Part shown: positions 1 through 64,000 of the stretch, in pieces
Layout: the number at the start of each line of letters is the position of its first letter
Numbering within the stretch: the stretch's first letter is position 1
From: Halobacteriovorax marinus
GTDB lineage: Bacteria; Bdellovibrionota; Bacteriovoracia; Bacteriovoracales; Bacteriovoracaceae
Direction: 5' to 3'
DNA: 64,000 bases
Assembly (NCBI GenBank): GCA_002163155.1
Contig: MAAO01000005.1
Coordinates: forward strand, 1 to 64,000
Program-made: the position numbers and the translations under genes
The notes under the pieces: generated by a model
Seen by the model: only the letters and a program-made list of their open reading frames with translations
Database searches by the model: none
What the model was told of the DNA's origin: nothing

Positions 1-261
1 CTTGATAATCAGCCGAAGCTTCATATCTATTAACTATTATTCGAATTTTAAAGAGCTTCCAAAAACAGACAAAAGAGCCTAGTAAAGCGACGTTCGCTTT
101 GCTTGTCAGTTGTTTTGTCTTGGGAACAGAACGGATACTACGCACGCTCTCCAAAAAAAGCAACCATTTTTTTTATTATATTCATCTTTTTTTTTGATAA
201 AACAAAAACTATTTCAATAGCTTGCGGCTTTTTAAGGAGGATTAATACTACTTATTAGTAC
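1..261. other. Non-coding stretch with nested inverted repeat
   Basis: I see no gene here. The visible structure is an inverted repeat, AGACAAAA at 67-74 against TTTTGTCT at 113-120. It encloses a 7-bp hairpin, AAAGCGA at 84-90 against TCGCTTT at 94-100. Read on the minus strand, the outer repeat is followed by a T-rich run, so it could be a second terminator beyond pheT or part of a small RNA. There is no known family match that I can name. Confidence 0.35.
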
Positions 262-291
262 CAATTAAAAAGGGCCGCAGAAGCGACCCTT
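262..291 (-). terminator. Rho-independent terminator of pheT
   Basis: On the minus strand, AAGGGTCGC and GCGGCCCTT form a 9-bp stem (one G-T pair) closed by a TTCT loop. The stem occupies 270-291 and is followed by a T-rich tail (262-269). It begins 14 bases beyond the pheT stop codon, so it ends the pheST transcript. Confidence 0.9.
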
Positions 292-304
292 GTTTTACGT
301 GATT

Positions 305-2731
305 TTAAGACTTTAGCGGAAATCCCGCTTTTTCCAGTGCTGCTACGATTTTATTCGAAGAGTCTGTAATAAATTCACCACTAAGGGTTTTTTCGGGGTC
401 AATAAAGATCGATCGAAGCGTAATGGCCAATTTATCGTCTTCCGGGCCATAAATATCGACGACTTTAGTACTTTGCAGCTCTTTAATTTTAACTTTCTTT
501 AAAGAGGCGAGTATTTTTGCCACCGAAGTGTGGATATCAGTAACTACTGTGCAATCAAAAGTAGAACCTGGGAACTTAGCGAGGGGTTTATACTTAACCT
601 TGTCCTTTAAAGGACGGCTCTCTACCTGAGTAAGGTCTATTACAGCGATACTTAGGTGTCCCTTAACTTTATACTGTCTTAGTATTAGAGGGTGTATACT
701 AGTGATCACACCTTGCATTTTACCCATGACTCTAATATTTAAAAATTCAAAAGGATGAACTCCTGCCCATTCTTCACTGATGAGTTCATTTTTAAACTTA
801 GGGTGCTTCTCAGAGAGATCATAGGGAATATTCACTGAAGATAACATTCTTGAAGTCGTATTCACTAAGTCCATGAAAGGAGTTTTCTCTTTAGAGTACA
901 TTGCAATGATAAGTTCACTCTTTTCTTTAGCAAAACTCTTCTCTCCTCTATGATAACTTCTTCCCAGTTCAAAGAAAGAAAATTCAGAACTGTTCTTGGC
1001 GTTTGTTGCTGTTATAGCAAGAGCGTTTGGAACAATAGAGTCACGCATAATTGAGTGATCTTTTGAAATAGAATTTAAGAGATTAAGTCCTGAACGAGTT
1101 GGCCATGAACATTTCTCCAAGAGCTTTTCGCCCACTAGAGGATAAGAGTTTACTTCAAAAGAGTTTCCATTATAAACCATGAAGTCTCGAATATTTCTGT
1201 GAAGTGCTTGAGCAGCAGTTAACCTTACAGGCTCTATAGTTAGCTTAGGAGAAGTTGGAATAATATTATCATACCCAATGATACGTCCTACTTCCTCAAC
1301 GAGGTCAGCTTCACAATCAATGTCCTTAGTAGATCTATAACTAGGAATAGCAATTTTTAAATCATCACCATTTTTTTCGATACCAAAATCAAGTGCTTTA
1401 AAAATTGAGAGGATTTTCTCCTCACTCACTTCAAGTCCAAGTACTGTATTAATTCTCTTTACTGATGTATCTAGAACTAATTTCTCGATAGTGTCTAAAT
1501 CCATTCCATCATATTCTATCTTTCCAATAACTTTCGCTTCTGGACAGAGTTGTAAAATAAGATCAAGTGTCCTTAGAAGAGTTCTCTCACATAATTTACT
1601 ATCGAGGGTTTTCTCATACCTCTGAGAAGAATCTGTTCGTAAACCAAGACGAGTAGAAGTACTTCTCACCATGGCGGCTTGCCAGTTCGCTACTTCGATA
1701 AAGATTTTAGAAGTCTTATCACTTACTCCGCTATTAAGACCTCCCATGAGACCTCCAATAACTAAAGATTTTTCGCTATCACAAATGACAGTGTCTCCAG
1801 CAATAAGTTGTCTCTTTTCTTCATCTAGAGTCGTAAACTCTTGTTCGGACTCAAGACTCTTAATCGTGATTGTATTGTCAGCAATCAAGTCTCTGTCAAA
1901 AATATGAAGAGGCATTCCCAGCTCAACCATAACGTAGTTACTAATATCAACGATATTATTGATTGGACGAAGACCAACAGCAGTTAAACGCTTCTTCAAC
2001 CATGTAGGAGATTCTGTAACCGTTACGTTATCAAGAGATAAACCAAAATATGCAAGACAGGCACTCTTACCTTCTAGCTTTGGTATAATTGGAGAATCAG
2101 CGTCATTAAATTTTTCTTTTAATTTAGAGGCCCATGCTGAATTGTAAGGAACTTTTAACTCATTTTCAAAGATTGCACCAAACTCTCTTGCTAATCCGTA
2201 GTGCCCCCAAAGATCAGGTCTGTGAGTCAGAGATTTATTATCAACGTCTAAAAGTACATCTTTTGTTTCGTTGAAATAATCAATCATATTTTGCCCGATA
2301 GGAGCATCACTAGGAAGTTCTAAAATCCCAGCGGAATCTTCAGCAAATCCAAGTTCTTCTTCAGAGCAAAGCATTCCTTCAGAGAGCACTCCTCTAATTT
2401 TCTTAGGCTCGAGCGTAAGACCATTAGGTAAACTCACCCCAAGAGGAGCATAGGGAGTTTTTAGACCAACTTTAACATTGGCAGCTCCACAGACGACTCG
2501 TTTAGTTTCTTTATCTCCAAAATTAAACGTCACAAGGTTTAACTTGTCCGCTTCAGGATGTTTTTCAATGGATACAATTTCAGCGACACGAATTTTTTCT
2601 AAGTGATCACCGATTGTTATAACTTCTTCAACTTCAGCAGTGGCCAAAGTGAACTTAATTCCTAATTCTTTTGGAGACATATCTGTTGGGAGAGCAACAA
2701 AGTCTTTAATCCAATCAATACTTATTAACAT
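305..2731 (-). CDS. pheT: Phenylalanyl-tRNA synthetase beta subunit
   Basis: This is the large subunit of the cytoplasmic alpha2-beta2 enzyme that charges tRNA(Phe). At 808 residues it has the normal bacterial length and layout: an N-terminal tRNA-binding domain (about 40-150), a B3/B4 editing region (about 215-390) containing LGLRTDSSQRYEK, a B5 domain, a catalytic-like core and a C-terminal FDX-ACB anticodon domain (about 710-800). The ATG is preceded by an AGAGGAA ribosome-binding site. It lies 15 bases after pheS and is evidently cotranscribed with it. A strong terminator follows. The assignment is secure. Confidence 0.97.
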   Translation of the reverse strand: MLISIDWIKDFVALPTDMSPKELGIKFTLATAEVEEVITIGDHLEKIRVAEIVSIEKHPEADKLNLVTFNFGDKETKRVVCGAANVKVGLKTPYAPLGVSLPNGLTLEPKKIRGVLSEGMLCSEEELGFAEDSAGILELPSDAPIGQNMIDYFNETKDVLLDVDNKSLTHRPDLWGHYGLAREFGAIFENELKVPYNSAWASKLKEKFNDADSPIIPKLEGKSACLAYFGLSLDNVTVTESPTWLKKRLTAVGLRPINNIVDISNYVMVELGMPLHIFDRDLIADNTITIKSLESEQEFTTLDEEKRQLIAGDTVICDSEKSLVIGGLMGGLNSGVSDKTSKIFIEVANWQAAMVRSTSTRLGLRTDSSQRYEKTLDSKLCERTLLRTLDLILQLCPEAKVIGKIEYDGMDLDTIEKLVLDTSVKRINTVLGLEVSEEKILSIFKALDFGIEKNGDDLKIAIPSYRSTKDIDCEADLVEEVGRIIGYDNIIPTSPKLTIEPVRLTAAQALHRNIRDFMVYNGNSFEVNSYPLVGEKLLEKCSWPTRSGLNLLNSISKDHSIMRDSIVPNALAITATNAKNSSEFSFFELGRSYHRGEKSFAKEKSELIIAMYSKEKTPFMDLVNTTSRMLSSVNIPYDLSEKHPKFKNELISEEWAGVHPFEFLNIRVMGKMQGVITSIHPLILRQYKVKGHLSIAVIDLTQVESRPLKDKVKYKPLAKFPGSTFDCTVVTDIHTSVAKILASLKKVKIKELQSTKVVDIYGPEDDKLAITLRSIFIDPEKTLSGEFITDSSNKIVAALEKAGFPLKS

Positions 2732-2746
2732 ATAATATTCCTCTAA

Positions 2747-3811
2747 CTAAAATGTTCTAAATTGTGAGTTGAATCTAAGATCCCCACTCTGCAGGTGTCT
2801 AATGTCGTCAATCCCGTACTTCATCATCACAAGACGATCAAGTCCTAGCCCAAAAGCAAATCCATTATATTTCTCTGGATCAATTCCTCCGGCCTTAAGA
2901 ACATTTGGATGTACCATTCCACAAGGAAGTAGTTCTAACCAACCAACTTGCTTACAAACTGAACATCCCTTTCCTGAACAAATGAGACATTTGATATCAA
3001 GCTCAAAACCTGGCTCAACAAAAGGGAAGAAACCTGGACGAAGTCTAACTTCAACTTCTTTTTTGAAGATTTCTTTTAAGATTGTTTTCATAAAATAGAT
3101 AAGATGGCTGACGGAAATATTCTCTCCTACCATCATTCCCTCTAATTGATTGAAAACCATTTCATGGGAAGCATCAGTTCTTTCACATCTGAATACTGTT
3201 CCAGGTGCGATGAATTTAAAAGGAGGTTTTCTCGCTTGCATTCCATGAACTTGAACCGTTGAGGTGTGAGTTCTAAGAAGATGCTTCTTTTCGTCGCACT
3301 CGACATTTGGATCGTGGAACCAGAAAGTATCTTGCATATCTCTAGCAGGATGGTCTCCTGGAATATTTAGTGCTTCGAAATTATGAAATTCGTCTTCAAT
3401 ATGAGGACCATCTAATATATCAAACCCCATTGAGAGGAAAATATCTTCAATTTCTCTTTGAATGAGAGTTCTTGGATGAAAACCACCAGAGTAATTATTA
3501 TTAGATCTCACAGCATCAGTTAGAGTGATATCTATCTTCTCATTCGCTAGTTTTTTATTAATCTCTTCTGTCTCAATGAAAGTGAGTTTCTTAGCAACGG
3601 AATTTGTGATTTCATTTTTAATCTCATTGGCCTTAGGACCAATCAGCTTTCTCTCTTCGTTTGTGGCATTTTTTAGAGATTTAAGAACCTCAGAAATATG
3701 CCCCTTCTTACCTAGGTATTCAGATTTTAGGTTTAAAATGTCGGCCTGGTTACCAAGACCTGTGATCTTCTCTTCAAATTCTTTGTAAAGAGAGTCTAGT
3801 TTTTCAATCAT
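2747..3811 (-). CDS. pheS: Phenylalanyl-tRNA synthetase alpha subunit
   Basis: This is the catalytic subunit of phenylalanyl-tRNA synthetase (354 residues). An N-terminal coiled coil (about 1-90) that binds tRNA is followed by the class II core. Motif 2 (RCERTDASHEMVFNQ, about 210) and motif 3 (GLGLDRLVMM, about 322-331) are both present. The four-cysteine insertion CLICSGKGCSVC seen in many bacterial PheS proteins is also there. The start has an AAGGAAG ribosome-binding site. About 105 bases upstream is the terminator of a structured RNA. The gene may therefore have its own promoter, or that element may attenuate it. Confidence 0.97.
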   Translation of the reverse strand: MIEKLDSLYKEFEEKITGLGNQADILNLKSEYLGKKGHISEVLKSLKNATNEERKLIGPKANEIKNEITNSVAKKLTFIETEEINKKLANEKIDITLTDAVRSNNNYSGGFHPRTLIQREIEDIFLSMGFDILDGPHIEDEFHNFEALNIPGDHPARDMQDTFWFHDPNVECDEKKHLLRTHTSTVQVHGMQARKPPFKFIAPGTVFRCERTDASHEMVFNQLEGMMVGENISVSHLIYFMKTILKEIFKKEVEVRLRPGFFPFVEPGFELDIKCLICSGKGCSVCKQVGWLELLPCGMVHPNVLKAGGIDPEKYNGFAFGLGLDRLVMMKYGIDDIRHLQSGDLRFNSQFRTF

Positions 3812-3915
3812 ACAACGTCTTCCTTAGAGTTCATGTAATTATAGAACAGTATTTAACGTCGCATTTTGTCATATGAAACCGAATTGATCAAGACGATGTG
3901 GGTAGTAAAAATGAG

Positions 3916-3945
3916 GAAAAAATATGCGGGGGCGATCCCCCCCGC
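3916..3945 (-). terminator. Strong rho-independent terminator upstream of pheS
   Basis: GCGGGGG (3926-3932) and CCCCCGC (3939-3945) form a perfect 7-bp GC stem around a 6-base loop. On the minus strand it is followed by ATATTTTTT. It lies between the structured RNA and pheS, 100 bases before the pheS start. It can either end an independent small RNA or act as an attenuator for pheST. Confidence 0.9.
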
Positions 3946-4146
3946 AGGACTAACGTTTCGAAGCAGTTCAAAACTGCATAGTAGCAACCAACATGCAATT
4001 ATGAGTCGTTTCCTGACACCCACTTAACCATGGGATACACATGAACGAATGGTTACCTAATCATGAATTTAAAATTCTCAATGATTATCCTAGTCTCTGC
4101 TAAGCCTCCTAAGAAGGTTATAATAGATTGGCATGGCCAAGAGCTA
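3916..4146 (-). ncRNA. Unassigned structured RNA or pheST leader, about 230 nt
   Basis: A non-coding minus-strand transcript of about 230 nt is suggested by an extended -10 promoter at one end and the terminator at the other. Several perfect hairpins lie between. AATCAT/ATGATT continues into GAATTT/AAATTC (4059-4086). TAACCAT pairs with ATGGTTA (4025-4055), GCAGTT with AACTGC (3963-3977), and TTGGC with GCCAA near the 5' end. A possible closing stem pairs 4091-4100 with 3944-3952. I do not see the sequence signatures of tmRNA, RNase P RNA, SRP RNA, a T-box or a common riboswitch. 6S RNA cannot be excluded on structure alone. Confidence 0.55.
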
Positions 4147-4152
4147 TAACCC

Positions 4153-4161
4153 AGTATAACA
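4153..4161 (-). promoter_or_regulatory. Extended -10 promoter of the structured RNA
   Basis: The minus strand reads TGT-TATACT, an extended -10 (TGnTATACT). No good -35 lies at the usual distance, as is normal for extended -10 promoters. Transcription would begin near 4146, just before the TTGGC/GCCAA hairpin. Confidence 0.5.
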
Positions 4162-4271
4162 CGTAGCAACATTCAAGAGAGATGTAATTTAACAATAATA
4201 TACGAAAGAAGAAGAGAGGTTTTCTAGTAAATATTTACCATTGATTAAAAGAATATAAACAGATTAATACT

Positions 4272-4296
4272 CTCCCAGTAGAAGAAGAACTGGGAG
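4272..4296 (-). terminator. Stem-loop after hldA
   Basis: CTCCCAGT (4272-4279) and ACTGGGAG (4289-4296) form a perfect 8-bp stem with a 9-base loop, 12 bases beyond the hldA stop. The minus-strand tail AGTATTAATC is only moderately T-rich, so this may be a weak terminator or a 3'-end stabiliser of the cmk operon mRNA. Confidence 0.55.
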
Positions 4297-4307
4297 CAAG
4301 ATGAATT

Positions 4308-5327
4308 TTAGTCGTGATATTCTGAGTAAATTTTATGATAGAAATCAGTTAATTCCTGTGTATTTACTGTCGCTGTCCCTTTCTTGGCCACTACAACACC
4401 AGAACCACAATTTCCTAACCAACAGGCATCTTCAAGACTACCACCAGCGATGAGCGAAGCACTTAGAAGGGATATAGCAGTATCTCCCGCTCCAGAGACA
4501 TCAAATACTTCATTGGCCACCGTGGGGATAATTTTAACATCCTTATCTCCCTTAGTATAAAGGGCCATTCCCTCGCCACCTAGAGTAATAACAATTTGTT
4601 GAATTGAGAGTTTGTCAGATAGAATTTTAGCCATTTCAAGAACATCAGTAGTTTGACTCCCAAGTAGCGAAACCATGATTTCCGCTTCGGCCCTATTGGG
4701 CTTTAAGAGGTCAACTCCCTTATAAAAGTGAGGGGGTGTAGTTCTTGCGGGGTCTACTAAAACTTTCTTACCGTGTTCTTTAGCGAGTTTAATTAATTTA
4801 GAAATGGTTTCTTCTGACAAAGTCCCCTTTCCGTAATCCTCTACGATAATAGCACTATGGCTTGGAACAAATTCACTAATACGACTAAATAGACGCTCCT
4901 CAGTGGCCTCAACCAAAGGGGCACTTGATTCGTAATCCACACGACAAATTTGTTGCGTAGAAGTGGTGATTCTCTCTTTAAAAATTGTAGGTCTCTCAGA
5001 GCACCTTACGACCCCCCAAGTAGAAAGTTCATTTTCCTCAAGGAGAGATTCTAAAGTGCTGGCATGGGAATCCTCACCAACAACTCCACAAATAGTCGAG
5101 GCAATACCAAGACAAGAGAAATTATTAGAGATATTGGAAGCAAGACCTAGAGTCGTCCATTCCTTAGTCACTTCAAGTACAGGCACAGGGGCCTCAGGAG
5201 AAATTCTCTTAACTTCTCCGTAAGTATATTTATCAAGCCCTAAATCACCGACAACTAGAACAGGTTCTAATTCGTTAAATTTTGAAATTATTTTTTTAAA
5301 ATTTTCATTTGAAATTATTGATTTCAC
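4308..5327 (-). CDS. hldA: D-glycero-beta-D-manno-heptose-7-phosphate kinase (HldA/HldE kinase domain)
   Basis: This is a PfkB-family sugar kinase of the ADP-heptose pathway that supplies LPS inner-core heptose. The N-terminal GDLGLDKYTYG and RISPEAPVPVLEV (about 27-53) are the hallmark of HldE kinases. The anion-hole and catalytic-Asp motif VSGAGD is at about 277-282. At 339 residues it contains only the kinase domain. The nucleotidylyltransferase half found in bifunctional HldE is missing and must be encoded elsewhere. The GTG start overlaps the glycosyltransferase stop by 4 bases (GTGA), showing translational coupling in a cmk-GT9-hldA operon. Confidence 0.9.
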   Translation of the reverse strand: MKSIISNENFKKIISKFNELEPVLVVGDLGLDKYTYGEVKRISPEAPVPVLEVTKEWTTLGLASNISNNFSCLGIASTICGVVGEDSHASTLESLLEENELSTWGVVRCSERPTIFKERITTSTQQICRVDYESSAPLVEATEERLFSRISEFVPSHSAIIVEDYGKGTLSEETISKLIKLAKEHGKKVLVDPARTTPPHFYKGVDLLKPNRAEAEIMVSLLGSQTTDVLEMAKILSDKLSIQQIVITLGGEGMALYTKGDKDVKIIPTVANEVFDVSGAGDTAISLLSASLIAGGSLEDACWLGNCGSGVVVAKKGTATVNTQELTDFYHKIYSEYHD

Positions 5328-6421
5328 TTTTTCTCCAAACTTAGGATATCTTCCAATTCATTTATTATATCCTGAACTTCTATTTTTGACATACATTCAT
5401 AATAGGGACACGACGCACCAGCACATTTAAATCGCTCTCCACACACTACATCAGGAATGACCAAGCGTGTTTTGTCCTTCTCACGAATAAATGGTCCCCA
5501 ACGAAGGGAGCTTTGAACTTTAATTGGGGAGAATATCCCTACAATCGGCACCTCTAAAGTATTTGCAATATGAGTCGTACCAGTACTGGGACCAATAAAA
5601 GCACTGGCTCCAGAAAGAACTAACATATAATTGCTAAGTCCTTTTATAGATCCATCAAAAAAGAAGAAGCGATCTTTTAGGTGTTCTTTATTGCCAACAT
5701 GATCCCTAATTCCCACTAAGTAAGATTCATCGGCAGGAGTATGGGAAATTATCCAATTATATTTATTAGGATGCAGTAACTCCATTTTATCGATCAATCT
5801 TCCATAGTTCCTAGATGACCAATTAAGCGTATGACCAGTCATTCCTGGGTGAATAAAAATATAGGGAAGTTCAGAGTTTAAGCCTGCGTCTTTTAATGTA
5901 ACTTTAAAATCGTTTATGCCCTGTAACTTCTTTGATTCTTCTAGGTGGATTTTCGGAGCAAATTCAGCTCTTTCTTTAGAATTATACTTTATTCCAATGC
6001 CTTTTAAGAGATTCAAGTTGTAATCGCTCTCATGCATAGTCACTAGCGAGCGCTTTTGTCTTATTCCATTATTTAAAAAGAGAAAACTAGGCCATTTAGA
6101 AACGAGTCCACCTCGAATACCTACCCGTTTAAACCACGAGTAATAACTAGGAAGATGATCACCACCTGCATAGAGATAAATATCAGGATGAAATTCTTTG
6201 AAAATGCTTCTAAGCCTTTTTATTTTGGCTAAGAATGAGAGCTTCTTATTGTAAGAGAAACATCCATTTACGTATGGGTGGTTCTCAAAGAGCGGTATTG
6301 TAATGGGCGAAACCAAAAAACGAATATCAGCTTCAGGGAATTTCTTTCTAAGTAGAGCAGCTATAGGCTCAGTCAGAATTGTATCCCCTAGAGCATCTGT
6401 TCTATTAATAAGAATTTTCAC
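5324..6421 (-). CDS. Glycosyltransferase family 9 (heptosyltransferase-like)
   Basis: This 365-residue protein resembles the ADP-heptose:LPS heptosyltransferases (WaaC/WaaF/WaaQ, GT9). The N-terminal DALGDTILTEPIAALLRKKFP (about 8-28) is the typical opening of the family. The C-terminal half has the donor-binding region with FIHPGMTG and GPSTGTTHIAN. It ends in a Cys-rich segment (CGERFKCAGASCPYYEC), as in several family members. It most likely transfers heptose or a related sugar to lipid A-core at the inner membrane. The neighbouring hldA supports this. Which heptosyltransferase it is cannot be told. The start is GTG, overlapping the cmk stop by 4 bases. Confidence 0.85.
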   Translation of the reverse strand: MKILINRTDALGDTILTEPIAALLRKKFPEADIRFLVSPITIPLFENHPYVNGCFSYNKKLSFLAKIKRLRSIFKEFHPDIYLYAGGDHLPSYYSWFKRVGIRGGLVSKWPSFLFLNNGIRQKRSLVTMHESDYNLNLLKGIGIKYNSKERAEFAPKIHLEESKKLQGINDFKVTLKDAGLNSELPYIFIHPGMTGHTLNWSSRNYGRLIDKMELLHPNKYNWIISHTPADESYLVGIRDHVGNKEHLKDRFFFFDGSIKGLSNYMLVLSGASAFIGPSTGTTHIANTLEVPIVGIFSPIKVQSSLRWGPFIREKDKTRLVIPDVVCGERFKCAGASCPYYECMSKIEVQDIINELEDILSLEKK

Positions 6422-7110
6422 AAATGAATTCCATTCCCTTCTGCTTTACTTTGCACAGTCCCTGTAAGTTCTTTTAAAACTTCATTGAGTTCCATATCAC
6501 TAGTATCGACGAGAGCTGCATCTTCAGCTTGCTTGAGAGGTGCAACTTCACGGTTCATATCGCTATCATCACGTTTCTGGACATCTTTCATAACTTGCTC
6601 AAGTGTCATATCACCCGTGCCAGCTTCCTTAAGTTGATTGAGTCTTCTTTCTGAGCGAATTTCAACTGAAGCTGTAACAAAGAATTTGCAAAAAGCATCT
6701 GGAAAAACAACAGTTCCAATATCTCTTCCTTCCATTACGCAAACCACTCGACTGGCCAGTTCTCTTTGAAAATGTAGGAGATACTCCCTCACTTCAGGAA
6801 CTTGTGAAACAATGGAAGCCAGTTTAGAAACACTGTGCTCACGAATTTTGTCTGTTAAATTTACTCCATCAATTCCAATTAAGAAATCAGATGATTTTCC
6901 GTAATCAAGTTGTATAGAATTTAAAAAATTTTGAATTTCTGGGCCACTAACCATTGGAATGTTTCTTTGATCACAAGTATAGGCCAATGATCTAAACATG
7001 GCACCTGTGTCAATATAAAGAACTCCAAGAGTTTCAGCTAACTTTTTGGCTATAGTTGATTTTCCACTTCCAGATGGTCCATCTATAGCAATGACTTTCG
7101 ATAAAGACAT
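6418..7110 (-). CDS. cmk: Cytidylate kinase
   Basis: This (d)CMP kinase makes (d)CDP for nucleic acid and lipid precursor synthesis in the cytosol. The 230-residue length is typical. The P-loop GPSGSGKST is at about 11-19, DTGAMFR at about 35-41 and EGRDIGTVVFPDA at about 128-140. The ATG follows a good AAGGAAGTGAG ribosome-binding site. It is the first gene of a tightly overlapping cmk-GT9-hldA operon. CMP kinase next to envelope sugar genes fits the CMP/CTP demand of LPS assembly, although that link is inference. Confidence 0.96.
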   Translation of the reverse strand: MSLSKVIAIDGPSGSGKSTIAKKLAETLGVLYIDTGAMFRSLAYTCDQRNIPMVSGPEIQNFLNSIQLDYGKSSDFLIGIDGVNLTDKIREHSVSKLASIVSQVPEVREYLLHFQRELASRVVCVMEGRDIGTVVFPDAFCKFFVTASVEIRSERRLNQLKEAGTGDMTLEQVMKDVQKRDDSDMNREVAPLKQAEDAALVDTSDMELNEVLKELTGTVQSKAEGNGIHL

Positions 7111-7195
7111 TTCTTCTCACTTCCTTGAAAATTTTAGACTCAATGGGACAATAATTTACCATTTTAGTCTCTGCAAAACTAGACGCTATGAGATA

Positions 7196-8167
7196 TTAGA
7201 GAGATTTTTTTTGGTGACTCAACCCGTTAAAGGCTAAACGATAACCAAATGGCTTAAATTCAACAAAGTGAAAGACTTCATCTAGGCTTTCTAGACGAGT
7301 ATAAAGATAGTTATTTCTTGGATTCTTACCCACTAACGTAGAACGCAATGCAAGGATTCTTGAAGAAGTAGACTTCTTAAAGTGCTCAGAAACCAACTTG
7401 TAATGACGACGAACCTTATCTAAGTAAAGATTTTTAACGCCAACAGGTAGTTTAAGCCTAAGTCTTCTATAAACTCCACCAGGTCCCATATTGTAAGCTA
7501 CTGTAGCGAGTTTATAATTTCCACGAAAGATTTTTAAAAGTCTTTTGAGATAGAAAACACCCATTTCAATATTTACATAAGGATCTTCAATTTGTTCATA
7601 AACAAAGGTTTCATCAGTGGTAAATTTTAATAAGCGGCTTAAGAATTTTCCCGTTGCAGGCATTATCTGCATAAGTCCTGTGGCAGAAACTGAACTTCTT
7701 GCTTGGAAGTTAAAGTGACTCTCCGTCCACATTACACTTAGCGCCCAAAAAGGATCAACTTGATACTGCTCACACAGCTCCATAGTCTTCCTTAGGTATC
7801 TTCCTAGACGAATTTTTAATTTCCCAGGAACAGATTGAAGAATAAGGCTTCTAATTTCTTTCTTAGAGTGATTCTTCATGTGGAGTAGCTCGATATTACC
7901 AAACGACTTACCCACTGAAGAAAATTGATAGAAAGAATTCTCATCTAAAAGATATGCTGAATCTGATCTTTCTATCTTCTGTGTCTCATTATCAAAAAAT
8001 TGGAGACTTTGAAGTTCTTTAGAAAAAATAAGTCCAATGACCATGAAAATGATCAAAGTATTACCGTAACGCAAAAGCGCTCGCATCTTGTTCGATTGAA
8101 GAGAGTGGGCAATTACCCGTACTCCGTTAGAAACGGTGAAATGTTCTTTTTTAACTAGTTTATACAT
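7196..8167 (-). CDS. Membrane-anchored lytic transglycosylase (SLT domain)
   Basis: This is a predicted peptidoglycan-cleaving lytic transglycosylase of the Slt/MltC-like group. One membrane helix (about 34-50) anchors a periplasmic domain. The SLT domain (about 135-290) has the catalytic Glu in MWTESHF (about 149), then GLMQIMPATG and AYNMGPGG. No clear ribosome-binding site precedes the first ATG. An internal Met at residue 28, just before the membrane helix, is an alternative start (8086). The role is wall turnover or, in a predator, prey-wall remodelling; the latter is speculation. It ends 85 bases before cmk. Confidence 0.88.
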   Translation of the reverse strand: MYKLVKKEHFTVSNGVRVIAHSLQSNKMRALLRYGNTLIIFMVIGLIFSKELQSLQFFDNETQKIERSDSAYLLDENSFYQFSSVGKSFGNIELLHMKNHSKKEIRSLILQSVPGKLKIRLGRYLRKTMELCEQYQVDPFWALSVMWTESHFNFQARSSVSATGLMQIMPATGKFLSRLLKFTTDETFVYEQIEDPYVNIEMGVFYLKRLLKIFRGNYKLATVAYNMGPGGVYRRLRLKLPVGVKNLYLDKVRRHYKLVSEHFKKSTSSRILALRSTLVGKNPRNNYLYTRLESLDEVFHFVEFKPFGYRLAFNGLSHQKKSL

Positions 8168-8339
8168 ACGAGAAGGCTTGTACCCCCTGTAAAATTGGTC
8201 TGTCTAGGGCCTGTGAAAAGATTTACCATGCACAGAGTTATTTAAAACGCACCTTGCTAAGCAATTTTCTTTAATTTCGATAGTTTTGGGGCTTAACTTC
8301 AATTAGAATAATCTTCTATTGAAATAATTTGGAGAACAA

Positions 8340-10430
8340 ATGACGCAAGATACTACTTATAATAGACTCTCAGAAGAGAAATCTGCTTACCTACTACAAC
8401 ACAAGGATAACCTTGTTCACTGGTATAGTTACGGCCCAGAGGCCATCCAGAAGGCCAAGGATGACAATAAACCTATCTTTCTCTCAATTGGGTATTCCAC
8501 CTGTCACTGGTGCCATGTTATGGCCGAAGAATCTTTCACAGATAGTGAAACTGCCGAATTCTTAAATCAGAATTTCATTTGTATAAAAGTTGATAAAGAA
8601 GAGCATCCAGATATTGATACTTATTATCAACAAGCTTGCCACCTCTTCACTCAGTCAGGGGGATGGCCTCTTTCAGCTTTCTTATTACCAGACATGAGAC
8701 CTTACTTTGTAGGAACTTACTTTCCAAAAAATTCAGTTGAAGGGCAAACGAGTTTTGGTGAACTAACTAGAGAACTTCATAGGGCCTATAGCGAAGAAAA
8801 ACCTCAAATTGAAACAAATGCTACAAATGTGACCGAAGCGATTGCCAAGGGTCTCATTCCAAAAGACAAGGTCGAATACCAGGGTCATTACCCACCTCCA
8901 GCAGCGGTCATGGATGCTGTTAAACAATTTGAAGACCCTGAGTTTGGTGGTTATGGTCAATCTCCAAAATTTCCACAGTTTTCTTTCTATGAATGGGCCA
9001 TTGAGCAAATGCTTGAAGGTATGATTCAAAAAGATCAAGGTGAACATATAATATCTTCATTAGAGAAAATGTTAATGGGTGGTATCTACGATCATGCTAA
9101 AGGGGGAATTCATAGATATTCCACTGACCAACAATGGCTAGTCCCACACTTTGAAAAAATGATTTATGACCAAGCTGGTCTATTACGCCTCTTAGCTAAG
9201 GCGAGTATCGTCTACCCATCTCCTCTAATTTTTGATGGTCTGATTCAAACACTTGATTACCTCGAATCAGAAATGTTGGGAGAAGACGGACACTTTTTCA
9301 GTGCACAAGATGCCGACAGTGAAGGCGTTGAAGGTCTATATCACTCTTTCACAATCGAAGAGTTTGAAGATGCTTTAAAGAACTTTACCGATGAAAATGA
9401 AAACCTTCTAGATCAAAGCGACACTATAAAAGAATGGTTTGGCATAACTAAAGAAGGAAATTTTGAAAATGGCTTAAACGTCATCTCATTAAAGTATGAA
9501 AAGAGGGCAGATTTCTTTACTCAAGAAGGATGGAATACCGTCAGAAAAGTGAAGAAGAGCCTACTCGATGAAAGAAAACAAAGAATTCCACCTATTACTG
9601 ACAATAAGGGAGTTGCAAGTTGGAACTTCATGGTTGTTTCGGCTCTTGTAGATGTCATGCAATATTGTCAGATTGATATTATAAGACAAAAAGCTTCAGC
9701 TCTTTTTAACACTGCTATGGAAGGAATGTATAAGAACTTTCTTGTATCTAAAGATGAAGAAGGAATGAAGATTCGCCATACCACTACGAGAAACCAGAGC
9801 CTTCCCTACTTAGATGATTATGTTTGTTTTGCTGAGGCCCAACTTCGAGTCTACGAAATTACAGGAAATCCTGTTTTCAAACAAAATTTTTGTGACACTT
9901 TAGAATTTACTCTAAAAGAATTTATTGATGGCGATAGAATATTAACGAGAGCAAAAACAGCTGAAGACTTCGAACTCTATCCTAATCAGAGCGTAAACTC
10001 ACTAGATCAATCTTATAAGTCTCCAGCTTCAACATTGATTGCTCTCACGAGAAGAGCTGCCACTTTATTTTCTGACAAGGAATATCTTGATAAGATTAAA
10101 GATGTCCAAGAAGATTTCATTCATGAATCTTTAAAAAATCCACTTAGTTGTGGAGAAGCACTAAGAGCTTTAACTTACCCAGATAATGCTTACAGAGTCG
10201 TTAAGATTCCTTATGAGTGGCTTGAAAACCCGCAATACTTAAACTTTATGCCTTACTTCTTAAGCCGCTTTGTACTGGACTACACTCGAGACGGTGGAGA
10301 TTCATGGCAAATTTGTACACAAACAGAATGCGAACTTAGTGGAGAAGGATTAGAAGAATTTATTAAAACTCTAAGACCGCCAACAGATGAAGAAGAAGCT
10401 GAAGCTGAAGAACAAAAGAGTGAAGAATAA
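8340..10430 (+). CDS. YyaL/SPATA20-type thioredoxin-fold protein (DUF255)
   Basis: The 696 residues match the conserved YyaL family: an N-terminal thioredoxin-like DUF255 domain (about 1-170) followed by an alpha/alpha-barrel like that of N-acylglucosamine 2-epimerases. The hallmark [14 protein letters not shown] and the Cys pair CHWC (55-58) are present. FEKMIYDQA and [11 protein letters not shown], two other family signatures, are intact. The biochemical role of the family is not well established. The protein has no signal peptide. GGAG precedes the ATG. The stop is immediately followed by the ATG of the next gene, so the two are coupled. The C-terminus is strongly acidic. Confidence 0.88.
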
Positions 10431-11348
10431 ATGACTAAACTCTTAGAAGGATTCACAGTTCTAGACTTTACTCACAGACTACCAGGTCCACTTGCAGGAA
10501 AAATACTTGTGGGCCTTGGAGCGAAGGTCATAAAAGTAGAGGATATTGTATTCAAAGATCCCTTTATTGAAGGTCTCTTTTGTGAATTTGATGAGAGTTT
10601 TCCCCACTGGTATGAGGAGTTAAATAATCAAAAAGAGCTCGTACGTTTAGACTTTAAATCAGACAAAATAAAAGATGAAATTCATGATCTTTTAAAGAAT
10701 GCTGATGGAATTCTTACGGGCCTTCCTCCAAAAGTTCAAAAGATACTTGGAATTGATGAAACATCGCTTAAAGAAAAGAACCTCGCCATTGCGGTGATAG
10801 AAATGCTGGCGTCCAAAGAGCATAAAAATGCGATGCATGATCTCAATGCTCTAGCGATGACTGGACTCTTGGCGCTACACATAGAAGGTAGAACTGAGCC
10901 CATCATCTCTCCTCCCTTTCTTCCCATTGCAGGGATAGCCTTCGGTCATAAAGCGGCTACAGACCTACTCGCCGCAATGTTAGATGTTAAAAGGAAGGAA
11001 GTGACAGTTGTTCATCAAACTTACCTCTTTGAATCAACCGATGAAATATTTAGTGCCTTTTGGCCAAAGAAATCGAGAACACGCAGTAAATTTCTCCATA
11101 ATGGACTCTATCCTTGCTATGGCCTCTACAAGACTAGAGATGGTAAATATGTGGCCTTGGCGGCTGTTGAAGAAAAGTTTTGGCTAAAGTTCTGTGAAAT
11201 TTTTAAGCTTGATATTACTCCCATGAAGAGGTTCTTCACGGAAGATCAAACAATATTCAATGAGATTTCAAAATGTTTTCTAAGCCTTGATCAAAGTGAA
11301 ATAGATGAAATGATTAGAGATGAAGACTTCTGTCTATCCCTAATTTAG
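10431..11348 (+). CDS. CaiB/BaiF CoA-transferase family, alpha-methylacyl-CoA racemase-like
   Basis: This 305-residue protein belongs to the class III CoA-transferase/racemase family. The opening LEGFTVLDFTHRLPGPLAGKILVGLGA is typical. The HDLNALAMTGLL segment matches the HDxNY region of alpha-methylacyl-CoA racemases, with the His-Asp pair in place. This suggests epimerisation of 2-methylacyl-CoA esters rather than CoA transfer, but substrate cannot be read from sequence. It is somewhat shorter than usual at the C-terminus (families run 350-400). It starts directly after the stop of the YyaL-like gene. Confidence 0.8.
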   Translation: MTKLLEGFTVLDFTHRLPGPLAGKILVGLGAKVIKVEDIVFKDPFIEGLFCEFDESFPHWYEELNNQKELVRLDFKSDKIKDEIHDLLKNADGILTGLPPKVQKILGIDETSLKEKNLAIAVIEMLASKEHKNAMHDLNALAMTGLLALHIEGRTEPIISPPFLPIAGIAFGHKAATDLLAAMLDVKRKEVTVVHQTYLFESTDEIFSAFWPKKSRTRSKFLHNGLYPCYGLYKTRDGKYVALAAVEEKFWLKFCEIFKLDITPMKRFFTEDQTIFNEISKCFLSLDQSEIDEMIRDEDFCLSLI

Positions 11349-11392
11349 CCTTTTTACTTGCCAATAACTCAACCTTTTAATAATCTTCGCCC

Positions 11393-11974
11393 ATGGGATT
11401 AATGTATATGTTTCCAGTTTCTGAAGAAGAAACTGATAGAATAGATTTTATTGAAAGTTCAGCTGGTAAAGCGATAGTTGTTAAGTCTTATGGGCTTCCG
11501 CTCATCTTCTGGGGCTATTTAACGGCCATACTAGTAGTGATGGGTTTTATGTTCTTAGCAGTGAATACGCCTATTCAAAAATTACTTGCAACGGGAGATC
11601 CTATAAATGTAGCACTCTCCATTGCCGTTCTTTTTGTCCTAATAGGACTTCCTTTAACTTTAGTTTGTTTGTATTTCTACGAAAAATCTATTGTTAAACA
11701 AGGTTCTGAATTGAGCTTGGTTCATAAAGTTTTTTGGATAGCTGTTTGGAAGAAGAAAATAGTTTTAAAAGATAGTCACTCAATTGAACTCAATCATTTT
11801 ATGGATAGTCCAAATGTCGCTAAAATGAAAAGTGATAGTACTATGAAAGGGTTTGAAAACAAGGGTTATTACGAGCTCTACGCAACTAATAATCAAGATG
11901 ATCGAATTTTCATCGATAGACATTCCAGAAAAGCAGATATGGTTAAGCTACGCGACCTACTAAAGAAATTCTAA
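11393..11974 (+). CDS. Small membrane protein of unknown function
   Basis: I do not recognise this 193-residue protein. It has two hydrophobic segments (about 34-56 and 75-96) and a soluble C-terminal half rich in Lys, Asp and His. The C-terminal half ends with RHSRKADMVKLRDLLKKF and is probably cytoplasmic. No ribosome-binding site is obvious before the ATG, and in-frame ATG codons follow at residues 4 and 6. It sits 11 bases before msrA, so the two are probably cotranscribed. Codon use resembles the neighbours. Confidence 0.7.
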   Translation: MGLMYMFPVSEEETDRIDFIESSAGKAIVVKSYGLPLIFWGYLTAILVVMGFMFLAVNTPIQKLLATGDPINVALSIAVLFVLIGLPLTLVCLYFYEKSIVKQGSELSLVHKVFWIAVWKKKIVLKDSHSIELNHFMDSPNVAKMKSDSTMKGFENKGYYELYATNNQDDRIFIDRHSRKADMVKLRDLLKKF

Positions 11975-11985
11975 AGGCCTTAAAC

Positions 11986-12504
11986 ATGAGTGAAACAAGT
12001 TTAAATTTAAAAAGTGCTTATTTCGCTGCAGGTTGTTTTTGGGGAGTTGAAAAGTATTTTCAAAAGCATACCGGTGTTAAGAAAACCTCGGTAGGTTTCA
12101 TGGGGGGAAGTACTGAAGCCCCAACTTATGAAGATATCTGCAAAGGTGACACAGGACATGCGGAAGTTGTTCTTGTTGAATACAATGAACTTGAAGTGAC
12201 TTATCGTGAGCTCGTCATTTTTCTATTTAGAATGCATGACCCTACAACTTTAAACCAACAACATAACGATAAAGGTACTCAGTACCGTAGTGCCATCTTC
12301 ACTAATACAGACTCTGAAATTAAAACTATAAAAGATATTATTTCAAAACTCGAAGAACTCAAAGTTTTTACTAATAAAGTTGTCACTAGTATTGAGTCCA
12401 ACCAAGGTTACTTTCCAGCTTCAGAACTCCACCAAAATTACCTTATAAAAAACCCTGGTGGTTATATGTGCCATATGCTGGGACCTGAACTTCCTTTTAA
12501 ATAA
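11986..12504 (+). CDS. msrA: Peptide methionine (S)-S-oxide reductase
   Basis: MsrA repairs methionine-S-sulfoxide in proteins. The catalytic Cys lies in the invariant GCFWGVE motif (Cys 17). Further family motifs are VGFMGG, the GDTGHAEVV segment, and HDPTTLNQQHNDKGTQYRS. The C-terminal HQNYL segment is conserved too. It has 172 residues, no signal peptide and is therefore cytosolic. MsrB is not nearby. Confidence 0.95.
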   Translation: MSETSLNLKSAYFAAGCFWGVEKYFQKHTGVKKTSVGFMGGSTEAPTYEDICKGDTGHAEVVLVEYNELEVTYRELVIFLFRMHDPTTLNQQHNDKGTQYRSAIFTNTDSEIKTIKDIISKLEELKVFTNKVVTSIESNQGYFPASELHQNYLIKNPGGYMCHMLGPELPFK

Positions 12505-12510
12505 ACTGCA

Positions 12511-13425
12511 CTAGGGGATCAAGGTCATATTAGAGAGTAAACTAAAGTACTCACTATATTTCTCTTTTAATCTATAAATCAATTCTTCACTGGCACCACA
12601 GAAAACATCTTCACCATAAATTCTTTTTACATTAGCGTCATGAAGAGTTCTTAATTTATTTGAAGAGAATTTATTACAATTAATGGTTTCATCAAAAGTC
12701 TCGTCAATATACCTTCCCCAATCAAAGCGCTTTATTTGTATCCATTTTTCATCTGAGCACTCAACATAGGGCCCGTTACTTTGTTCTAGAATATCAGGTT
12801 TTAAAGCTAAGACATTATTCCAAAATCTCATGCCGTTAAAGTTTGCTGCTAGATCAGCATAAGAAATAACACCAGTAGTCCACCTTCCAAAGTAACTCTC
12901 TTCAGTTTTAATTCCCCACTTCATGGCGCCTAGGACCTCGGGAATAGACTTATCTTTATAGGCCTTAAAAAAGTATTCAAGGCCCTCTGTATGAAAATGA
13001 CCAAATTTATCACTACCAACATACACTCCATTAATATTTACAATAGATCCAAGTTTTCCATAAGGAAGTCTTGTGATGAAATCAATGCCTCTAAATCCAT
13101 TATAGATTGAGTGCTCAAGTGGTATTCTCAATTGCGGTATTGTCTCGGGTTTTTTTAAAATATACTCTTCAATTTGACCTCTTAAAGGTTTAGCAAAGGA
13201 TCCTTTCAGAGACTTATATAAAATACTCTTAGAACAGAACTCACCTACAATGTGTTTACTATTGGCCTTAGAGATCGCCTTTAACATTAAATTATTCGTT
13301 AGTTCATTTAAGTCTTGTGTTACATCTGGAGTTTGATGGTTAAAATGAGCAAAATTATCAATCTCAGAACTAAGAGACTTTCCAGAAAGGCTAAGAAGAA
13401 AAAGAAAGATTAGAATTTTGTTCAT
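12511..13425 (-). CDS. Secreted protein of unknown function
   Basis: I do not recognise the family. The open frame extends to 13452. The ATG at 13425 is the better start because it opens directly with a signal peptide (MNKILIFLFLLSLSGKSLSS) and has GGA upstream. The mature protein of about 285 residues has no membrane segments. It contains several Cys residues and aromatic-rich stretches such as DKFGHFHTEGLEYFFKAY and YFGRWTTGVISYADLAANFNG, so it is probably a folded periplasmic or extracellular domain. It is convergent with msrA, with 6 bases between stops. Confidence 0.75.
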   Translation of the reverse strand: MNKILIFLFLLSLSGKSLSSEIDNFAHFNHQTPDVTQDLNELTNNLMLKAISKANSKHIVGEFCSKSILYKSLKGSFAKPLRGQIEEYILKKPETIPQLRIPLEHSIYNGFRGIDFITRLPYGKLGSIVNINGVYVGSDKFGHFHTEGLEYFFKAYKDKSIPEVLGAMKWGIKTEESYFGRWTTGVISYADLAANFNGMRFWNNVLALKPDILEQSNGPYVECSDEKWIQIKRFDWGRYIDETFDETINCNKFSSNKLRTLHDANVKRIYGEDVFCGASEELIYRLKEKYSEYFSLLSNMTLIP

Positions 13426-13556
13426 ATTTGTTCCATGAAAGAGATAGTTCACTCTCTCAAAATATGAACACGTTCACAATACCATAATTAAATAAAAGTA
13501 AATTTTATACATTTTTTATAAAAATAAAAGATGTTGGTATATAGAAAGCTCAATAA

Positions 13557-15596
13557 CTAAGAAGCAATTCCCATTTTATTGTGATGTATTCGAGTTAAAA
13601 CTTCTAAAATTTTCTCTTTCATGATGGGCTTAGGAATAAATCCCTTCATGCCAACAGCAACACAAGCATCTATATCTTCTTTGAAAACATTAGCACTCAT
13701 GGCCACAATTGTAGGAAAAGAGTCTAACTCTTGACTATCCAATATTTTAGCAGTGGCCTCTAATCCACCCATTTCAGGCATTTGTAAATCCATAAAAATG
13801 ATATCGTATTTTTTCTTATGAACAGCTTCTATCGCCTCAAAACCATTTTCAGCAAGGTCAGGTTCGTGCCCCATTCTTTTGAGTATTCTCATGGCAAGTT
13901 TTTGGTTAACAACATTATCTTCCACTAAGAGAATATTGATTGGAGACAATTTAAAACTTTCTTCTTCTTGCTTAATTTCATCAACCTGCTCTAATAGGTC
14001 ATTATAATTCACTTCCTTTGTCTTAATCCAAAAATGAAAAGTAGAACCTACACCCTTTTCACTATGAACTTTAATATCTCCACCCATCATTAAAGAAATA
14101 TTCTTACTAATGGCAAGACCAAGTCCAGTGCCTCCATATTTTCTTGTAGTTGATTGATCTGCTTGTGTGAAACGTTGAAAGATAGTTTTTTGTTCTGCCT
14201 CAGACATACCTATGCCAGTGTCTTTTACTTTAAAGTGGATATATAATTCATTGCCCCTAGTTTCAGGATAAACAGATACAGAAATTTCACCATTTCGAGT
14301 GAATTTTGCAGAGTTGCTCAATAAGTTAAGAAGCACTTGCCTAATACGACCGGGATCACCTTCAATTGCTTGTGGTGTACTTTCATCAAAGTTGAGTTTT
14401 AATGTAATTTTTCGACTAGAGAGTTGATGATCAATAATGAACATAGTTTGTTCAATTGTCCTCCTAAGTTCGAATTGAATAACTTCCAATGTGAGTTTAT
14501 CTGATTCAATTTTAGAAAAATCTAGTACGTCATTTATAATACGAAGAAGTCCCAAGGAAGAATCTTTGATTAATTCAATCATCTCTTCTTGTTCATCTTG
14601 TTTTAATTGTTTTTCTGAAAGCTCATTTGAAAAACCGATAATAGCATTCATAGGTGTTCGTATTTCGTGACTCATTGAGGCCAGAAACTCTGACTTAATA
14701 CGATCGGCCTCTACTGCGCGTTTATTAGTATAAATATAGTCATAACAAAGTCCTGTAAATGGTACTGCATAGGCAATTATTTTTAAAAAATGAGCAATAT
14801 TAAAAGCGTTATCAAAAAGAGCAGAAGAACCCAGCGCCATATAGACTTGAGTGGCAAGATCAGGAACGGTTGAAACAATTAAGGCATGTGAAAAAGAACT
14901 TGGAAATTTTCTATAAAATTTGTAAAAGAAAAAAGCTCCTACTATAAAAATAAAAAATGGATAAACATCCCAAGGTCTTGTAATCATCGCCCCAGGAAAT
15001 TGAGTTTGAGGAAGACTAGAACTTGTTGCACAAATAGTAATGGTTGAATAAGCAATAACTAAAAAGACCAAAGAAATTGACATAATAAACTTAGGTCCGT
15101 GATTGGTGATTTCACTCTTCTTTCGATTTAGAAAAATCCCTACTCCGATGACGCAGATGATTGAATTAAATAATCTACAAAGGGCCCACGTAAATGGAAT
15201 AAGGTCTTTATTGGGAGCAGAGGCTTCAATTAGTCTAATGGCGGCAAGCGTATGGAACGCATCCATAAGACCTGCACAGAGAAGTGCAACCCCTATGATT
15301 GGTGTTGCAGGATCTTTTTTAATGGCATAATTGGTAAAGGCCATAAAGCAAGTTAAAATGGCCAAAGAGAAGGCACCCCACTCTAAAAGAGCATGGGTAA
15401 AGGGACCTTTAAAAGTAAGAAATCTATGGTCTATCAGACTATTTTGATTAGCATGAAAATCAAAAGGAATGTTTGCACTTTCAAAAGTAATACCAAATTG
15501 GTTAAGAACCCACGGCAATATACAAAGGAGAATGACAGAATAAACAATCCAGCTAGGAAGTTTTTCTTGTACTGCGATATCATCCTTTAAGGCCAT
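13557..15596 (-). CDS. Hybrid histidine kinase with MASE3-like membrane sensor and receiver
   Basis: This 679-residue inner-membrane signalling kinase begins with an N-terminal membrane region of about eight helices (about 15-300). That region contains GLMDAFHTLA, resembling MASE3 domains. It is followed by a HisKA domain (SHEIRTPMNAIIGF), an HATPase domain (NLLSNSAKF, DTGIGM, GTGLGL) and a receiver domain with DIIFMDLQMPEMGG and the switch Lys in FIPKP. I place the start at the ATG 15596, which has AGGAA six bases upstream. The frame is open to a TTG at 15623. No partner response regulator is adjacent, so output must go through a phosphotransfer protein elsewhere. Confidence 0.88.
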   Translation of the reverse strand: MALKDDIAVQEKLPSWIVYSVILLCILPWVLNQFGITFESANIPFDFHANQNSLIDHRFLTFKGPFTHALLEWGAFSLAILTCFMAFTNYAIKKDPATPIIGVALLCAGLMDAFHTLAAIRLIEASAPNKDLIPFTWALCRLFNSIICVIGVGIFLNRKKSEITNHGPKFIMSISLVFLVIAYSTITICATSSSLPQTQFPGAMITRPWDVYPFFIFIVGAFFFYKFYRKFPSSFSHALIVSTVPDLATQVYMALGSSALFDNAFNIAHFLKIIAYAVPFTGLCYDYIYTNKRAVEADRIKSEFLASMSHEIRTPMNAIIGFSNELSEKQLKQDEQEEMIELIKDSSLGLLRIINDVLDFSKIESDKLTLEVIQFELRRTIEQTMFIIDHQLSSRKITLKLNFDESTPQAIEGDPGRIRQVLLNLLSNSAKFTRNGEISVSVYPETRGNELYIHFKVKDTGIGMSEAEQKTIFQRFTQADQSTTRKYGGTGLGLAISKNISLMMGGDIKVHSEKGVGSTFHFWIKTKEVNYNDLLEQVDEIKQEEESFKLSPINILLVEDNVVNQKLAMRILKRMGHEPDLAENGFEAIEAVHKKKYDIIFMDLQMPEMGGLEATAKILDSQELDSFPTIVAMSANVFKEDIDACVAVGMKGFIPKPIMKEKILEVLTRIHHNKMGIAS

Positions 15597-15754
15597 AACC
15601 GATTTCCTGAAAACAAGTAACAAAATGCTAAGAATTGATAATTATTTCACATATTCGTTTTGAATCAATATGAAGAAGACAAATTAAGGTTAAATTCATC
15701 TTCTTTAATGTCTATACAATCGCTAATTTCCTATGTTAGTTTTCAAGAAATAGT

Positions 15755-15845
15755 TAATTCTAGGGGCGCTCTATTCATTTGAATAAAGCTGAGAAGATAA
15801 AACCCTTGGACCTGATCTGGATAATGCCAGCGTAGGAAAGAATTA
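15755..15845 (+). promoter_or_regulatory. Thiamine pyrophosphate (TPP) riboswitch aptamer
   Basis: The element has every THI-box landmark in order: GGGGCGC (15763-15769), CTGAGA, ACCCTTGGACCTGATCTGG and ATAATGCCAGCG-TAGGAAAG. The closing stem P1 is a perfect 7-bp pairing, TAATTCT (15755-15761) with AGAATTA (15839-15845). It lies in the leader of thiG, so thiamine pyrophosphate should repress thiGH. Confidence 0.97.
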
Positions 15846-15900
15846 CTCTTTAATTTTAGTCGGATATATCTATATCCTCTCTAGGATTAGAGTTCTTTCC
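15835..15900 (+). promoter_or_regulatory. Expression platform of the TPP riboswitch
   Basis: GGAAAGAA (15835-15842), the 3' arm of the aptamer, is perfectly complementary to TTCTTTCC (15893-15900). The pairing would dismantle P1. Between them is a small hairpin, GGATAT/ATATCC (15862-15877). The two pairings are mutually exclusive, which is the switching logic expected of a riboswitch. No T-run follows, and the thiG ribosome-binding site (GCGGGG before the ATG) is about 50 bases further on. Whether control is on transcription or translation is therefore not decided by the sequence. The rest of 15597-15754 shows no gene. Confidence 0.7.
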
Positions 15901-15960
15901 AACTCTCCCATTTCAGTAAGACAATTTTTAAACAACTAATTTCATTAGCGGGGAATAACT

Positions 15961-16740
15961 ATGCTTAAAATTGGAAATAAGACTTTTAAAAGTCGTTTAA
16001 TGGTGGGAACAGGAAAGTTTAGTTCACTAGAATTAATGGGAAAAACCTTAATAGAATCTAAATCTGAAATTATTACGGTGTCATTAAGAAGAATAGACTT
16101 AAGCCAAGGCGATAGAAGAAATATCTTAGACTTCATTCCTAGTGGGGTTCAATTATTACCCAACACTTCTGGGGCCAGAAATGCGGACGAGGCGATAAAA
16201 TTAGCGAAACTAGCCAGAGCGGCCACGGGAACAAATTGGATAAAAATTGAAGTAGTCCCCGATCCACATTACTTATTACCTGATCCAATTGATACATTAA
16301 GAGCGACGGAGGCCCTCGTGAAAGATGGCTTCACTGTGCTTCCTTATATTAATGCAGACCCAGTTTTGGCAAAGAGATTAGAAGACGTTGGGGCCGCAAC
16401 TGTTATGCCTCTAGGCTCCCCCATAGGAACGAACCGGGGAATAAAGACACTGGAAATGTTGAAAATTATTATTGAACAAGCAAGAGTTCCTGTTGTGGTT
16501 GATGCAGGTTTGGGTAGACCCTCGGACGCGGCAATGGCCATGGAATTAGGAGCAGATGCTGTTCTCGTAAACACAGCAATGGCCGTTTCAAACAATCCAT
16601 TAGAAATGGCAAAAGGATTCGAGTTGGCGGTAAGGGCCGGTAGAATTGCCTACGTTGCAGGTTTACCAAAAACAAATACACAGGCCACTCCTTCTAGCCC
16701 TATAGATAGTCACTTAACAGGTTTTCTCTCTAACAATTAA
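15961..16740 (+). CDS. thiG: Thiazole synthase
   Basis: ThiG builds the thiazole phosphate of thiamine from 1-deoxy-D-xylulose 5-phosphate, dehydroglycine and the ThiS thiocarboxylate. The protein has the full 259-residue TIM-barrel. The Schiff-base Lys is in [10 protein letters not shown] (Lys 95) and phosphate-binding loops are in [12 protein letters not shown] and [28 protein letters not shown]. It is led by a TPP riboswitch and followed 13 bases later by thiH. No thiS, thiF, thiC, thiD or thiE is in this window. Confidence 0.97.
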
Positions 16741-16753
16741 TAGGGTTTTTCTT

Positions 16754-17872
16754 ATGACTTTCAAAATTTTTACCGAAGATATTGAAGCTAGAATTAAAAG
16801 TGTGAACAAAGGTAATACAAATATTTCGCACATACTAAATTCAAAGAAACACTCAATAAGTGAAGAAGAATTCCTTACTCTAATTAGTGAGGAGGCCAAT
16901 CCTTATATTGAAAAAATTGCTCTAAGAGCAAAACAATTAACAGAACTTAGACATGGACTAGTTAAGGGTATTTATATTCCTTTATACCTCTCAAATATCT
17001 GTCATAACGACTGCACCTATTGTGGTTTTAGTATTAAGAATAAAGTGAGAAGGAAGGCGCTCACTGCTGAAGAAATATCCATAGAGTTAACCAATATATA
17101 TAATAGAGGTTATAGAAACATTCTACTCGTCTCAGCAGAGAGGAATGGTTTTAGTGATATAGACTATCTTAAAAGCGCTGTGGCCCTAGCAAAAAAGATT
17201 GGTTTTCAGTCCATTGCTTCAGAGTTTGGTGCAGTAGACACTGAACAGGCGAGTAAACTCAAAAGAGCTGGTTCAGATTCATTTGTTCTCTACCAAGAAA
17301 CATTTCATGTTGAAACTTATAATAGAGTTCATCTCTTTGGTTTAAAGAAAGAATATCAACATAGATTGGATGGAGTAACTAGGGCGATAGAGGGCGGTTT
17401 CCAAAAAGTCACTCTTGGCTTTTTAGGAGGCCTTGCAGATTACCAATTTGAGGCACTAAGCTTATATCGACACTTTAAATATCTACAGCTCAATCACTGG
17501 GATGTTCAATTTAGTCTCTCAATTCCTCGCCTAAATGACGCAGAGGGTGCAATAAAGAGTTCATATCCTGTGAGTGATTTAACTTTAACCAAGTTATTAT
17601 CTGCCTTTAGAATTAGCTTTCCCGAGATGCCCATACTTCTATCAACCAGAGAGAGTAAAGAGCTTCGTGATGGTCTTACACAGATTTGTGTGACTAGTTT
17701 AAGCTGTGAATCCAAGACTACACCAGGGGGATATGTCCAATCAAATGAGGAGTTAGAACAATTCTCAATAGACGACACTCGCTCTCTAACAACATTAGTC
17801 AATGATCTAGAAAAAGTTGGACTTGAACCAGTCTTTAAAGATTGGCAAATTGACTTAAATGGTGAATTCTAG
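16754..17872 (+). CDS. thiH: 2-iminoacetate (dehydroglycine) synthase
   Basis: ThiH is a radical SAM enzyme that cleaves tyrosine to dehydroglycine for ThiG. The cluster motif CHNDCTYC (Cys 83, 87, 90) and the flanking YIPLYLSNIC fit ThiH rather than the related CofG/HydG. HydG is longer and carries a C-terminal cluster. At 372 residues the length is typical. It is the second gene of the riboswitch-controlled thiGH operon, with a weak TAGGG ribosome-binding site. No further thiamine gene follows. Confidence 0.95.
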   Translation: MTFKIFTEDIEARIKSVNKGNTNISHILNSKKHSISEEEFLTLISEEANPYIEKIALRAKQLTELRHGLVKGIYIPLYLSNICHNDCTYCGFSIKNKVRRKALTAEEISIELTNIYNRGYRNILLVSAERNGFSDIDYLKSAVALAKKIGFQSIASEFGAVDTEQASKLKRAGSDSFVLYQETFHVETYNRVHLFGLKKEYQHRLDGVTRAIEGGFQKVTLGFLGGLADYQFEALSLYRHFKYLQLNHWDVQFSLSIPRLNDAEGAIKSSYPVSDLTLTKLLSAFRISFPEMPILLSTRESKELRDGLTQICVTSLSCESKTTPGGYVQSNEELEQFSIDDTRSLTTLVNDLEKVGLEPVFKDWQIDLNGEF

Positions 17873-17939
17873 TTAATAGATAAAGAAGATAGAGTATCAG
17901 AACTTTCTGATCAAGTTTGACTCAATGTAAATAAATCTC

Positions 17940-18067
17940 CCTCGGTGAACAGTTGTTTTTTAGGCAGAGACAACATACAGGCGGCACCGAGGAAGAATTA
18001 GAATATATATTAAAAATATATATGACTAGAAAACCCATTTCCTAGTCGTTCTTGATTAATAATCAAG
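17940..18067. ncRNA. Cluster of four stem-loops, unassigned structured RNA
   Basis: The gap between thiH and the phosphatase gene (17873-18198) has no gene but is unusually structured. CCTCGGTG (17940-17947) pairs perfectly with CACCGAGG (17985-17992) around an inner GTTGT/ACAAC stem. A 9-bp AT hairpin follows (18003-18023), then GACTAG/CTAGTC (18024-18047), then CTTGAT/ATCAAG (18051-18067). None has a T-run like a standard terminator. The first element has a conserved-looking loop (AGGCAGAG...ATACAGGCGG) but I cannot match it to a named riboswitch. The strand is undecided: it could be a thiGH 3' end, a leader of the phosphatase gene or a small RNA. Confidence 0.45.
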
Positions 18068-18198
18068 TAACTCTGTTAAAGATTATTCTATAAAATCAGT
18101 ATTGTTTGTATATAATTAAACCTAAAGCTTTGTTTAATCATTACTCAAGAAACAACCACTTTAAAACCAATGAAGACTAGAAATATAAGGACTATTAC

Positions 18199-19812
18199 AT
18201 GAGAAGAAATTTATTACTATCACTCACTCTATTACTCTTAGCGAGTTGTGGACAAGGTAAGGACTACTATCAAAAGAATAACAAAATTAAAAATGTAGTT
18301 TTTATTATTGGAGATGGAATGGGTCCACAACAAATCTCTCTTCTACAACTCTATGCTAAACACGCCAAAGAGTCTCTCTACAATGGACAAAAAACAAATC
18401 TTGAAAAACTCATGGCAATTGGAGAAACAGGATTAGTGATGACAAACCCTGGAAAGAAACTTGTTGTCGACTCTTCTTGTTCTGCTACTCAATACGCAAC
18501 TGGTGAGTACTCCTTGCCAGAGGTTGTGGGAATAGATGACAACGGAGAATCTACAGAAACAATTCTAGAAGCAGCAAAAAAAGCTGGCCTTAGAACAGGA
18601 CTAGTTTCAGACGTTAGAATTACTCACGCGACCCCAGCTTCATATGCAGCACATAATATTAGTCGTGGAAATGAAAATGATATTGCACAGGAAATGCTAA
18701 GTGTTGGACCAGACGTAATGCTCTCAGGTGGGCTTAGACACTTTATTCCAAAAAGTGCCCTAAGTAACAAATCACTTAGAAGCCAAGTTCCTAGTCATAT
18801 AAAATTGAAATCAAAGAGAAAAGATGATGTGAATCTTATAAATAAAGCACAAAAAGATGGATACGAAGTTCTCTTTGATAAGCTATCTCTTAATAAGAGT
18901 ACTTCTAAGAAAGTGCTAGGGCTGTTTACGAATTCAGCAATGCCTAATGGAATCTGGCATACCCAAAATAAAGACAAAGCAGATAGAGTTATCCCAACCC
19001 TTTCTGAAATGACAAGCTTTGCCCTTAAGAATTTAGAAAACTCATCCAACGGATTTTTTCTCATGGTAGAAGCAGGACAAATAGATTGGGCCGGTCATGC
19101 AAATGATACTGGTCTCATGCTTCACGAAATGCTTAGGGCCGATGAAATGTTAGGAGTTGTTTTGAACTGGGTAAAAGATAGAGATGACACACTCGTTATA
19201 GTAACTGCTGATCACGAAACGGGTGGTTTTGGTTTCTCTTACAATGGTTTCAATGTTGAACGTGCTGAAAAAGTATCAAACAAAATGTTTAAAGATGGAG
19301 TTTATAAATCTAAATTTAATTATGGAGATTTTTCAACTCTGGACAAATTGTATAAACAAACTAAATCAAACGCGAATATTTTAAGGGAAGTTTCAAAGTG
19401 GTCTCCTGAAAAGAGAACAATTCCAAACATAAAAAATCTATTCGAATCGTATACTCAATACAAATATTCTTCAAAAGATATTTCAGAAATCATGCATTCT
19501 TCTAAGAACAAATTCTTTAAAAAAGGTCACTCATACTTAGGTGCTGAAAAGTTTCCAACTATTACTGATTTTTCTTCTTTCTATATTTATGGTGAAAGAA
19601 TTAGATCAAATATCGTAGCGAGGGTTCTGGCCCATCAGCAAAATACAGTTTGGGCCACAGCGACTCACACTTCGACTCCTGTAACGATGGTAACAGTGGG
19701 TCCAGCTAGCTTGACTAAAGAATTTGATGGAATGATGCACTCTACAGAAGTTGGAAGAAAAACATTTAAAGCACTAGGTCTTAAAAAAGAATTTAAGAGT
19801 GTTATAAAATAG
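18199..19812 (+). CDS. Lipoprotein alkaline phosphatase (PhoA family)
   Basis: This 537-residue phosphomonoesterase is anchored by a lipoprotein signal peptide (LLLLASC, Cys 17). Metal-binding and catalytic motifs are present: IIGDGMG (36-42), the nucleophile Ser 92 in VVDSSCSATQYATG, EAGQIDWAGHAND, TADHETGGFG and the late His in ATATHTSTPV. It would hydrolyse phosphate esters in the periplasm or at the surface. I see no clear Pho box upstream. The AAGGA ribosome-binding site is good. A structured RNA region lies 130 bases upstream. Confidence 0.93.
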   Translation: MRRNLLLSLTLLLLASCGQGKDYYQKNNKIKNVVFIIGDGMGPQQISLLQLYAKHAKESLYNGQKTNLEKLMAIGETGLVMTNPGKKLVVDSSCSATQYATGEYSLPEVVGIDDNGESTETILEAAKKAGLRTGLVSDVRITHATPASYAAHNISRGNENDIAQEMLSVGPDVMLSGGLRHFIPKSALSNKSLRSQVPSHIKLKSKRKDDVNLINKAQKDGYEVLFDKLSLNKSTSKKVLGLFTNSAMPNGIWHTQNKDKADRVIPTLSEMTSFALKNLENSSNGFFLMVEAGQIDWAGHANDTGLMLHEMLRADEMLGVVLNWVKDRDDTLVIVTADHETGGFGFSYNGFNVERAEKVSNKMFKDGVYKSKFNYGDFSTLDKLYKQTKSNANILREVSKWSPEKRTIPNIKNLFESYTQYKYSSKDISEIMHSSKNKFFKKGHSYLGAEKFPTITDFSSFYIYGERIRSNIVARVLAHQQNTVWATATHTSTPVTMVTVGPASLTKEFDGMMHSTEVGRKTFKALGLKKEFKSVIK

Positions 19813-19825
19813 AAGAACTTATTAC

Positions 19826-20971
19826 TTAGAGTGATTGCTCATAATGAGTGGGTCCTGATTTAGAAATCATGGCCCCTCCTAAGCATACCTCTTGTTCATC
19901 AATCGTTAGGTAAAAAACTATCGATTGTCTAACCGCCACTGCTCTTTGAGATTCAGCAAAAGTCACATGAATCAAATCACCATCAATACTTTCAATGGTA
20001 CAATCTTGATCTGCCTGACGATATCTAACCTTGGCACGACACTTTAGTGGCAACTCAAACTTAAAGTCAGCTGAAACCCAAGAAATTTCATCTGCCCAAA
20101 GTTCATCACAATACAGAGCAGGATGTTCTCCTCCACGCTCTACTATGATGACATTTCTTTCTATGTCTTTTCCAACGACAAACCATGGCTCACCTGGTCC
20201 ACCGAGACCTAAGCCTTTTCGCTGTCCCATAGTATAATAGACAGAACCTGTATGAGATCCTACGACTTCACCTTTTAAATTTTCAAACTTTCCAGGTTTT
20301 AGGGCGATATAGTTTGAAAGAAAATTCTTAAAGTTTCTCTCTCCTATAAAACATATTCCTGTAGAGTCTTTCTTATCTTTCGTGGCCAGATCATACTTAG
20401 TGGCAAGAGCTCTAACTTCTGATTTTGGTAGATGGCCTATAGGAAATATTATTCTATTAAGTTTCTCTTCTTTCATTGTATAGAGAAAGTATGTCTGGTC
20501 TTTACCTGGATCATTTCCTTTTACGAGTCTATTCTCACCAGAAAGATTCGTATTTTGACAGTAATGCCCAGTCGCTAGATAATCGGCACCAAGTTCAATC
20601 GCCTTATCTAAGAAGACCTTAAATTTAATTTCTCTATTACAGAGAATATCTGGATTGGGTGTAAAACCGGCTTCATACTCACTGAGAAAATGTTTAAAGA
20701 CATTTTCTTTATACTCTTTAACAAACTCAACTGAATAATAAGGAATATCTAATTTTTCACATACACTTATAACATCAGCATATTCTTTAGAGGCCTGACA
20801 TACGCCAAACTCATCCTCTTCTTCCCAATTCTTCATGAACATTCCTATGACGTTATACCCTTGTTCTTTTAAAAGGGCCGCGCATACGGAACTATCAACT
20901 CCACCGGACATACCAACGATGACAGTGGTTTCTTCATTAGGTTTAATTTGGTTTGGTGCTGTAAAACTCAT
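19826..20971 (-). CDS. mnmA: tRNA-specific 2-thiouridylase
   Basis: MnmA thiolates U34 of Lys, Glu and Gln tRNAs. The ATP pyrophosphatase loop GMSGGVDSS (20-28), catalytic Cys in NPDILCNREIKF (Cys 111) and the second Cys in STGICFIGERNF (Cys 207) are all present, with normal length (381). C-terminal beta-barrel domains end in VCLGGAMI. The upstream sequence has no strong ribosome-binding site; it reads TGT-TACAAG six bases before ATG, a degenerate version of the leaderless pattern seen elsewhere in the window. A divergent paralogue lies 2.4 kb away on the same strand. Confidence 0.96.
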   Translation of the reverse strand: MSFTAPNQIKPNEETTVIVGMSGGVDSSVCAALLKEQGYNVIGMFMKNWEEEDEFGVCQASKEYADVISVCEKLDIPYYSVEFVKEYKENVFKHFLSEYEAGFTPNPDILCNREIKFKVFLDKAIELGADYLATGHYCQNTNLSGENRLVKGNDPGKDQTYFLYTMKEEKLNRIIFPIGHLPKSEVRALATKYDLATKDKKDSTGICFIGERNFKNFLSNYIALKPGKFENLKGEVVGSHTGSVYYTMGQRKGLGLGGPGEPWFVVGKDIERNVIIVERGGEHPALYCDELWADEISWVSADFKFELPLKCRAKVRYRQADQDCTIESIDGDLIHVTFAESQRAVAVRQSIVFYLTIDEQEVCLGGAMISKSGPTHYEQSL

Positions 20972-21015
20972 GAGAATCTTGTAACAAGAAATCTGCGTTT
21001 GGGAAAGGGACCGGG

Positions 21016-22161
21016 TTAAATTATATCGTAGCTCCAGGCCAAGACACTAGGGCCTAAGTAGAGAAAAGAGTTGTATAAGGTCTTGAAATTAAGGGTTTCA
21101 ACAAAATCATTTGAGGTATGATGATTTTTAAAGTTAAAGTCATCCTCCCAATTTTGAGAGAATGTGCAAGCAGCAAAGCCAGCATCCCAGAAATTCACAT
21201 GATCTCCAGAGTTAAAGCCATTGGACTCAATATCAAACTTTACTCCTGATTGAGCTTTATCCCCAACGGATTTAAGAGATTTAACAAGTTTCAGATCTTT
21301 ACCATGTAGAGCTTCATTTTCTTTTCTTATATAAATTTTGAAATTATTAAACTTCTTTTTTTTATCTTTGCTTTTAGTATCATGACCAAGCATGAGAACA
21401 TTTACAAATCCTGCAAATTTTTCTTTTTTCAATGATTGTTTATATTTAGAAACAAAGGCCCTAGCTCCAAGAAAACCAAATTCTTGATAATCAAAGAAGA
21501 CAACTCTAACTGTTTTAGGTAAATCAACTTCAGAGAGAACTTCGATCATAGAAAGAAGAACAGAAACTCCAGTTCCATTATTATCTGCACCGGGTTGAGC
21601 AGATTCAAAGTCAATTTTTAAATTTTCTTTATTAAATGTTATTGTATCAAAGTGTGCACCAAGGACTATGACTTCATCAGGGTTAATTGTTCCTTTTTTT
21701 TCCCAAATGACATTACTCCCCTTAACGTTTCTAAGTTTACCTAAATGACCAATCATTGAATTTGTAAAACTGTTCCATTTTTTGTAGGTTTTAGATGTCT
21801 TTGAATAGTTTCCAGCGATTTCTTTTTGAAAATCTTTTCTGTATAGAGAAATGGCATGATCAATATCGGGAGAGAATTCATCGATAATAACGTTAGAATT
21901 TCCATCTATTTTTTTAATCCTATCAAAAATCCATTTCGCCGTTTTTTCATGTCCCTTGCTCCCCACCATTCTCGAGGGGCGACAGCAAGAAACAAAACTT
22001 CTCAGGTTAGAAATTAAAAGTTTCTTATCATATTTCTTAAATACTCTTTTTACGGAAGAGAGATTTGTAATTTTCTTATCGTAAGATCTTAGGACAAACT
22101 TATCCATCGCCAGAGTATTCAATTGAAAAGTAATCAAAATTAAAAACAATATTTTTTTCAT
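21016..22161 (-). CDS. Secreted M28-family peptidase-like protein
   Basis: A signal peptide (about 1-18) leads into an M28 zinc aminopeptidase fold (381 residues). The metal ligands are all recognisable: His 170 in GAHFD, Asp 193 in GADNNGTG, Glu 227, Asp 320 or thereabouts in SGDHVNFWD, and His 347/348 in HHTSNDFVE. The residue before the metal-binding Glu, normally the Glu that acts as general base (EE.G..GS), is Gln here (FFDYQEFGFLGA). Activity may therefore be altered. It sits between mnmA and the MnmA paralogue and is read in the same direction. Confidence 0.85.
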   Translation of the reverse strand: MKKILFLILITFQLNTLAMDKFVLRSYDKKITNLSSVKRVFKKYDKKLLISNLRSFVSCCRPSRMVGSKGHEKTAKWIFDRIKKIDGNSNVIIDEFSPDIDHAISLYRKDFQKEIAGNYSKTSKTYKKWNSFTNSMIGHLGKLRNVKGSNVIWEKKGTINPDEVIVLGAHFDTITFNKENLKIDFESAQPGADNNGTGVSVLLSMIEVLSEVDLPKTVRVVFFDYQEFGFLGARAFVSKYKQSLKKEKFAGFVNVLMLGHDTKSKDKKKKFNNFKIYIRKENEALHGKDLKLVKSLKSVGDKAQSGVKFDIESNGFNSGDHVNFWDAGFAACTFSQNWEDDFNFKNHHTSNDFVETLNFKTLYNSFLYLGPSVLAWSYDII

Positions 22162-22164
22162 AAT

Positions 22165-23394
22165 TTAAAACTCGAAGTTAATTTTTGGTTTCTTTTCACT
22201 TTCATCTATGATGACTTCTTCTTCATCACGGTTTTTTGGAAAAGTTCTATACTCGCCTTCATCAAAATATCCAGCGTGTCTCACTACTCCAGAACCTAAG
22301 ACTTTAGCACCCATGCCTTTCTTGTTATAAAAAACTTGGTAACCACCTCTCGGACATTGCCCATCTTGTTTTTCTACAAACTCAACAACTACCGAACGAT
22401 TATTCTTAAAATACAAAATACAGGGAAATTTTTCACCTGCTGCTGCAAGCTGCACAAAACATTTTAGAGGCTTAGATAAATCCATAGCAGGATCGTGAGA
22501 AAATCTCATTAAACGACAATGAGTGAAAAAGTGTTTATCTATAAAATCAACGTAAACCAATTGTTTACCAGGAAAGATTTTTACAACATGTAAATTCTTA
22601 TCAACAAGAGAACTCCCCTTTGAAGGTATATTGCTTTGATTTAGTTCATACAAGTGAACACCAAGGTGTTCACAAAGAGTTGTTTCATCTTTGAAATTAA
22701 TTATACTTCCTTCTTTTCGTAAACTAGGAGCAGTAAACTTCTCAACAGCAGAAATAAAGTCAGGACTTGAAAGAAAGGTCCTTCTCTTTAGCTTATTTTC
22801 TTTGTCATTCTTTGAGAATTTTAAACCAAGAAGACTAGAGATTTTGTCCACTTCATTAGATTTTATTTCTGCCAATGGAAAAATAAGTTTAGAAAGTTCT
22901 TCTTGAGAGAGCCTACTTAGTCCGTAAGTCTCATCACAAGTGATATCGTTGGGAACAAGTAAGCTAAAAATTCCACTTTTTTGATTTTTAAAAATCTTCG
23001 CCTTATGTCCAGTAGCAATTAGATCCACTTTAAGTTTCTTTCCCTTCTCTAAAAGGGTTTCTACAAGAACTTTATTCCAAGCAATGATAGGTTCAAACTT
23101 TTCTCCTGCTAGTCTAGTTGAGACTACAGGCTCCACAAGTCTTGAATAAAATAAACTCGAAACATTTGTTCCATAAAATGGAATCTCCATCTGATCACAC
23201 ATGGCCTTGATATCATCTAAGTTAGTAGGGTTCCATACTTTAAAACTTTCATAATCATATTCATGAAAAACAATCCCTAGACCTATTACATTCATACCTT
23301 GTTTTTTTAATAAATAAGCCGCAACAGTGGATTCGATTCCACCATCCATTCCCACAAGAACTGTTTCACGTTTATTTTTTCCAACTTGATTCAT
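22165..23394 (-). CDS. MnmA paralogue lacking catalytic residues
   Basis: The protein aligns with MnmA over its whole length (409 residues from the ATG at 23394; the frame is open to a TTG at 23418). The correspondence includes the DLIATGHKAKIF stretch and the SKLIFPLAEIKSNEVDKISSLLG segment. The defining residues are changed. The PP-loop SGGVDSS is DGGIEST (residues 17-23), the catalytic Cys is Trp (EPIIAWNK, Trp 106), and the second Cys region reads RRTFLSSPDF without Cys. It is probably not a thiouridylase. It may bind tRNA or ATP, or regulate the real MnmA; these are guesses. An extended -10 box lies six bases before the ATG. Confidence 0.85.
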   Translation of the reverse strand: MNQVGKNKRETVLVGMDGGIESTVAAYLLKKQGMNVIGLGIVFHEYDYESFKVWNPTNLDDIKAMCDQMEIPFYGTNVSSLFYSRLVEPVVSTRLAGEKFEPIIAWNKVLVETLLEKGKKLKVDLIATGHKAKIFKNQKSGIFSLLVPNDITCDETYGLSRLSQEELSKLIFPLAEIKSNEVDKISSLLGLKFSKNDKENKLKRRTFLSSPDFISAVEKFTAPSLRKEGSIINFKDETTLCEHLGVHLYELNQSNIPSKGSSLVDKNLHVVKIFPGKQLVYVDFIDKHFFTHCRLMRFSHDPAMDLSKPLKCFVQLAAAGEKFPCILYFKNNRSVVVEFVEKQDGQCPRGGYQVFYNKKGMGAKVLGSGVVRHAGYFDEGEYRTFPKNRDEEEVIIDESEKKPKINFEF

Positions 23395-23400
23395 GAGAAC

Positions 23401-23409
23401 ATTATAACA
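23401..23409 (-). promoter_or_regulatory. Extended -10 promoter, probable leaderless start
   Basis: On the minus strand TGT-TATAAT is followed by six bases (GTTCTC) and then the ATG of the MnmA paralogue. That spacing puts +1 at or within a base of the start codon, and no ribosome-binding site is present. No good -35 is visible, as expected for an extended -10. Confidence 0.6.
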
Positions 23410-23543
23410 AATTTTCAATACTTTAACAGCATGGAGGCAATAAGAGACTATTTAACAAGGGAATAAAGAGCACATTATACCCGAGCCTCTAACTCCGACA
23501 TAATATATCTAAAGCTAGATGCTCGAATTCCGAAAAGATCTAT

Positions 23544-24200
23544 ATGATATCTAGAAATGCCCCAGAAATTACAAAGGGAGATATACTTCTCTTTGAAACT
23601 GAAAATCAAAAGCACAATCAAAGTCAGTTAAAAGACTTCATTTACTTTTTAAAGTATTGTGGGAAACGTGGTGCTATTAAATTTAATCACGTAGAAGAAA
23701 AAGCTACGCTTCTTAAAAATTTAACTCTTAAAGAAAATATACTACTAGATTCAGGAATGAAGAGAAACGAAGACAAAAGTCTCGTAAAACTATTGGCCGA
23801 AAAAGGTTTAACCTACCTTTCTTTACTAGCGAAGAAACTCGATGACGAAAACCTCTACCCTAATCAAGTTGATATTGAAGCTAAGAAAATTACATCACTC
23901 ATTAAAGTTCTCTTTTCAAGTGCAGATTACCTATTTCTTGAAAGACCTGAAAAATATCTTTCAAAATCTACACAGGACTTGTTTATTTCGGCGCTATTTC
24001 AGTCTCTAACACAGAAGGGGCAGATTCTATTACTCACAAGTGATCAACGAAATATGTGGCTGCAACACGTTACAAAAGTTGTTACTAGATCAAAAAATAG
24101 CCACTTTTCACTTGATGCTGTTATCAGTCAAAGTGAAGTTATAAATAAAGGACACTTAGAATTCGAAGGACCCCTATTTAGTCACAAAAAAGCCGCTTAA
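23544..24200 (+). CDS. Degenerate ABC-ATPase-like protein
   Basis: This 218-residue cytosolic protein has no clear family name. Its second half reads like an ABC ATPase. NLTLKENILL resembles the Q-loop side, YPNQVDIEAKKITSLIKVLFSSADYLFLERPE occupies the place of the signature and Walker B (normally LSGGQ...LLLDEP), and GQILLLTSDQ resembles the H-loop strand. There is no Walker A (GxxGxGKS/T) and the signature is lost, so ATP hydrolysis is unlikely. It is read towards the cytosine methyltransferase, 88 bases downstream. Start choice is uncertain because no good ribosome-binding site is visible. Confidence 0.6.
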   Translation: MISRNAPEITKGDILLFETENQKHNQSQLKDFIYFLKYCGKRGAIKFNHVEEKATLLKNLTLKENILLDSGMKRNEDKSLVKLLAEKGLTYLSLLAKKLDDENLYPNQVDIEAKKITSLIKVLFSSADYLFLERPEKYLSKSTQDLFISALFQSLTQKGQILLLTSDQRNMWLQHVTKVVTRSKNSHFSLDAVISQSEVINKGHLEFEGPLFSHKKAA

Positions 24201-24288
24201 TTCAACTTCAAAATTTGACAGAATCGCACAGCTAATCGGATAATATCTTATAATTAATAGATATTTAACCCACATCCATAGAGAAAAA

Positions 24289-25440
24289 ATGAGTAAAAAC
24301 ACACTAAATTTCATCGATGTCTTCGCTGGAGCAGGCGGACTATCATGTGGTCTTGAAATGGCCGGTCTAAAATGTTTACTCGGCGTAGATCATGACAAAT
24401 ATGCCATGGAAACCTTTGCCAAGAATCACAAGTATGCCCAAACTTACTGTGGTGATATTAGAAAATTAACCAAGAAAGTCCTTCTTGAAAAATTAGATGG
24501 CAATCCTGTGCACGTAGTTGTTGGTGGTCCACCTTGCCAAGGTTTTTCTACCGTAGGTCTTGGTAACCCCGATGACATGAGAAATGCTCTCTTCTTAGAA
24601 TTTATTCGTATCGTGAAAACGACTCAACCCTACTTTGTTGTGGTAGAAAATGTCACAGGACTCTTAGCAAAGAAGAATGAAAAAACGCTTCAAAATATAT
24701 TTAAGAAATTTAAAACACTTGGTTATGATATGGATGTACAGGTTATGTCCTCACAAAACTATGGAGTACCAGAAAAGAGAAGAAGAACAATTCTCATTGG
24801 TACTCGTGTGCAGACGGATATAAATTTTCCTAAACTCACTCACGATACCATTATTGCAAAGACTTTTCGTAATGCAGTAACTGTAGGAGACGCCCTAGAG
24901 AATTTAGCAACTAAGAATGGAATCACTTATAATCATGATCTAGAGCTTGCTCAATTAAAATCAAAAATTGAAAAAAGAAGGCTGGCACGAATTCCAGAAG
25001 GAAAAGGAATTCGTTACGAAGCTGATGAAAAGAAATACTTCACTCCTTCTTTAAAGCTAGGTGTAGACTGGGTAAATCTAAGAGAGAACCGTTTTAGACA
25101 AACTAAGTATCAAAGGTTGGACAGAAATAAACCAAGTCCTACTATTATGACCCATAGACATAGCTACTTCCACCCTGTTGAAGACAGATACCTCACTCAA
25201 AGAGAAGCTGCCGCATTCCAAAGTTTTCCAAATACGTTTCAGTTCATGGGGCCACTATCGGCTCAGTGGAGACAAATAGGAAACGCTGTCCCTCCACTCA
25301 TGGCACGTGCCATTGGAAAGACATTGGTCAATATGCATAAGATCTATTTGAACAAAAGAGATTCAAAGTCCATAACTAAGAGTAATACTAAACAAAAGAT
25401 TAGAAATGTTAGAGAGAAAGCTTTTGTCTACAAGAAATAA
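24289..25440 (+). CDS. Orphan C5-cytosine DNA methyltransferase
   Basis: This is a 383-residue m5C methyltransferase. It has motif I (FIDVFAGAGGLSCGLE), the catalytic PCQGFS loop (GGPPCQGFSTVG), the ENV motif (VVENVTGLL), RRRTILIGTR and the closing IGNAVPP. The target-recognition region (about 195-275) is compact, and the specificity is unknown. No restriction endonuclease lies next to it, so it is an orphan on the evidence of this window. Its 3' end overlaps the next gene by 35 bases in another frame. It probably acts in DNA marking, regulation or protection from foreign nucleases. Confidence 0.95.
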   Translation: MSKNTLNFIDVFAGAGGLSCGLEMAGLKCLLGVDHDKYAMETFAKNHKYAQTYCGDIRKLTKKVLLEKLDGNPVHVVVGGPPCQGFSTVGLGNPDDMRNALFLEFIRIVKTTQPYFVVVENVTGLLAKKNEKTLQNIFKKFKTLGYDMDVQVMSSQNYGVPEKRRRTILIGTRVQTDINFPKLTHDTIIAKTFRNAVTVGDALENLATKNGITYNHDLELAQLKSKIEKRRLARIPEGKGIRYEADEKKYFTPSLKLGVDWVNLRENRFRQTKYQRLDRNKPSPTIMTHRHSYFHPVEDRYLTQREAAAFQSFPNTFQFMGPLSAQWRQIGNAVPPLMARAIGKTLVNMHKIYLNKRDSKSITKSNTKQKIRNVREKAFVYKK

Positions 25441-26428
25441 TTTAGCAATACTTCTTGTACTTTTTTTAAGTACAAGTTGTTCATTACTTCCAAAAAAAGA
25501 ATGTATCGTAACTAGGGCAGCTTTTGATATTGGTTCAGGCTCAACTAAAATGACCGTTGCGAAAGTAAACTCTTGCGAAAATAAACTAGTAGAGATTTTA
25601 TTTGAAGACCAGTCAGCTGTCCCCTATAAGCAATCACTTTATAAAAATGCTAATTCATTCTCAGATGAAGTCATTTCACTTGGAATAAAAGAGCTTACGG
25701 AGCTAAAGCTGAATGCCATAGATATCGGCGCCACAGAGTTTAGCGCCTTGGCCACTCAAGCATTTAGAGATGCAAAAAATGGAAGCGAAACTCTACGTAA
25801 ATTAGAAAAAGAAACAGATATAGAAATTAATGTCATCACTCAAACTTTAGAAGCCAGATTTGGATTCCTTGGAACAAAGATCAAACATCCTTTTGATGAA
25901 TCAGACAAAATTCTTGTTTGGGATATTGGTGGCGGAAGTATGCAAATGACGTATTTCAAAGATGGTAAATATCACCACTATTTAGGAACTTTAGCCAGTG
26001 TTTCATTTAAAGAAAAAGTCCTAGAAAGATTTTATCCTAACGATACTAATACGCCTAACCCTATTGGTAAGTCTAGATCCAAAAAAGCAACGATACTCTC
26101 CCGCTTTTTTGCTCACGGAAATGTTCCTTCAGACATAAAAAAATACATAGAAAAGGCACGGGTATTTGGAATTGGTGGAGTTCACTACTATTCACTTAGA
26201 AAGCAGGCCTTAAAGAAGGGCCATATATACAATCAAACTCAACTAAGAGTCGCCTTAAAAAAACGATCTAAACTAAACGATCGAAAGATTGGCGGTAAGT
26301 ACGCTAAGACAGAAGTTACTAATATTGCACTTGTTCTAGGTTTCATGGAAGCGCTAGGAGTTCGAAAAGTAGAGACACTAAAAGTGAATATGTCTCACGG
26401 CTTATTTTTAGATGAGAAGTCATGGTAA
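25406..26428 (+). CDS. Lipoprotein Ppx/GppA-like phosphatase
   Basis: The 340-residue protein carries the exopolyphosphatase/pppGpp phosphatase fold. The phosphate-1 motif AFDIGSGSTKMTV and the phosphate-2 motif VWDIGGGSMQM are clear, as is the AT.A.R..K segment (ALATQAFRDAKNG). An N-terminal lipoprotein signal (LLVLFLSTSC, Cys 25) places it outside the cytoplasm, which is unusual because Ppx/GppA enzymes act on cytosolic polyphosphate or pppGpp. It starts inside the methyltransferase gene and overlaps the hydrolase gene by 7 bases, so the three genes appear cotranscribed. Confidence 0.82.
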   Translation: MLERKLLSTRNNLAILLVLFLSTSCSLLPKKECIVTRAAFDIGSGSTKMTVAKVNSCENKLVEILFEDQSAVPYKQSLYKNANSFSDEVISLGIKELTELKLNAIDIGATEFSALATQAFRDAKNGSETLRKLEKETDIEINVITQTLEARFGFLGTKIKHPFDESDKILVWDIGGGSMQMTYFKDGKYHHYLGTLASVSFKEKVLERFYPNDTNTPNPIGKSRSKKATILSRFFAHGNVPSDIKKYIEKARVFGIGGVHYYSLRKQALKKGHIYNQTQLRVALKKRSKLNDRKIGGKYAKTEVTNIALVLGFMEALGVRKVETLKVNMSHGLFLDEKSW

Positions 26429-27321
26429 AATATCTTCTTTTGCTATCGTTATTTTTCTCTTATGGATGTGCTAGCGAAAAGAATTACTATAACTACTATG
26501 CAAATAAAAATCTTGGTAGCAAGTTCTTAAAAATAGATAATCTCAAAGTACATTACAGAGAAATTGGTACAGGAGATACTATAGTTCTTCTCCATGGAAT
26601 ATGTGATAGTTTACATACTTGGAGATACTGGAAAAATCAACTTGTTCAGCAAGGCTTCCATGTCATCACTGTTGATATACCCGGTTTTGGACTCACCGGA
26701 AAATGGAACAAAGCTTATACCATTGAAAATTATACTATTTTCTTAAAAGAATTCCTCGATAAGTTAGAAATTAAAAAAACTCATATAATTGGAAATAGCT
26801 TAGGAGGATATCTTGCTTGGAATTTTGCAAGCTCACATCCTGAGCGAGTGAACAAGCTAGGATTAATATCTCCCGCAGCTTACCCCCTCGATCCTCCATT
26901 CGTTGTAAAAATGGCCTCTAACTCTTTTACAAGATGGCTATCCAAGACTTTTAACAATAGAGCTATTTCTGATCACTTAGCTGAATCTGTTTTTAACAAA
27001 CCAGAAAAAATGAGCGAATGGGATAAGGAAAGGTTTTATAGACTGTTTAATTTAGAAGGAAATCATGATGCTTATATGGGAGTCTTTCAAAACATTCTTG
27101 AAATTGCAGAACATGAACCAAATCTAACTCTCTTAAAAACTCCAACTTTACTTCTGTGGGGAGAAAAAGATGCATGGATCCCCCACAATCAAGCAAAACT
27201 ATGGGAAAGAGATGTTAAAAATTTAAAATTAATTAGTTACAAAGATGTAGGGCATGTTCCTCAATTAGAAATTCCCAATAAGAGTTTAAATGATGTTATT
27301 CATTTTTTGAAAACTGAATAA
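26422..27321 (+). CDS. Lipoprotein alpha/beta hydrolase
   Basis: This 299-residue alpha/beta-fold hydrolase has a lipobox (FFSYGC, Cys 16), so it is anchored in the envelope. The oxyanion motif is LLHGICDS. The nucleophile Ser 126 lies in GNSLGG. Asp (WGEKDAWIP, about 252) and His (DVGHVPQLE, about 275) complete the triad. It most likely acts as an esterase or lipase-type enzyme, and the substrate is unknown. It overlaps the Ppx/GppA-like gene by 7 bases. Its end overlaps the convergent histidine kinase gene by 26 bases. Confidence 0.88.
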   Translation: MVKYLLLLSLFFSYGCASEKNYYNYYANKNLGSKFLKIDNLKVHYREIGTGDTIVLLHGICDSLHTWRYWKNQLVQQGFHVITVDIPGFGLTGKWNKAYTIENYTIFLKEFLDKLEIKKTHIIGNSLGGYLAWNFASSHPERVNKLGLISPAAYPLDPPFVVKMASNSFTRWLSKTFNNRAISDHLAESVFNKPEKMSEWDKERFYRLFNLEGNHDAYMGVFQNILEIAEHEPNLTLLKTPTLLLWGEKDAWIPHNQAKLWERDVKNLKLISYKDVGHVPQLEIPNKSLNDVIHFLKTE

Positions 27322-28456
27322 CAAAACAAGTATTCTCGTCATCGTTATCAATGACTATATCTCCACCGTGCTCTTTCATTATTCTTCTGCAATTGGAAAG
27401 ACCTAACCCAGAACCTACGCCAACAGACTTAGTCGTAAAGAAAGCTTTAAAAATACTCTCTTGCACACTTTCAGGAATACCTTTGCCACAATCCCTGAAT
27501 TTAACAATTAAATTTTCTTGGTCAAACTCTAAAGAAATCCATGCTCTTTTATCACTATTTGAAAAATCAGAGATAGCATCACAGGAATTGCTAAAAAGAT
27601 TTACAAAAACTTGAAAAATCTTTGTTGTGTTCATTGAAGTTGAGAATGACTTCTCTGGATTCATAATAATGACTTCTATATTATTCTTATGAATTTTTGA
27701 ATTACAAACATCACTGGCTTCTTCAATAAGATCCTTAAGATCGGACTTTACGAAAGGATCATCTTCAGCATTTCTAACAAACACTTTGACACTATTTACA
27801 ATTTTTAAAATTCTATTTGAAGTATTAGTAATACGCTCAGAAAATTTTAATATTTTTTCAACACTTTGGTTATCTGATCTTTTTAAAGATTTAGATGAGG
27901 CCATAATAACTGTTAGAGGATTTTTAATATCATGAATAATACCTGCAACCATTTCTCCAAGAGCCGTTAATTTCTCATTGAATTCTGCCTGATCTTCTAA
28001 TTGTTTAATGCCTGTTATATCCACTCCAATAAGAAGTGCTTCTTTATGACCATTTATAATATTTCCAGAAACCCAGAAAACCTTTTTCTCGTCGTTAAAA
28101 GTTGTAGAAATTTCTTGTGAAAGTTTACCAGCATCTGATTTAAAAAGTTTATGAACAAAATTATAAAAGTACTTATTATTAGTAAAGAAGCCTACTTCCT
28201 TTCCAATAAAGTCAGTTGTCTCTAAATGACAAAGATTAGCTAGTGTCTGATTAACCTTTATATATTCAAGGTCCCTATTTACAACCGAAATAGTACATGG
28301 AACTTCATCAAAAATATTCTTATAAAAGTGTAAATCTTCTGTTTGAAATTTCTCTTGTATAGAATCTAACTCATCAAGAGTGAGAGAAACATTTCCATTC
28401 TTACAAAAGTTATCTTTAATATATGTAAAGATTTTCTTATCATCGTCAGTTGCCAT
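27296..28456 (-). CDS. PAS-domain sensor histidine kinase
   Basis: This is a soluble kinase of 386 residues with no membrane segment. A PAS domain (about 35-150, with TISVVNRDLEYIKVN) precedes a HisKA domain whose His lies in GIIHDIKNPLTV. An HATPase domain follows with NLFSNSCDAI, DCGKGIPE and GSGLGL. The arrangement resembles NtrB-type kinases. No response regulator is adjacent, so the partner is elsewhere. Its 3' end overlaps the oppositely oriented hydrolase by 26 bases. Confidence 0.9.
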   Translation of the reverse strand: MATDDDKKIFTYIKDNFCKNGNVSLTLDELDSIQEKFQTEDLHFYKNIFDEVPCTISVVNRDLEYIKVNQTLANLCHLETTDFIGKEVGFFTNNKYFYNFVHKLFKSDAGKLSQEISTTFNDEKKVFWVSGNIINGHKEALLIGVDITGIKQLEDQAEFNEKLTALGEMVAGIIHDIKNPLTVIMASSKSLKRSDNQSVEKILKFSERITNTSNRILKIVNSVKVFVRNAEDDPFVKSDLKDLIEEASDVCNSKIHKNNIEVIIMNPEKSFSTSMNTTKIFQVFVNLFSNSCDAISDFSNSDKRAWISLEFDQENLIVKFRDCGKGIPESVQESIFKAFFTTKSVGVGSGLGLSNCRRIMKEHGGDIVIDNDDENTCFVIQFSKNE

Positions 28457-28508
28457 AGTTACTTTATCGGATATTTAAAAGATAAAATGATATTAAGTTA
28501 AAGTTAAT

Positions 28509-30308
28509 TTAGCTTAACTGACTAGCAACTTGAAGTTTAGAGAATTGTCCCTTCGAGTCCAAAAGCGCCTTAGGACTTCCCTCTTCAACAAGCCTTCCAT
28601 GATCAAATACAAGTAGGCGATCACAGTTCATTATGGTGTCGAGGCGGTGAGCGATAATCAAACAAGTCTTATTTGCCATAATCTTTTCTATGGCCTCATG
28701 GATTATTTTCTCATAAGTAGGATCAATATTAGCTGTAGCTTCATCTAGAATAAGAATTTTAGGATCTCCCAAGAGAATCCTAGTGAGGCTGACCAATTGT
28801 CTCTCTCCAATACTTAAATTCTCTCCCCCCTCTAATACTTGGGTATTTAGATCAATCTTTGAATCTTTCATCACTTTAGAAAGTCCAGTAATGTCACAAC
28901 AATTTAATATAACATCATCAGAGAGATTCTCTCCAGCGCTTAAGTTTTCCCTTAGTTTTCCATGAAAAATAATAGGGTCTTGCGCCACAAAGCCAATTGA
29001 AGATCTCAGAAATTTTCGATTGAATGAACGTATTGATTTTCCATCAATTTCAATATCTCCCTTTTGATATTCATACAACCTTGAAAGTAAATTGACTGTG
29101 GTAGTTTTTCCACATCCAGTAGAACCTACTAATCCAATTTTTTCACCTGGTTGAATTTCAAAATTCAGATCTCTAAGAACCCAGTCATCAACGTCATAAC
29201 TCATCCATATATTCTTAAAAGAAATTTTTCCTTCAAACTGGTGCTCTGCCACTTCACCATCATCTCCTAATACAACATCTTCTGTATCATGAGAAAAGAA
29301 ACTTGAAACTCTTTCACTGCTTGTAAATGCCTGTTGAATTACATGTATCTCTCTCGCCAGCATCATTATGGGAGAGAAAAATCTCTCACAGTATCTAATG
29401 AACGCCACAAAAACCCCTACTGACATTGTGTTATTTAAAACTTCCTGTCCTCCAAAGAAGACTAAACCAATGAGAGGCAGAGTACAGAAGAAAGCAGTTA
29501 GTGGTCTTGTCCAGGAATAGAGAAGATTGGCACTTAACTGGGCATTTTTGTGTTCATTAACAGCTTCATCAAAATTTTGATGTGACCAGTTCTCTAGACC
29601 ATATGAGCGTATGACATCTATTCCATTAAGATATTCATTGAGTTTAGAATTTAGAGCACTTGAGAGTTTAGACATATTTCGATTAACTTTCCTCACCATG
29701 TTCTTAGTTGTATAAACGAGAACAACGGCCGGAAGCATAGATGCAATTAAAATAAGACCTAATTTTAAATCTGTTAAGCACATGGCCGCACCAGAAATAG
29801 TGGCCATAAAGAATGCATTAACAAAACGTCCAATAGTAGAAGTAAAGAACTCTTCAACGCCTTCTACGTCGTGTGTGATTCTTGTAATAACTCTCCCCTG
29901 AGGTTGTTTATCATAGAAGCCTAGGGGCAATTTCTGAATGTGAGAAAAGAGTTTTTTTCTAATATCTAATATCGTTTCAGAAGAGTTCAAGACGAGAATT
30001 CTTCGACCAAACCACTGCAGAGCAAGGCCCACGGCTTCACAACCAATAATTAAACTCGCCCAAAAAAGAGAGAGATCAAAGTCTTTTGGAAAGAGTCCAT
30101 ATTCAACTAAGTGTCCCATTGAGCGTGATGAAACAATGGCAATCAACGAACTAAAGAGCATGAGAACAAGCGCAAATAGAAACTTCTTCTTTCTCTTGTA
30201 ACCAAAACTTACAAGAAATTTAAAAGATGAAAGATCACTTAAACCATTCTTTTTCAGGTTTTTATCATCTTGTTCATCGCTATGAAGAAATTGATTATTA
30301 CTCATCAC
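28509..30308 (-). CDS. ABC exporter subunit with the consensus ATP site
   Basis: This 599-residue half-exporter has an N-terminal six-helix membrane domain (about 35-330) fused to an ATPase domain. Walker A is GSTGCGKTT, Walker B is LILDEATANID with the catalytic Glu, and the H-loop is IIAHRLDT. Its own signature is non-canonical (LSIGE). Paired with the overlapping upstream subunit, it forms a heterodimeric exporter of the MdlAB/BmrCD/TM287-288 type, exporting lipids, drugs or peptides from the inner membrane. The substrate is unknown. The overlap with the partner is 11 bases. Confidence 0.92.
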   Translation of the reverse strand: MMSNNQFLHSDEQDDKNLKKNGLSDLSSFKFLVSFGYKRKKKFLFALVLMLFSSLIAIVSSRSMGHLVEYGLFPKDFDLSLFWASLIIGCEAVGLALQWFGRRILVLNSSETILDIRKKLFSHIQKLPLGFYDKQPQGRVITRITHDVEGVEEFFTSTIGRFVNAFFMATISGAAMCLTDLKLGLILIASMLPAVVLVYTTKNMVRKVNRNMSKLSSALNSKLNEYLNGIDVIRSYGLENWSHQNFDEAVNEHKNAQLSANLLYSWTRPLTAFFCTLPLIGLVFFGGQEVLNNTMSVGVFVAFIRYCERFFSPIMMLAREIHVIQQAFTSSERVSSFFSHDTEDVVLGDDGEVAEHQFEGKISFKNIWMSYDVDDWVLRDLNFEIQPGEKIGLVGSTGCGKTTTVNLLSRLYEYQKGDIEIDGKSIRSFNRKFLRSSIGFVAQDPIIFHGKLRENLSAGENLSDDVILNCCDITGLSKVMKDSKIDLNTQVLEGGENLSIGERQLVSLTRILLGDPKILILDEATANIDPTYEKIIHEAIEKIMANKTCLIIAHRLDTIMNCDRLLVFDHGRLVEEGSPKALLDSKGQFSKLQVASQLS

Positions 30309-32001
30309 TTATCTCCTGATTTTGAGTTAGCTCTAAAAACTTATTACAATACTTTAGAGTCGAACTTCGATGTGCGACCCACACTAAAGTCGTTTCACTA
30401 AGCTCCCTATCAAGGTTTTGTAATATCCTCTCTTCAGTCACAGTATCAACTGCACTTAGACAATCATCCAGAAAGAGCAATTTTGGTTTTCTTGACAATG
30501 CCCTAGCTAAAGTTAGTCGCTGCTTTTGACCACCTGAAAGATTGATTCCCCACTCTCCAAGAGCAGTATTTAATTTCCCTGGAAACTTCTCTACATCCTC
30601 TTTAAGACCCGCGAGCTCCAAGAAAGACCAAACCTCATCATCAGTTAGCTCTGAGTCCATTTCTATATTTTTCTTTATAGTGTCGGCAAATAAGAAAGGT
30701 CGTTGTTGAACAAAACTCATGTAGTCTCTAAGTTCCTGGTGAGAATAAGTATTATAATCTTTCCCATGAAAGAAAATTTTTCCATCATAGTTTCTTTCCA
30801 AACCACTAAGAATACTTAAAAGAGTTGTCTTACCTGTACCAATGATGCCAGTAATTCCTAACCTATCTCCTGGAAGAAGAGAGAGATTTAAATTATTTAT
30901 TAATTTAATATTATTTTCAGGATAAGAGAAATTTAAGTCTTGCACCTTTAAAACGTAGTCACTATCAGTAACTCCGTGACCATCATTGTAGAGATAATCT
31001 TCTTTTTGATTTATATAAATATCATTTAATCGCTCTAGACTTGCCATCCCTTTTCTCCAATCAGAAATAACAAAACCTATTTCCATAAGAGGATCTTGCA
31101 GTAAAAAAATGAGTCCCTGCATTGAAACAAAGTCTCCAATAGTCATTTGATTAGAGATCACTAACTCTATTCCCACAGCAAAGAGGACGACATAACTAAG
31201 AATAGAGGCACCTCCCATAACAGGGATATAATTTAGTGAAGTAAACAAGGCCTTTAATCTACTTTCTTTAAAAGTGTTCGCACTATCAATGAGTTTCTTC
31301 TCCCAAAACTCTCCGGTCTGAGTAAGTCTTTGAAGACGAATGGTGCTAATGACTTGAGTTGAGAGGTCATTAAAGTAACCTAAACATTTTTGAGAAAACT
31401 TATATCGATTAACTTCACTAGAGGATAATTTTTTGACAAAAAAGGGAAGTATAGAAAGTACAACTAGAGATATCACCGTCATTTTAACGTTAATAAGAAT
31501 CATTGTCCCAATAGTAAATATTCCTAAAAAGAGAACATCCACAAGAGCAACAAGGGTGAATCCAAAAATAAAACGAGAGGAGTTTACATCACTATTTACA
31601 GCATTCATAAGGTTACCCTTAGTAAATCCAGTAACTAAATCTTTCTTCTTAAAATACCTAGCATTTTCCCAGATTTTCTTTCTTAACATAGCCGATGCCA
31701 TATGAGTTTGCCGCGCAAGAGTGACTCGCCAACCCATTCGGCCAATAGTGATAAGAATACGACATACAAGTAACGAGAAGAATAGAGTATAGAATGTTTG
31801 CACTTGTTCATTTTTTACAAAGAATCTAGGTATTGTATCTTGATTAAAGAAATCAATAACCCATCCAATAATTCTTGTAGTAAAAACTTGGCACACATTG
31901 GTCAACACGACCATTAGAGTGCCAATTAAATACATTAATTTATTTTGTTTTAAGAAAGTTTTCCAAATATTGATTGGATTCGTAATTGTCTTTTCCGCCA
32001 T
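30298..32001 (-). CDS. ABC exporter subunit with the degenerate ATP site
   Basis: This is the first gene of the pair (567 residues). A six-helix membrane domain (about 15-310) precedes an ATPase domain with Walker A GIIGTGKTT, a canonical signature LSGGQKQR, and Walker B LLFLDDCLSAVD. There the catalytic Glu is replaced by Asp. The H-loop is VAHRSS. Its canonical signature would complete the active site formed by the Walker motifs of the partner, while its own Walker site is inactive or slow. This asymmetry is the hallmark of heterodimeric ABC exporters. Confidence 0.92.
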   Translation of the reverse strand: MAEKTITNPINIWKTFLKQNKLMYLIGTLMVVLTNVCQVFTTRIIGWVIDFFNQDTIPRFFVKNEQVQTFYTLFFSLLVCRILITIGRMGWRVTLARQTHMASAMLRKKIWENARYFKKKDLVTGFTKGNLMNAVNSDVNSSRFIFGFTLVALVDVLFLGIFTIGTMILINVKMTVISLVVLSILPFFVKKLSSSEVNRYKFSQKCLGYFNDLSTQVISTIRLQRLTQTGEFWEKKLIDSANTFKESRLKALFTSLNYIPVMGGASILSYVVLFAVGIELVISNQMTIGDFVSMQGLIFLLQDPLMEIGFVISDWRKGMASLERLNDIYINQKEDYLYNDGHGVTDSDYVLKVQDLNFSYPENNIKLINNLNLSLLPGDRLGITGIIGTGKTTLLSILSGLERNYDGKIFFHGKDYNTYSHQELRDYMSFVQQRPFLFADTIKKNIEMDSELTDDEVWSFLELAGLKEDVEKFPGKLNTALGEWGINLSGGQKQRLTLARALSRKPKLLFLDDCLSAVDTVTEERILQNLDRELSETTLVWVAHRSSTLKYCNKFLELTQNQEISDE

Positions 32002-32043
32002 TCCAAAATGGTATAGTGATCTAGACTTTATGAAAAGAAAAGC

Positions 32044-33060
32044 TTAGTGAATTTCTTGCTTTAACCATAGACAAAACTCTGATAATTCATCACTAATCAT
32101 TGGAAGTTCAGCTTTGACATTATTCACAGCTAGTTCCACCCCATCAGGCGTATAGAACTTCCCAATCAGAGACCGAGTTAAACGATCAACCATATCTGGA
32201 TGAAGGGAGTCTGAGTAGATCTTGGCCTCAGTAATGAGACCCTTGTGGGAATCAATATGAACTTCAATTCCTCCCCAAGAAAAACGCTCTTCCATTTTGT
32301 GATTAAATTTTGGAGTTTGTCCAAAGCACCAATCCCAATCTTTTAAAGTATTATAGTATGTATTTAGTTTATCAACTGTACTTAAAAACTGATTGTCCAA
32401 TATTTCAATTTCACACTCTGCTCCATAGTGAGCAAAAAATTCTGAAATGATGGCCTTTGAAAGGCCTTCATGAGAAATACTTGGATTAATTGTAGTAAGA
32501 TTCGAAACTCTGGATCTCACAGATTTAATGCCCTTACTTTCTAATTTCTTTCTGTCAGGGTTAAGGTAGTTAGATAGCTTAGAGAGGTCAGCATCAATTA
32601 ATAAAGTCCCATGATGGAAGGCCCTATCCTTAGTTTCTTTAAAGGCTGAACCACTAATTTTCTTAGGACCTTCAGAATCTTCAACCAGAATATCATTTCT
32701 TCCTGAAGCATAGGCCTCAACGTTGAACTTCTCTAAAGCTTTTATAATTATTTGGTTATTAATAGATTTGTCATAGTTTTCTTTGGAACTCATGAAAGTA
32801 AAGTTTGTGTTTCCTAAATCATGAAAGACCGCTCCTCCACCAGATTGTCTCCTAGCTAGCTTAATTCCATCATCCTTCATTTTCTTAGTATTACACTCAG
32901 TCCAAGGATTTTGAAATTTCCCAATCACCACAGTATTTTCATTTCTCCATAGATAGAGAACGTGGGTTTGTGGATCCATATCACGAAAGATCCAATCTTC
33001 AGTGGCGAGATTGAACCAAGGGTCGAATGTATCAGAAATGAGAACTCTTAATTTAGTCAC
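32044..33060 (-). CDS. lplA: Lipoate-protein ligase A
   Basis: LplA activates free lipoate with ATP and attaches it to lipoyl domains of 2-oxoacid dehydrogenases. The start is best set at the GTG 33060. TAGGAG lies seven bases before it, and the protein then begins TKLRVLISDTFDPWFNLA, exactly where known LplA proteins begin. The length (338) equals the E. coli enzyme. The lipoate-AMP loop RRQSGGGAVFHD and the catalytic Lys in KKISGSAF are present. The open frame continues upstream to 33171 but that part looks non-coding. Confidence 0.94.
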   Translation of the reverse strand: MTKLRVLISDTFDPWFNLATEDWIFRDMDPQTHVLYLWRNENTVVIGKFQNPWTECNTKKMKDDGIKLARRQSGGGAVFHDLGNTNFTFMSSKENYDKSINNQIIIKALEKFNVEAYASGRNDILVEDSEGPKKISGSAFKETKDRAFHHGTLLIDADLSKLSNYLNPDRKKLESKGIKSVRSRVSNLTTINPSISHEGLSKAIISEFFAHYGAECEIEILDNQFLSTVDKLNTYYNTLKDWDWCFGQTPKFNHKMEERFSWGGIEVHIDSHKGLITEAKIYSDSLHPDMVDRLTRSLIGKFYTPDGVELAVNNVKAELPMISDELSEFCLWLKQEIH

Positions 33061-33186
33061 TTTATTACTCCTATAAGGGAAACGTACCAGAATGTTCTGA
33101 TATTGTCTTGCAAACGACCCCCTGCGTCTAGAAAAATGCGAATAAGAATATATACAATGAGCTATAGACAAATTTCTGGGGTGAAT

Positions 33187-34197
33187 ATGAATAAAAAGAT
33201 ACTTTTGATTATCGTCTTTCCTCTTCTCTTTTCTCTGACTTCAATGGCCCGGGACTGGGTAAAGTTTAAAATACCGGAAGCCAAGTGTGGAGATGGTACA
33301 GACTATAGTGTCTATTACAATCCACAAAATTCTAAAAAGTTATTAGTTGAATTTATGATGGGTGGTGCTTGTTGGGACTTAATGAGCTGTTACGGTGGAA
33401 ATATTCGAACATGGTTACACCCAATTATTGAACTCCCAAGTTTTTCGGTTTTAAGTTCAAATGACTCCAACAGATCACCTTTTACCAAACACTCCTCTCT
33501 CTATCTACCTTACTGTACAGGTGATGTCTTTGCGGGGGATCACAAGTTTTCTTATTTTTTAGGAATTAAGGCCAATCACGTAGGTCATTCAAATATAGTT
33601 AAAACAGTAAAATTTTTCAAAGAAAATGGAATCATTCAGTTTTCAAAACTAGAAGAACTCATTCTCTTTGGAACAAGTGCAGGAGCTATAGGAACACTAA
33701 TTCATAGCAAAACTTTTGAAAGAGAAGTCAGCAGTAAGACTAAGAAAGTTATTATTGCAGATAGCCCAGGTCTTCACTTTGGAAAAAAGTTTTGGAAGAA
33801 ATTCACAAATCCTATGAGAGAAAACTTTCAAAAAGCATTTAACAATATAAATGTACATATTGATTTCGATGACGGACTTGTCGCTGATCAAATGGATAAA
33901 GTTTGTGATCAATTACCCGATTGGAATATTGGTTTTCTACAGGGGAGCCAAGATTTAATAATGACTCTTCTCTTTGGAAACATCACCCCTGCGAAACATA
34001 GAGAGCTTGTCTATGGACCAAGAGGAATTCATGAAACAACAAAGTATAAAGAGAACTGTGCTAGTTTCGTAGCAGATACAAAAATGCATACCTTCCTACT
34101 ATTAAATAAAAGTTCACAAATTAAGGCCGGAGGAATAACTGCTTTAGATTTTGCAAAGAGAGTTTACCAAGGAAAGTTGAATCGCAGCTATAGATAA
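33187..34197 (+). CDS. Secreted pectinacetylesterase/Notum-like hydrolase
   Basis: This is a 336-residue secreted alpha/beta hydrolase of the pectinacetylesterase family. The ATG at 33187 opens directly with a signal peptide (MNKKILLIIVFPLLFSLTSMA) and has CTGGGG upstream. The frame is open further 5' but the extension is not signal-like. The oxyanion motif is GGACWD, the nucleophile Ser lies in FGTSAGAIG, and a late His lies in KMHTFLL. The family removes acyl groups from polysaccharides or proteins. The substrate here is unknown. Confidence 0.8.
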   Translation: MNKKILLIIVFPLLFSLTSMARDWVKFKIPEAKCGDGTDYSVYYNPQNSKKLLVEFMMGGACWDLMSCYGGNIRTWLHPIIELPSFSVLSSNDSNRSPFTKHSSLYLPYCTGDVFAGDHKFSYFLGIKANHVGHSNIVKTVKFFKENGIIQFSKLEELILFGTSAGAIGTLIHSKTFEREVSSKTKKVIIADSPGLHFGKKFWKKFTNPMRENFQKAFNNINVHIDFDDGLVADQMDKVCDQLPDWNIGFLQGSQDLIMTLLFGNITPAKHRELVYGPRGIHETTKYKENCASFVADTKMHTFLLLNKSSQIKAGGITALDFAKRVYQGKLNRSYR

Positions 34198-34218
34198 AAT
34201 TCAATAGCTGCAAAAGAT

Positions 34219-35175
34219 TTATTGATCGATAGTCATTTTAACGTTAACAACCCCAGACCTCATTCGCATCACAAATGATGGTATAGCGAGATCATCTTTC
34301 TTTCTACCAGGTAATGTATAAACTTTACGTAAATAGAAATCCATATTCTTTAGAATTGTATTAGTTTTCACTTTTACAAAAATCCCTTTCATTCTAATTT
34401 TTAGTGGGATTATTTTTGTCTCTTTTAAGTAATTTTTGATGTCATGCTCTATATCAGAATGCATTTGATTAAGTGGAGGTAGCCAAGATTCAGAGATAAG
34501 TGGTAGTGAAATCTTCTCCGTTAGAAATCTTGTAATTTCTGCTCTTTCTAGAGTTGAATCTACATTAGTGAAAGTAATTTTTGCTTTGTTCTTTATCTTA
34601 GCATATTTAATTTCTTCAATCTGATCATCTTCGCTTAATTCATTTATACCAATGACGATTCCCTTTTTTCTATCTTTAGAAAATATTTTTACGAAGTATC
34701 TATTATTTTTCTTTCCAAACTCTAGTTTGCTTATTTGAGCAATAGTTTCATGAACTGTTGTATTTAACTTCTCACCTGAGATTGTTTCAAAGGCAGAAAC
34801 AAGTTTTACAATATCAGCATTCGGAAGTTCATACTCTCCCACTTCAGCAAGATATCTTAGAATATATAGAGTAAAAGTGAGTCCATCACCTACAGGAAAT
34901 TCATCGCTCATGGCCTCTTTAACTAGGAAGATTTGCTTAGCAACCTTTTCATAGTCCTCTAATCCAAGTCCATTAAGATCATCTCCAGACTCATCATTTG
35001 AATCCGTTGTTTCAATATTTGTGGTAGTAGCTGTTGTCTCATCTTTAGGACTAGATTTATTATTAACATTCGATAGTGATCTCGAATTATCAAGTCCTGA
35101 CTTATCTGTACAAGCAGAAGAGAATAATAAAAAACTAGCCATAATAACTGTAGAAACCCATTTAAGCTTAAGCAC
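34219..35175 (-). CDS. Lipoprotein of unknown function
   Basis: I do not recognise the family. The start is a GTG at 35175 with GGAGG five bases upstream. The frame is open to 35247, but the extension lacks a ribosome-binding site. The 318-residue product has a lipobox (LLFSSAC, Cys 22), a Ser/Thr/Asn/Asp-rich linker (about 25-75) and a globular remainder with many Lys and Ile. It would sit in the inner leaflet of the outer membrane or at the surface. It is convergent with the pectinacetylesterase-like gene. Confidence 0.75.
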   Translation of the reverse strand: MLKLKWVSTVIMASFLLFSSACTDKSGLDNSRSLSNVNNKSSPKDETTATTTNIETTDSNDESGDDLNGLGLEDYEKVAKQIFLVKEAMSDEFPVGDGLTFTLYILRYLAEVGEYELPNADIVKLVSAFETISGEKLNTTVHETIAQISKLEFGKKNNRYFVKIFSKDRKKGIVIGINELSEDDQIEEIKYAKIKNKAKITFTNVDSTLERAEITRFLTEKISLPLISESWLPPLNQMHSDIEHDIKNYLKETKIIPLKIRMKGIFVKVKTNTILKNMDFYLRKVYTLPGRKKDDLAIPSFVMRMRSGVVNVKMTIDQ

Positions 35176-35477
35176 AGCATCCTCCAAAAAATTATATTTC
35201 ATAGAATATATAGCAAGAATTAGGCCATTATAACTATCTAAAATCATGTTTTAGAGGAGTCCATTTCTTGACACTGACTAACATTGTGACACTAAAATGT
35301 GGTTCATTATGCAACTAGGCCTTATTTTTCAAGGTAAATTGACTTACCCTAACTAGCTGAAATAAGTTAAAGGTTTAACAACTTTTTTATAACAATAAAT
35401 AGAACCCATTCCTTCATCGTTTCAGGATAATTAAATAGTAGAATTTGAAAAAAAGTATCCATTTTAAGGACTAGAAA
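35176..35477. other. Intergenic region between divergent lipoprotein and YfcH genes
   Basis: No gene is visible. On the plus strand a TTGACA lies at about 35267 with a possible TAAAAT further on, which could serve the downstream epimerase gene, but spacing is not ideal. An AAGGA ribosome-binding site sits just before 35478. I see no repeat or RNA structure. Confidence 0.4.
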
Positions 35478-36395
35478 ATGAAGACAGTACTAATAACGGG
35501 AGCGACAGGACTTGTGGGTCAGAAGCTATGTATAAAGCTAGTCGCAGATGGTTACACTCTAAAAGTCCTAACAAGAAATATTAAACGAGCAGAAGAAAAA
35601 GTGAAAGTTCCTTGTACATTCTACGAGTGGGATACTGCTTCACTTCCCCCTAAAGAATCCATTCAAGGTACAGATATAGTTATAAATCTCATGGGTGAAA
35701 ATATTGCACAAAAGAGATGGAGTAAACTACAAAGAGCTGAGATCCATCGCTCCCGTGTTCAAGGGACAAAGTTCTTAGTAGAAGGGCTAAATAAATTCTT
35801 AGAAAGAGATTTAGATTTATTCATATCTACTTCGGCAATTGGTTATTATAAATCCAATACTAATATACGATTAGATGAATTGTCAGAGAAGGCAGATAGT
35901 TTTCTATCAAAGGTTTGCCAAGATTGGGAGAAAGAAGCAAGCTTACTTCGAAAATCTAAGAGAAACCTAATAACTCGCTTAGGAGTAGTTTTAGATATAA
36001 ATGGAGGAATGATTAAGAAACTCTCCCCCATATATAAACTGGCGCTTGGAGGACCAATTGGGTTTGGTCATAGAATTATTAGTTGGATACATATAGATGA
36101 CCTTGTAAATATATATCTCATGGCGATAAAAAATGAAAAATACGAAGGTGTAGTAAATGCTACGGCACCTTATCCCACGAGTAGTACAGAGTTCTCACAT
36201 GCAATGGCTAGAGCTATAGGGCTACCAGACTTATTCCCAGTCCCTCCAGTAATCTTAAAAATCGTTTTTGGAGAACTTTCTTGTCTCATGCTCGATAGCG
36301 TAGAGGTTTATCCTAGAAAGTTAGAAAAGCTAGGACACCGATATATTTTCTCTGAAATAGGACAGGCGATAAATCAAATATTCAAAAAAAACTAG
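35478..36395 (+). CDS. YfcH/SDR39U1-type NAD-dependent epimerase family protein
   Basis: This 305-residue SDR-fold protein matches the TIGR01777/YfcH family. The NAD-binding motif GATGLVGQ (8-15) opens the protein. NLMGENIAQKRW is the family hallmark, followed by STSAIGYYK with the SDR Tyr-containing segment. ISWIHIDDLV and the C-terminal DUF1731-like region (VPPVILKIVFGEL) follow. It is cytosolic, and the physiological substrate is unknown for the whole family. It converges on mtgA with only 7 bases between stop codons. Confidence 0.9.
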   Translation: MKTVLITGATGLVGQKLCIKLVADGYTLKVLTRNIKRAEEKVKVPCTFYEWDTASLPPKESIQGTDIVINLMGENIAQKRWSKLQRAEIHRSRVQGTKFLVEGLNKFLERDLDLFISTSAIGYYKSNTNIRLDELSEKADSFLSKVCQDWEKEASLLRKSKRNLITRLGVVLDINGGMIKKLSPIYKLALGGPIGFGHRIISWIHIDDLVNIYLMAIKNEKYEGVVNATAPYPTSSTEFSHAMARAIGLPDLFPVPPVILKIVFGELSCLMLDSVEVYPRKLEKLGHRYIFSEIGQAINQIFKKN

Positions 36396-36402
36396 AGATA
36401 TA

Positions 36403-37332
36403 CTAATCAACAGCAAATTCTTCTTTAATATTTAAGTCGTCATCATTTATGGCATCGGGATCATACTCTACGTCTTCAGCAAGTGATAAATCGGGATCGT
36501 ACTTATAACGTTCCTCCCAGTCTCTACCATCAGAGAGTTTTTTTATCCTTTGCATATTTCCATGCCCCTTAAGAGAACGTCGTGTCTTTTCAAAAGATAG
36601 TTTTCTCTTCTTCTCGCGCGCAGCTTCTTTAGCTGTCATGACTTTTGCTAGAACCATCTTATCTAAAATATTATGAACAGTAGTCTTTGCAAAATCAGTG
36701 AGCTTTCTTTCTTTAAAAGATTGAGCATAACGAACTGGACTAGGAAGAAGCATGGCCAAGAATGCACCTTCTTTAGCATTCAATTTCTTAGGTGATTTTT
36801 TGAAATAATACTTAGAGGCCTTTCTAATTCCATATAAATTCTTACCATATTGTATGATATTTAAATATATTTCCAGTATCTTATCTTTTGAAACTTTATT
36901 CTCAAGGTAAATTGTAGAGGCCAATTCTTTAAGTTTTCGCTTTATGGTTCGATCGTGAGTAAAGAATATATTCTTAGTCACCTGTTGTGAAATGGTACTA
37001 GCGCCTCGAAGCTTCTTACCATTCATACTATCAATTGCAGCTTCTTTTAGCTGAGAGAGATCAACACCATGGTGTCCATAGAAGAACCAATCCTCACTTA
37101 ACATAATGGCCTGGACAGCTGGCTTAGAAATATCTTTTAACTGAACCCAACTTTTAGGTTTCTTTTTTACAATGTGGTACTCAACGATTCCTTTCTTATT
37201 AACCTTGAAATCAACAAATTGGTTTTGCAGTTTGTTAATTTCAAAAATAGGAATACTGCCCAACATGAAAATGAAAGTGAATAAAATGAATAAGGATAGT
37301 AAAACTGCAATTTTCTTTCGTTTATGTTTCAT
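36403..37332 (-). CDS. mtgA: Monofunctional peptidoglycan glycosyltransferase (GT51)
   Basis: This polymerises lipid II into glycan strands at the periplasmic face of the inner membrane. One N-terminal helix (about 9-30) is followed by a GT51 domain. The catalytic Glu lies in SEDWFFYGHHGVD (about 90). GASTISQQVTKN, KELASTIYLENKVSKDKILEIYLN and GAFLAMLLPSP are the other GT51 motifs. No transpeptidase domain follows, so it is monofunctional. The C-terminus (last 30 residues or so) is a very acidic tail not found in the E. coli protein. AAGGACGAG precedes the ATG. Confidence 0.9.
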   Translation of the reverse strand: MKHKRKKIAVLLSLFILFTFIFMLGSIPIFEINKLQNQFVDFKVNKKGIVEYHIVKKKPKSWVQLKDISKPAVQAIMLSEDWFFYGHHGVDLSQLKEAAIDSMNGKKLRGASTISQQVTKNIFFTHDRTIKRKLKELASTIYLENKVSKDKILEIYLNIIQYGKNLYGIRKASKYYFKKSPKKLNAKEGAFLAMLLPSPVRYAQSFKERKLTDFAKTTVHNILDKMVLAKVMTAKEAAREKKRKLSFEKTRRSLKGHGNMQRIKKLSDGRDWEERYKYDPDLSLAEDVEYDPDAINDDDLNIKEEFAVD

Positions 37333-37342
37333 AGTCTCGTCC

Positions 37343-38944
37343 TTAGTTTGTAAAAACTAACTCTTGAAAATTTTCTTTTATAGGAAATTGGTCGCTAAAT
37401 CTTTCGGCCAAAGCAGAAATTGTAAGCGAAGGATTCACTGCTAAATTTGCGGGTATAACACTAGCATCACAAATGTATAGGCCCTTGTGACCAAAGACTT
37501 CATGATTCGTATCAACCAAACCTGAATTGGAATCAATTGCCAAAACAGCTCCTCCCAATACGTGAGCTGTGGTTATAGAGCCCAGTACAACTTCAGCACT
37601 GCAGTTTAAAGCTTCACCGTTTATATTTTTGGCGACTAATTTTGCAGACTCTTGGGCAATAGGAATATAAGTTTTCATTTTCTCGTCTTTCATTTCACCT
37701 ATGAGACCAAAAGAAAATCCCTTAAAGAATGTCCGTCCATAAGTGAAGGTCATATTGGTTTCTAAGGACTGCATAACAAGTAGAATTATCGAACTATTGG
37801 CCCAGTCTTTTTTAAACATGGCCTTCATATAAGGAATAAATCTTCTAACCATTTGTGCCAATAACATAAAAGGTCTAAAAAACCTGTTAGCTCCACCGGT
37901 AAGAGGAATAGTAAGAAGTTTCATAAAATCACTTCCACTAGGATAGCGAACGCCTTCAATCTTTGTATGTTCATCAGGTTTTATTTGTGCCCCGATAGCG
38001 ATCCCTTTCGAGAGTTGTCTATGAGTGTCAAAACTTGTCACACCTAAAAGACTCTCTCCATTAGTTCTAATAGTTTCACCTAATCGATTAGATAAGTTAT
38101 TTAATGTTCTATGTTTAATTTTATTTTTAAAGAGGATATCCATTGTCCCCATGACGCCAGCACTTAAGATCACTTTCTTAGCTTTAAAAGTTGTTTTCTT
38201 TTTACGAAATAGTGAAGTAGTACAAATAGTATGAACTAAATAACCAGATGAAGTGGGCTCAATTTTATCAACTGTAGTTTCTGCAAAGATCTCACTCCCC
38301 CATTTCTTAGCAAAGAAGAGGTAATTCAAGTCTAGCGTGTTTTTAGCGCCTACAGGACATCCAATCATGCAGCTACCGCAGACGGTGCATCCCGTTCTCT
38401 TTGGACCAGATCCATTAAAATAAGGATCCTCAACCTCAAATCCTGGCTTATCATTGAAGAAGACTCCAACATTTGTTCTTTCAAAAGTTTCATGGCAACC
38501 AAGGTCAATAGAGAGTTGTTCTATGACTTCTTCACCTTCATCAAGATGGGGATTCTGACAAACTCCAAGCATCTTCTCAGCTTTAGAATAATAAGGTTCT
38601 AATTCTTCTTCCCAGTTAATACTACTAGGCCAAGCGGTGCTCTTAAAGATTTTAGCAAGTGGTCTTAGGAGTGTATTGGCATAAACAAGACTTCCGCCTC
38701 CCACACCAACACCGTGAAGAACCATGAGATTTTTTAATACAGTAATGGATTGAATTCCAAAACATCTAATGATTGGAGCCCATAGATACTTTTTAATATC
38801 CCAATTTGTTTTAGGAAAATCTTGTTTAGAGTAGTGTCGCCCCTTTTCTAGAATAGCAACTGAATAACCCTTTTGAGCTAGCCTACAGGCGCTGACAGAA
38901 CCGCCAAACCCACTACCTACAATGACAAAGTCATATTCTTTCAT
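37343..38944 (-). CDS. GMC-family oxidoreductase (cholesterol-oxidase-like)
   Basis: This 533-residue FAD enzyme begins with the dinucleotide-binding motif VIVGSGFGGSVSACRLAQKG (about 7-26) followed by EKGRHY. It ends with the GMC C-terminal region (CDASVIPANLAVNPSLTISALAER). The middle contains HGVGVGGGSLVYANT and CTVCGSCMIGCPVGAKNTLD, a Cys-rich segment typical of the cholesterol-oxidase-like branch. It probably oxidises a sterol-like or other hydrophobic alcohol. There is no signal peptide. It lies 10 bases upstream of mtgA and may be cotranscribed with it. Confidence 0.85.
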   Translation of the reverse strand: MKEYDFVIVGSGFGGSVSACRLAQKGYSVAILEKGRHYSKQDFPKTNWDIKKYLWAPIIRCFGIQSITVLKNLMVLHGVGVGGGSLVYANTLLRPLAKIFKSTAWPSSINWEEELEPYYSKAEKMLGVCQNPHLDEGEEVIEQLSIDLGCHETFERTNVGVFFNDKPGFEVEDPYFNGSGPKRTGCTVCGSCMIGCPVGAKNTLDLNYLFFAKKWGSEIFAETTVDKIEPTSSGYLVHTICTTSLFRKKKTTFKAKKVILSAGVMGTMDILFKNKIKHRTLNNLSNRLGETIRTNGESLLGVTSFDTHRQLSKGIAIGAQIKPDEHTKIEGVRYPSGSDFMKLLTIPLTGGANRFFRPFMLLAQMVRRFIPYMKAMFKKDWANSSIILLVMQSLETNMTFTYGRTFFKGFSFGLIGEMKDEKMKTYIPIAQESAKLVAKNINGEALNCSAEVVLGSITTAHVLGGAVLAIDSNSGLVDTNHEVFGHKGLYICDASVIPANLAVNPSLTISALAERFSDQFPIKENFQELVFTN

Positions 38945-39067
38945 TCCTAACCCCTAAAACATAATCCTATTGTAATGAATTCTATCAGGGGGTGTAGATT
39001 TCGTCTAACTGGTTAATATATGGATATAAGTGACTAGATTTATGGGCGAGGGATTATGTATATAGGC

Positions 39068-39093
39068 AAAAAAAATGGCCGCTAAAGCGGCCA
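39068..39093 (-). terminator. Rho-independent terminator of the 691-residue secreted protein gene
   Basis: TGGCCGC (39076-39082) and GCGGCCA (39087-39093) form a perfect 7-bp stem with a 4-base loop. On the minus strand eight T residues follow. It lies 6 bases after the stop codon. Confidence 0.95.
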
Positions 39094-39099
39094 AATAAC

Positions 39100-41175
39100 T
39101 TATTTTTCGTAATTTGCTCGAAGATCACATCTATATTGACCATAAAGGGTCTGTAATAGACCGTTGTGAGGTCTTGTATTCTGAATTTCTAACATACTTT
39201 GACCAAGTGTATAGTCAAACTTCTCATTTATAACATTCTTAGCTTCTTTTATCGTCAGCTTCTTACCTTGCCAACTTACGAAGACTGCAGCGTCATTTTT
39301 CTCTATTAAGTTCTTCTTAGTAATCTTTATGGCGGATATAATTCTTCTGGCTAAAATTGCACTTTGAGAATTTTTAAAGATTGTGTCTCTATCATTACTC
39401 CAAAATCCAGAGTCTGTTTCACCAAAGATGTCTTTATTAGTTGATAGGAAGTCATATCCCATTTCAGCCCATTTTTGAGAATATTTCCATGTTCCTCTTA
39501 AGTTCTTAGCTGAAACACAGGCCTTATCTACTTGATCACTGCTAAGCTCAGACTCATCTTTAATTCTGTAAACTCCATCATCTTTTTCAAGGTTTTTCTG
39601 AGCGAAACTCTTGAAGTCTTTTTTAAATAAATTATTTACCTTGTGACTTTTCTTTCTCATGTGACTCACAAATTTTTCACCGTAAGTTCCATAAATATGA
39701 CCAACAATTTGATCATTGGCCTCAAGAATTCTAAGATCAGCTCCATCGGCTCCATCTTGACTTGTAAATTCTCTCTTTCCAGTGATAGAAAGTAGTTTAG
39801 TTTTCAAGGCAGCAAGATCAGTTAATAATCTTTCAATCTCTGAATCAACTTTGGCCCCATTTCCACTTTCTAAAGTTTTTATGATTTCTTCGTATTTAAC
39901 TGTGCTTTCTTCATTAATACTTATTTCAACTTTGCTTAGATCTTTTAACGCCTGATCTTTTTTGGCCTGGATATCATTGGTAACTCTTACCAAATGGTAT
40001 TTTAAATTCGCTACGTATGAATTAAATTGTACTATAGATGAAGTTTCAAGTTTTTCTAATTTTTCAGATTGATTGATTTCATCTAATGAGTTTACCAATC
40101 GGCTTAATGATCTATTCTTTCTAGAGAGTCTAGCTCCTGCTTTTGGAGTAATATAACTTTCTAATTCAGAAGTTAGTTTTTCAAATTTAGTTATTAATAT
40201 ATCTAAGATAACATCTCTTTGGGCTTCTATTGGAAAACCTGGCTTCGTAGCAAGAGGCTCTAGTGAAGCTATAAGAGGGTTTAAAAATTTAACTTTTTCA
40301 CTACCAATTGTATCAACAAAAGCTGCTTGAACTTTTGAGAGTTCTGCCATCGCTGATTTCTTATTAGCAGCAACACCACTTCTTAAATCATTTAAAATCT
40401 TAATCAGTTTCTTAACTGCAGCTAAATCTTTATAATGCTGATCTGTTGAAATATCAAGAATCCCTGCTTGTTGCATTTTTATACGAACATCATAGAAGGA
40501 ACAATTAAGCTTTATAAAAGTCACTCTATCGGAATCTTTTTTAAATTCAAAGCGTCCTTCAAAAAGGTTATTAATAAATTTTAAAATTGAACCTACAACT
40601 AGGCCTCCATAGGCCACTGATACGCCAGTGGGAGAAGGAGAATATAAGCCAAATTGAGAAAAGTCTTGAATTACATTTGCCGAATGTTCGAGAAAGCTTG
40701 TGTCATCAAAACTTGTACATTTATTTTTATTAAAGAGTGTGTTTAATCCGTTAACTAGAGAGGCCATTTGTTGTCCATCCACACTATCCCCTAAAGGGTT
40801 GCTTGGTGTCTCAACGGGATCTTCTCCACTATTAGCTCTTGAAGAGTTTATATTATCTTGAACATCTGCAGCACCTGCTAACACTTGATCAAGGGTTCCT
40901 TGATTTCCATCAAGACAATCATCTTTAAATATTGCTTCAATATTTTTTACGCTGCTTAAAATAGCATCATTTCGTGAAGAGTTCAGAGGACAAAAAGCTG
41001 GTCTCGTAGAGAGAACTATATTTCTATTTTGTAGGAGTTTAATTTCTTTTACAATCGCCTCATCTACATTCGAATTCTTTAAGAACTCTACTGAATCTGC
41101 AAGATCATTAGAGGCCAAAACCATTGAGGGAGATAATGATAGTAATAAAGAAAAAGCTAGCATCTTTCGATTCAC
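39100..41175 (-). CDS. Large secreted protein of unknown function, coiled-coil rich
   Basis: The frame opens at a TTG (41187). The GTG at 41175 has GGAG six bases upstream and starts directly into a signal peptide (NRKMLAFSLLLSLSPSMVLA), so I prefer it. The 691-residue product has no recognised domain. It has a central helical region (about 250-460) rich in Lys, Glu and Leu that looks coiled coil, a few scattered Cys residues and a C-terminal region with several Trp. It is probably periplasmic or exported. It has a strong terminator of its own and no operon partner. Confidence 0.78.
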   Translation of the reverse strand: MNRKMLAFSLLLSLSPSMVLASNDLADSVEFLKNSNVDEAIVKEIKLLQNRNIVLSTRPAFCPLNSSRNDAILSSVKNIEAIFKDDCLDGNQGTLDQVLAGAADVQDNINSSRANSGEDPVETPSNPLGDSVDGQQMASLVNGLNTLFNKNKCTSFDDTSFLEHSANVIQDFSQFGLYSPSPTGVSVAYGGLVVGSILKFINNLFEGRFEFKKDSDRVTFIKLNCSFYDVRIKMQQAGILDISTDQHYKDLAAVKKLIKILNDLRSGVAANKKSAMAELSKVQAAFVDTIGSEKVKFLNPLIASLEPLATKPGFPIEAQRDVILDILITKFEKLTSELESYITPKAGARLSRKNRSLSRLVNSLDEINQSEKLEKLETSSIVQFNSYVANLKYHLVRVTNDIQAKKDQALKDLSKVEISINEESTVKYEEIIKTLESGNGAKVDSEIERLLTDLAALKTKLLSITGKREFTSQDGADGADLRILEANDQIVGHIYGTYGEKFVSHMRKKSHKVNNLFKKDFKSFAQKNLEKDDGVYRIKDESELSSDQVDKACVSAKNLRGTWKYSQKWAEMGYDFLSTNKDIFGETDSGFWSNDRDTIFKNSQSAILARRIISAIKITKKNLIEKNDAAVFVSWQGKKLTIKEAKNVINEKFDYTLGQSMLEIQNTRPHNGLLQTLYGQYRCDLRANYEK

Positions 41176-41318
41176 GAGTGACTCCAAGTTTAAGTATTTT
41201 CCTAATCTAAGAGCAAAACCTGTACCAAGTATATATGAGTAGAATCACTATGTTACTGACTAGATAAAGAGCTAAGTTTTATACACTGTTTAAATATTAG
41301 ACACTTCTAAGATATCTG

Positions 41319-41741
41319 CTAGAGCTGAATTTTAATCATTTCGGCCGTTTGATCAAGACTAGCTCTATTAGACTCAATTTCCTTATTTCCACTAAATCCC
41401 ATGCGATGAGTATCACCTTCAAAGCGAGGAGCTATATGAAGATGAGAGTGAGGAACCTCTTGCCCAGCAACTTCTCCATCAGAGAGGAAGAGATTAGCGC
41501 CAGAACAAGGTATGTCACTCGACTCTATCGCCTTTAATATTTGCTGAGCGGCCTCAAACATCTTAGGAACTATGGATACAGCTACGTCAGTAAATTTAGA
41601 CGCATGGATATTTGGAACGATAAGGAGATGTCCTTTATTGATTGGGTTTAAATCCATGAAGCTAGTAACGAATTCATCTTTGTAGACAAAACTAGCAGGG
41701 ATATTTCCTTCAAGAATTTCACAAAAAACACATTTACTCAT
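41319..41741 (-). CDS. HIT-family nucleotide-binding protein
   Basis: This 140-residue histidine triad protein is related to HinT nucleoside phosphoramidases. An N-terminal CVFCEILEGNIPA (with the CxxC pair of many bacterial HIT proteins) is followed by FMDLNPINKGHLLIVP. The triad HSHLHIAPR comes near residue 98. It is cytosolic and likely hydrolyses AMP-lysine or similar adducts, the exact substrate being unknown. AAGGAA precedes the ATG. Confidence 0.92.
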   Translation of the reverse strand: MSKCVFCEILEGNIPASFVYKDEFVTSFMDLNPINKGHLLIVPNIHASKFTDVAVSIVPKMFEAAQQILKAIESSDIPCSGANLFLSDGEVAGQEVPHSHLHIAPRFEGDTHRMGFSGNKEIESNRASLDQTAEMIKIQL

Positions 41742-41860
41742 AAATTATTCCTTTGCTAAATTCTAAAGTTTAATAGGCCCTTTGTTAAGGGCACCATGAA
41801 GAAAAAACCAAAACGCGCAATGCACAACAGATGCGTTTCTCTCCCTGAATTTCAAAATTT

Positions 41861-41869
41861 TGTTATAAT
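41861..41869 (+). promoter_or_regulatory. Extended -10 promoter, probable leaderless start of the FecR-domain gene
   Basis: TGT-TATAAT (41861-41869) is followed by exactly six bases (TATTAA) and then the ATG at 41876. There is no ribosome-binding site and no room for one, so +1 should fall at or next to the start codon. Confidence 0.65.
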
Positions 41870-41875
41870 TATTAA

Positions 41876-43846
41876 ATGATAAAAATTTATACTTCTCTTT
41901 TAATATTTCTTTTCTCGATAAATACTCTCGCAAACATTCAAGTTCTAAAGAAAAGAGGTCATATCTTCTTTGCCACTCCCAAAGAAGGGGGTCATTCAAA
42001 GTTCTTACCACTTAGTATGCAAACACAACTTCCGACAAAAACAATTATAAAAACAATGGAAAAAAGTTTTGTTAAATTATTGGTCGATAAAACGACCACA
42101 ATAGTAATTGGACCCAAGACAATTTCTAAAATTTCAAAAGAAGAACATCACCCAACTTTTCTAAATCTATTAAAAGGAAGAATAAGGGCCCAAGTAGACA
42201 AGAATGCTTCTCCCTACAAAGACCATGAGTACAAACTCTACTTAAAAACTAAAACCGCTGCACTAGGAGTGAGGGGAACAGAGCTCATCTTAGTGGCCAA
42301 TGAAGAAAACTTCATTTCATCTCTAGTGACACTCAAAGGAAGCGTTCATGTAAGACAGAGACCTGAACGTGAAGTAAAAGAAGGGATGAGATCAAATTAT
42401 GAATTACATAAAGATAACCACTCCTCTTCAGTCATGACCTTAAAAAGAGATTTCGAACATGAAGTAAAAGAGGATATAAGTGCTGGATATTTACTATCAA
42501 CACACATAGGAACTGATGAAACAGCAGAGAAAATCAAAATATCTCCTGTGCAATTTAAACTATTAAAAAGTAACGAAAATTTTATCGCATCAAAGAAATC
42601 AAAAACCATCTTTCACAAAAGCAATGAGAGCTTTCAAAAGCCAGAAAATGCTAATCTCTCTCCTACTCCTATAGGAAGTAAGAAAGAAGAGTTTGTGGCC
42701 AATACTCATGGACTTCCTGGAGGAAAGCTAGACTTTGATACAGCACTTTATATCTCTCCTCCAAAAGGTTCAACATTTGACCATACCACCCAGACTTATC
42801 ACTTCCCAAAAGACTTTGGAGGTGTTGACAGTGAAACAGGTGACTACATTCCACCAGAGGGAGTGCACTTACATGCCACTCAAGGTTTTATAGCAAAGGT
42901 AGGAGCGGAAATTGGAAAGTTAAAACTTATAAGAGATAAATTAAATAGAAAGATTGAACACAAACTCTACCGCTTTTCAGAAATTACAAATATTGAAGTC
43001 AATGCCGACTTTAAATATGAATACGATACAAATGTCCATGAATTGCTCTATGATGTTCCTACAAGTATCTCGAACGCTGATTCAATGAAACTAAAGATCG
43101 ATGGTAGTATCAACCATGAAACTTTTAATAATAGAAGATATCTCTTAAGACCAAGATTATTTGCTAATTACACCCATCATAATCGTACAAAAGATGCTCT
43201 TGTTAAAAGAAATAACGAAGGTCTCTTTGGTGGCGCTCTAGAGTTTAAAAGAAAACACAAAGTCCTACACTTACCTGCTCATCTCTTAATTGATTTACAG
43301 TATAAGGCCACTTATAAAGATTATAGAAACAAAAATCAACTTGATCATTACGCAAAAGATTTAAGAATTATTGTTTCTGAAAACTTTTCCGTTCACAGGA
43401 AGTATTTTTCAAGTCTAGGTCTTAGATTCACAGATTTTCATATGAAAGAAAATGAGAAGTCAGGAAATTATCTACAAACATTCTTTCACCAGAATGTGAA
43501 TTTAGGTAGAAGGTATAATCTTGGTTACTTCTTTGACTACGGGAAGAGAAAGCTGAAAAACTCGAATGAATTTGCTCTTATCTATCAAAATAAATTTAAT
43601 TTCCTAGCAAAGAAAATTTTAAGAAAGACTTATTTAAGTGCCGGATTTGAACTCTCCTACTGGGACTTCAAGAATTCTCTTTTAAAGAATCAAGAAAAGA
43701 TAGGTACTCTTATAAAGCTTTCCAGAAGAAAGGGGCCTTTTACTGAGTATTATTTCTCTCATGAATTTAATAAATTTAATTCTGAAAACAAGAACCAAAA
43801 GTTTAGACAGAATATCCTTACTCTTGGCGCTTCATTACATTTTTAA
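41876..43846 (+). CDS. FecR-domain protein with C-terminal barrel-like domain
   Basis: This 656-residue exported protein starts with a signal peptide (about 1-20). An N-terminal FecR-type domain (about 20-165) has TKTAALGVRGTELILV and SSLVTLKGSVHV. A linker contains two similar EVKE segments (EVKEGM and EVKEDI). The C-terminal half (about 370-656) alternates polar and aromatic residues in strand-like fashion and ends in LTLGASLHF. A terminal Phe after such strands is typical of outer-membrane beta barrels. The protein is probably a surface or outer-membrane component, not a sigma-factor regulator. The upstream promoter suggests leaderless translation. Confidence 0.75.
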   Translation: MIKIYTSLLIFLFSINTLANIQVLKKRGHIFFATPKEGGHSKFLPLSMQTQLPTKTIIKTMEKSFVKLLVDKTTTIVIGPKTISKISKEEHHPTFLNLLKGRIRAQVDKNASPYKDHEYKLYLKTKTAALGVRGTELILVANEENFISSLVTLKGSVHVRQRPEREVKEGMRSNYELHKDNHSSSVMTLKRDFEHEVKEDISAGYLLSTHIGTDETAEKIKISPVQFKLLKSNENFIASKKSKTIFHKSNESFQKPENANLSPTPIGSKKEEFVANTHGLPGGKLDFDTALYISPPKGSTFDHTTQTYHFPKDFGGVDSETGDYIPPEGVHLHATQGFIAKVGAEIGKLKLIRDKLNRKIEHKLYRFSEITNIEVNADFKYEYDTNVHELLYDVPTSISNADSMKLKIDGSINHETFNNRRYLLRPRLFANYTHHNRTKDALVKRNNEGLFGGALEFKRKHKVLHLPAHLLIDLQYKATYKDYRNKNQLDHYAKDLRIIVSENFSVHRKYFSSLGLRFTDFHMKENEKSGNYLQTFFHQNVNLGRRYNLGYFFDYGKRKLKNSNEFALIYQNKFNFLAKKILRKTYLSAGFELSYWDFKNSLLKNQEKIGTLIKLSRRKGPFTEYYFSHEFNKFNSENKNQKFRQNILTLGASLHF

Positions 43847-43851
43847 AAATC

Positions 43852-44196
43852 TTATTTCGAATATTTTTGATAAAGATAACCAAGGCCTAACGTACCTTCC
43901 ATACAACCTTCATAGAAAACTCTTAATTTCTTAGACTGATCTTTAAGCTCTTCCTCAGCTTCAGAAATATTCTCAAGAGCACTTGCAACTGGCACACAAG
44001 ATTGTTCTAAAACTTTAAAGGAGATATAGTCTTTCAAAGGAAGAGTATTTGGATCAATTTGACCTACAAAGTAATCCTTTAGATTAAGATGATTTTTAAC
44101 TGCGAGAACAGACATTTTTTCTTTATATGATAGGTCTCTGGAACGCGCTGCAATAGACACAAAGAACGCAAAGACAATTACGAATGCAAATTTCAT
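43852..44196 (-). CDS. Small secreted protein of unknown function
   Basis: The product is 114 residues with a signal peptide (MKFAFVIVFAFFVSIAARS). The mature part is helical and contains two Cys residues (LEQSCVPV and YEGCMEG), which could form a disulfide. The family is not recognised. CGGAG lies six bases before the ATG. It is convergent with the FecR-domain gene, the stop codons being 5 bases apart. It follows the HAD phosphatase gene by about 50 bases in the same direction. Confidence 0.7.
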   Translation of the reverse strand: MKFAFVIVFAFFVSIAARSRDLSYKEKMSVLAVKNHLNLKDYFVGQIDPNTLPLKDYISFKVLEQSCVPVASALENISEAEEELKDQSKKLRVFYEGCMEGTLGLGYLYQKYSK

Positions 44197-44245
44197 TTAT
44201 TACTCCGTCAATAAATAATTCTTACAGACAATACTGGGCATTAAG

Positions 44246-45130
44246 TTATGAAAAATCAAGCATTTTGTTCAAGTATCTTACACTTTCGCTACAAAGTTGA
44301 GTCCTAGAGTCAAATACGTTTTCTCCAGATTCAATTTTATAACCATCATCTATAAGATAAGTCTCAAGACCGGAAATCGAAATTCGATCACTTTCTTTGT
44401 CGCCGAGCATCAAACTGCCGGCCACTGTCCCTTGAACTCTTGCCCACCCTTTAAGATGCATTCCAGGATTAGGTTTTCTGAGTAATGATTCTCTATTCCA
44501 GGGAGGATTTCCAGATTTTTCATGGAAGGGGCTAATTTCAATATGATCAATATGAGCACCACGCTCTAGTAAATAAGACTTCAATTCTCTATGAAATAAA
44601 TCGACCTCTTTATGAGTATAAAGTCCTCGAGCAATTCCCGCCTGGTTCGTTGTAATGACAACGGGAATAGATAAATGATTGGCCGCTTTAATCACTTCGA
44701 TCATGTCGTCAAAAATGTCTATTTCAGAAAAAATGTGAACGTATCCATGATCAACATTAATAATCCCATCTCGATCTAGAAAGAGAACAGGGTTTTGTTT
44801 TGTAATTTCTTGTTCGTACTTAACTATGGGCAACTCAACTTCTGCTGCGTCAGTTTCGAAGAAATAACTTATTCCACTATCAATATAACGAACGAGCTCT
44901 ATACCATTTTCAAGATAACTCTCTAAGAAATTAAACTTAAGGTTCTTACCAGCATTTAATTGAATCAATTCAAGTAGATATTTCCAATCGACAAAGACGC
45001 CTTCTTTAAGGACTAAGCAATTAGGCCCTAATTTGTTCACTTCCTTGGGATTAAAATGCTTTTTCATTTGATTTATTAATGAAGTAGTATTTTCAGATTG
45101 ATTTTCTATAAATATATTTATTTCTTTCAT
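44246..45130 (-). CDS. GmhB-like HAD phosphatase with extra N-terminal domain
   Basis: Residues 113-294 form a HAD IIIA phosphatase like D,D-heptose 1,7-bisphosphate phosphatase or HisB-N. LFLDRDGIINVDHGYV supplies nucleophile Asp 119 and acid/base Asp 121. TTNQAGIARG and LMLGDKESD follow, as do the RKPNPGM residues. Two things are odd. There is a 112-residue N-terminal extension of unknown family. The Zn loop of GmhB (CxH...CxC) has lost its Cys residues (ISPFHEKSGNPPWNRESLLRKP). Heptose metabolism is the likely setting, since hldA is in the window, but substrate is uncertain. The ATG overlaps the previous stop by 4 bases. Confidence 0.75.
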   Translation of the reverse strand: MKEINIFIENQSENTTSLINQMKKHFNPKEVNKLGPNCLVLKEGVFVDWKYLLELIQLNAGKNLKFNFLESYLENGIELVRYIDSGISYFFETDAAEVELPIVKYEQEITKQNPVLFLDRDGIINVDHGYVHIFSEIDIFDDMIEVIKAANHLSIPVVITTNQAGIARGLYTHKEVDLFHRELKSYLLERGAHIDHIEISPFHEKSGNPPWNRESLLRKPNPGMHLKGWARVQGTVAGSLMLGDKESDRISISGLETYLIDDGYKIESGENVFDSRTQLCSESVRYLNKMLDFS

Positions 45131-46143
45131 GTGATTTCTTTAATGGAACAATTTACTTTAAAAGCAGCGCTTGTAAATTTGTTCATGGGTTTAACTCGGA
45201 CTTGCAACCTAAGTCCAAAGAGCTGCATCTCAAAAGAACTTATATTATCTTTTAGTTTTAAAATTTCAATACTAGTATTCTTACCATCTAAGGACTTCCC
45301 ATCTAGGAGGTGAACCCCTTTAGGAATATACTTTTTACCACCACTTTCAGAGTGAAAACAAGTAACCTGAATGATTTCAGGATTACTCAATCCTATTAAA
45401 GGTAATAATGACTTTATAAACTCTACTTCATTAGATTTCTTAAAATTCAAGAAAGATTCGTAAATATCTTTAATACATTCATAGTAAGTTTTAACAACTA
45501 TTTCATTATAATCTCTAGGCAGTTGTCCAGGTAGTTCACTATGACCAGCGTCAGTCCATCTATGATCAAATCGTCCAAAGAATTCTATACCAGCTTTTTC
45601 GTGTAACTCTAGGGCCATATTTTCGAAGCGTCTTTCTACGCCTTCATTAATTATATTTTGAAAGTAAGTTGCTTCTGAAAATGAAGAGAAATAATTTGAG
45701 ATAAAACTCTTTATTCCTGCACTTTTTGTATTCACAAAAGCGTGAGACTTACAAAGTTTTATAGAAATAGGAATAAGTAAATCAAAGGACTGAACAAGAA
45801 GGTCTGCCTCGTCCCAACTCTTATTATGTGAACCTCCAGCAGACTTACCAATCACAAAAATTTTTGACACTTTCTCTGGAAGAAAATCAATTAGAGACTT
45901 AATAACTGTTTGAGCGAGTATAGGAAGTTGCCTAACGAGATCAGGTTCGTGAACTCTTAACCAGTGATCGTAATGAGTAAGTTGCGAGCGTATTTCTCCC
46001 CCAAAGGAGCGAGTAAAGTCGGCCTCAATTTTGTAGTGCCTTGAAAGTAATTGACCAACAAGATACTCAAAGAGATTTCCCTTAAATTCATTTATTAGGG
46101 CCTCTTTCTGGGCGGGCGTGTCAATGGGTTGATATTCTTTCAT
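45127..46143 (-). CDS. Uncharacterised protein, possible PD-(D/E)XK nuclease fold
   Basis: This is a cytosolic protein of 338 residues without a recognised family. Two segments are compatible with a restriction-endonuclease-like fold: an N-terminal helix with Glu (KGNLFEYLVGQLL, about 21-33) and a strand pair DEADLLVQ...ISIKLCKS (about 111-132) that would supply Asp and Lys. The C-terminus reads LQVRVKPMNKFTSAAFKVNC. This assignment is inference from pattern only. The gene overlaps the downstream HAD phosphatase by 4 bases (ATGA), so the two are translationally coupled. Confidence 0.45.
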   Translation of the reverse strand: MKEYQPIDTPAQKEALINEFKGNLFEYLVGQLLSRHYKIEADFTRSFGGEIRSQLTHYDHWLRVHEPDLVRQLPILAQTVIKSLIDFLPEKVSKIFVIGKSAGGSHNKSWDEADLLVQSFDLLIPISIKLCKSHAFVNTKSAGIKSFISNYFSSFSEATYFQNIINEGVERRFENMALELHEKAGIEFFGRFDHRWTDAGHSELPGQLPRDYNEIVVKTYYECIKDIYESFLNFKKSNEVEFIKSLLPLIGLSNPEIIQVTCFHSESGGKKYIPKGVHLLDGKSLDGKNTSIEILKLKDNISSFEMQLFGLRLQVRVKPMNKFTSAAFKVNCSIKEIT

Positions 46144-46245
46144 AATTTTTCAACTTAACCAAAAAAAGGAGTTTTCATATTCAGTATAGTCCACTAGACT
46201 TGGGATCGAAAGATCAAATTCAGCGAGAGTTGAAAAGGAAGCGAA

Positions 46246-47202
46246 ATGGAGATGTTCCCCTCTGTTTTAGAGTCAATAAAAGACTTAAATAAGCGACAAA
46301 TTGATGGAGTCCTAGAATTGGCCCAGAAATTAAAGCATCGCCAAGACACCCCTTTCTCTTTTTCAAATAAAACTCCAATCATCGCCACATCTTTTCTAGA
46401 AAATTCAACAAGAACAAAACATTCATTTGAAGTGGCCATAGCAAAACTTGGTTGTACTTACGTAAATTTTGAAGCTGAAAAATCTTCTTTAAAGAAAGGC
46501 GAAACTCTTGAACAAACTCTACTGACATTGTTTGGTCAAGGTGTTGAACTATGTATCATAAGAACATCGGTTTCAAATGAACTTACAAAATTTAAAGAAA
46601 ATCCTCCAATAAAAATTATTAATGGAGGAGATGGTACTCATCAACACCCCACACAGGCTTTATTAGATCTCTTCACTTTATTTGAGAATGATATAAGTAT
46701 AGAGGGAAAGACAATCTGTATTGCAGGAGACGTGATTCACTCAAGAGTGGGTCATTCCCTAATTGATTTACTTCCAATGTTTGGTGCCAAAATAATACTC
46801 TTTGGGCCAAAAGGATTTGTTCCTGAAAACCTACAAAGTGATTCAGTGACTGTAACTCATGAACGCCAAGAAGCTCTTGAAAAAATGGACATACTCTATC
46901 TTCTAAGAGCTCAAAAGGAACGTCACGGTAAAGAGCTAAATATCGACTTTGATAACTACCACAATGAATATGGTTTCGATCTTAAAACGATAGAATCTCT
47001 TAATAGAAAAGTGCCTGTCATGCATCCAGGCCCTGCCAATATTGGTATTGAAATAAGTAAAGATCTCATTTGTTCTCCTTATTACCTAGGGCATGAACAA
47101 GTAAGAAATTCAATTTATCTAAGAATGTCTCTAATCGAGGCGATTCTACAAAACGGAGCAAAGAACATTGGTTTCAAAGAAAATGATTTCTTCAAAAACT
47201 AA
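46246..47202 (+). CDS. pyrB: Aspartate carbamoyltransferase catalytic chain
   Basis: PyrB makes carbamoyl-aspartate, the first committed step of pyrimidine synthesis. The carbamoyl phosphate site STRTKHSFE (about 58-66) and GDGTHQHPTQALLD (about 127-140) identify it, and the closing MHPGPANIGIE replaces the usual MHPGPxNRG/E. The length is 318 residues. AAGGAAG lies before the ATG. No pyrI or pyrC is adjacent. It is followed 74 bases later by fused carAB. Confidence 0.95.
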   Translation: MEMFPSVLESIKDLNKRQIDGVLELAQKLKHRQDTPFSFSNKTPIIATSFLENSTRTKHSFEVAIAKLGCTYVNFEAEKSSLKKGETLEQTLLTLFGQGVELCIIRTSVSNELTKFKENPPIKIINGGDGTHQHPTQALLDLFTLFENDISIEGKTICIAGDVIHSRVGHSLIDLLPMFGAKIILFGPKGFVPENLQSDSVTVTHERQEALEKMDILYLLRAQKERHGKELNIDFDNYHNEYGFDLKTIESLNRKVPVMHPGPANIGIEISKDLICSPYYLGHEQVRNSIYLRMSLIEAILQNGAKNIGFKENDFFKN

Positions 47203-47276
47203 ATTCGCTTTCACTAAAAATTATATTATTCAAATATACAGCACTGTTACCTTTAAAATTTGGGAGAGACACACCT

Positions 47277-50200
47277 ATGTCTAATGTTATCGATTTTAAT
47301 AATTCATTACAACAATCTAACGTTTTCATTCACTTTGATGATGGAACAACTTTCAAAGCGAAAGTTAACAGACCTAAGGACGACAAACAATTAGAGAAAG
47401 GAATTTGGGGAGAAGCCGCTTTCACAACAGGAATGAGTGGTTACCAAGAAACGATGACTGATCCTTCCTTCTTAGGACAGCATATAATTTTCTCGAACTC
47501 CCACATTGGAAATTATGAATTTGATGAAAGAGTTAGCCAGTCCAGCTCAGTTCATGCAACAACAATTATCGCCAGAAACTTTTCACCAAACAAATTTCTC
47601 AACAATATTGATGTGCCTCTCATAAGTTCCCTTGATACGAGACAGTTAGTAAAATTTATCGTGAATAAAAAAGGTAGTCATAAATCAGTCATTACAACAA
47701 CTGAGCAAGCTCCTTCAAAAGAAGAATTTGAAAAGGGTGAGCTACATTGTAGTGATTTAAAAAGGGTCTCACAGGAAAGAGCTGAAGTTTTAATTGAAGG
47801 AAAAAATCCAATAGTTGTCATGAATTATGGAATAAAATCCTCTATAATAGACAATTTAAAATCACTAAACCTTCCTCTAGTTTCTCTTCCTTATAATTCA
47901 ACCAGTAAAGAAGTTTTAAATTTCGATCCAAGAATGATCTTTCTTTCAAATGGTCCTGGTGACCCAAGAGATTATACAGATGAAATCAAAGTTGTTAGTG
48001 AACTCTTGCAAACCAAAGTCCCCATAAGAGGGATATGTCTTGGCCACCAACTTATTTGCCTAGGACTAAAAGCCGAAATTATAAAACTCCCATTTGGTCA
48101 ACGTGGTGTTAATCATCCATGTTTTGATCACATTGAGGGAAATATTATCATCACCAGTCAAAACCATGGTTACGCCACAGATGAAGTAAGTTTTGACTCT
48201 ATTGCTAAAGAGAATATCTCAAATAGAAATTACTTTGTTCACTATAAGTCACTGTTCGATTTATCAATTGAAGGAATATCCTCTACTGATCACTTTGTTA
48301 AGAGTGTTCAGTTTCATCCAGAAGCACTTCCGGGTCCTACGGACGCTTCAATATTTTTTGAAGAAATCAAATCATACTTAACCGGCGTTGTAGAACCAGA
48401 CATTAAAGTAAATGATTTACACGATATGATTGATGTTCATAAAGGTGTAGAAAAAGAAATTCCTTATAAGAAGATTCTTTTAATAGGATCAGGACCCATA
48501 AAGATTGGCCAAGCTAGTGAATTTGACTACTCGGGAACTCAAGCATGTAAGGCCTTAAAAGATCTTGGTGTAGATGTCATTCTCTTGAATTCAAATCCCG
48601 CAACAATCATGACAGACCCAGACATGGCCTATAGGACTTTTATTGAGCCTATTACGAAAGAGACAATCAAAAAAATCATACAGAAAGAAAATGTTGATGC
48701 TGTCCTCTCCACCATGGGAGGCCAAACAGCTCTGAATATCTGTATTGAGTTAGAAGAAGAGAGTTATTTAAAAGATAATGGCGTAGCTCTACTTGGTGCC
48801 AACGTAGACACAATTAATAAAACTGAAGATAGAGGCCTATTCGCAAAAGAGCTTGATACCTTAGGCTATCAAACAGGAAAGAGATTTAGGGGTCATTCAA
48901 AAGAAGAGGCCATAGAGTTAGCTGAAAAAAGTGTTGAGTATCCCTTAATCATCAGAAGAGATTTTGCTCTTGGAGGAAAGGGAGCTGCACTCGTTCACAA
49001 CATAGATGACTTAAATGAAGTTTTTACAACAGATTTAAAGTTTCCCATAACGATGGAAAAGTCACTTCTTGGATGGAAAGAAATTGAACTTGAAGTCATG
49101 GTGGATAAGAATAAGAATGGTGTCATCATTTGTGCTATTGAAAATATTGATCCTTGTGGAATACATACTGGAGACTCAATAACGGTAGCTCCAGCTCAAA
49201 CAATTTCAGACCGCTGCTATCAGCAACTTAGAACTATGTCTCTGACGATTGCAAAACATATGGGAGTCGTAGCAGGTGGTGCGAATGTTCAATTTGCTAT
49301 AAACCCAGAAAATGAAGATGATATTGTTGTCATCGAAATGAATCCAAGAGTATCAAGATCATCTGCCCTTGCTTCAAAAGCGACTGGTTATCCCATTGCT
49401 AAAATATCTGCATTACTAGCAGTAGGATATACCCTCAGAGAGATTCTAAACGATATTACAAAAGCTTCTCCAGTGGCCTTTGAACCTTCTCTTGATTATG
49501 TAGCGATAAAAATTCCCATTTTTCCATTTAGTAAGTTTCCATCTTCTTCGCAGGAGCTAGGACCATCAATGCGTTCCGTAGGAGAAGTCTTAGCACTTGG
49601 TTCTTCTTTAAATGAAGCTTTCTTTAAAGCTCTTAGATCATTAGAAATAGGTCTTGAAATACCAAGCTTAAGCCAACTAAAAACGGCTCCTGTTAGTATA
49701 AGTAAAGATTATATTACAAATCGCTTAGAAAGCCCTCTACAACTTAGCCTATTGAGTGCCCTTGAGGCCCTTAGACTTGGCTTTTCTGTCGATGAAGTTT
49801 TTGAGAAAACTAAAATCACAAAGTGGTTTATAGAACAAATGGCCCTTGTTCACGACACAGAAGTTAAGTTGAAAAAAGACAAGACACTAATAGATGATAA
49901 ACAACATCTATTAGAGTACAAACGTCTAGGTCTTTCAGATAAATACTTGGCGCTTTTAACTAATCAAGGTCAGCAGAAAATTTTAACCAAGAGATTTGAA
50001 CACAAGATCTTTCCTGTGTACAAAGCTGTTGATACTTGTTCTGGCGAATTCAATGCTAGAACTCCCTACTTCTATTCAACTTACTGGGATGAAAATGAAG
50101 CCGAGTCTCTTTCAGAAAATGGCAAGTCAGTAGTCATTTTAGGATCTGGCCCAAATAGAATTGGACAAGGAATTGAATTTGATTACTCCTGTGTAAAGTC

Positions 50201-51686
50201 TTGCCAACAATTGGAAAAAGAAAACATTCAATCAATCATGATCAACTCTAATCCTGAAACTGTGAGTACTGATTATGATAGTTCAGACAGGCTATACCTC
50301 TCTGCTCTCTACTCTGAAGATCTATTTGATATTTTAATGAACGAAAATCCTTTTGGTGTGATTACTTCATTCTCTGGACAAACAGGAATTAATATTCGTT
50401 CCTACATAGAAGACAGCTTTAGAAATGAGTTTAGAACTTTTAATTTCTTAGGCCCAAGCTTAGAGACATTAGAATTAACTGAAGATAGGAAACTCTTTAG
50501 CCAAATCACTAAGAAGGTTCCCCTTGCCCACACTAAGGCCAAGGAAGTTCAAGGTTATAAGAGTCTTATCAATGCTTTAACGGAAATTGGACTACCAGTT
50601 ATAATTAGACCTAGTTACGTTATCGGTGGAGAGAGTATGTACATCTTCCACTCCCACGAAGATGTTGAGAACTTACCTCCCGCTCTTTTGGATCAACTAA
50701 AAACAAGCAACACTATTTTTCAAGTTGAAACTTACCTAGAGCAGGCCATTGAGTACGACGTAGACCTTATTAGAGATGAGTCTGGAAATTGTGTTTTTAC
50801 AGTTTGTGAACATATTGAATACGCCGGGGTTCACTCTGGTGACTCAGGAATGATTAGTCCTCCTATTAGGTTAACAAGAAAACTAAAAGATAAAATGGAA
50901 AGTATTTCAATTGAACTTGCAAAAGAGCTTAACATTATTGGACCTATTAATTTTCAATATGCTATTAAGGAAGACAAAATATACTGTATAGAAGCTAATC
51001 CAAGAGGATCTAGAACACTGCCATTCCTATCAAAAGCTGCTAATATTTCACTACCACAAATTGCTACTCAGGCCATGTTAGGTTTAAAGATAAAACCTTG
51101 GAGATTAGAAAATCCCTCTTACTTTTGTGTAAAACAATCAACATTTCCCTTCGATAGATTCATCCAAGATAATATTATCCTAGGACCAAAAATGAGGTCT
51201 ACGGGAGAAACCCTCGGTATTGACCAAGATAAAGATCATGCAATATTAAAATCTTATCTTGGGAACTATCCCAATATTGATAAGCCAGGAAAAATTCTCA
51301 TGTCTCTTGCTGATCACAGTAAAGATGCCGTTATGCCTTATTTGAAACAGCTCCATCTCAAGGGATATAGTTTTTGTGCCACAAAAGGAACTTACGAATT
51401 CATAAAGAACCAAGGAATTGGTTGTGAGTTAATAGCAAAAATTGAAGAAAAAGGTGGGACTTCACTCTTAGAAGTTTTAAAGCGCGAAGATATTGTCATG
51501 GTCTTTAATACTCCAATGGATAAAGGTTCTTCAAAGTCAGATGGTGAACACATAAGAAACTCTGCTATACAGTACGGAATACCTTGCTTTACTAGACCCG
51601 AGAATATTGTTTCTGTAGTTGAATCAATTACAGGAAGTCATATTGAAAATATTACTCCTGTTAACCTTCAGGAGATGCACTCGTGA
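47277..51686 (+). CDS. carAB: Carbamoyl-phosphate synthase, fused glutaminase and synthetase
   Basis: One 1469-residue frame carries both subunits of carbamoyl-phosphate synthase, which makes carbamoyl phosphate from glutamine, bicarbonate and ATP. Residues 1-370 are CarA: the oxyanion strand is FLSNGPGDP, nucleophile Cys 254 is in RGICLGHQ, and the His-Glu pair is in FHPEA (347/349). After a linker of about 25 residues, CarB starts at about 397 (LLIGSGPIKIGQASEFDYSG) with its two ATP-grasp halves (second at about 955: LGSGPNRIGQGIEFDYS) and the C-terminal MGS-like domain. The subunits are separate in E. coli but fused in animal CPS. The frame is uninterrupted. Confidence 0.96.
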   Translation: MSNVIDFNNSLQQSNVFIHFDDGTTFKAKVNRPKDDKQLEKGIWGEAAFTTGMSGYQETMTDPSFLGQHIIFSNSHIGNYEFDERVSQSSSVHATTIIARNFSPNKFLNNIDVPLISSLDTRQLVKFIVNKKGSHKSVITTTEQAPSKEEFEKGELHCSDLKRVSQERAEVLIEGKNPIVVMNYGIKSSIIDNLKSLNLPLVSLPYNSTSKEVLNFDPRMIFLSNGPGDPRDYTDEIKVVSELLQTKVPIRGICLGHQLICLGLKAEIIKLPFGQRGVNHPCFDHIEGNIIITSQNHGYATDEVSFDSIAKENISNRNYFVHYKSLFDLSIEGISSTDHFVKSVQFHPEALPGPTDASIFFEEIKSYLTGVVEPDIKVNDLHDMIDVHKGVEKEIPYKKILLIGSGPIKIGQASEFDYSGTQACKALKDLGVDVILLNSNPATIMTDPDMAYRTFIEPITKETIKKIIQKENVDAVLSTMGGQTALNICIELEEESYLKDNGVALLGANVDTINKTEDRGLFAKELDTLGYQTGKRFRGHSKEEAIELAEKSVEYPLIIRRDFALGGKGAALVHNIDDLNEVFTTDLKFPITMEKSLLGWKEIELEVMVDKNKNGVIICAIENIDPCGIHTGDSITVAPAQTISDRCYQQLRTMSLTIAKHMGVVAGGANVQFAINPENEDDIVVIEMNPRVSRSSALASKATGYPIAKISALLAVGYTLREILNDITKASPVAFEPSLDYVAIKIPIFPFSKFPSSSQELGPSMRSVGEVLALGSSLNEAFFKALRSLEIGLEIPSLSQLKTAPVSISKDYITNRLESPLQLSLLSALEALRLGFSVDEVFEKTKITKWFIEQMALVHDTEVKLKKDKTLIDDKQHLLEYKRLGLSDKYLALLTNQGQQKILTKRFEHKIFPVYKAVDTCSGEFNARTPYFYSTYWDENEAESLSENGKSVVILGSGPNRIGQGIEFDYSCVKSCQQLEKENIQSIMINSNPETVSTDYDSSDRLYLSALYSEDLFDILMNENPFGVITSFSGQTGINIRSYIEDSFRNEFRTFNFLGPSLETLELTEDRKLFSQITKKVPLAHTKAKEVQGYKSLINALTEIGLPVIIRPSYVIGGESMYIFHSHEDVENLPPALLDQLKTSNTIFQVETYLEQAIEYDVDLIRDESGNCVFTVCEHIEYAGVHSGDSGMISPPIRLTRKLKDKMESISIELAKELNIIGPINFQYAIKEDKIYCIEANPRGSRTLPFLSKAANISLPQIATQAMLGLKIKPWRLENPSYFCVKQSTFPFDRFIQDNIILGPKMRSTGETLGIDQDKDHAILKSYLGNYPNIDKPGKILMSLADHSKDAVMPYLKQLHLKGYSFCATKGTYEFIKNQGIGCELIAKIEEKGGTSLLEVLKREDIVMVFNTPMDKGSSKSDGEHIRNSAIQYGIPCFTRPENIVSVVESITGSHIENITPVNLQEMHS

Positions 51687-52396
51687 TTAAGGCCTCTGAA
51701 AGAGTATTTGTTGCACTTGATAATATGACTAAAGAAGAAATCTTTTCATTTTTAAGCGTATGTTATCCAGGTATAACTCATATAAAAATAGGATTAGAGG
51801 TATTTAATAAATTTGGGCCTAGTATTGTAGAAGAAATTTACAAGCTCTATCCAATTGATATCTTTCTTGATTTAAAGCTGCACGATATTCCAAACACAGT
51901 AAAAAAGGCCATCGCTTCACTAGAAGGATTGCCAATTAAGTTTCTTACTGTTCACCTAAGTGGCGGAAGAGAAATGTTAAAACAGGCAATGATTGCAAAA
52001 GATAAGTACTTACCGGGATGTAAACTTCTCGGAGTAAGTATACTCACTTCATTAGATGAAGCTGATTTAAAAGAGATATGGTCTGTGACTGATATGAATC
52101 AGGCTTTTATTAATCTATTTAAACTAGCGAGTGATTGTAAGATTGATGGTGTAGTTTGTTCTGCAAAAGAACTTGAGCTAGTAAAATCTTTTGAAAATTC
52201 CCTCATCACCGTTTGTCCTGGAATACGCTTTAGTGATGAAATTGCTCTTGGGAATACTGGCGATCAAAAGAGAGTTCTCTCTCCTAAAGAGGCCTTCCAA
52301 AATGGAGCAAGTTATCTCGTCATGGGTAGGTCTCTCACTAAGGCACTAGATTTAAAAGAAAGAATACAGAATCTCCAAAACTTGCCCATTAATTAG
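51683..52396 (+). CDS. pyrF: Orotidine 5'-phosphate decarboxylase
   Basis: PyrF performs the last step to UMP. The 237 residues show FVALDN near the start, the catalytic DLKLHDIPNTV (about 62-72), and the closing PGIR and MGRSLTKA phosphate-binding motifs. The start is a GTG overlapping the carAB stop (GTGA), with AGGAG eight bases upstream, so it is translationally coupled to carAB. This completes a pyrB-carAB-pyrF cluster. pyrC, pyrD and pyrE are not here. Confidence 0.95.
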   Translation: MIKASERVFVALDNMTKEEIFSFLSVCYPGITHIKIGLEVFNKFGPSIVEEIYKLYPIDIFLDLKLHDIPNTVKKAIASLEGLPIKFLTVHLSGGREMLKQAMIAKDKYLPGCKLLGVSILTSLDEADLKEIWSVTDMNQAFINLFKLASDCKIDGVVCSAKELELVKSFENSLITVCPGIRFSDEIALGNTGDQKRVLSPKEAFQNGASYLVMGRSLTKALDLKERIQNLQNLPIN

Positions 52397-52407
52397 GGCA
52401 AGCATTT
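52381..52407 (+). terminator. Stem-loop terminator overlapping the pyrF stop
   Basis: CTTGCCC (52381-52387) and GGGCAAG (52396-52402) form a perfect 7-bp stem with an 8-base loop, followed by CATTTTC. The pyrF stop codon (52394-52396) lies inside it. The T tail is short, so it may be a weak terminator. Confidence 0.65.
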
Positions 52408-52499
52408 TCAACAAATCTCCGTATTTTCAAGCTATTACAAAAATACTTAAGTATTTTCCTCAACTTATCCGATAATTAGTCTGGAGAAGAGGAAACTAA

Positions 52500-55400
52500 A
52501 TGAAAAAAATCTTACTTACATTGATTCTATTAATTTCTGCTCATTCAAATGCACTGAATTTTTCAGTCGAGAAAGTTCATCTACAAGAAGGTATCAAGTG
52601 CTTACAAAAGCAATATGGCATTGATATTAATGGGGCCAAGAGTTCCGCAATTGTAGAAAAAATGAACTGTTCGCAAAAGGCACAAGTATCAAAAGATGGT
52701 GAGATTACGAATTTAAATTGTCCTAATGATCCTGTATTTGAAGGTTTCTTTACAAGGGGTTATTCTCATAAATATCAAAATAATTGCCTTAGATCTGACC
52801 GAAATAAAACAACGAACATTTACGAAAATGTGAACTGTGCTTGTGTTAGAGAAACTCTTAAAGGTGATTTTAAAGGAAATGAAGAGAAACAAGAACAACT
52901 TCTAAAAGATAGACTAAAACAATTTAAGAAAGATCTTACAGTTAAAGCGAACGCAAAAATTGGTGCAAAATTAGTTGGAAAGTTTAAAAATATTATTAAG
53001 ACAGATATCATTCTAGGTACTGACAAAAAGAAGAGACATTGCTTTAATAAAAAATTTCCAACAAAATTAATGAACTTCATTAATTCTAAAAGCTGTGATG
53101 GCCATAGAGAAAACTTAGGAAAGAGAATGAAAGCTCTCTTTGGAGATTCTCTTGACCTAGATATTGCAGATGAAGACACTAATGAAGCTATCATTGCTAA
53201 ATTTAAAAATGCCTTAAATAACACTAATAAAAGTGCTTATGGAAAGGTTTCTGCTGATTCTTGTTTAAAAGATTCTCCAAATTTTAAAAAACTTTTTATA
53301 AAGTCAGTAAATCAGCCCCGCTTCGTTCAAATGGATGAGACTTTTGATGGTTTCTTAAAACACAGAAATCTAAAATACTCAAATCCAAATGCTGGAAACT
53401 TGAAGGATGATTTTTACAAGTATTTCAAAGATAAGAACATTCAACTTCACCCCATCTTGCAATCGATGGCCCATAATGATCTTCGAGGACTACTTAAAAA
53501 TATTCAAGCTAGAACTAAAGCAGGCATGACTCTGGATGACTTCTTAAGATCAAACAAGGGTGAAAACCAAAAACTAGCTCTTGAATCGTCAAAAATGATG
53601 TGTGCCTACGCTTTCGGAGATATGACAAATGTTCTTTGCCCAAAGGCAGACTTAGCTTTTGATGACCCCAAGCTAATTGACTCTATTTTTTCTTCGACTA
53701 ATTCTAGAGAAAATTCAGATTTAGAGAAGTTCAAAAAATCAAATATACTCAATCTAAAAGCTCTCTACTGTGAACAAAATGATCTTCACTCTATTGATAA
53801 AGATGGAAAGATACTCTTATTAAAAGAAAAATTTTCTCAATTACAAGAAAGTAAGATCAAAACTCGTAGATTAAAAACTCAAGATTTTGATAAATCAATT
53901 TCTATTCTAGATAAAGGTTCTGCTAAAGAAGCAATGAATCATTTAATGCTAGACCTTAATGATCAAATTGCTATTAGTAAATCTGGAGATAAAATCACTG
54001 AAGAAGAAGTTCGTGATGAAGTTGTAACACATAGAAAACTTGGAAGACTAAATCATTTCATTGACTATTTTACTATAAAGAGAAATAAATCAAATGTAGA
54101 TGGTCAAAAGCTAAAGATATCAAAAAACAAGAGAAATGATTTTGTTAACTCATTACTAAAGCTAAGAGAGAAGCTCGAAAATAAAAAAGTAAAAAGCGTC
54201 GAACAATTAAGTTATCAAATACATGACATTGGAAATAATTCTAATATCAGCAAGAAGGCCTTCGCCAAGAAGTTTGTAAAAAACTATAAAGACAGAGATT
54301 ACACAAATGGCATAACTGAATATATGGGACACTTTGATACCCCTAAACACTTTAATTCAAAAGTGCCAAAATGTGCTGCAGGCTTTAGCAATATGTATTG
54401 TAATACTATCACTGGTCTACAAGGAATAGATTTTAAGAAAATCAACTGTTCTCCTGCAAAATTATCGGGGGCCGCTGTTGATTTCATAACTAAAACTATT
54501 GGCAAAAAAGATTACCATCAAAGTTTTTGTGATATTAGAATTCCTAATCAAAAGATGTCCGCAGAAATCACAAGTAAAGTATCTCAGTTCATTAAAGATA
54601 AAATAAAAGAGCCCAAATTTTGTAGCTCACAAGATTATGATTCTTTCGCAGAAAATATGGCAAAAGACTTTGATATTGGTAGAGACAGTCACCACTTCAA
54701 TGACAGTAGCAGAGGTATTGGAGAACGTTTTATTGATACAATGAGAAAATCAACAAGTGGTATCGCCACAAATACTAAAGAGGAAAGTTCTTCTATTTTT
54801 TCTGACCTTGGAACAAATTTTTCGACCAACGTTTTTTCAAATAAAAGTACTACCACAGATCTCGTTAGAGCAAACGATATAACCAACTCTAATTCTACAA
54901 GTATTTTTAATGGAGTAAAACAAACAGCATCTAAACCTCTTAAAAATAACCAAATAGCTCAAAAGAAAGTGAATAGTCAAAAGATAGATCAGTCGAACCA
55001 AGATTTACTTGATTACATTAAACAACTTGAAGAAAAAATTACCAAACAAGAGGAAAACTTCACAGAAAGAGAGAATAAAGATGCTCCTATTACGGAGTTA
55101 GATGAGCTAAGAAAAGAAATTGATAAACTCAGAGTAAAAACTGCTGAAGTAAAAAAACAATATAAAGAAAAGTCCAAGGCGATTGCCTCAGATAAGAAGA
55201 AAGCCTCTCCTACCGCTAGTTCAAGTTCAAGAACTAATGTATTTGGAGTTCCTTCATCTAATCAAGGTACAGTTGCGGCAAGTGCACCTGAGGAGTTTTC
55301 AGAGCAAGAGCAGGTGCAAACAGTAGCGCCTACAACTGCTAGTCAAGTAAACGCTAATCCAGGAACAAGTGCCAACTCAAACTCAACAGCAAATTCAAAC

Positions 55401-55763
55401 GTAAGTCTAAGCCTTAATGAGCAATTTGATGAAATTCTAAGTAAGTCAGGTTCAAAAGAGAGTGTAGAAATAAGTTTTAATAATGAAAAATTCCAACTTG
55501 AACTAGCTGTTTCTGAAGATGGAGAAATGATTTGTAAATTTTCTGACCAAAAGCTTAATGAAACAAATAGAGAAGAACTAGATCAAATATGTAAAGGCTA
55601 TATTGAATCTATCAACAAGAGAAATGTGGCCTCAGAGGACGAAAGTAAAAATTTACTTAAGAAAAAGAAGCCTGTAAAAAAAGAAAAATTGGGTAAGCCT
55701 CCTACAAAACTTAAAAGACAAAAATTTAATGTAGAAGATCTAAACCAGGTCCTTGAAAATTAA
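52500..55763 (+). CDS. Very large secreted protein of unknown function
   Basis: The product has 1087 residues with a signal peptide (MKKILLTLILLISAHSNA). No domain is recognised. The N-terminal 130 residues hold most of the Cys residues (about seven), suggesting disulfides. A long Lys-rich helical body follows (about 130-830). A coiled coil (about 840-905, with KQLEEKITKQEENFTE) leads into a Ser/Ala/Asn low-complexity linker (about 905-970). The C-terminal 115 residues are charged and end in a Lys-rich tail. GGAGAAGAGG precedes the ATG. It is a candidate envelope or secreted structural protein, and its role cannot be read from sequence. Confidence 0.8.
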   Translation: MKKILLTLILLISAHSNALNFSVEKVHLQEGIKCLQKQYGIDINGAKSSAIVEKMNCSQKAQVSKDGEITNLNCPNDPVFEGFFTRGYSHKYQNNCLRSDRNKTTNIYENVNCACVRETLKGDFKGNEEKQEQLLKDRLKQFKKDLTVKANAKIGAKLVGKFKNIIKTDIILGTDKKKRHCFNKKFPTKLMNFINSKSCDGHRENLGKRMKALFGDSLDLDIADEDTNEAIIAKFKNALNNTNKSAYGKVSADSCLKDSPNFKKLFIKSVNQPRFVQMDETFDGFLKHRNLKYSNPNAGNLKDDFYKYFKDKNIQLHPILQSMAHNDLRGLLKNIQARTKAGMTLDDFLRSNKGENQKLALESSKMMCAYAFGDMTNVLCPKADLAFDDPKLIDSIFSSTNSRENSDLEKFKKSNILNLKALYCEQNDLHSIDKDGKILLLKEKFSQLQESKIKTRRLKTQDFDKSISILDKGSAKEAMNHLMLDLNDQIAISKSGDKITEEEVRDEVVTHRKLGRLNHFIDYFTIKRNKSNVDGQKLKISKNKRNDFVNSLLKLREKLENKKVKSVEQLSYQIHDIGNNSNISKKAFAKKFVKNYKDRDYTNGITEYMGHFDTPKHFNSKVPKCAAGFSNMYCNTITGLQGIDFKKINCSPAKLSGAAVDFITKTIGKKDYHQSFCDIRIPNQKMSAEITSKVSQFIKDKIKEPKFCSSQDYDSFAENMAKDFDIGRDSHHFNDSSRGIGERFIDTMRKSTSGIATNTKEESSSIFSDLGTNFSTNVFSNKSTTTDLVRANDITNSNSTSIFNGVKQTASKPLKNNQIAQKKVNSQKIDQSNQDLLDYIKQLEEKITKQEENFTERENKDAPITELDELRKEIDKLRVKTAEVKKQYKEKSKAIASDKKKASPTASSSSRTNVFGVPSSNQGTVAASAPEEFSEQEQVQTVAPTTASQVNANPGTSANSNSTANSNVSLSLNEQFDEILSKSGSKESVEISFNNEKFQLELAVSEDGEMICKFSDQKLNETNREELDQICKGYIESINKRNVASEDESKNLLKKKKPVKKEKLGKPPTKLKRQKFNVEDLNQVLEN

Positions 55764-57058
55764 TTTTCCCAGTAACTTTCCTCAAGGCTTTGCTCTTTAA
55801 CTGGAAGTCCGTGATATAGCCTTGGTGAATTTTGCTTTAAGACCTCGTAACTTACTCTATTTGCATATTTACAAACTTGATGAATAGATGAGTAAGTTAA
55901 GAATTGATCCTTATGTTTTGGAGAATTTGGTAGAACTTCTCTGTGGTAACAATTTGCTGCAATATCGTGAAGAACGGCAGCTAGAGCAGCATCTCCCGCC
56001 CCATTTGTATTCTTAATCTCACCAGGTCCACCCATGTAAGGGTTGATATGAGTATAAATTTTTATGGGATTATCACATCTATCTTTCACCATCGCTCTTG
56101 AGTACTCATATTCATTATATTCGGCCAAGCTTTTGGTATGGATCATGTCCTTAGTTTGCCTCGCTAGCTCTTTTTCAACAAAAGCACAAATATAGAGACC
56201 TCTTTTACCTACGGTGAGAAGAGTCATATCAACATAATCCAAAGACTTCTCCCCCGCTAATAGAGGATCTTCTTCGTTAAATAACGCTTTGGCTTCTTGA
56301 TCATTCATAGCAAGAATCGAAACAAACTCTTCAATAATACCTAAGAAGAATTCTCTTTTTTCACTCACTAAACTGGATGTTCCAAGTGAAAGAATAACTG
56401 GAACATCGTTAGCTTTAGCAATTGTTAATGCTTTGATAGTTGCAGCGAAAATGGGTGAATTCTCATCACGTAAGAGATAAGTTGAAACAAGTAGAGCACT
56501 TGCTCCAGCGACTATATCAGTGGGGATAAATTCAGGAGTTAACTCGTTCATGATTCCCTTACCGATACCGAATGTTCTTTCTTTGTCGGGAGTAAGAAAA
56601 CACATGGCACGGGCCATTTTTCCACTTTTTGGTTCTAAGTGAGAAAAATCAACTTTTGAACTAGTTGTACATATATACTTAAAGGCATAGTCACCTACAT
56701 GAATATTTTTACAAATTGTTCCAAGCGCCACAGATTTGTCATCAGCGAGGATAGAATAATTATGTAGTGTATTGCCAATGGCCCCACCAGCATACTCTCC
56801 GACAATTCTATCATCTCCTAGGAGTTCTTGATAAATACTCTCAACAATATCATTGTCGAGGACGCTGGATTCACCTTTTATGAGTCCAAACTTTTCTAAG
56901 AATTCATCACTAACTTCCACTTCAATATCTACTAAGAGCTGGTCTATACCTACGATATAGATATTCTCTTTACGTGAAAAGTCAGTATCAAACGATAGTC
57001 TGCCCCCATCAGCAACAGGGAAATAGTGCTTCGTTTTTCTCTTACCTGGAAATCTCAT
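55760..57058 (-). CDS. gsk: Inosine/guanosine kinase
   Basis: Gsk is a PfkB-family nucleoside kinase of purine salvage, phosphorylating guanosine and inosine. The protein tracks the E. coli enzyme (434 residues) from end to end at 432 residues. It starts FPGKRKTKHYFPV and has VGIDQLLVDIEVEVSDEF, GAIGNTLHNYSILADD, AGASALLVSTYL, NTNGAGDAALAAVLHDIAAN with the catalytic Asp, and ends PVKEQSLEESYW. The closeness of the match is notable for a non-gammaproteobacterium-like context. GAGG precedes the ATG. It is convergent with the 1087-residue gene, overlapping 4 bases. Confidence 0.95.
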   Translation of the reverse strand: MRFPGKRKTKHYFPVADGGRLSFDTDFSRKENIYIVGIDQLLVDIEVEVSDEFLEKFGLIKGESSVLDNDIVESIYQELLGDDRIVGEYAGGAIGNTLHNYSILADDKSVALGTICKNIHVGDYAFKYICTTSSKVDFSHLEPKSGKMARAMCFLTPDKERTFGIGKGIMNELTPEFIPTDIVAGASALLVSTYLLRDENSPIFAATIKALTIAKANDVPVILSLGTSSLVSEKREFFLGIIEEFVSILAMNDQEAKALFNEEDPLLAGEKSLDYVDMTLLTVGKRGLYICAFVEKELARQTKDMIHTKSLAEYNEYEYSRAMVKDRCDNPIKIYTHINPYMGGPGEIKNTNGAGDAALAAVLHDIAANCYHREVLPNSPKHKDQFLTYSSIHQVCKYANRVSYEVLKQNSPRLYHGLPVKEQSLEESYWEN

Positions 57059-57174
57059 TATAACCTCAAATATGTAAATTTAAGCTAACTTATACCTAAT
57101 TCTACTGGCCCTCAACAACGATAGTCATTTTTTCATGACTTAAAAAAGGAGAAGAAGTTTCCTTATACAAGGGT

Positions 57175-57203
57175 TTGAAATCAGGTGAGAATAAGAATAT
57201 AAT
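57175..57203 (+). promoter_or_regulatory. Consensus-like sigma70 promoter with +1 at the start codon
   Basis: TTGAAA (57175-57180), a spacer of exactly 17, TATAAT (57198-57203), then seven bases and the ATG at 57211. The distance from the -10 box puts +1 at the ATG, so translation would be leaderless. The in-frame TTG at 57175 that could be mistaken for a start codon is the -35 box. Confidence 0.75.
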
Positions 57204-57210
57204 TATATTA

Positions 57211-58095
57211 ATGAACTCAATTATAAAAAATTTATTTAGAATCACAATCGCCTTTGTAATCTCCATGATCTGCGTACAAGCTGCTCAAATAGCAGTGGTA
57301 TCCGTTCCTAAGGCCGTTATTTTTTCAGATCAAAACCTTACAACTCCGCTTGGCTACATCGCTTATGGAAAGAAAGTAAGAGTGGGAGAAGTTGAAAGGA
57401 AGGATGGGACAGTACTTCCTATCGTAATATCGGGAAGAATTGCCTATATCCAGATAAAAGATATCTCCATAAAGTCCTTCAATGAAGAAGAAGGTTACAA
57501 GAACCCTAAAATTACTGAACACGATGTTGCCTTAACGTTTCAGACAGATCAGGACAAATTGTCTGAGAATAATTTTGCCTCACTATCACTCGGCTCCTTC
57601 TCCGGTGGAAACGAATGGAAGTCGATTTCAGATAGTTCAAATGATGACGTTTCAAATTTTAAAATTTTCTCTCTTCATATGGAACATAGAAACCCGATTC
57701 AAAGAGTTTCTTGGGGATTTGGACTTAGTTATATTTCTGTAACTCAAAGCGAGTTAAAAGCGAAAACACTAACTATAGATGGCAATCTCTACTATGCCCT
57801 ATTCCACTTTCACTATTTGACTATTGAAGGCTTTGGAGGACTCTCGTTCTCTGGAGATTTCCAGTTGATTCAGGGAGATGATGTACAAAAAACTAAAGGT
57901 ATCGCCTACGGTTATAATTTTGGAGGAATTGCGAGAGTACTTCCTTACTCAAAATTAGGATTTTTTGCAGGTGTGGCCTTGAAGAAGCTAATCATTAAAG
58001 ATCTGGAACCCATCGAAGACGCAAATGAAAATGATGTTTACCTAAACTCCCTATCAGGAGTTAATATATTTGCAGGTGTCTCTTACAAGTTTTAA
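57211..58095 (+). CDS. Exported protein, outer-membrane-barrel-like
   Basis: This 294-residue protein starts with a signal peptide (ATG at 57211; cleavage likely after CVQAA). Residues about 30-90 resemble a small SH3-like domain (VPKAVIFSDQNLTTPLGYI). The rest alternates aromatic and polar residues in short strands and ends in VNIFAGVSYKF, the C-terminal Phe pattern of outer-membrane barrels. Gly-rich LGFFAGVALKK and GFGLSYISVT are typical of such barrels. The family is not recognised. Transcription from the upstream promoter would start at the ATG. Confidence 0.7.
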   Translation: MNSIIKNLFRITIAFVISMICVQAAQIAVVSVPKAVIFSDQNLTTPLGYIAYGKKVRVGEVERKDGTVLPIVISGRIAYIQIKDISIKSFNEEEGYKNPKITEHDVALTFQTDQDKLSENNFASLSLGSFSGGNEWKSISDSSNDDVSNFKIFSLHMEHRNPIQRVSWGFGLSYISVTQSELKAKTLTIDGNLYYALFHFHYLTIEGFGGLSFSGDFQLIQGDDVQKTKGIAYGYNFGGIARVLPYSKLGFFAGVALKKLIIKDLEPIEDANENDVYLNSLSGVNIFAGVSYKF

Positions 58096-58201
58096 AACAA
58101 TTAAAACTATTTCAATATAAACAGCAGGAAATAGAAAACTTCAAAGAAGTGGTCAATTAAAGAAATTTTAAAGCTGTACGATATGAAAGACTGCAAATAC
58201 T

Positions 58202-59065
58202 TTAAAAACAATTCCAAATAAAATTATTCACTTCACCGTGAACTTTATGTCTCTTCCTGCAGAGGAAAACTTCCATCTTAGGTTCCACATCTAAGTGCTT
58301 TAAATGAGTGAGCTTCTTTTTCTTAAGCAGACCCGTAATCATATGGTCAGAGAGCCTTCCCCAACCAAGCCCTTGTTCAATAAGTTCTTTCTTAGAGAGA
58401 ATATCAGTAACTTCCCACTTTAATTCTTCATCTTCAATTGAACGATTTAGTGCAAAATCTCTCATGGTACTTCTTTGAATAATATGAGGATGTTTAATAA
58501 GGTTTTTTCTAGTTTGGTCTTTCTTATTAAGCTTTAAGAAAGGATGATCACTGGCAATAACTAAGGGGAGTTTAAATGTTTCTAATTTCTTATACTCATA
58601 ACTTTCTTTATTATTCAAATTTTCAAACAGGGCCAAATCAACGAGGTCCTCCTCCAACATCTTCTCACCACTTAAAACTTCTCTATGCATGACTATTTCT
58701 GTTGTAGGGTACTTGTTCATGGCAGACTTAATAACTTTATACAGCTCTTCTAAAGAGCACATACTACTGGCGCTCAGAGAGAGCTTCATTTCAACACCTG
58801 AGAATATATTCTGGCAATTTTCTAAAAATAAATCGTATTCTTTAGTAAGGCTTTTCGATTTAAAAAGAAATTCTTCCCCCTTAGGAGTTAGCTTTGGTCG
58901 ATACGCACTCTTATCTAAAACCTTAAAGCCCAATTGCTCTTCAAGGTTATTTAGTGAGTAATTAATCGCCGATTTGGCACGAAAGAGCTTATCAGCAGCT
59001 TTTGAGATACTACCTTCTTCATACACAGTCTTTAAACAAATGATCTGATCTATAGTTATAATCAT
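58202..59065 (-). CDS. LysR-family transcriptional regulator
   Basis: This 287-residue regulator has an N-terminal winged helix-turn-helix (about 3-62) with SISKAADKLFRAKSAINYSLNNLEEQLGFKVLDK. A substrate-binding domain follows (about 90-285). It diverges from yceI with 122 bases between the starts, the classic arrangement for a LysR protein controlling its neighbour. Its ATG overlaps an inverted repeat and an extended -10 box, suggesting autoregulation and leaderless translation. The inducer is unknown; a redox or quinone signal would fit the target genes. Confidence 0.92.
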   Translation of the reverse strand: MIITIDQIICLKTVYEEGSISKAADKLFRAKSAINYSLNNLEEQLGFKVLDKSAYRPKLTPKGEEFLFKSKSLTKEYDLFLENCQNIFSGVEMKLSLSASSMCSLEELYKVIKSAMNKYPTTEIVMHREVLSGEKMLEEDLVDLALFENLNNKESYEYKKLETFKLPLVIASDHPFLKLNKKDQTRKNLIKHPHIIQRSTMRDFALNRSIEDEELKWEVTDILSKKELIEQGLGWGRLSDHMITGLLKKKKLTHLKHLDVEPKMEVFLCRKRHKVHGEVNNFIWNCF

Positions 59066-59080
59066 GTTCTAATTATAGCA
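59057..59080 (-). promoter_or_regulatory. lysR promoter and overlapping LysR-type inverted repeat
   Basis: TATAAT (59057-59062) and ATTATA (59072-59077) form a palindrome with a 9-base centre that includes the lysR start codon (59063-59065). On the minus strand the right arm reads TGC-TATAAT, followed by six bases and the ATG, which is an extended -10 with +1 at the start codon. A LysR dimer could bind the palindrome and repress its own gene. Confidence 0.55.
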
Positions 59081-59148
59081 CAAGTTTATCAAATTAATGT
59101 ACTTTTTTCCTAACCTATTCTGCCGTAGAGTAAGGGTAAGAAAACTAA

Positions 59149-59168
59149 GTCCAAACAAAGAATTGGAC
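59149..59168 (+). promoter_or_regulatory. Inverted repeat upstream of yceI, operator candidate
   Basis: GTCCAA (59149-59154), an 8-base spacer and TTGGAC (59163-59168) form a perfect inverted repeat in the lysR-yceI gap, 19 bases before the yceI ATG. It is a candidate binding site for the divergent LysR protein. A hairpin in the yceI mRNA leader is the alternative. Confidence 0.45.
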
Positions 59169-59187
59169 ATAAATTAAGGAGAACGAA

Positions 59188-59727
59188 ATGAAATTACTAA
59201 GTACAATTCTATTACTACTATCAATAAATAATACTATGGCCACTGGTGTGAACTTGGAGAAGAGTTCATTTACTTGGACGGCGACTAAGAAAGTCGGATC
59301 CGGACACACAGGCGTTATAAAATTGAAAGAAGCCAACATTAACGTTTCCAAAGGAATACTCACGTCGGGAAATTTTGTGGCCGATATAAACTCCATAAAT
59401 GTTACTGATCTAAGTGGAGAATGGAGAGACAAGTTCTTAGGACATATTAAAAGTGCTGATTTCTTCAATGTACAGAAATTTCCAACGGCAACTTTTAAAA
59501 TCACGCAAGTAAGAGATGGCTACCTATATGGAATCTTAACTATTAAAGGAAAGTCACAAAATGTTTCTATGCCCTATAAGAAAACGGGAAAAGCTTATGT
59601 TGCTGAATTTGAGTTTGACCGAACAAAATTTGACATGATTTATGGTTCTGGAAATTTCTTTAAGGGACTTGGCGATAAAGTCATTAAAGATTTAGTTCAT
59701 TTAAAAATTAAATTAGTTACAAAATAA
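59188..59727 (+). CDS. YceI-family periplasmic protein
   Basis: The 179-residue product has a signal peptide (about 1-18) and one YceI lipocalin-like domain. SSFTWTATKKVGSGHTGVIKL opens it, and GHIKSADFFNVQKFPTATFKI is the family signature. YceI proteins bind long isoprenoid lipids or quinones in the periplasm. AAGGAG precedes the ATG. It begins a same-strand set, yceI-yqjG-pirin-slyD, that suggests a quinone or redox-stress function. It is read divergently from lysR. Confidence 0.92.
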   Translation: MKLLSTILLLLSINNTMATGVNLEKSSFTWTATKKVGSGHTGVIKLKEANINVSKGILTSGNFVADINSINVTDLSGEWRDKFLGHIKSADFFNVQKFPTATFKITQVRDGYLYGILTIKGKSQNVSMPYKKTGKAYVAEFEFDRTKFDMIYGSGNFFKGLGDKVIKDLVHLKIKLVTK

Positions 59728-59749
59728 TCAAAATATAGAGGATAGTATC

Positions 59750-60682
59750 ATGAGTAAATTAGTAGACGGAAAATGGATAAAAGGAACAATCATTAGTAGT
59801 GATAAGACTGGAGCTTACGCTAGAGAGCCTAGGTCCTTTAGAGAGTTTATTAGCTCTACCAATGAGGTCTTTACACCCGATTCAGGACGCTATCACCTCT
59901 ATGTTAGTTACGCTTGTCCCTGGGCCACCAGGGCCCTTATTTACAGGAAACTAAAAGGCCTAGAAGAACATATTACAGTGAGTGTTGTTCATCCTGATCT
60001 ACTGGAAAATGGATGGGAGTTTAATACTAATTACAAAGATGCGACAAGCGATGAAGTGAATAAGGCCAAATATCTCTATGAAGTTTATCAAAATGCAGAT
60101 TCATTAGCTTCTACAAGTGTTACCGTTCCAGTTCTTTGGGATAAATTAACTAGCACAATTGTAAATAATGAATCATCTGAAATAATTAGAATGTTTAATT
60201 CATCTTTTAACGATCTCACAGGGAATGATCTAGATTTCTATCCTCAAGAAAAGAGAGAAGAGATTGATAAACTTAATGAGCAGATTTATCATGCAGTAAA
60301 TAATGGTGTTTACAGGGCCGGTTTTGCAAAAACTCAAGAGACCTATGAGCAAGCAGTGACAAAACTATTTTCTTGTCTAGATGAATTAGAAATTATTTTA
60401 GAAAATAAAAAATTTCTCACAGGAGATGAAATGACGGAGGCTGATCTTCGTCTAATTCCTACCCTCTTAAGATTTGACCTTGTGTACTATGTTCACTTCA
60501 AATGTAATATAAGAAGAATTTCTGATTATAAAAATCTTTCAAGGTACACAAAAGAGCTATATGAAATAAAAGAAATTAAAGAATCCACGAACTTTGATCA
60601 TATCAAGCGACATTACTATTATAGTCATAAAGATATTAATCCTTATAGAATTATTCCTTGTGGTCCAGAGAAGTTATTCTAG
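59750..60682 (+). CDS. yqjG: Glutathionyl-hydroquinone reductase (YqjG/ECM4 type)
   Basis: This 310-residue Xi-class glutathione transferase relative is a cytosolic enzyme that reduces glutathionyl-hydroquinones. The active-site Cys 56 lies in YACPWATR. The YHLYVSYACPW and HPDLLENGWEF segments match the family, as does TEADLRLIPTLLRFD in the C-terminal helical domain. A GAGG ribosome-binding site precedes the ATG. It begins 22 bases after yceI. The pirin gene starts 14 bases later. Confidence 0.92.
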   Translation: MSKLVDGKWIKGTIISSDKTGAYAREPRSFREFISSTNEVFTPDSGRYHLYVSYACPWATRALIYRKLKGLEEHITVSVVHPDLLENGWEFNTNYKDATSDEVNKAKYLYEVYQNADSLASTSVTVPVLWDKLTSTIVNNESSEIIRMFNSSFNDLTGNDLDFYPQEKREEIDKLNEQIYHAVNNGVYRAGFAKTQETYEQAVTKLFSCLDELEIILENKKFLTGDEMTEADLRLIPTLLRFDLVYYVHFKCNIRRISDYKNLSRYTKELYEIKEIKESTNFDHIKRHYYYSHKDINPYRIIPCGPEKLF

Positions 60683-60696
60683 GACGCGGAGATTTT

Positions 60697-61575
60697 ATGA
60701 GTAGAAAAGAAGTGATAGAAATTCTAAAAAAAGAAGAACAGCACTGGGTAGGAGATGGATTCTTAGTCAGCTCCATGTTCTCTCCTAATCATAGACTAAG
60801 CGAATATTTAAGCCCCTTTCTCTTATTAGACTACGCCTCACCTAAAGAGTTTTCAAAAACTAATTTAAGAAGAGGAGTGGGAGTTCATCCCCATCGCGGT
60901 TTTGAAACTGTTACTCTAGCTTATAAAGGAGAAGTTGAGCATAGGGATTCATCGGGAGGTGGAGGAATTATAAAAGAAGGTGATGTTCAGTGGATGACGG
61001 CCGGAAGTGGACTTGTACATGAAGAATTTCATTCTAAAGAATTTTCCAACCAGGGAGGTGATTTTGAAATGGTACAGCTTTGGGTCAATCTTCCCAAGCA
61101 ATTTAAAATGACTGAACCACGTTATCAGGGAGTTAAAGAAACTCAGTTTGAAAGAATAGAACTTTCAGATGGCGTTGATATGAAAATCATTGCAGGCAGT
61201 TATAAAACTCATCAAGGTTCTTTTAAAACCTACTCACCTATAAATATCTACGATTTATGTCTTAAAAACGCTAGTTGCGCAGAGATACAATTACCCAAAA
61301 TGACTAATAGCTTAATTCTAGTAAGAAGAGGTTCTATTAAGGTTGGTCAAAAGGAAATTAAAGCTGGAGAATTGGCAATTTTTGAGAGAGATGGAGACTT
61401 GATTGCCTTAGAAGCGATGCAAAGTAGTGAATTATTAATGCTTAACGGTGAACCAATTAATGAGCCTATTTTTAGTTATGGACCCTTTGTAATGAACTCA
61501 AAACAAGAGATCCTACAGGCGATAGATGACTATAATTCAGGAAACATGGGAAAGTTCCCCTCATCCCTTCCCTAA
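60697..61575 (+). CDS. Pirin-family protein
   Basis: This 292-residue bicupin probably has quercetinase-like or redox-sensing activity. Metal ligands are visible in GVHPHRGFETVTL (two His) and GSGLVHEEFHS (His and Glu), as in pirins. The open frame extends to 60658. I place the start at ATG 60697 because CGGAG lies before it and the upstream stretch overlaps yqjG. It is cytosolic. With yceI and yqjG it forms a redox-type operon. It is slightly longer than E. coli YhhW (about 230). Confidence 0.9.
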   Translation: MSRKEVIEILKKEEQHWVGDGFLVSSMFSPNHRLSEYLSPFLLLDYASPKEFSKTNLRRGVGVHPHRGFETVTLAYKGEVEHRDSSGGGGIIKEGDVQWMTAGSGLVHEEFHSKEFSNQGGDFEMVQLWVNLPKQFKMTEPRYQGVKETQFERIELSDGVDMKIIAGSYKTHQGSFKTYSPINIYDLCLKNASCAEIQLPKMTNSLILVRRGSIKVGQKEIKAGELAIFERDGDLIALEAMQSSELLMLNGEPINEPIFSYGPFVMNSKQEILQAIDDYNSGNMGKFPSSLP

Positions 61576-61673
61576 TATTGAATAAACTCGCTTCAAAGAG
61601 CTCGAACCCTTTTAGTAGTAAGGGAATTATGATATAAAGAAAATAGATTAAATCATAATTATAGGAGATTCAT

Positions 61674-62174
61674 ATGAGTGCAGATACAGTAAAAGACAAC
61701 CATGTCGTTGAAATCAACTACACCTTAAAAGACGGTGAAGGACAATTAATTGATTCTTCTGATCAAGCGGGAGGGCCTATGGTCTATATTCATGGACATG
61801 AAAATATCCTTCCAAAACTTGAAAGTGAACTTGCGGGAAAATCAGTTGGGGATAGCTTTAAATTAGAATTAAAAGCAGAAGACGCCTACGGTGAATACCA
61901 TGATCAAATGGTTCAAACAATTCCAAAGACAGAATTTCCTGATGTGGATAAAATACAAGTGGGAATGCAATTTCAAGTTCAAACTGAAAGCGGAGAGCCT
62001 ATTCCAGTTATGGTTAAAGAAATTCAATCCGAAAGTATTGTATTAGATGGCAACCATCCACTAGCAGGTCTAGACCTGAAATTTGACGTAGAGGTCGCTT
62101 CTATTCGCGTCGCTACTGAAGATGAAATAAGCCATGGACACTTACATGCCCACGGTGAATCTTGCGGTCATTAA
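61674..62174 (+). CDS. slyD: SlyD-type FKBP peptidyl-prolyl isomerase
   Basis: The 166-residue protein is a cytosolic prolyl isomerase and metallochaperone. The FKBP domain with its inserted IF chaperone domain is recognised by NHVVEINYTLKDGEG, ENILPKLESELAGKSVGD and ELKAEDAYGEY. The C-terminus is His-rich (SHGHLHAHGESCGH) and would bind Ni or Zn, as in SlyD. The tail is short compared with E. coli SlyD. TAGGAG precedes the ATG. The 98-base gap after the pirin gene may hold its own promoter. Confidence 0.92.
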   Translation: MSADTVKDNHVVEINYTLKDGEGQLIDSSDQAGGPMVYIHGHENILPKLESELAGKSVGDSFKLELKAEDAYGEYHDQMVQTIPKTEFPDVDKIQVGMQFQVQTESGEPIPVMVKEIQSESIVLDGNHPLAGLDLKFDVEVASIRVATEDEISHGHLHAHGESCGH

Positions 62175-62189
62175 TTTAAGAAAGATATC

Positions 62190-62212
62190 AGGTACCCTTT
62201 AATGGGGTACCT
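62190..62212. terminator. Bidirectional stem-loop between slyD and the methyltransferase gene
   Basis: AGGTACCC (62190-62197) and GGGTACCT (62205-62212) form a perfect 8-bp stem with a 7-base loop, placed between the two convergent stop codons (62174 and 62217). Neither flank has a long T-run, so termination strength is uncertain. Confidence 0.6.
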
Positions 62213-62216
62213 AACT

Positions 62217-62855
62217 TTACCAAATGAACGGAATCAATTTAGATCTAGAATTACAGAAACTCTCATACTCCTCACCAAGTTCTTTAATCATCTCCTTTTC
62301 CTCATAAGAAATTCTCCTATAGAAACAAAAGAACATCAGAATAAAGCTCGCCCCTGCTGCAAAGAAAGAATGAAGCATGATACAAGTGAAGAAGTAAGTC
62401 ATAAAAGCTCCGGTATAGCTAGGATGACAAACAACTTTGTAGGGACCAGACTTTACAACTTTTTGATCTGACTCCACATTAATATGCCAGGTGAAGAAAT
62501 CACCGAGTTCTTTATAGGCCCAACTTCTTAGAATTAACCCAAAGACTGCCAATACAGTAGCCGCAATGGCATAGGGAGACCATTCCATGGAAGAAGGGTA
62601 CTTAAAATAGATGGCCTCAAATAGACATAGAAATTGAGAGATATAGATTGACCAAATAATCTGTAATGCCGTTCCCTGATCTTTATCATTGGCCGCTTTT
62701 TTAAATGGGCTATAACTTGGCTGATAAACAGAGGCCATCACAGCAATTGCAATGAGCACATGTATTTTACTATTCGTCCAAATGGAAGACTCTATCAATG
62801 AGAAGGCCCCCACAAAGATGAGGGCTAAAATTAAACCTAAGAATCCTTTTTTCAT
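62217..62855 (-). CDS. Isoprenylcysteine carboxyl methyltransferase-like membrane protein
   Basis: This 212-residue integral membrane protein has about five hydrophobic segments. The C-terminal signature VVKSGPYKVVCHPSYTGAF and the late YEEKEMIKELGEEYESF match the ICMT/phospholipid methyltransferase family, which uses S-adenosylmethionine. Bacterial members have mixed or unknown substrates. Its start overlaps the stop of the upstream RND gene by 4 bases, so the two are coupled. The transporter and methyltransferase together suggest an envelope lipid role, by inference. Confidence 0.85.
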   Translation of the reverse strand: MKKGFLGLILALIFVGAFSLIESSIWTNSKIHVLIAIAVMASVYQPSYSPFKKAANDKDQGTALQIIWSIYISQFLCLFEAIYFKYPSSMEWSPYAIAATVLAVFGLILRSWAYKELGDFFTWHINVESDQKVVKSGPYKVVCHPSYTGAFMTYFFTCIMLHSFFAAGASFILMFFCFYRRISYEEKEMIKELGEEYESFCNSRSKLIPFIW

Positions 62856-64000
62856 TTCTTATCCTTATGTATAAATGTCAGTAATATTGCTGGAAGTACT
62901 AAAATATCAAAGGTAATAGCAATGGTAATACTTATGATGGCCAAAAGACCAAATGTAAAATTAATGAGAAAGTCTGAAAATAACATTACAGAAAAGCCCA
63001 GTGATAAAATTACCGAAGTTGTAATAGAAGCCACACCAGAAGTGTCTAACATTTTTCTAAGAGCGGTTTTGTCATCACGACCAAGCTTAATTTCCCTAGC
63101 GTAGGTAGTCATAATATGAATAGTGTCATCAATAATTATACCAAGTGTTGCCGAAGTCACAATAGAAATAGCAAGTCCTACTTCTTGATAGAGAATCTGC
63201 CAAATACCAAAAGTAATAATAAAAGGGAGAACATTGGGCAATATACTAATGAGCCCTAATTTTAAACTTTTAAGTGAGAAAATTAAAAGTAGAGTAATAA
63301 GTAAAAAAGCAATCACTGTACCATGCACCATACTGTCTAAATTTCGTCTAGAAATATTTGAGAACATTATTGATGGACCCTGTGCTTGAACAGGTTTGAG
63401 GTGAGTTGTGTTCTTCTTTAACCACTCATAAGCTTCTAAGGTTAGTTTCTCGGCCTTAGTTGAATTTAAATCTTGGAAAGTCACAGTCATTCGAGTTGAT
63501 TTCTTAGAAAGACTCACTCTATTATTTAAATCAAACCCCTGCGGTAGTCCCATTTCATAGAAGAGAAATAACTGCGCTGCTAGTTCTTGCTTGGCAGGAA
63601 GTTTATAGAAACTCTCAGCATTACCATTAAAGGCCTTGTTAATATCTTTCATGATGTTATTTATAGATTCAACGTGCCAAACATAGCCTTTACTCATCCA
63701 CCAATCATTAAACTTTTCTAAATCTTTTAAATATCCTGGATCAAAAACGCTCTTATCATCCTTAGTCTCAAGTTCAAATTCAAAAGTATAAAGTCCTGTG
63801 AGATTTCGATTTACATAATCAATACTCTTTCTAAACTCAGTGCTCTTGCTAAACCAATTGGCAAAAGTATCATTAATGACAAGTTGACTTGAAAAGTATC
63901 CAAGAAGAAGAGTCAAAAGAGTACTTACAACTAAGATGATATTTTTCTTTGCGTAAATAAAATCACTCAAATAATGCATTGAAGTTGTTATGAGATACTT
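62852..64000 (-). CDS. RND/MMPL-family transporter, 5'-truncated at window edge
   Basis: This is the C-terminal part of a large RND-superfamily transporter (MMPL type). The first ATG in the window is at 63979. The 21 bases beyond it are open in frame (KYLITTS) right to the edge, so the gene surely continues outside the window. One membrane helix (about 15-32 from that ATG) is followed by a periplasmic domain, then five more helices including LGIIIDDTIHIMTTYARE, a region conserved in MMPL proteins. This equals the second half of a full-length protein. It probably exports a lipid or hydrophobic substrate with the methyltransferase it overlaps. Confidence 0.88.
   Translation of the reverse strand, partial: KYLITTSMHYLSDFIYAKKNIILVVSTLLTLLLGYFSSQLVINDTFANWFSKSTEFRKSIDYVNRNLTGLYTFEFELETKDDKSVFDPGYLKDLEKFNDWWMSKGYVWHVESINNIMKDINKAFNGNAESFYKLPAKQELAAQLFLFYEMGLPQGFDLNNRVSLSKKSTRMTVTFQDLNSTKAEKLTLEAYEWLKKNTTHLKPVQAQGPSIMFSNISRRNLDSMVHGTVIAFLLITLLLIFSLKSLKLGLISILPNVLPFIITFGIWQILYQEVGLAISIVTSATLGIIIDDTIHIMTTYAREIKLGRDDKTALRKMLDTSGVASITTSVILSLGFSVMLFSDFLINFTFGLLAIISITIAITFDILVLPAILLTFIHKDKK

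Follow-up and report, generated by a model that had tools for sequence, protein, structure and literature searches.

Beside a genuine MnmA gene, Halobacteriovorax marinus carries an MnmA-like gene whose product lacks the catalytic residues of this tRNA 2-thiouridine(34) synthase and which evolves under clear purifying selection. Orthologues occur across the family Bacteriovoracaceae, which comprises predatory bacteria and their relatives, in a strictly conserved order with MnmA. As the best explanation for the whole, it is tentatively proposed that a displaced C-type MnmA has turned into a non-catalytic accessory of U34 thiolation. The distinction between D-type (D-xx-C...C) and C-type (C-xx-C...C) MnmA follows Shigi, as cited in PMC11784392.

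The Locus

The window is the whole stretch of DNA that was analysed, 64,000 nucleotides long. The features that matter here are the following.

22165..23394, minus strand: MnmA-like pseudoenzyme ("MnmA-C relic"), 409 aa (ORF and translation, Pfam/NCBIfam, AlphaFold2 fold of MnmA, orthologues in 106/129 family genomes)
23326..23346, minus strand: former PP-loop, D17-G-G-I-E-S-T23, which is S-G-G-V-D-S-S in MnmA (alignment with 89 MnmAs, all S-G-G-x-D-S)
23074..23094, minus strand: former DxxC motif, with I103 and W106 at the Asp99/Cys102 positions, E. coli numbering (alignment)
22777..22779, minus strand: T206 at the Cys199 position, the loop alignment being approximate (alignment)
22168..22239, minus strand: acidic C-terminal tail with a conserved hydrophobic-x-F tip, ...KINFEF (C-terminal residue counts; pLDDT)
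21016..22161, minus strand: M28-family peptidase with a signal-like N-terminus (Pfam M28, 4.6e-24; conserved gene order)
19826..20971, minus strand: genuine D-type MnmA, with SGGVDSS, NPDILCN and STGICFIG (NCBIfam MnmA, 447.7 bits vs a cut-off of 284; alignment)
23544..24200, plus strand: divergently transcribed conserved neighbour resembling an ABC ATPase without Walker A (kept beside the MnmA-like gene in the family; weak ABC_tran match in a basal homologue)

The reading frame of the MnmA-like gene runs intact from an ATG at 23394 to a stop at 22165, and its 409 aa, predicted to form a full MnmA fold, bear out the first impression of an intact frame of MnmA-like length. Judged from its sequence, the protein is homologous to MnmA far beyond chance: Pfam recognises a HUP domain (4.5e-32) and the C-terminal barrel (6.6e-6), and the NCBIfam MnmA model matches at 6e-47. 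The middle PRC-barrel is recognisable at 16.9 bits, under the Pfam cut-off of 27, and both curated NCBIfam cut-offs are missed by more than 95 bits (NF001138, 160.2 vs 284 bits; TIGR00420, 138.9 vs 236.95 bits). The initial annotation described an alignment with the neighbouring MnmA over all domains; this holds for the predicted structure, whereas BLASTP reaches residues 1-253 only, with 29% identity. Likewise, the 2.4 kb placed between the two genes is a start-to-start distance; the intergenic distance is 1.2 kb and contains the M28 peptidase gene.

Between the end of the MnmA-like gene and the start of this peptidase gene lie 3 bases, and 44 bp separate the peptidase gene from the D-type MnmA. 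Gaps of this size on one strand suggest that the three genes share a transcript, a reading that is supported rather than proven. Scans for promoters and terminators at the locus returned signals no better than chance.

Distribution, Gene Order, and Parallel Cases

A profile search was made of 129 Bacteriovoracaceae genomes, with taxonomy taken from contig titles and strong orthologues defined by E < 1e-80. The MnmA-like gene was found in 106 of them, spanning about 40 genera, and in 66 of the 73 good genomes (completeness of 90% or more, contamination no higher than 5%). A scan of the genome contigs with the window protein as a single query returned no relative; it was the profile scan that found them. 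The idea of a private oddity of one genome was rejected on the strength of these family-wide orthologues. The genus g32 and a few other genomes have MnmA and lack the MnmA-like gene, and its absence from some complete relatives that carry a D-type MnmA (G035, G104, and G106) indicates that it is not indispensable. Genes of this kind are likely to be named mnmA by homology, and they make a cautionary case for annotation.

On every contig that holds both genes, the D-type MnmA lies downstream on the same strand (86/86). The usual spacer is the M28 peptidase gene, typically 1.0-1.25 kb, and sometimes the two genes are directly adjacent (-3 to 78 bp). In several genomes (G009, G011, and G024) the peptidase slot is empty or occupied by another gene. 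A separate observation concerns G006 (L064:5276-6493), a 96% complete genome in which a degenerate MnmA-like gene with an R-H-S PP-loop is present and a D-type MnmA was not found; this pattern reflects either an assembly gap or the loss of s2U34 synthesis.

Is this arrangement confined to one family? Genomes of four others (f8, f12, f27, and f28) also carry a canonical D-type MnmA together with a second copy. The second copies of f8 range from canonical C-type (G328, G329) through eroded, and in those of f12 the triad and the PP-loop are gone while the frames stay open over about 330-410 aa (for f8 and f12, e.g., L290-L303). In both f8 and f12 the second copy does not adjoin the D-type gene. 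In the tree the f12 relics nest among the C-type copies of f8 and not with the Bacteriovoracaceae clade, which implies that the catalytic residues were lost independently. All 18 sampled genomes with only a C-type enzyme are canonical and erosion was seen only beside a D-type MnmA, these being raw counts that ignore kinship.

Fold, Retained Residues, and the C-Terminal Tail

The AlphaFold2 model of the window protein, computed from a 30-row alignment, has a mean pLDDT of 89.9 and a pTM of 0.87. The best five PDB matches given by Foldseek are all MnmA, namely the E. coli MnmA-tRNA complexes 2der/2det/2deu, and 2hma. In VIA-align the model matches 2hma with Z 36.5 over 354 residues and 2det with Z 35.7, so that the comparison with MnmA-tRNA suggested at the outset has given a close fit; the next families, ThiI, LarE, and NcsA, follow at Z 12-15 (12.5 for NcsA 6scy). 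In the predicted structure all three MnmA domains are present, and it is structure rather than BLAST that reveals them.

The orthologues without cysteines retain the YLLKKQG helix after the former PP-loop, ATGH, and the Asp of the DQ motif, together with four conserved lysines (K63, K117, K133, and K184). Among the 73 columns that are invariant in MnmA, only 28 have the same majority residue. The net charge of the folded core averages +1.9 in the MnmA-like family vs -5.7 in MnmA (+9 vs -13 for the pair in the window), and a basic core of this kind would be compatible with RNA binding. Residues 401-409 of the window protein are disordered, with pLDDT below 50. The last residue is F in 72, L in 11, and Y in 4 of the 92 orthologues (87/92 altogether), and F in 2 of the 89 MnmAs. 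The acidic tail with its hydrophobic-x-F tip is specific to the MnmA-like family and looks like a docking peptide.

Another question is whether a protein with these features serves U34 thiolation at all. It may have kept the MnmA fold and an affinity for tRNA and yet do a job that has nothing to do with s2U34. Chaperoning tRNA, regulating translation, and lending specificity to another modification are examples, with the C-terminal tail as the means of recruitment. The conserved tip that MnmA lacks would suit such a role, as would a set of conserved residues unlike that of MnmA (28/73) and the f8 and f12 copies that stand away from the D-type gene. What links the protein to thiolation instead is its strict synteny with MnmA in Bacteriovoracaceae and the finding of eroded copies only alongside a D-type MnmA, and the unrelated job is held to be unlikely, though worth keeping in mind.

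Loss of the Catalytic Residues

The residues behind the chemistry of MnmA were followed through an alignment of 92 full-length orthologues and 89 MnmAs from those genomes. In 89/89 of the family MnmAs every fixed position of the PP-loop SGGxDS (Ser, Gly, Gly, Asp, Ser) is kept, and the window protein departs from the motif (DGGIES). It has neither the D-type nor the C-type triad, with I, W, and T in their place. The substitutions first read from the sequence, SGGVDSS to DGGIEST, the catalytic Cys to Trp, and the disappearance of the second Cys, are confirmed, and the equivalent of Asp99 proves to be lost as well (Ile). The PP-loop position taken by D17 must hold pyrophosphate. In E. coli MnmA, variants of C102, C199, and D99 are inactive (PMC11784392). 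With the pyrophosphate-binding Ser changed to Asp, all the sulfur/Fe-S ligands gone, and these E. coli mutants as a guide, it is very unlikely that the window protein would perform MnmA chemistry.

To call the protein stripped of catalytic residues, as the initial annotation did, is right for the window protein and its clade but not for the family. Across the 92 orthologues the Cys triad is nearly all-or-none: it is C-C-C in 47, fully or nearly lost in about 40, and partial in four or five. The C-xx-C...C triad persists in basal orthologues. When the catalytic columns are left out of the tree, almost all Cys losses fall in a single 40-member clade (support 93), to which the window's genus belongs; G100 and G030, both weakly placed, appear to have lost their cysteines separately. 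The change of the PP-loop Ser to Asp is the mark of a 13-member sub-clade holding the window's genus. On this mapping, the catalytic residues were lost secondarily within one large clade, and their loss is not what defines the family.

The 47 complete triads invite the thought that the family is still enzymatic, the C-xx-C...C orthologues being active Fe-S thiouridylases for another target (a tRNA or a position) and the clade without cysteines working by a modified chemistry. Some PP-loops are indeed near-canonical (SGGVDS, TGGVDS). Yet many are damaged even in members with all three cysteines (GR, GS, D to N or K), and the window protein, with the acidic D17 at the pyrophosphate position, has no equivalent of Cys102, Asp99, or Cys199, the residues whose variants inactivate the E. 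coli enzyme. A surviving enzyme is for these reasons considered improbable.

Origin of the MnmA-like Gene

Where did a protein with these cysteines come from? Each of the 89 MnmAs from these genomes is D-type and has a canonical PP-loop. In the rest of the phylum, also in Bdellovibrionaceae-like families, the MnmAs are C-type (C-xx-C...C, SGG[VM]DS). The family's own D-type enzyme clusters with the remaining D-types (100/100), away from the MnmA-like protein. When the f8 intermediates are included in the tree, the MnmA-like protein lies on the C-type side together with the second copies of f8 and the copies of f12, and all D-types lie opposite (branch support 100, starred). Constraining the MnmA-like proteins to group with the D-types of the phylum costs 31-32 lnL units, which falls short of formal rejection in the AU test (p 0.142 and 0.089), whereas a constraint grouping them with the C-types of the phylum fits slightly better than the free tree. 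The C-side placement, the likelihood comparison, and the C-type MnmAs elsewhere in the phylum make a native C-type MnmA that was displaced the favoured, though not proven, identity of the MnmA-like gene.

The label of paralogue used at first is accordingly doubtful: the neighbour is D-type, the MnmA-like protein groups with C-types, and the one is probably not a duplicate of the other (AU p 0.09-0.14). An ordinary paralogue would require that the D-type MnmA was tandem-duplicated and that C-xx-C was gained secondarily in the ancestor. The adjacency of the genes would fit, and the two AU values leave room for it; still, besides the poorer likelihood, it needs a change from D to C and then a loss, in a phylum where C-types are native, and it is quite improbable.

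Selection

Selection was assessed from pairwise NG86 dN/dS. Inside the window's genus synonymous sites are saturated or nearly so (pS about 0.73-0.77), and unsaturated pairs were taken from sister genera. The values are 0.03-0.10 for the MnmA-like gene and 0.03-0.12 for MnmA; pairs without cysteines and with unsaturated dS give 0.081 (G065/G069) and 0.053 (G064/G066). Pairs of the window's species within its genus share 68% identity in the MnmA-like protein vs 79-83% in MnmA. The MnmA-like gene evolves faster than MnmA, yet under clear purifying selection, and its frame is intact in 92 of 93 copies.

The initial annotation argued for selection for another function and named neutral dN/dS or a lack of orthologues in close relatives as signs of decay; the low ratios and the 106/129 genomes uphold the argument and show neither sign. 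Purifying selection and family-wide presence point to a function that is probably independent of MnmA catalysis. A decaying MnmA duplicate heading for loss, which the faster evolution, the absence from g32 and a few others, and an in-frame stop in G026 might evoke, is rejected as extremely improbable given dN/dS far below 1, intact frames, occurrence in about 40 genera, and the conserved tail.

The single interrupted copy is that of G026 (L054 7669-9156), and the gene of its congener G091 is intact.

Known Systems and a Proposed Role

The window protein resembles MnmA/TrmU in its three-domain fold (2der/2det/2hma, Z 35-36.5), ATGH, PP-loop context, and DQ-motif Asp, and differs from it in the PP-loop changes of Ser to Asp and Asp to Glu, the missing D/C-xx-C...C triad, scores more than 95 bits under the NCBIfam cut-offs, and the extra acidic tail. 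The best functional precedent is the eukaryotic Ctu2, which is homologous to Ctu1 but has no cluster cysteines; the two are both needed in vivo, and a proposed task of Ctu2 is to orient the tRNA (PMC10067955). Like Ctu2/Ncs2, the partner of Ctu1/Ncs6, the window protein is homologous to a catalytic enzyme, has no Fe-S cysteines, and has an intact U34-thiolase homologue in its lineage. Unlike Ctu2/Ncs2, it belongs to the MnmA subclass of PP-loop proteins (Z 36) and not to NcsA/Ctu1 (NcsA 6scy, Z 12.5), is bacterial with no zinc fingers noted, is known from its sequence and a predicted single-chain fold, and is likely a displaced older enzyme rather than a duplicate of its neighbour. It stands outside the Ctu2/Ncs2 family and would only work like Ctu2. 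Trypanosomatids offer further dead homologues kept beside a live enzyme, namely prozyme and a dead paralogue of deoxyhypusine synthase (PMC5201418, PMC3663545); the enzymes are different ones, and activation of MnmA by the window protein is hypothetical.

How might such a protein have arisen? A native C-type MnmA (C-xx-C...C, presumably of the [4Fe-4S] type) would have been resident in the lineage when a D-type MnmA arrived, which in Bacteriovoracaceae settled directly behind it in a shared transcription unit and became the enzyme that makes s2U34. The displaced protein would have been retained and have diverged fast; the Fe-S/persulfide ligands would then have disappeared in the large clade to which the window's genus belongs and, in the window's sub-clade, so would the serine of the PP-loop. 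Now without chemistry, the relic may bind tRNA, MnmA, or both through its intact MnmA fold, conserved lysines, and tail, and may help the probably co-transcribed D-type MnmA to thiolate U34, or control it in doing so, in the way that Ctu2/Ncs2 serves Ctu1/Ncs6.

For the window protein we infer loss of activity, tRNA binding, and partnership with MnmA, and by analogy a non-catalytic accessory that binds tRNA and/or MnmA would be its most economical role. This is supported by the family-wide orthologues, the 86/86 synteny, the low dN/dS, the parallel cases, the match to the MnmA-tRNA fold over about 350 residues, the basic core with its lysines, and the Ctu1/Ctu2 precedent. Several points count against the accessory: the M28 peptidase encoded between the two genes has no evident tie to tRNA, some complete relatives with a D-type MnmA lack the gene, the second copies of f8 and f12 lie apart from the D-type gene, D-type origin is short of formal rejection in the AU tests, and E. 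coli MnmA works without such a partner.

A bolder version, rather doubtful, is that on its displacement by the D-type in Bdellovibrionota the old C-type enzyme became a subunit without catalysis of its own, either obligate or regulatory, and that two or more lineages took this path in parallel. The resulting heteromeric U34 thiolase would have evolved independently of Ctu1/Ctu2, and its two members would be xenologues instead of paralogues. MnmA passes for an enzyme of one subunit. A selected dead MnmA beside a live one, family-wide, raises the question: do some bacteria use a two-component wobble-uridine thiolase? In addition, the graded loss of Fe-S ligands (intact CCC, partial, none) is a natural series for probing the disputed role of [4Fe-4S] in MnmA.

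Pseudoenzyme partners and the D and C types of MnmA are already known. The literature search returned nothing on an MnmA pseudoenzyme, nor on the MnmA of Bacteriovorax/Halobacteriovorax, and the literature searched yielded no bacterial case in which displacement gave rise, in parallel, to a selected MnmA pseudoenzyme.

A last observation concerns the divergent neighbour at 23544-24200 on the plus strand. Its product, 218 aa long, is like the second half of an ABC ATPase, with a Walker-B-like LFLExPEKYL; the homologue in G007 matches ABC_tran with E 0.008, and a Walker A motif occurs in 0 of 59 homologues. It would be a second degenerate nucleotide-binding protein, encoded next to the MnmA-like one.
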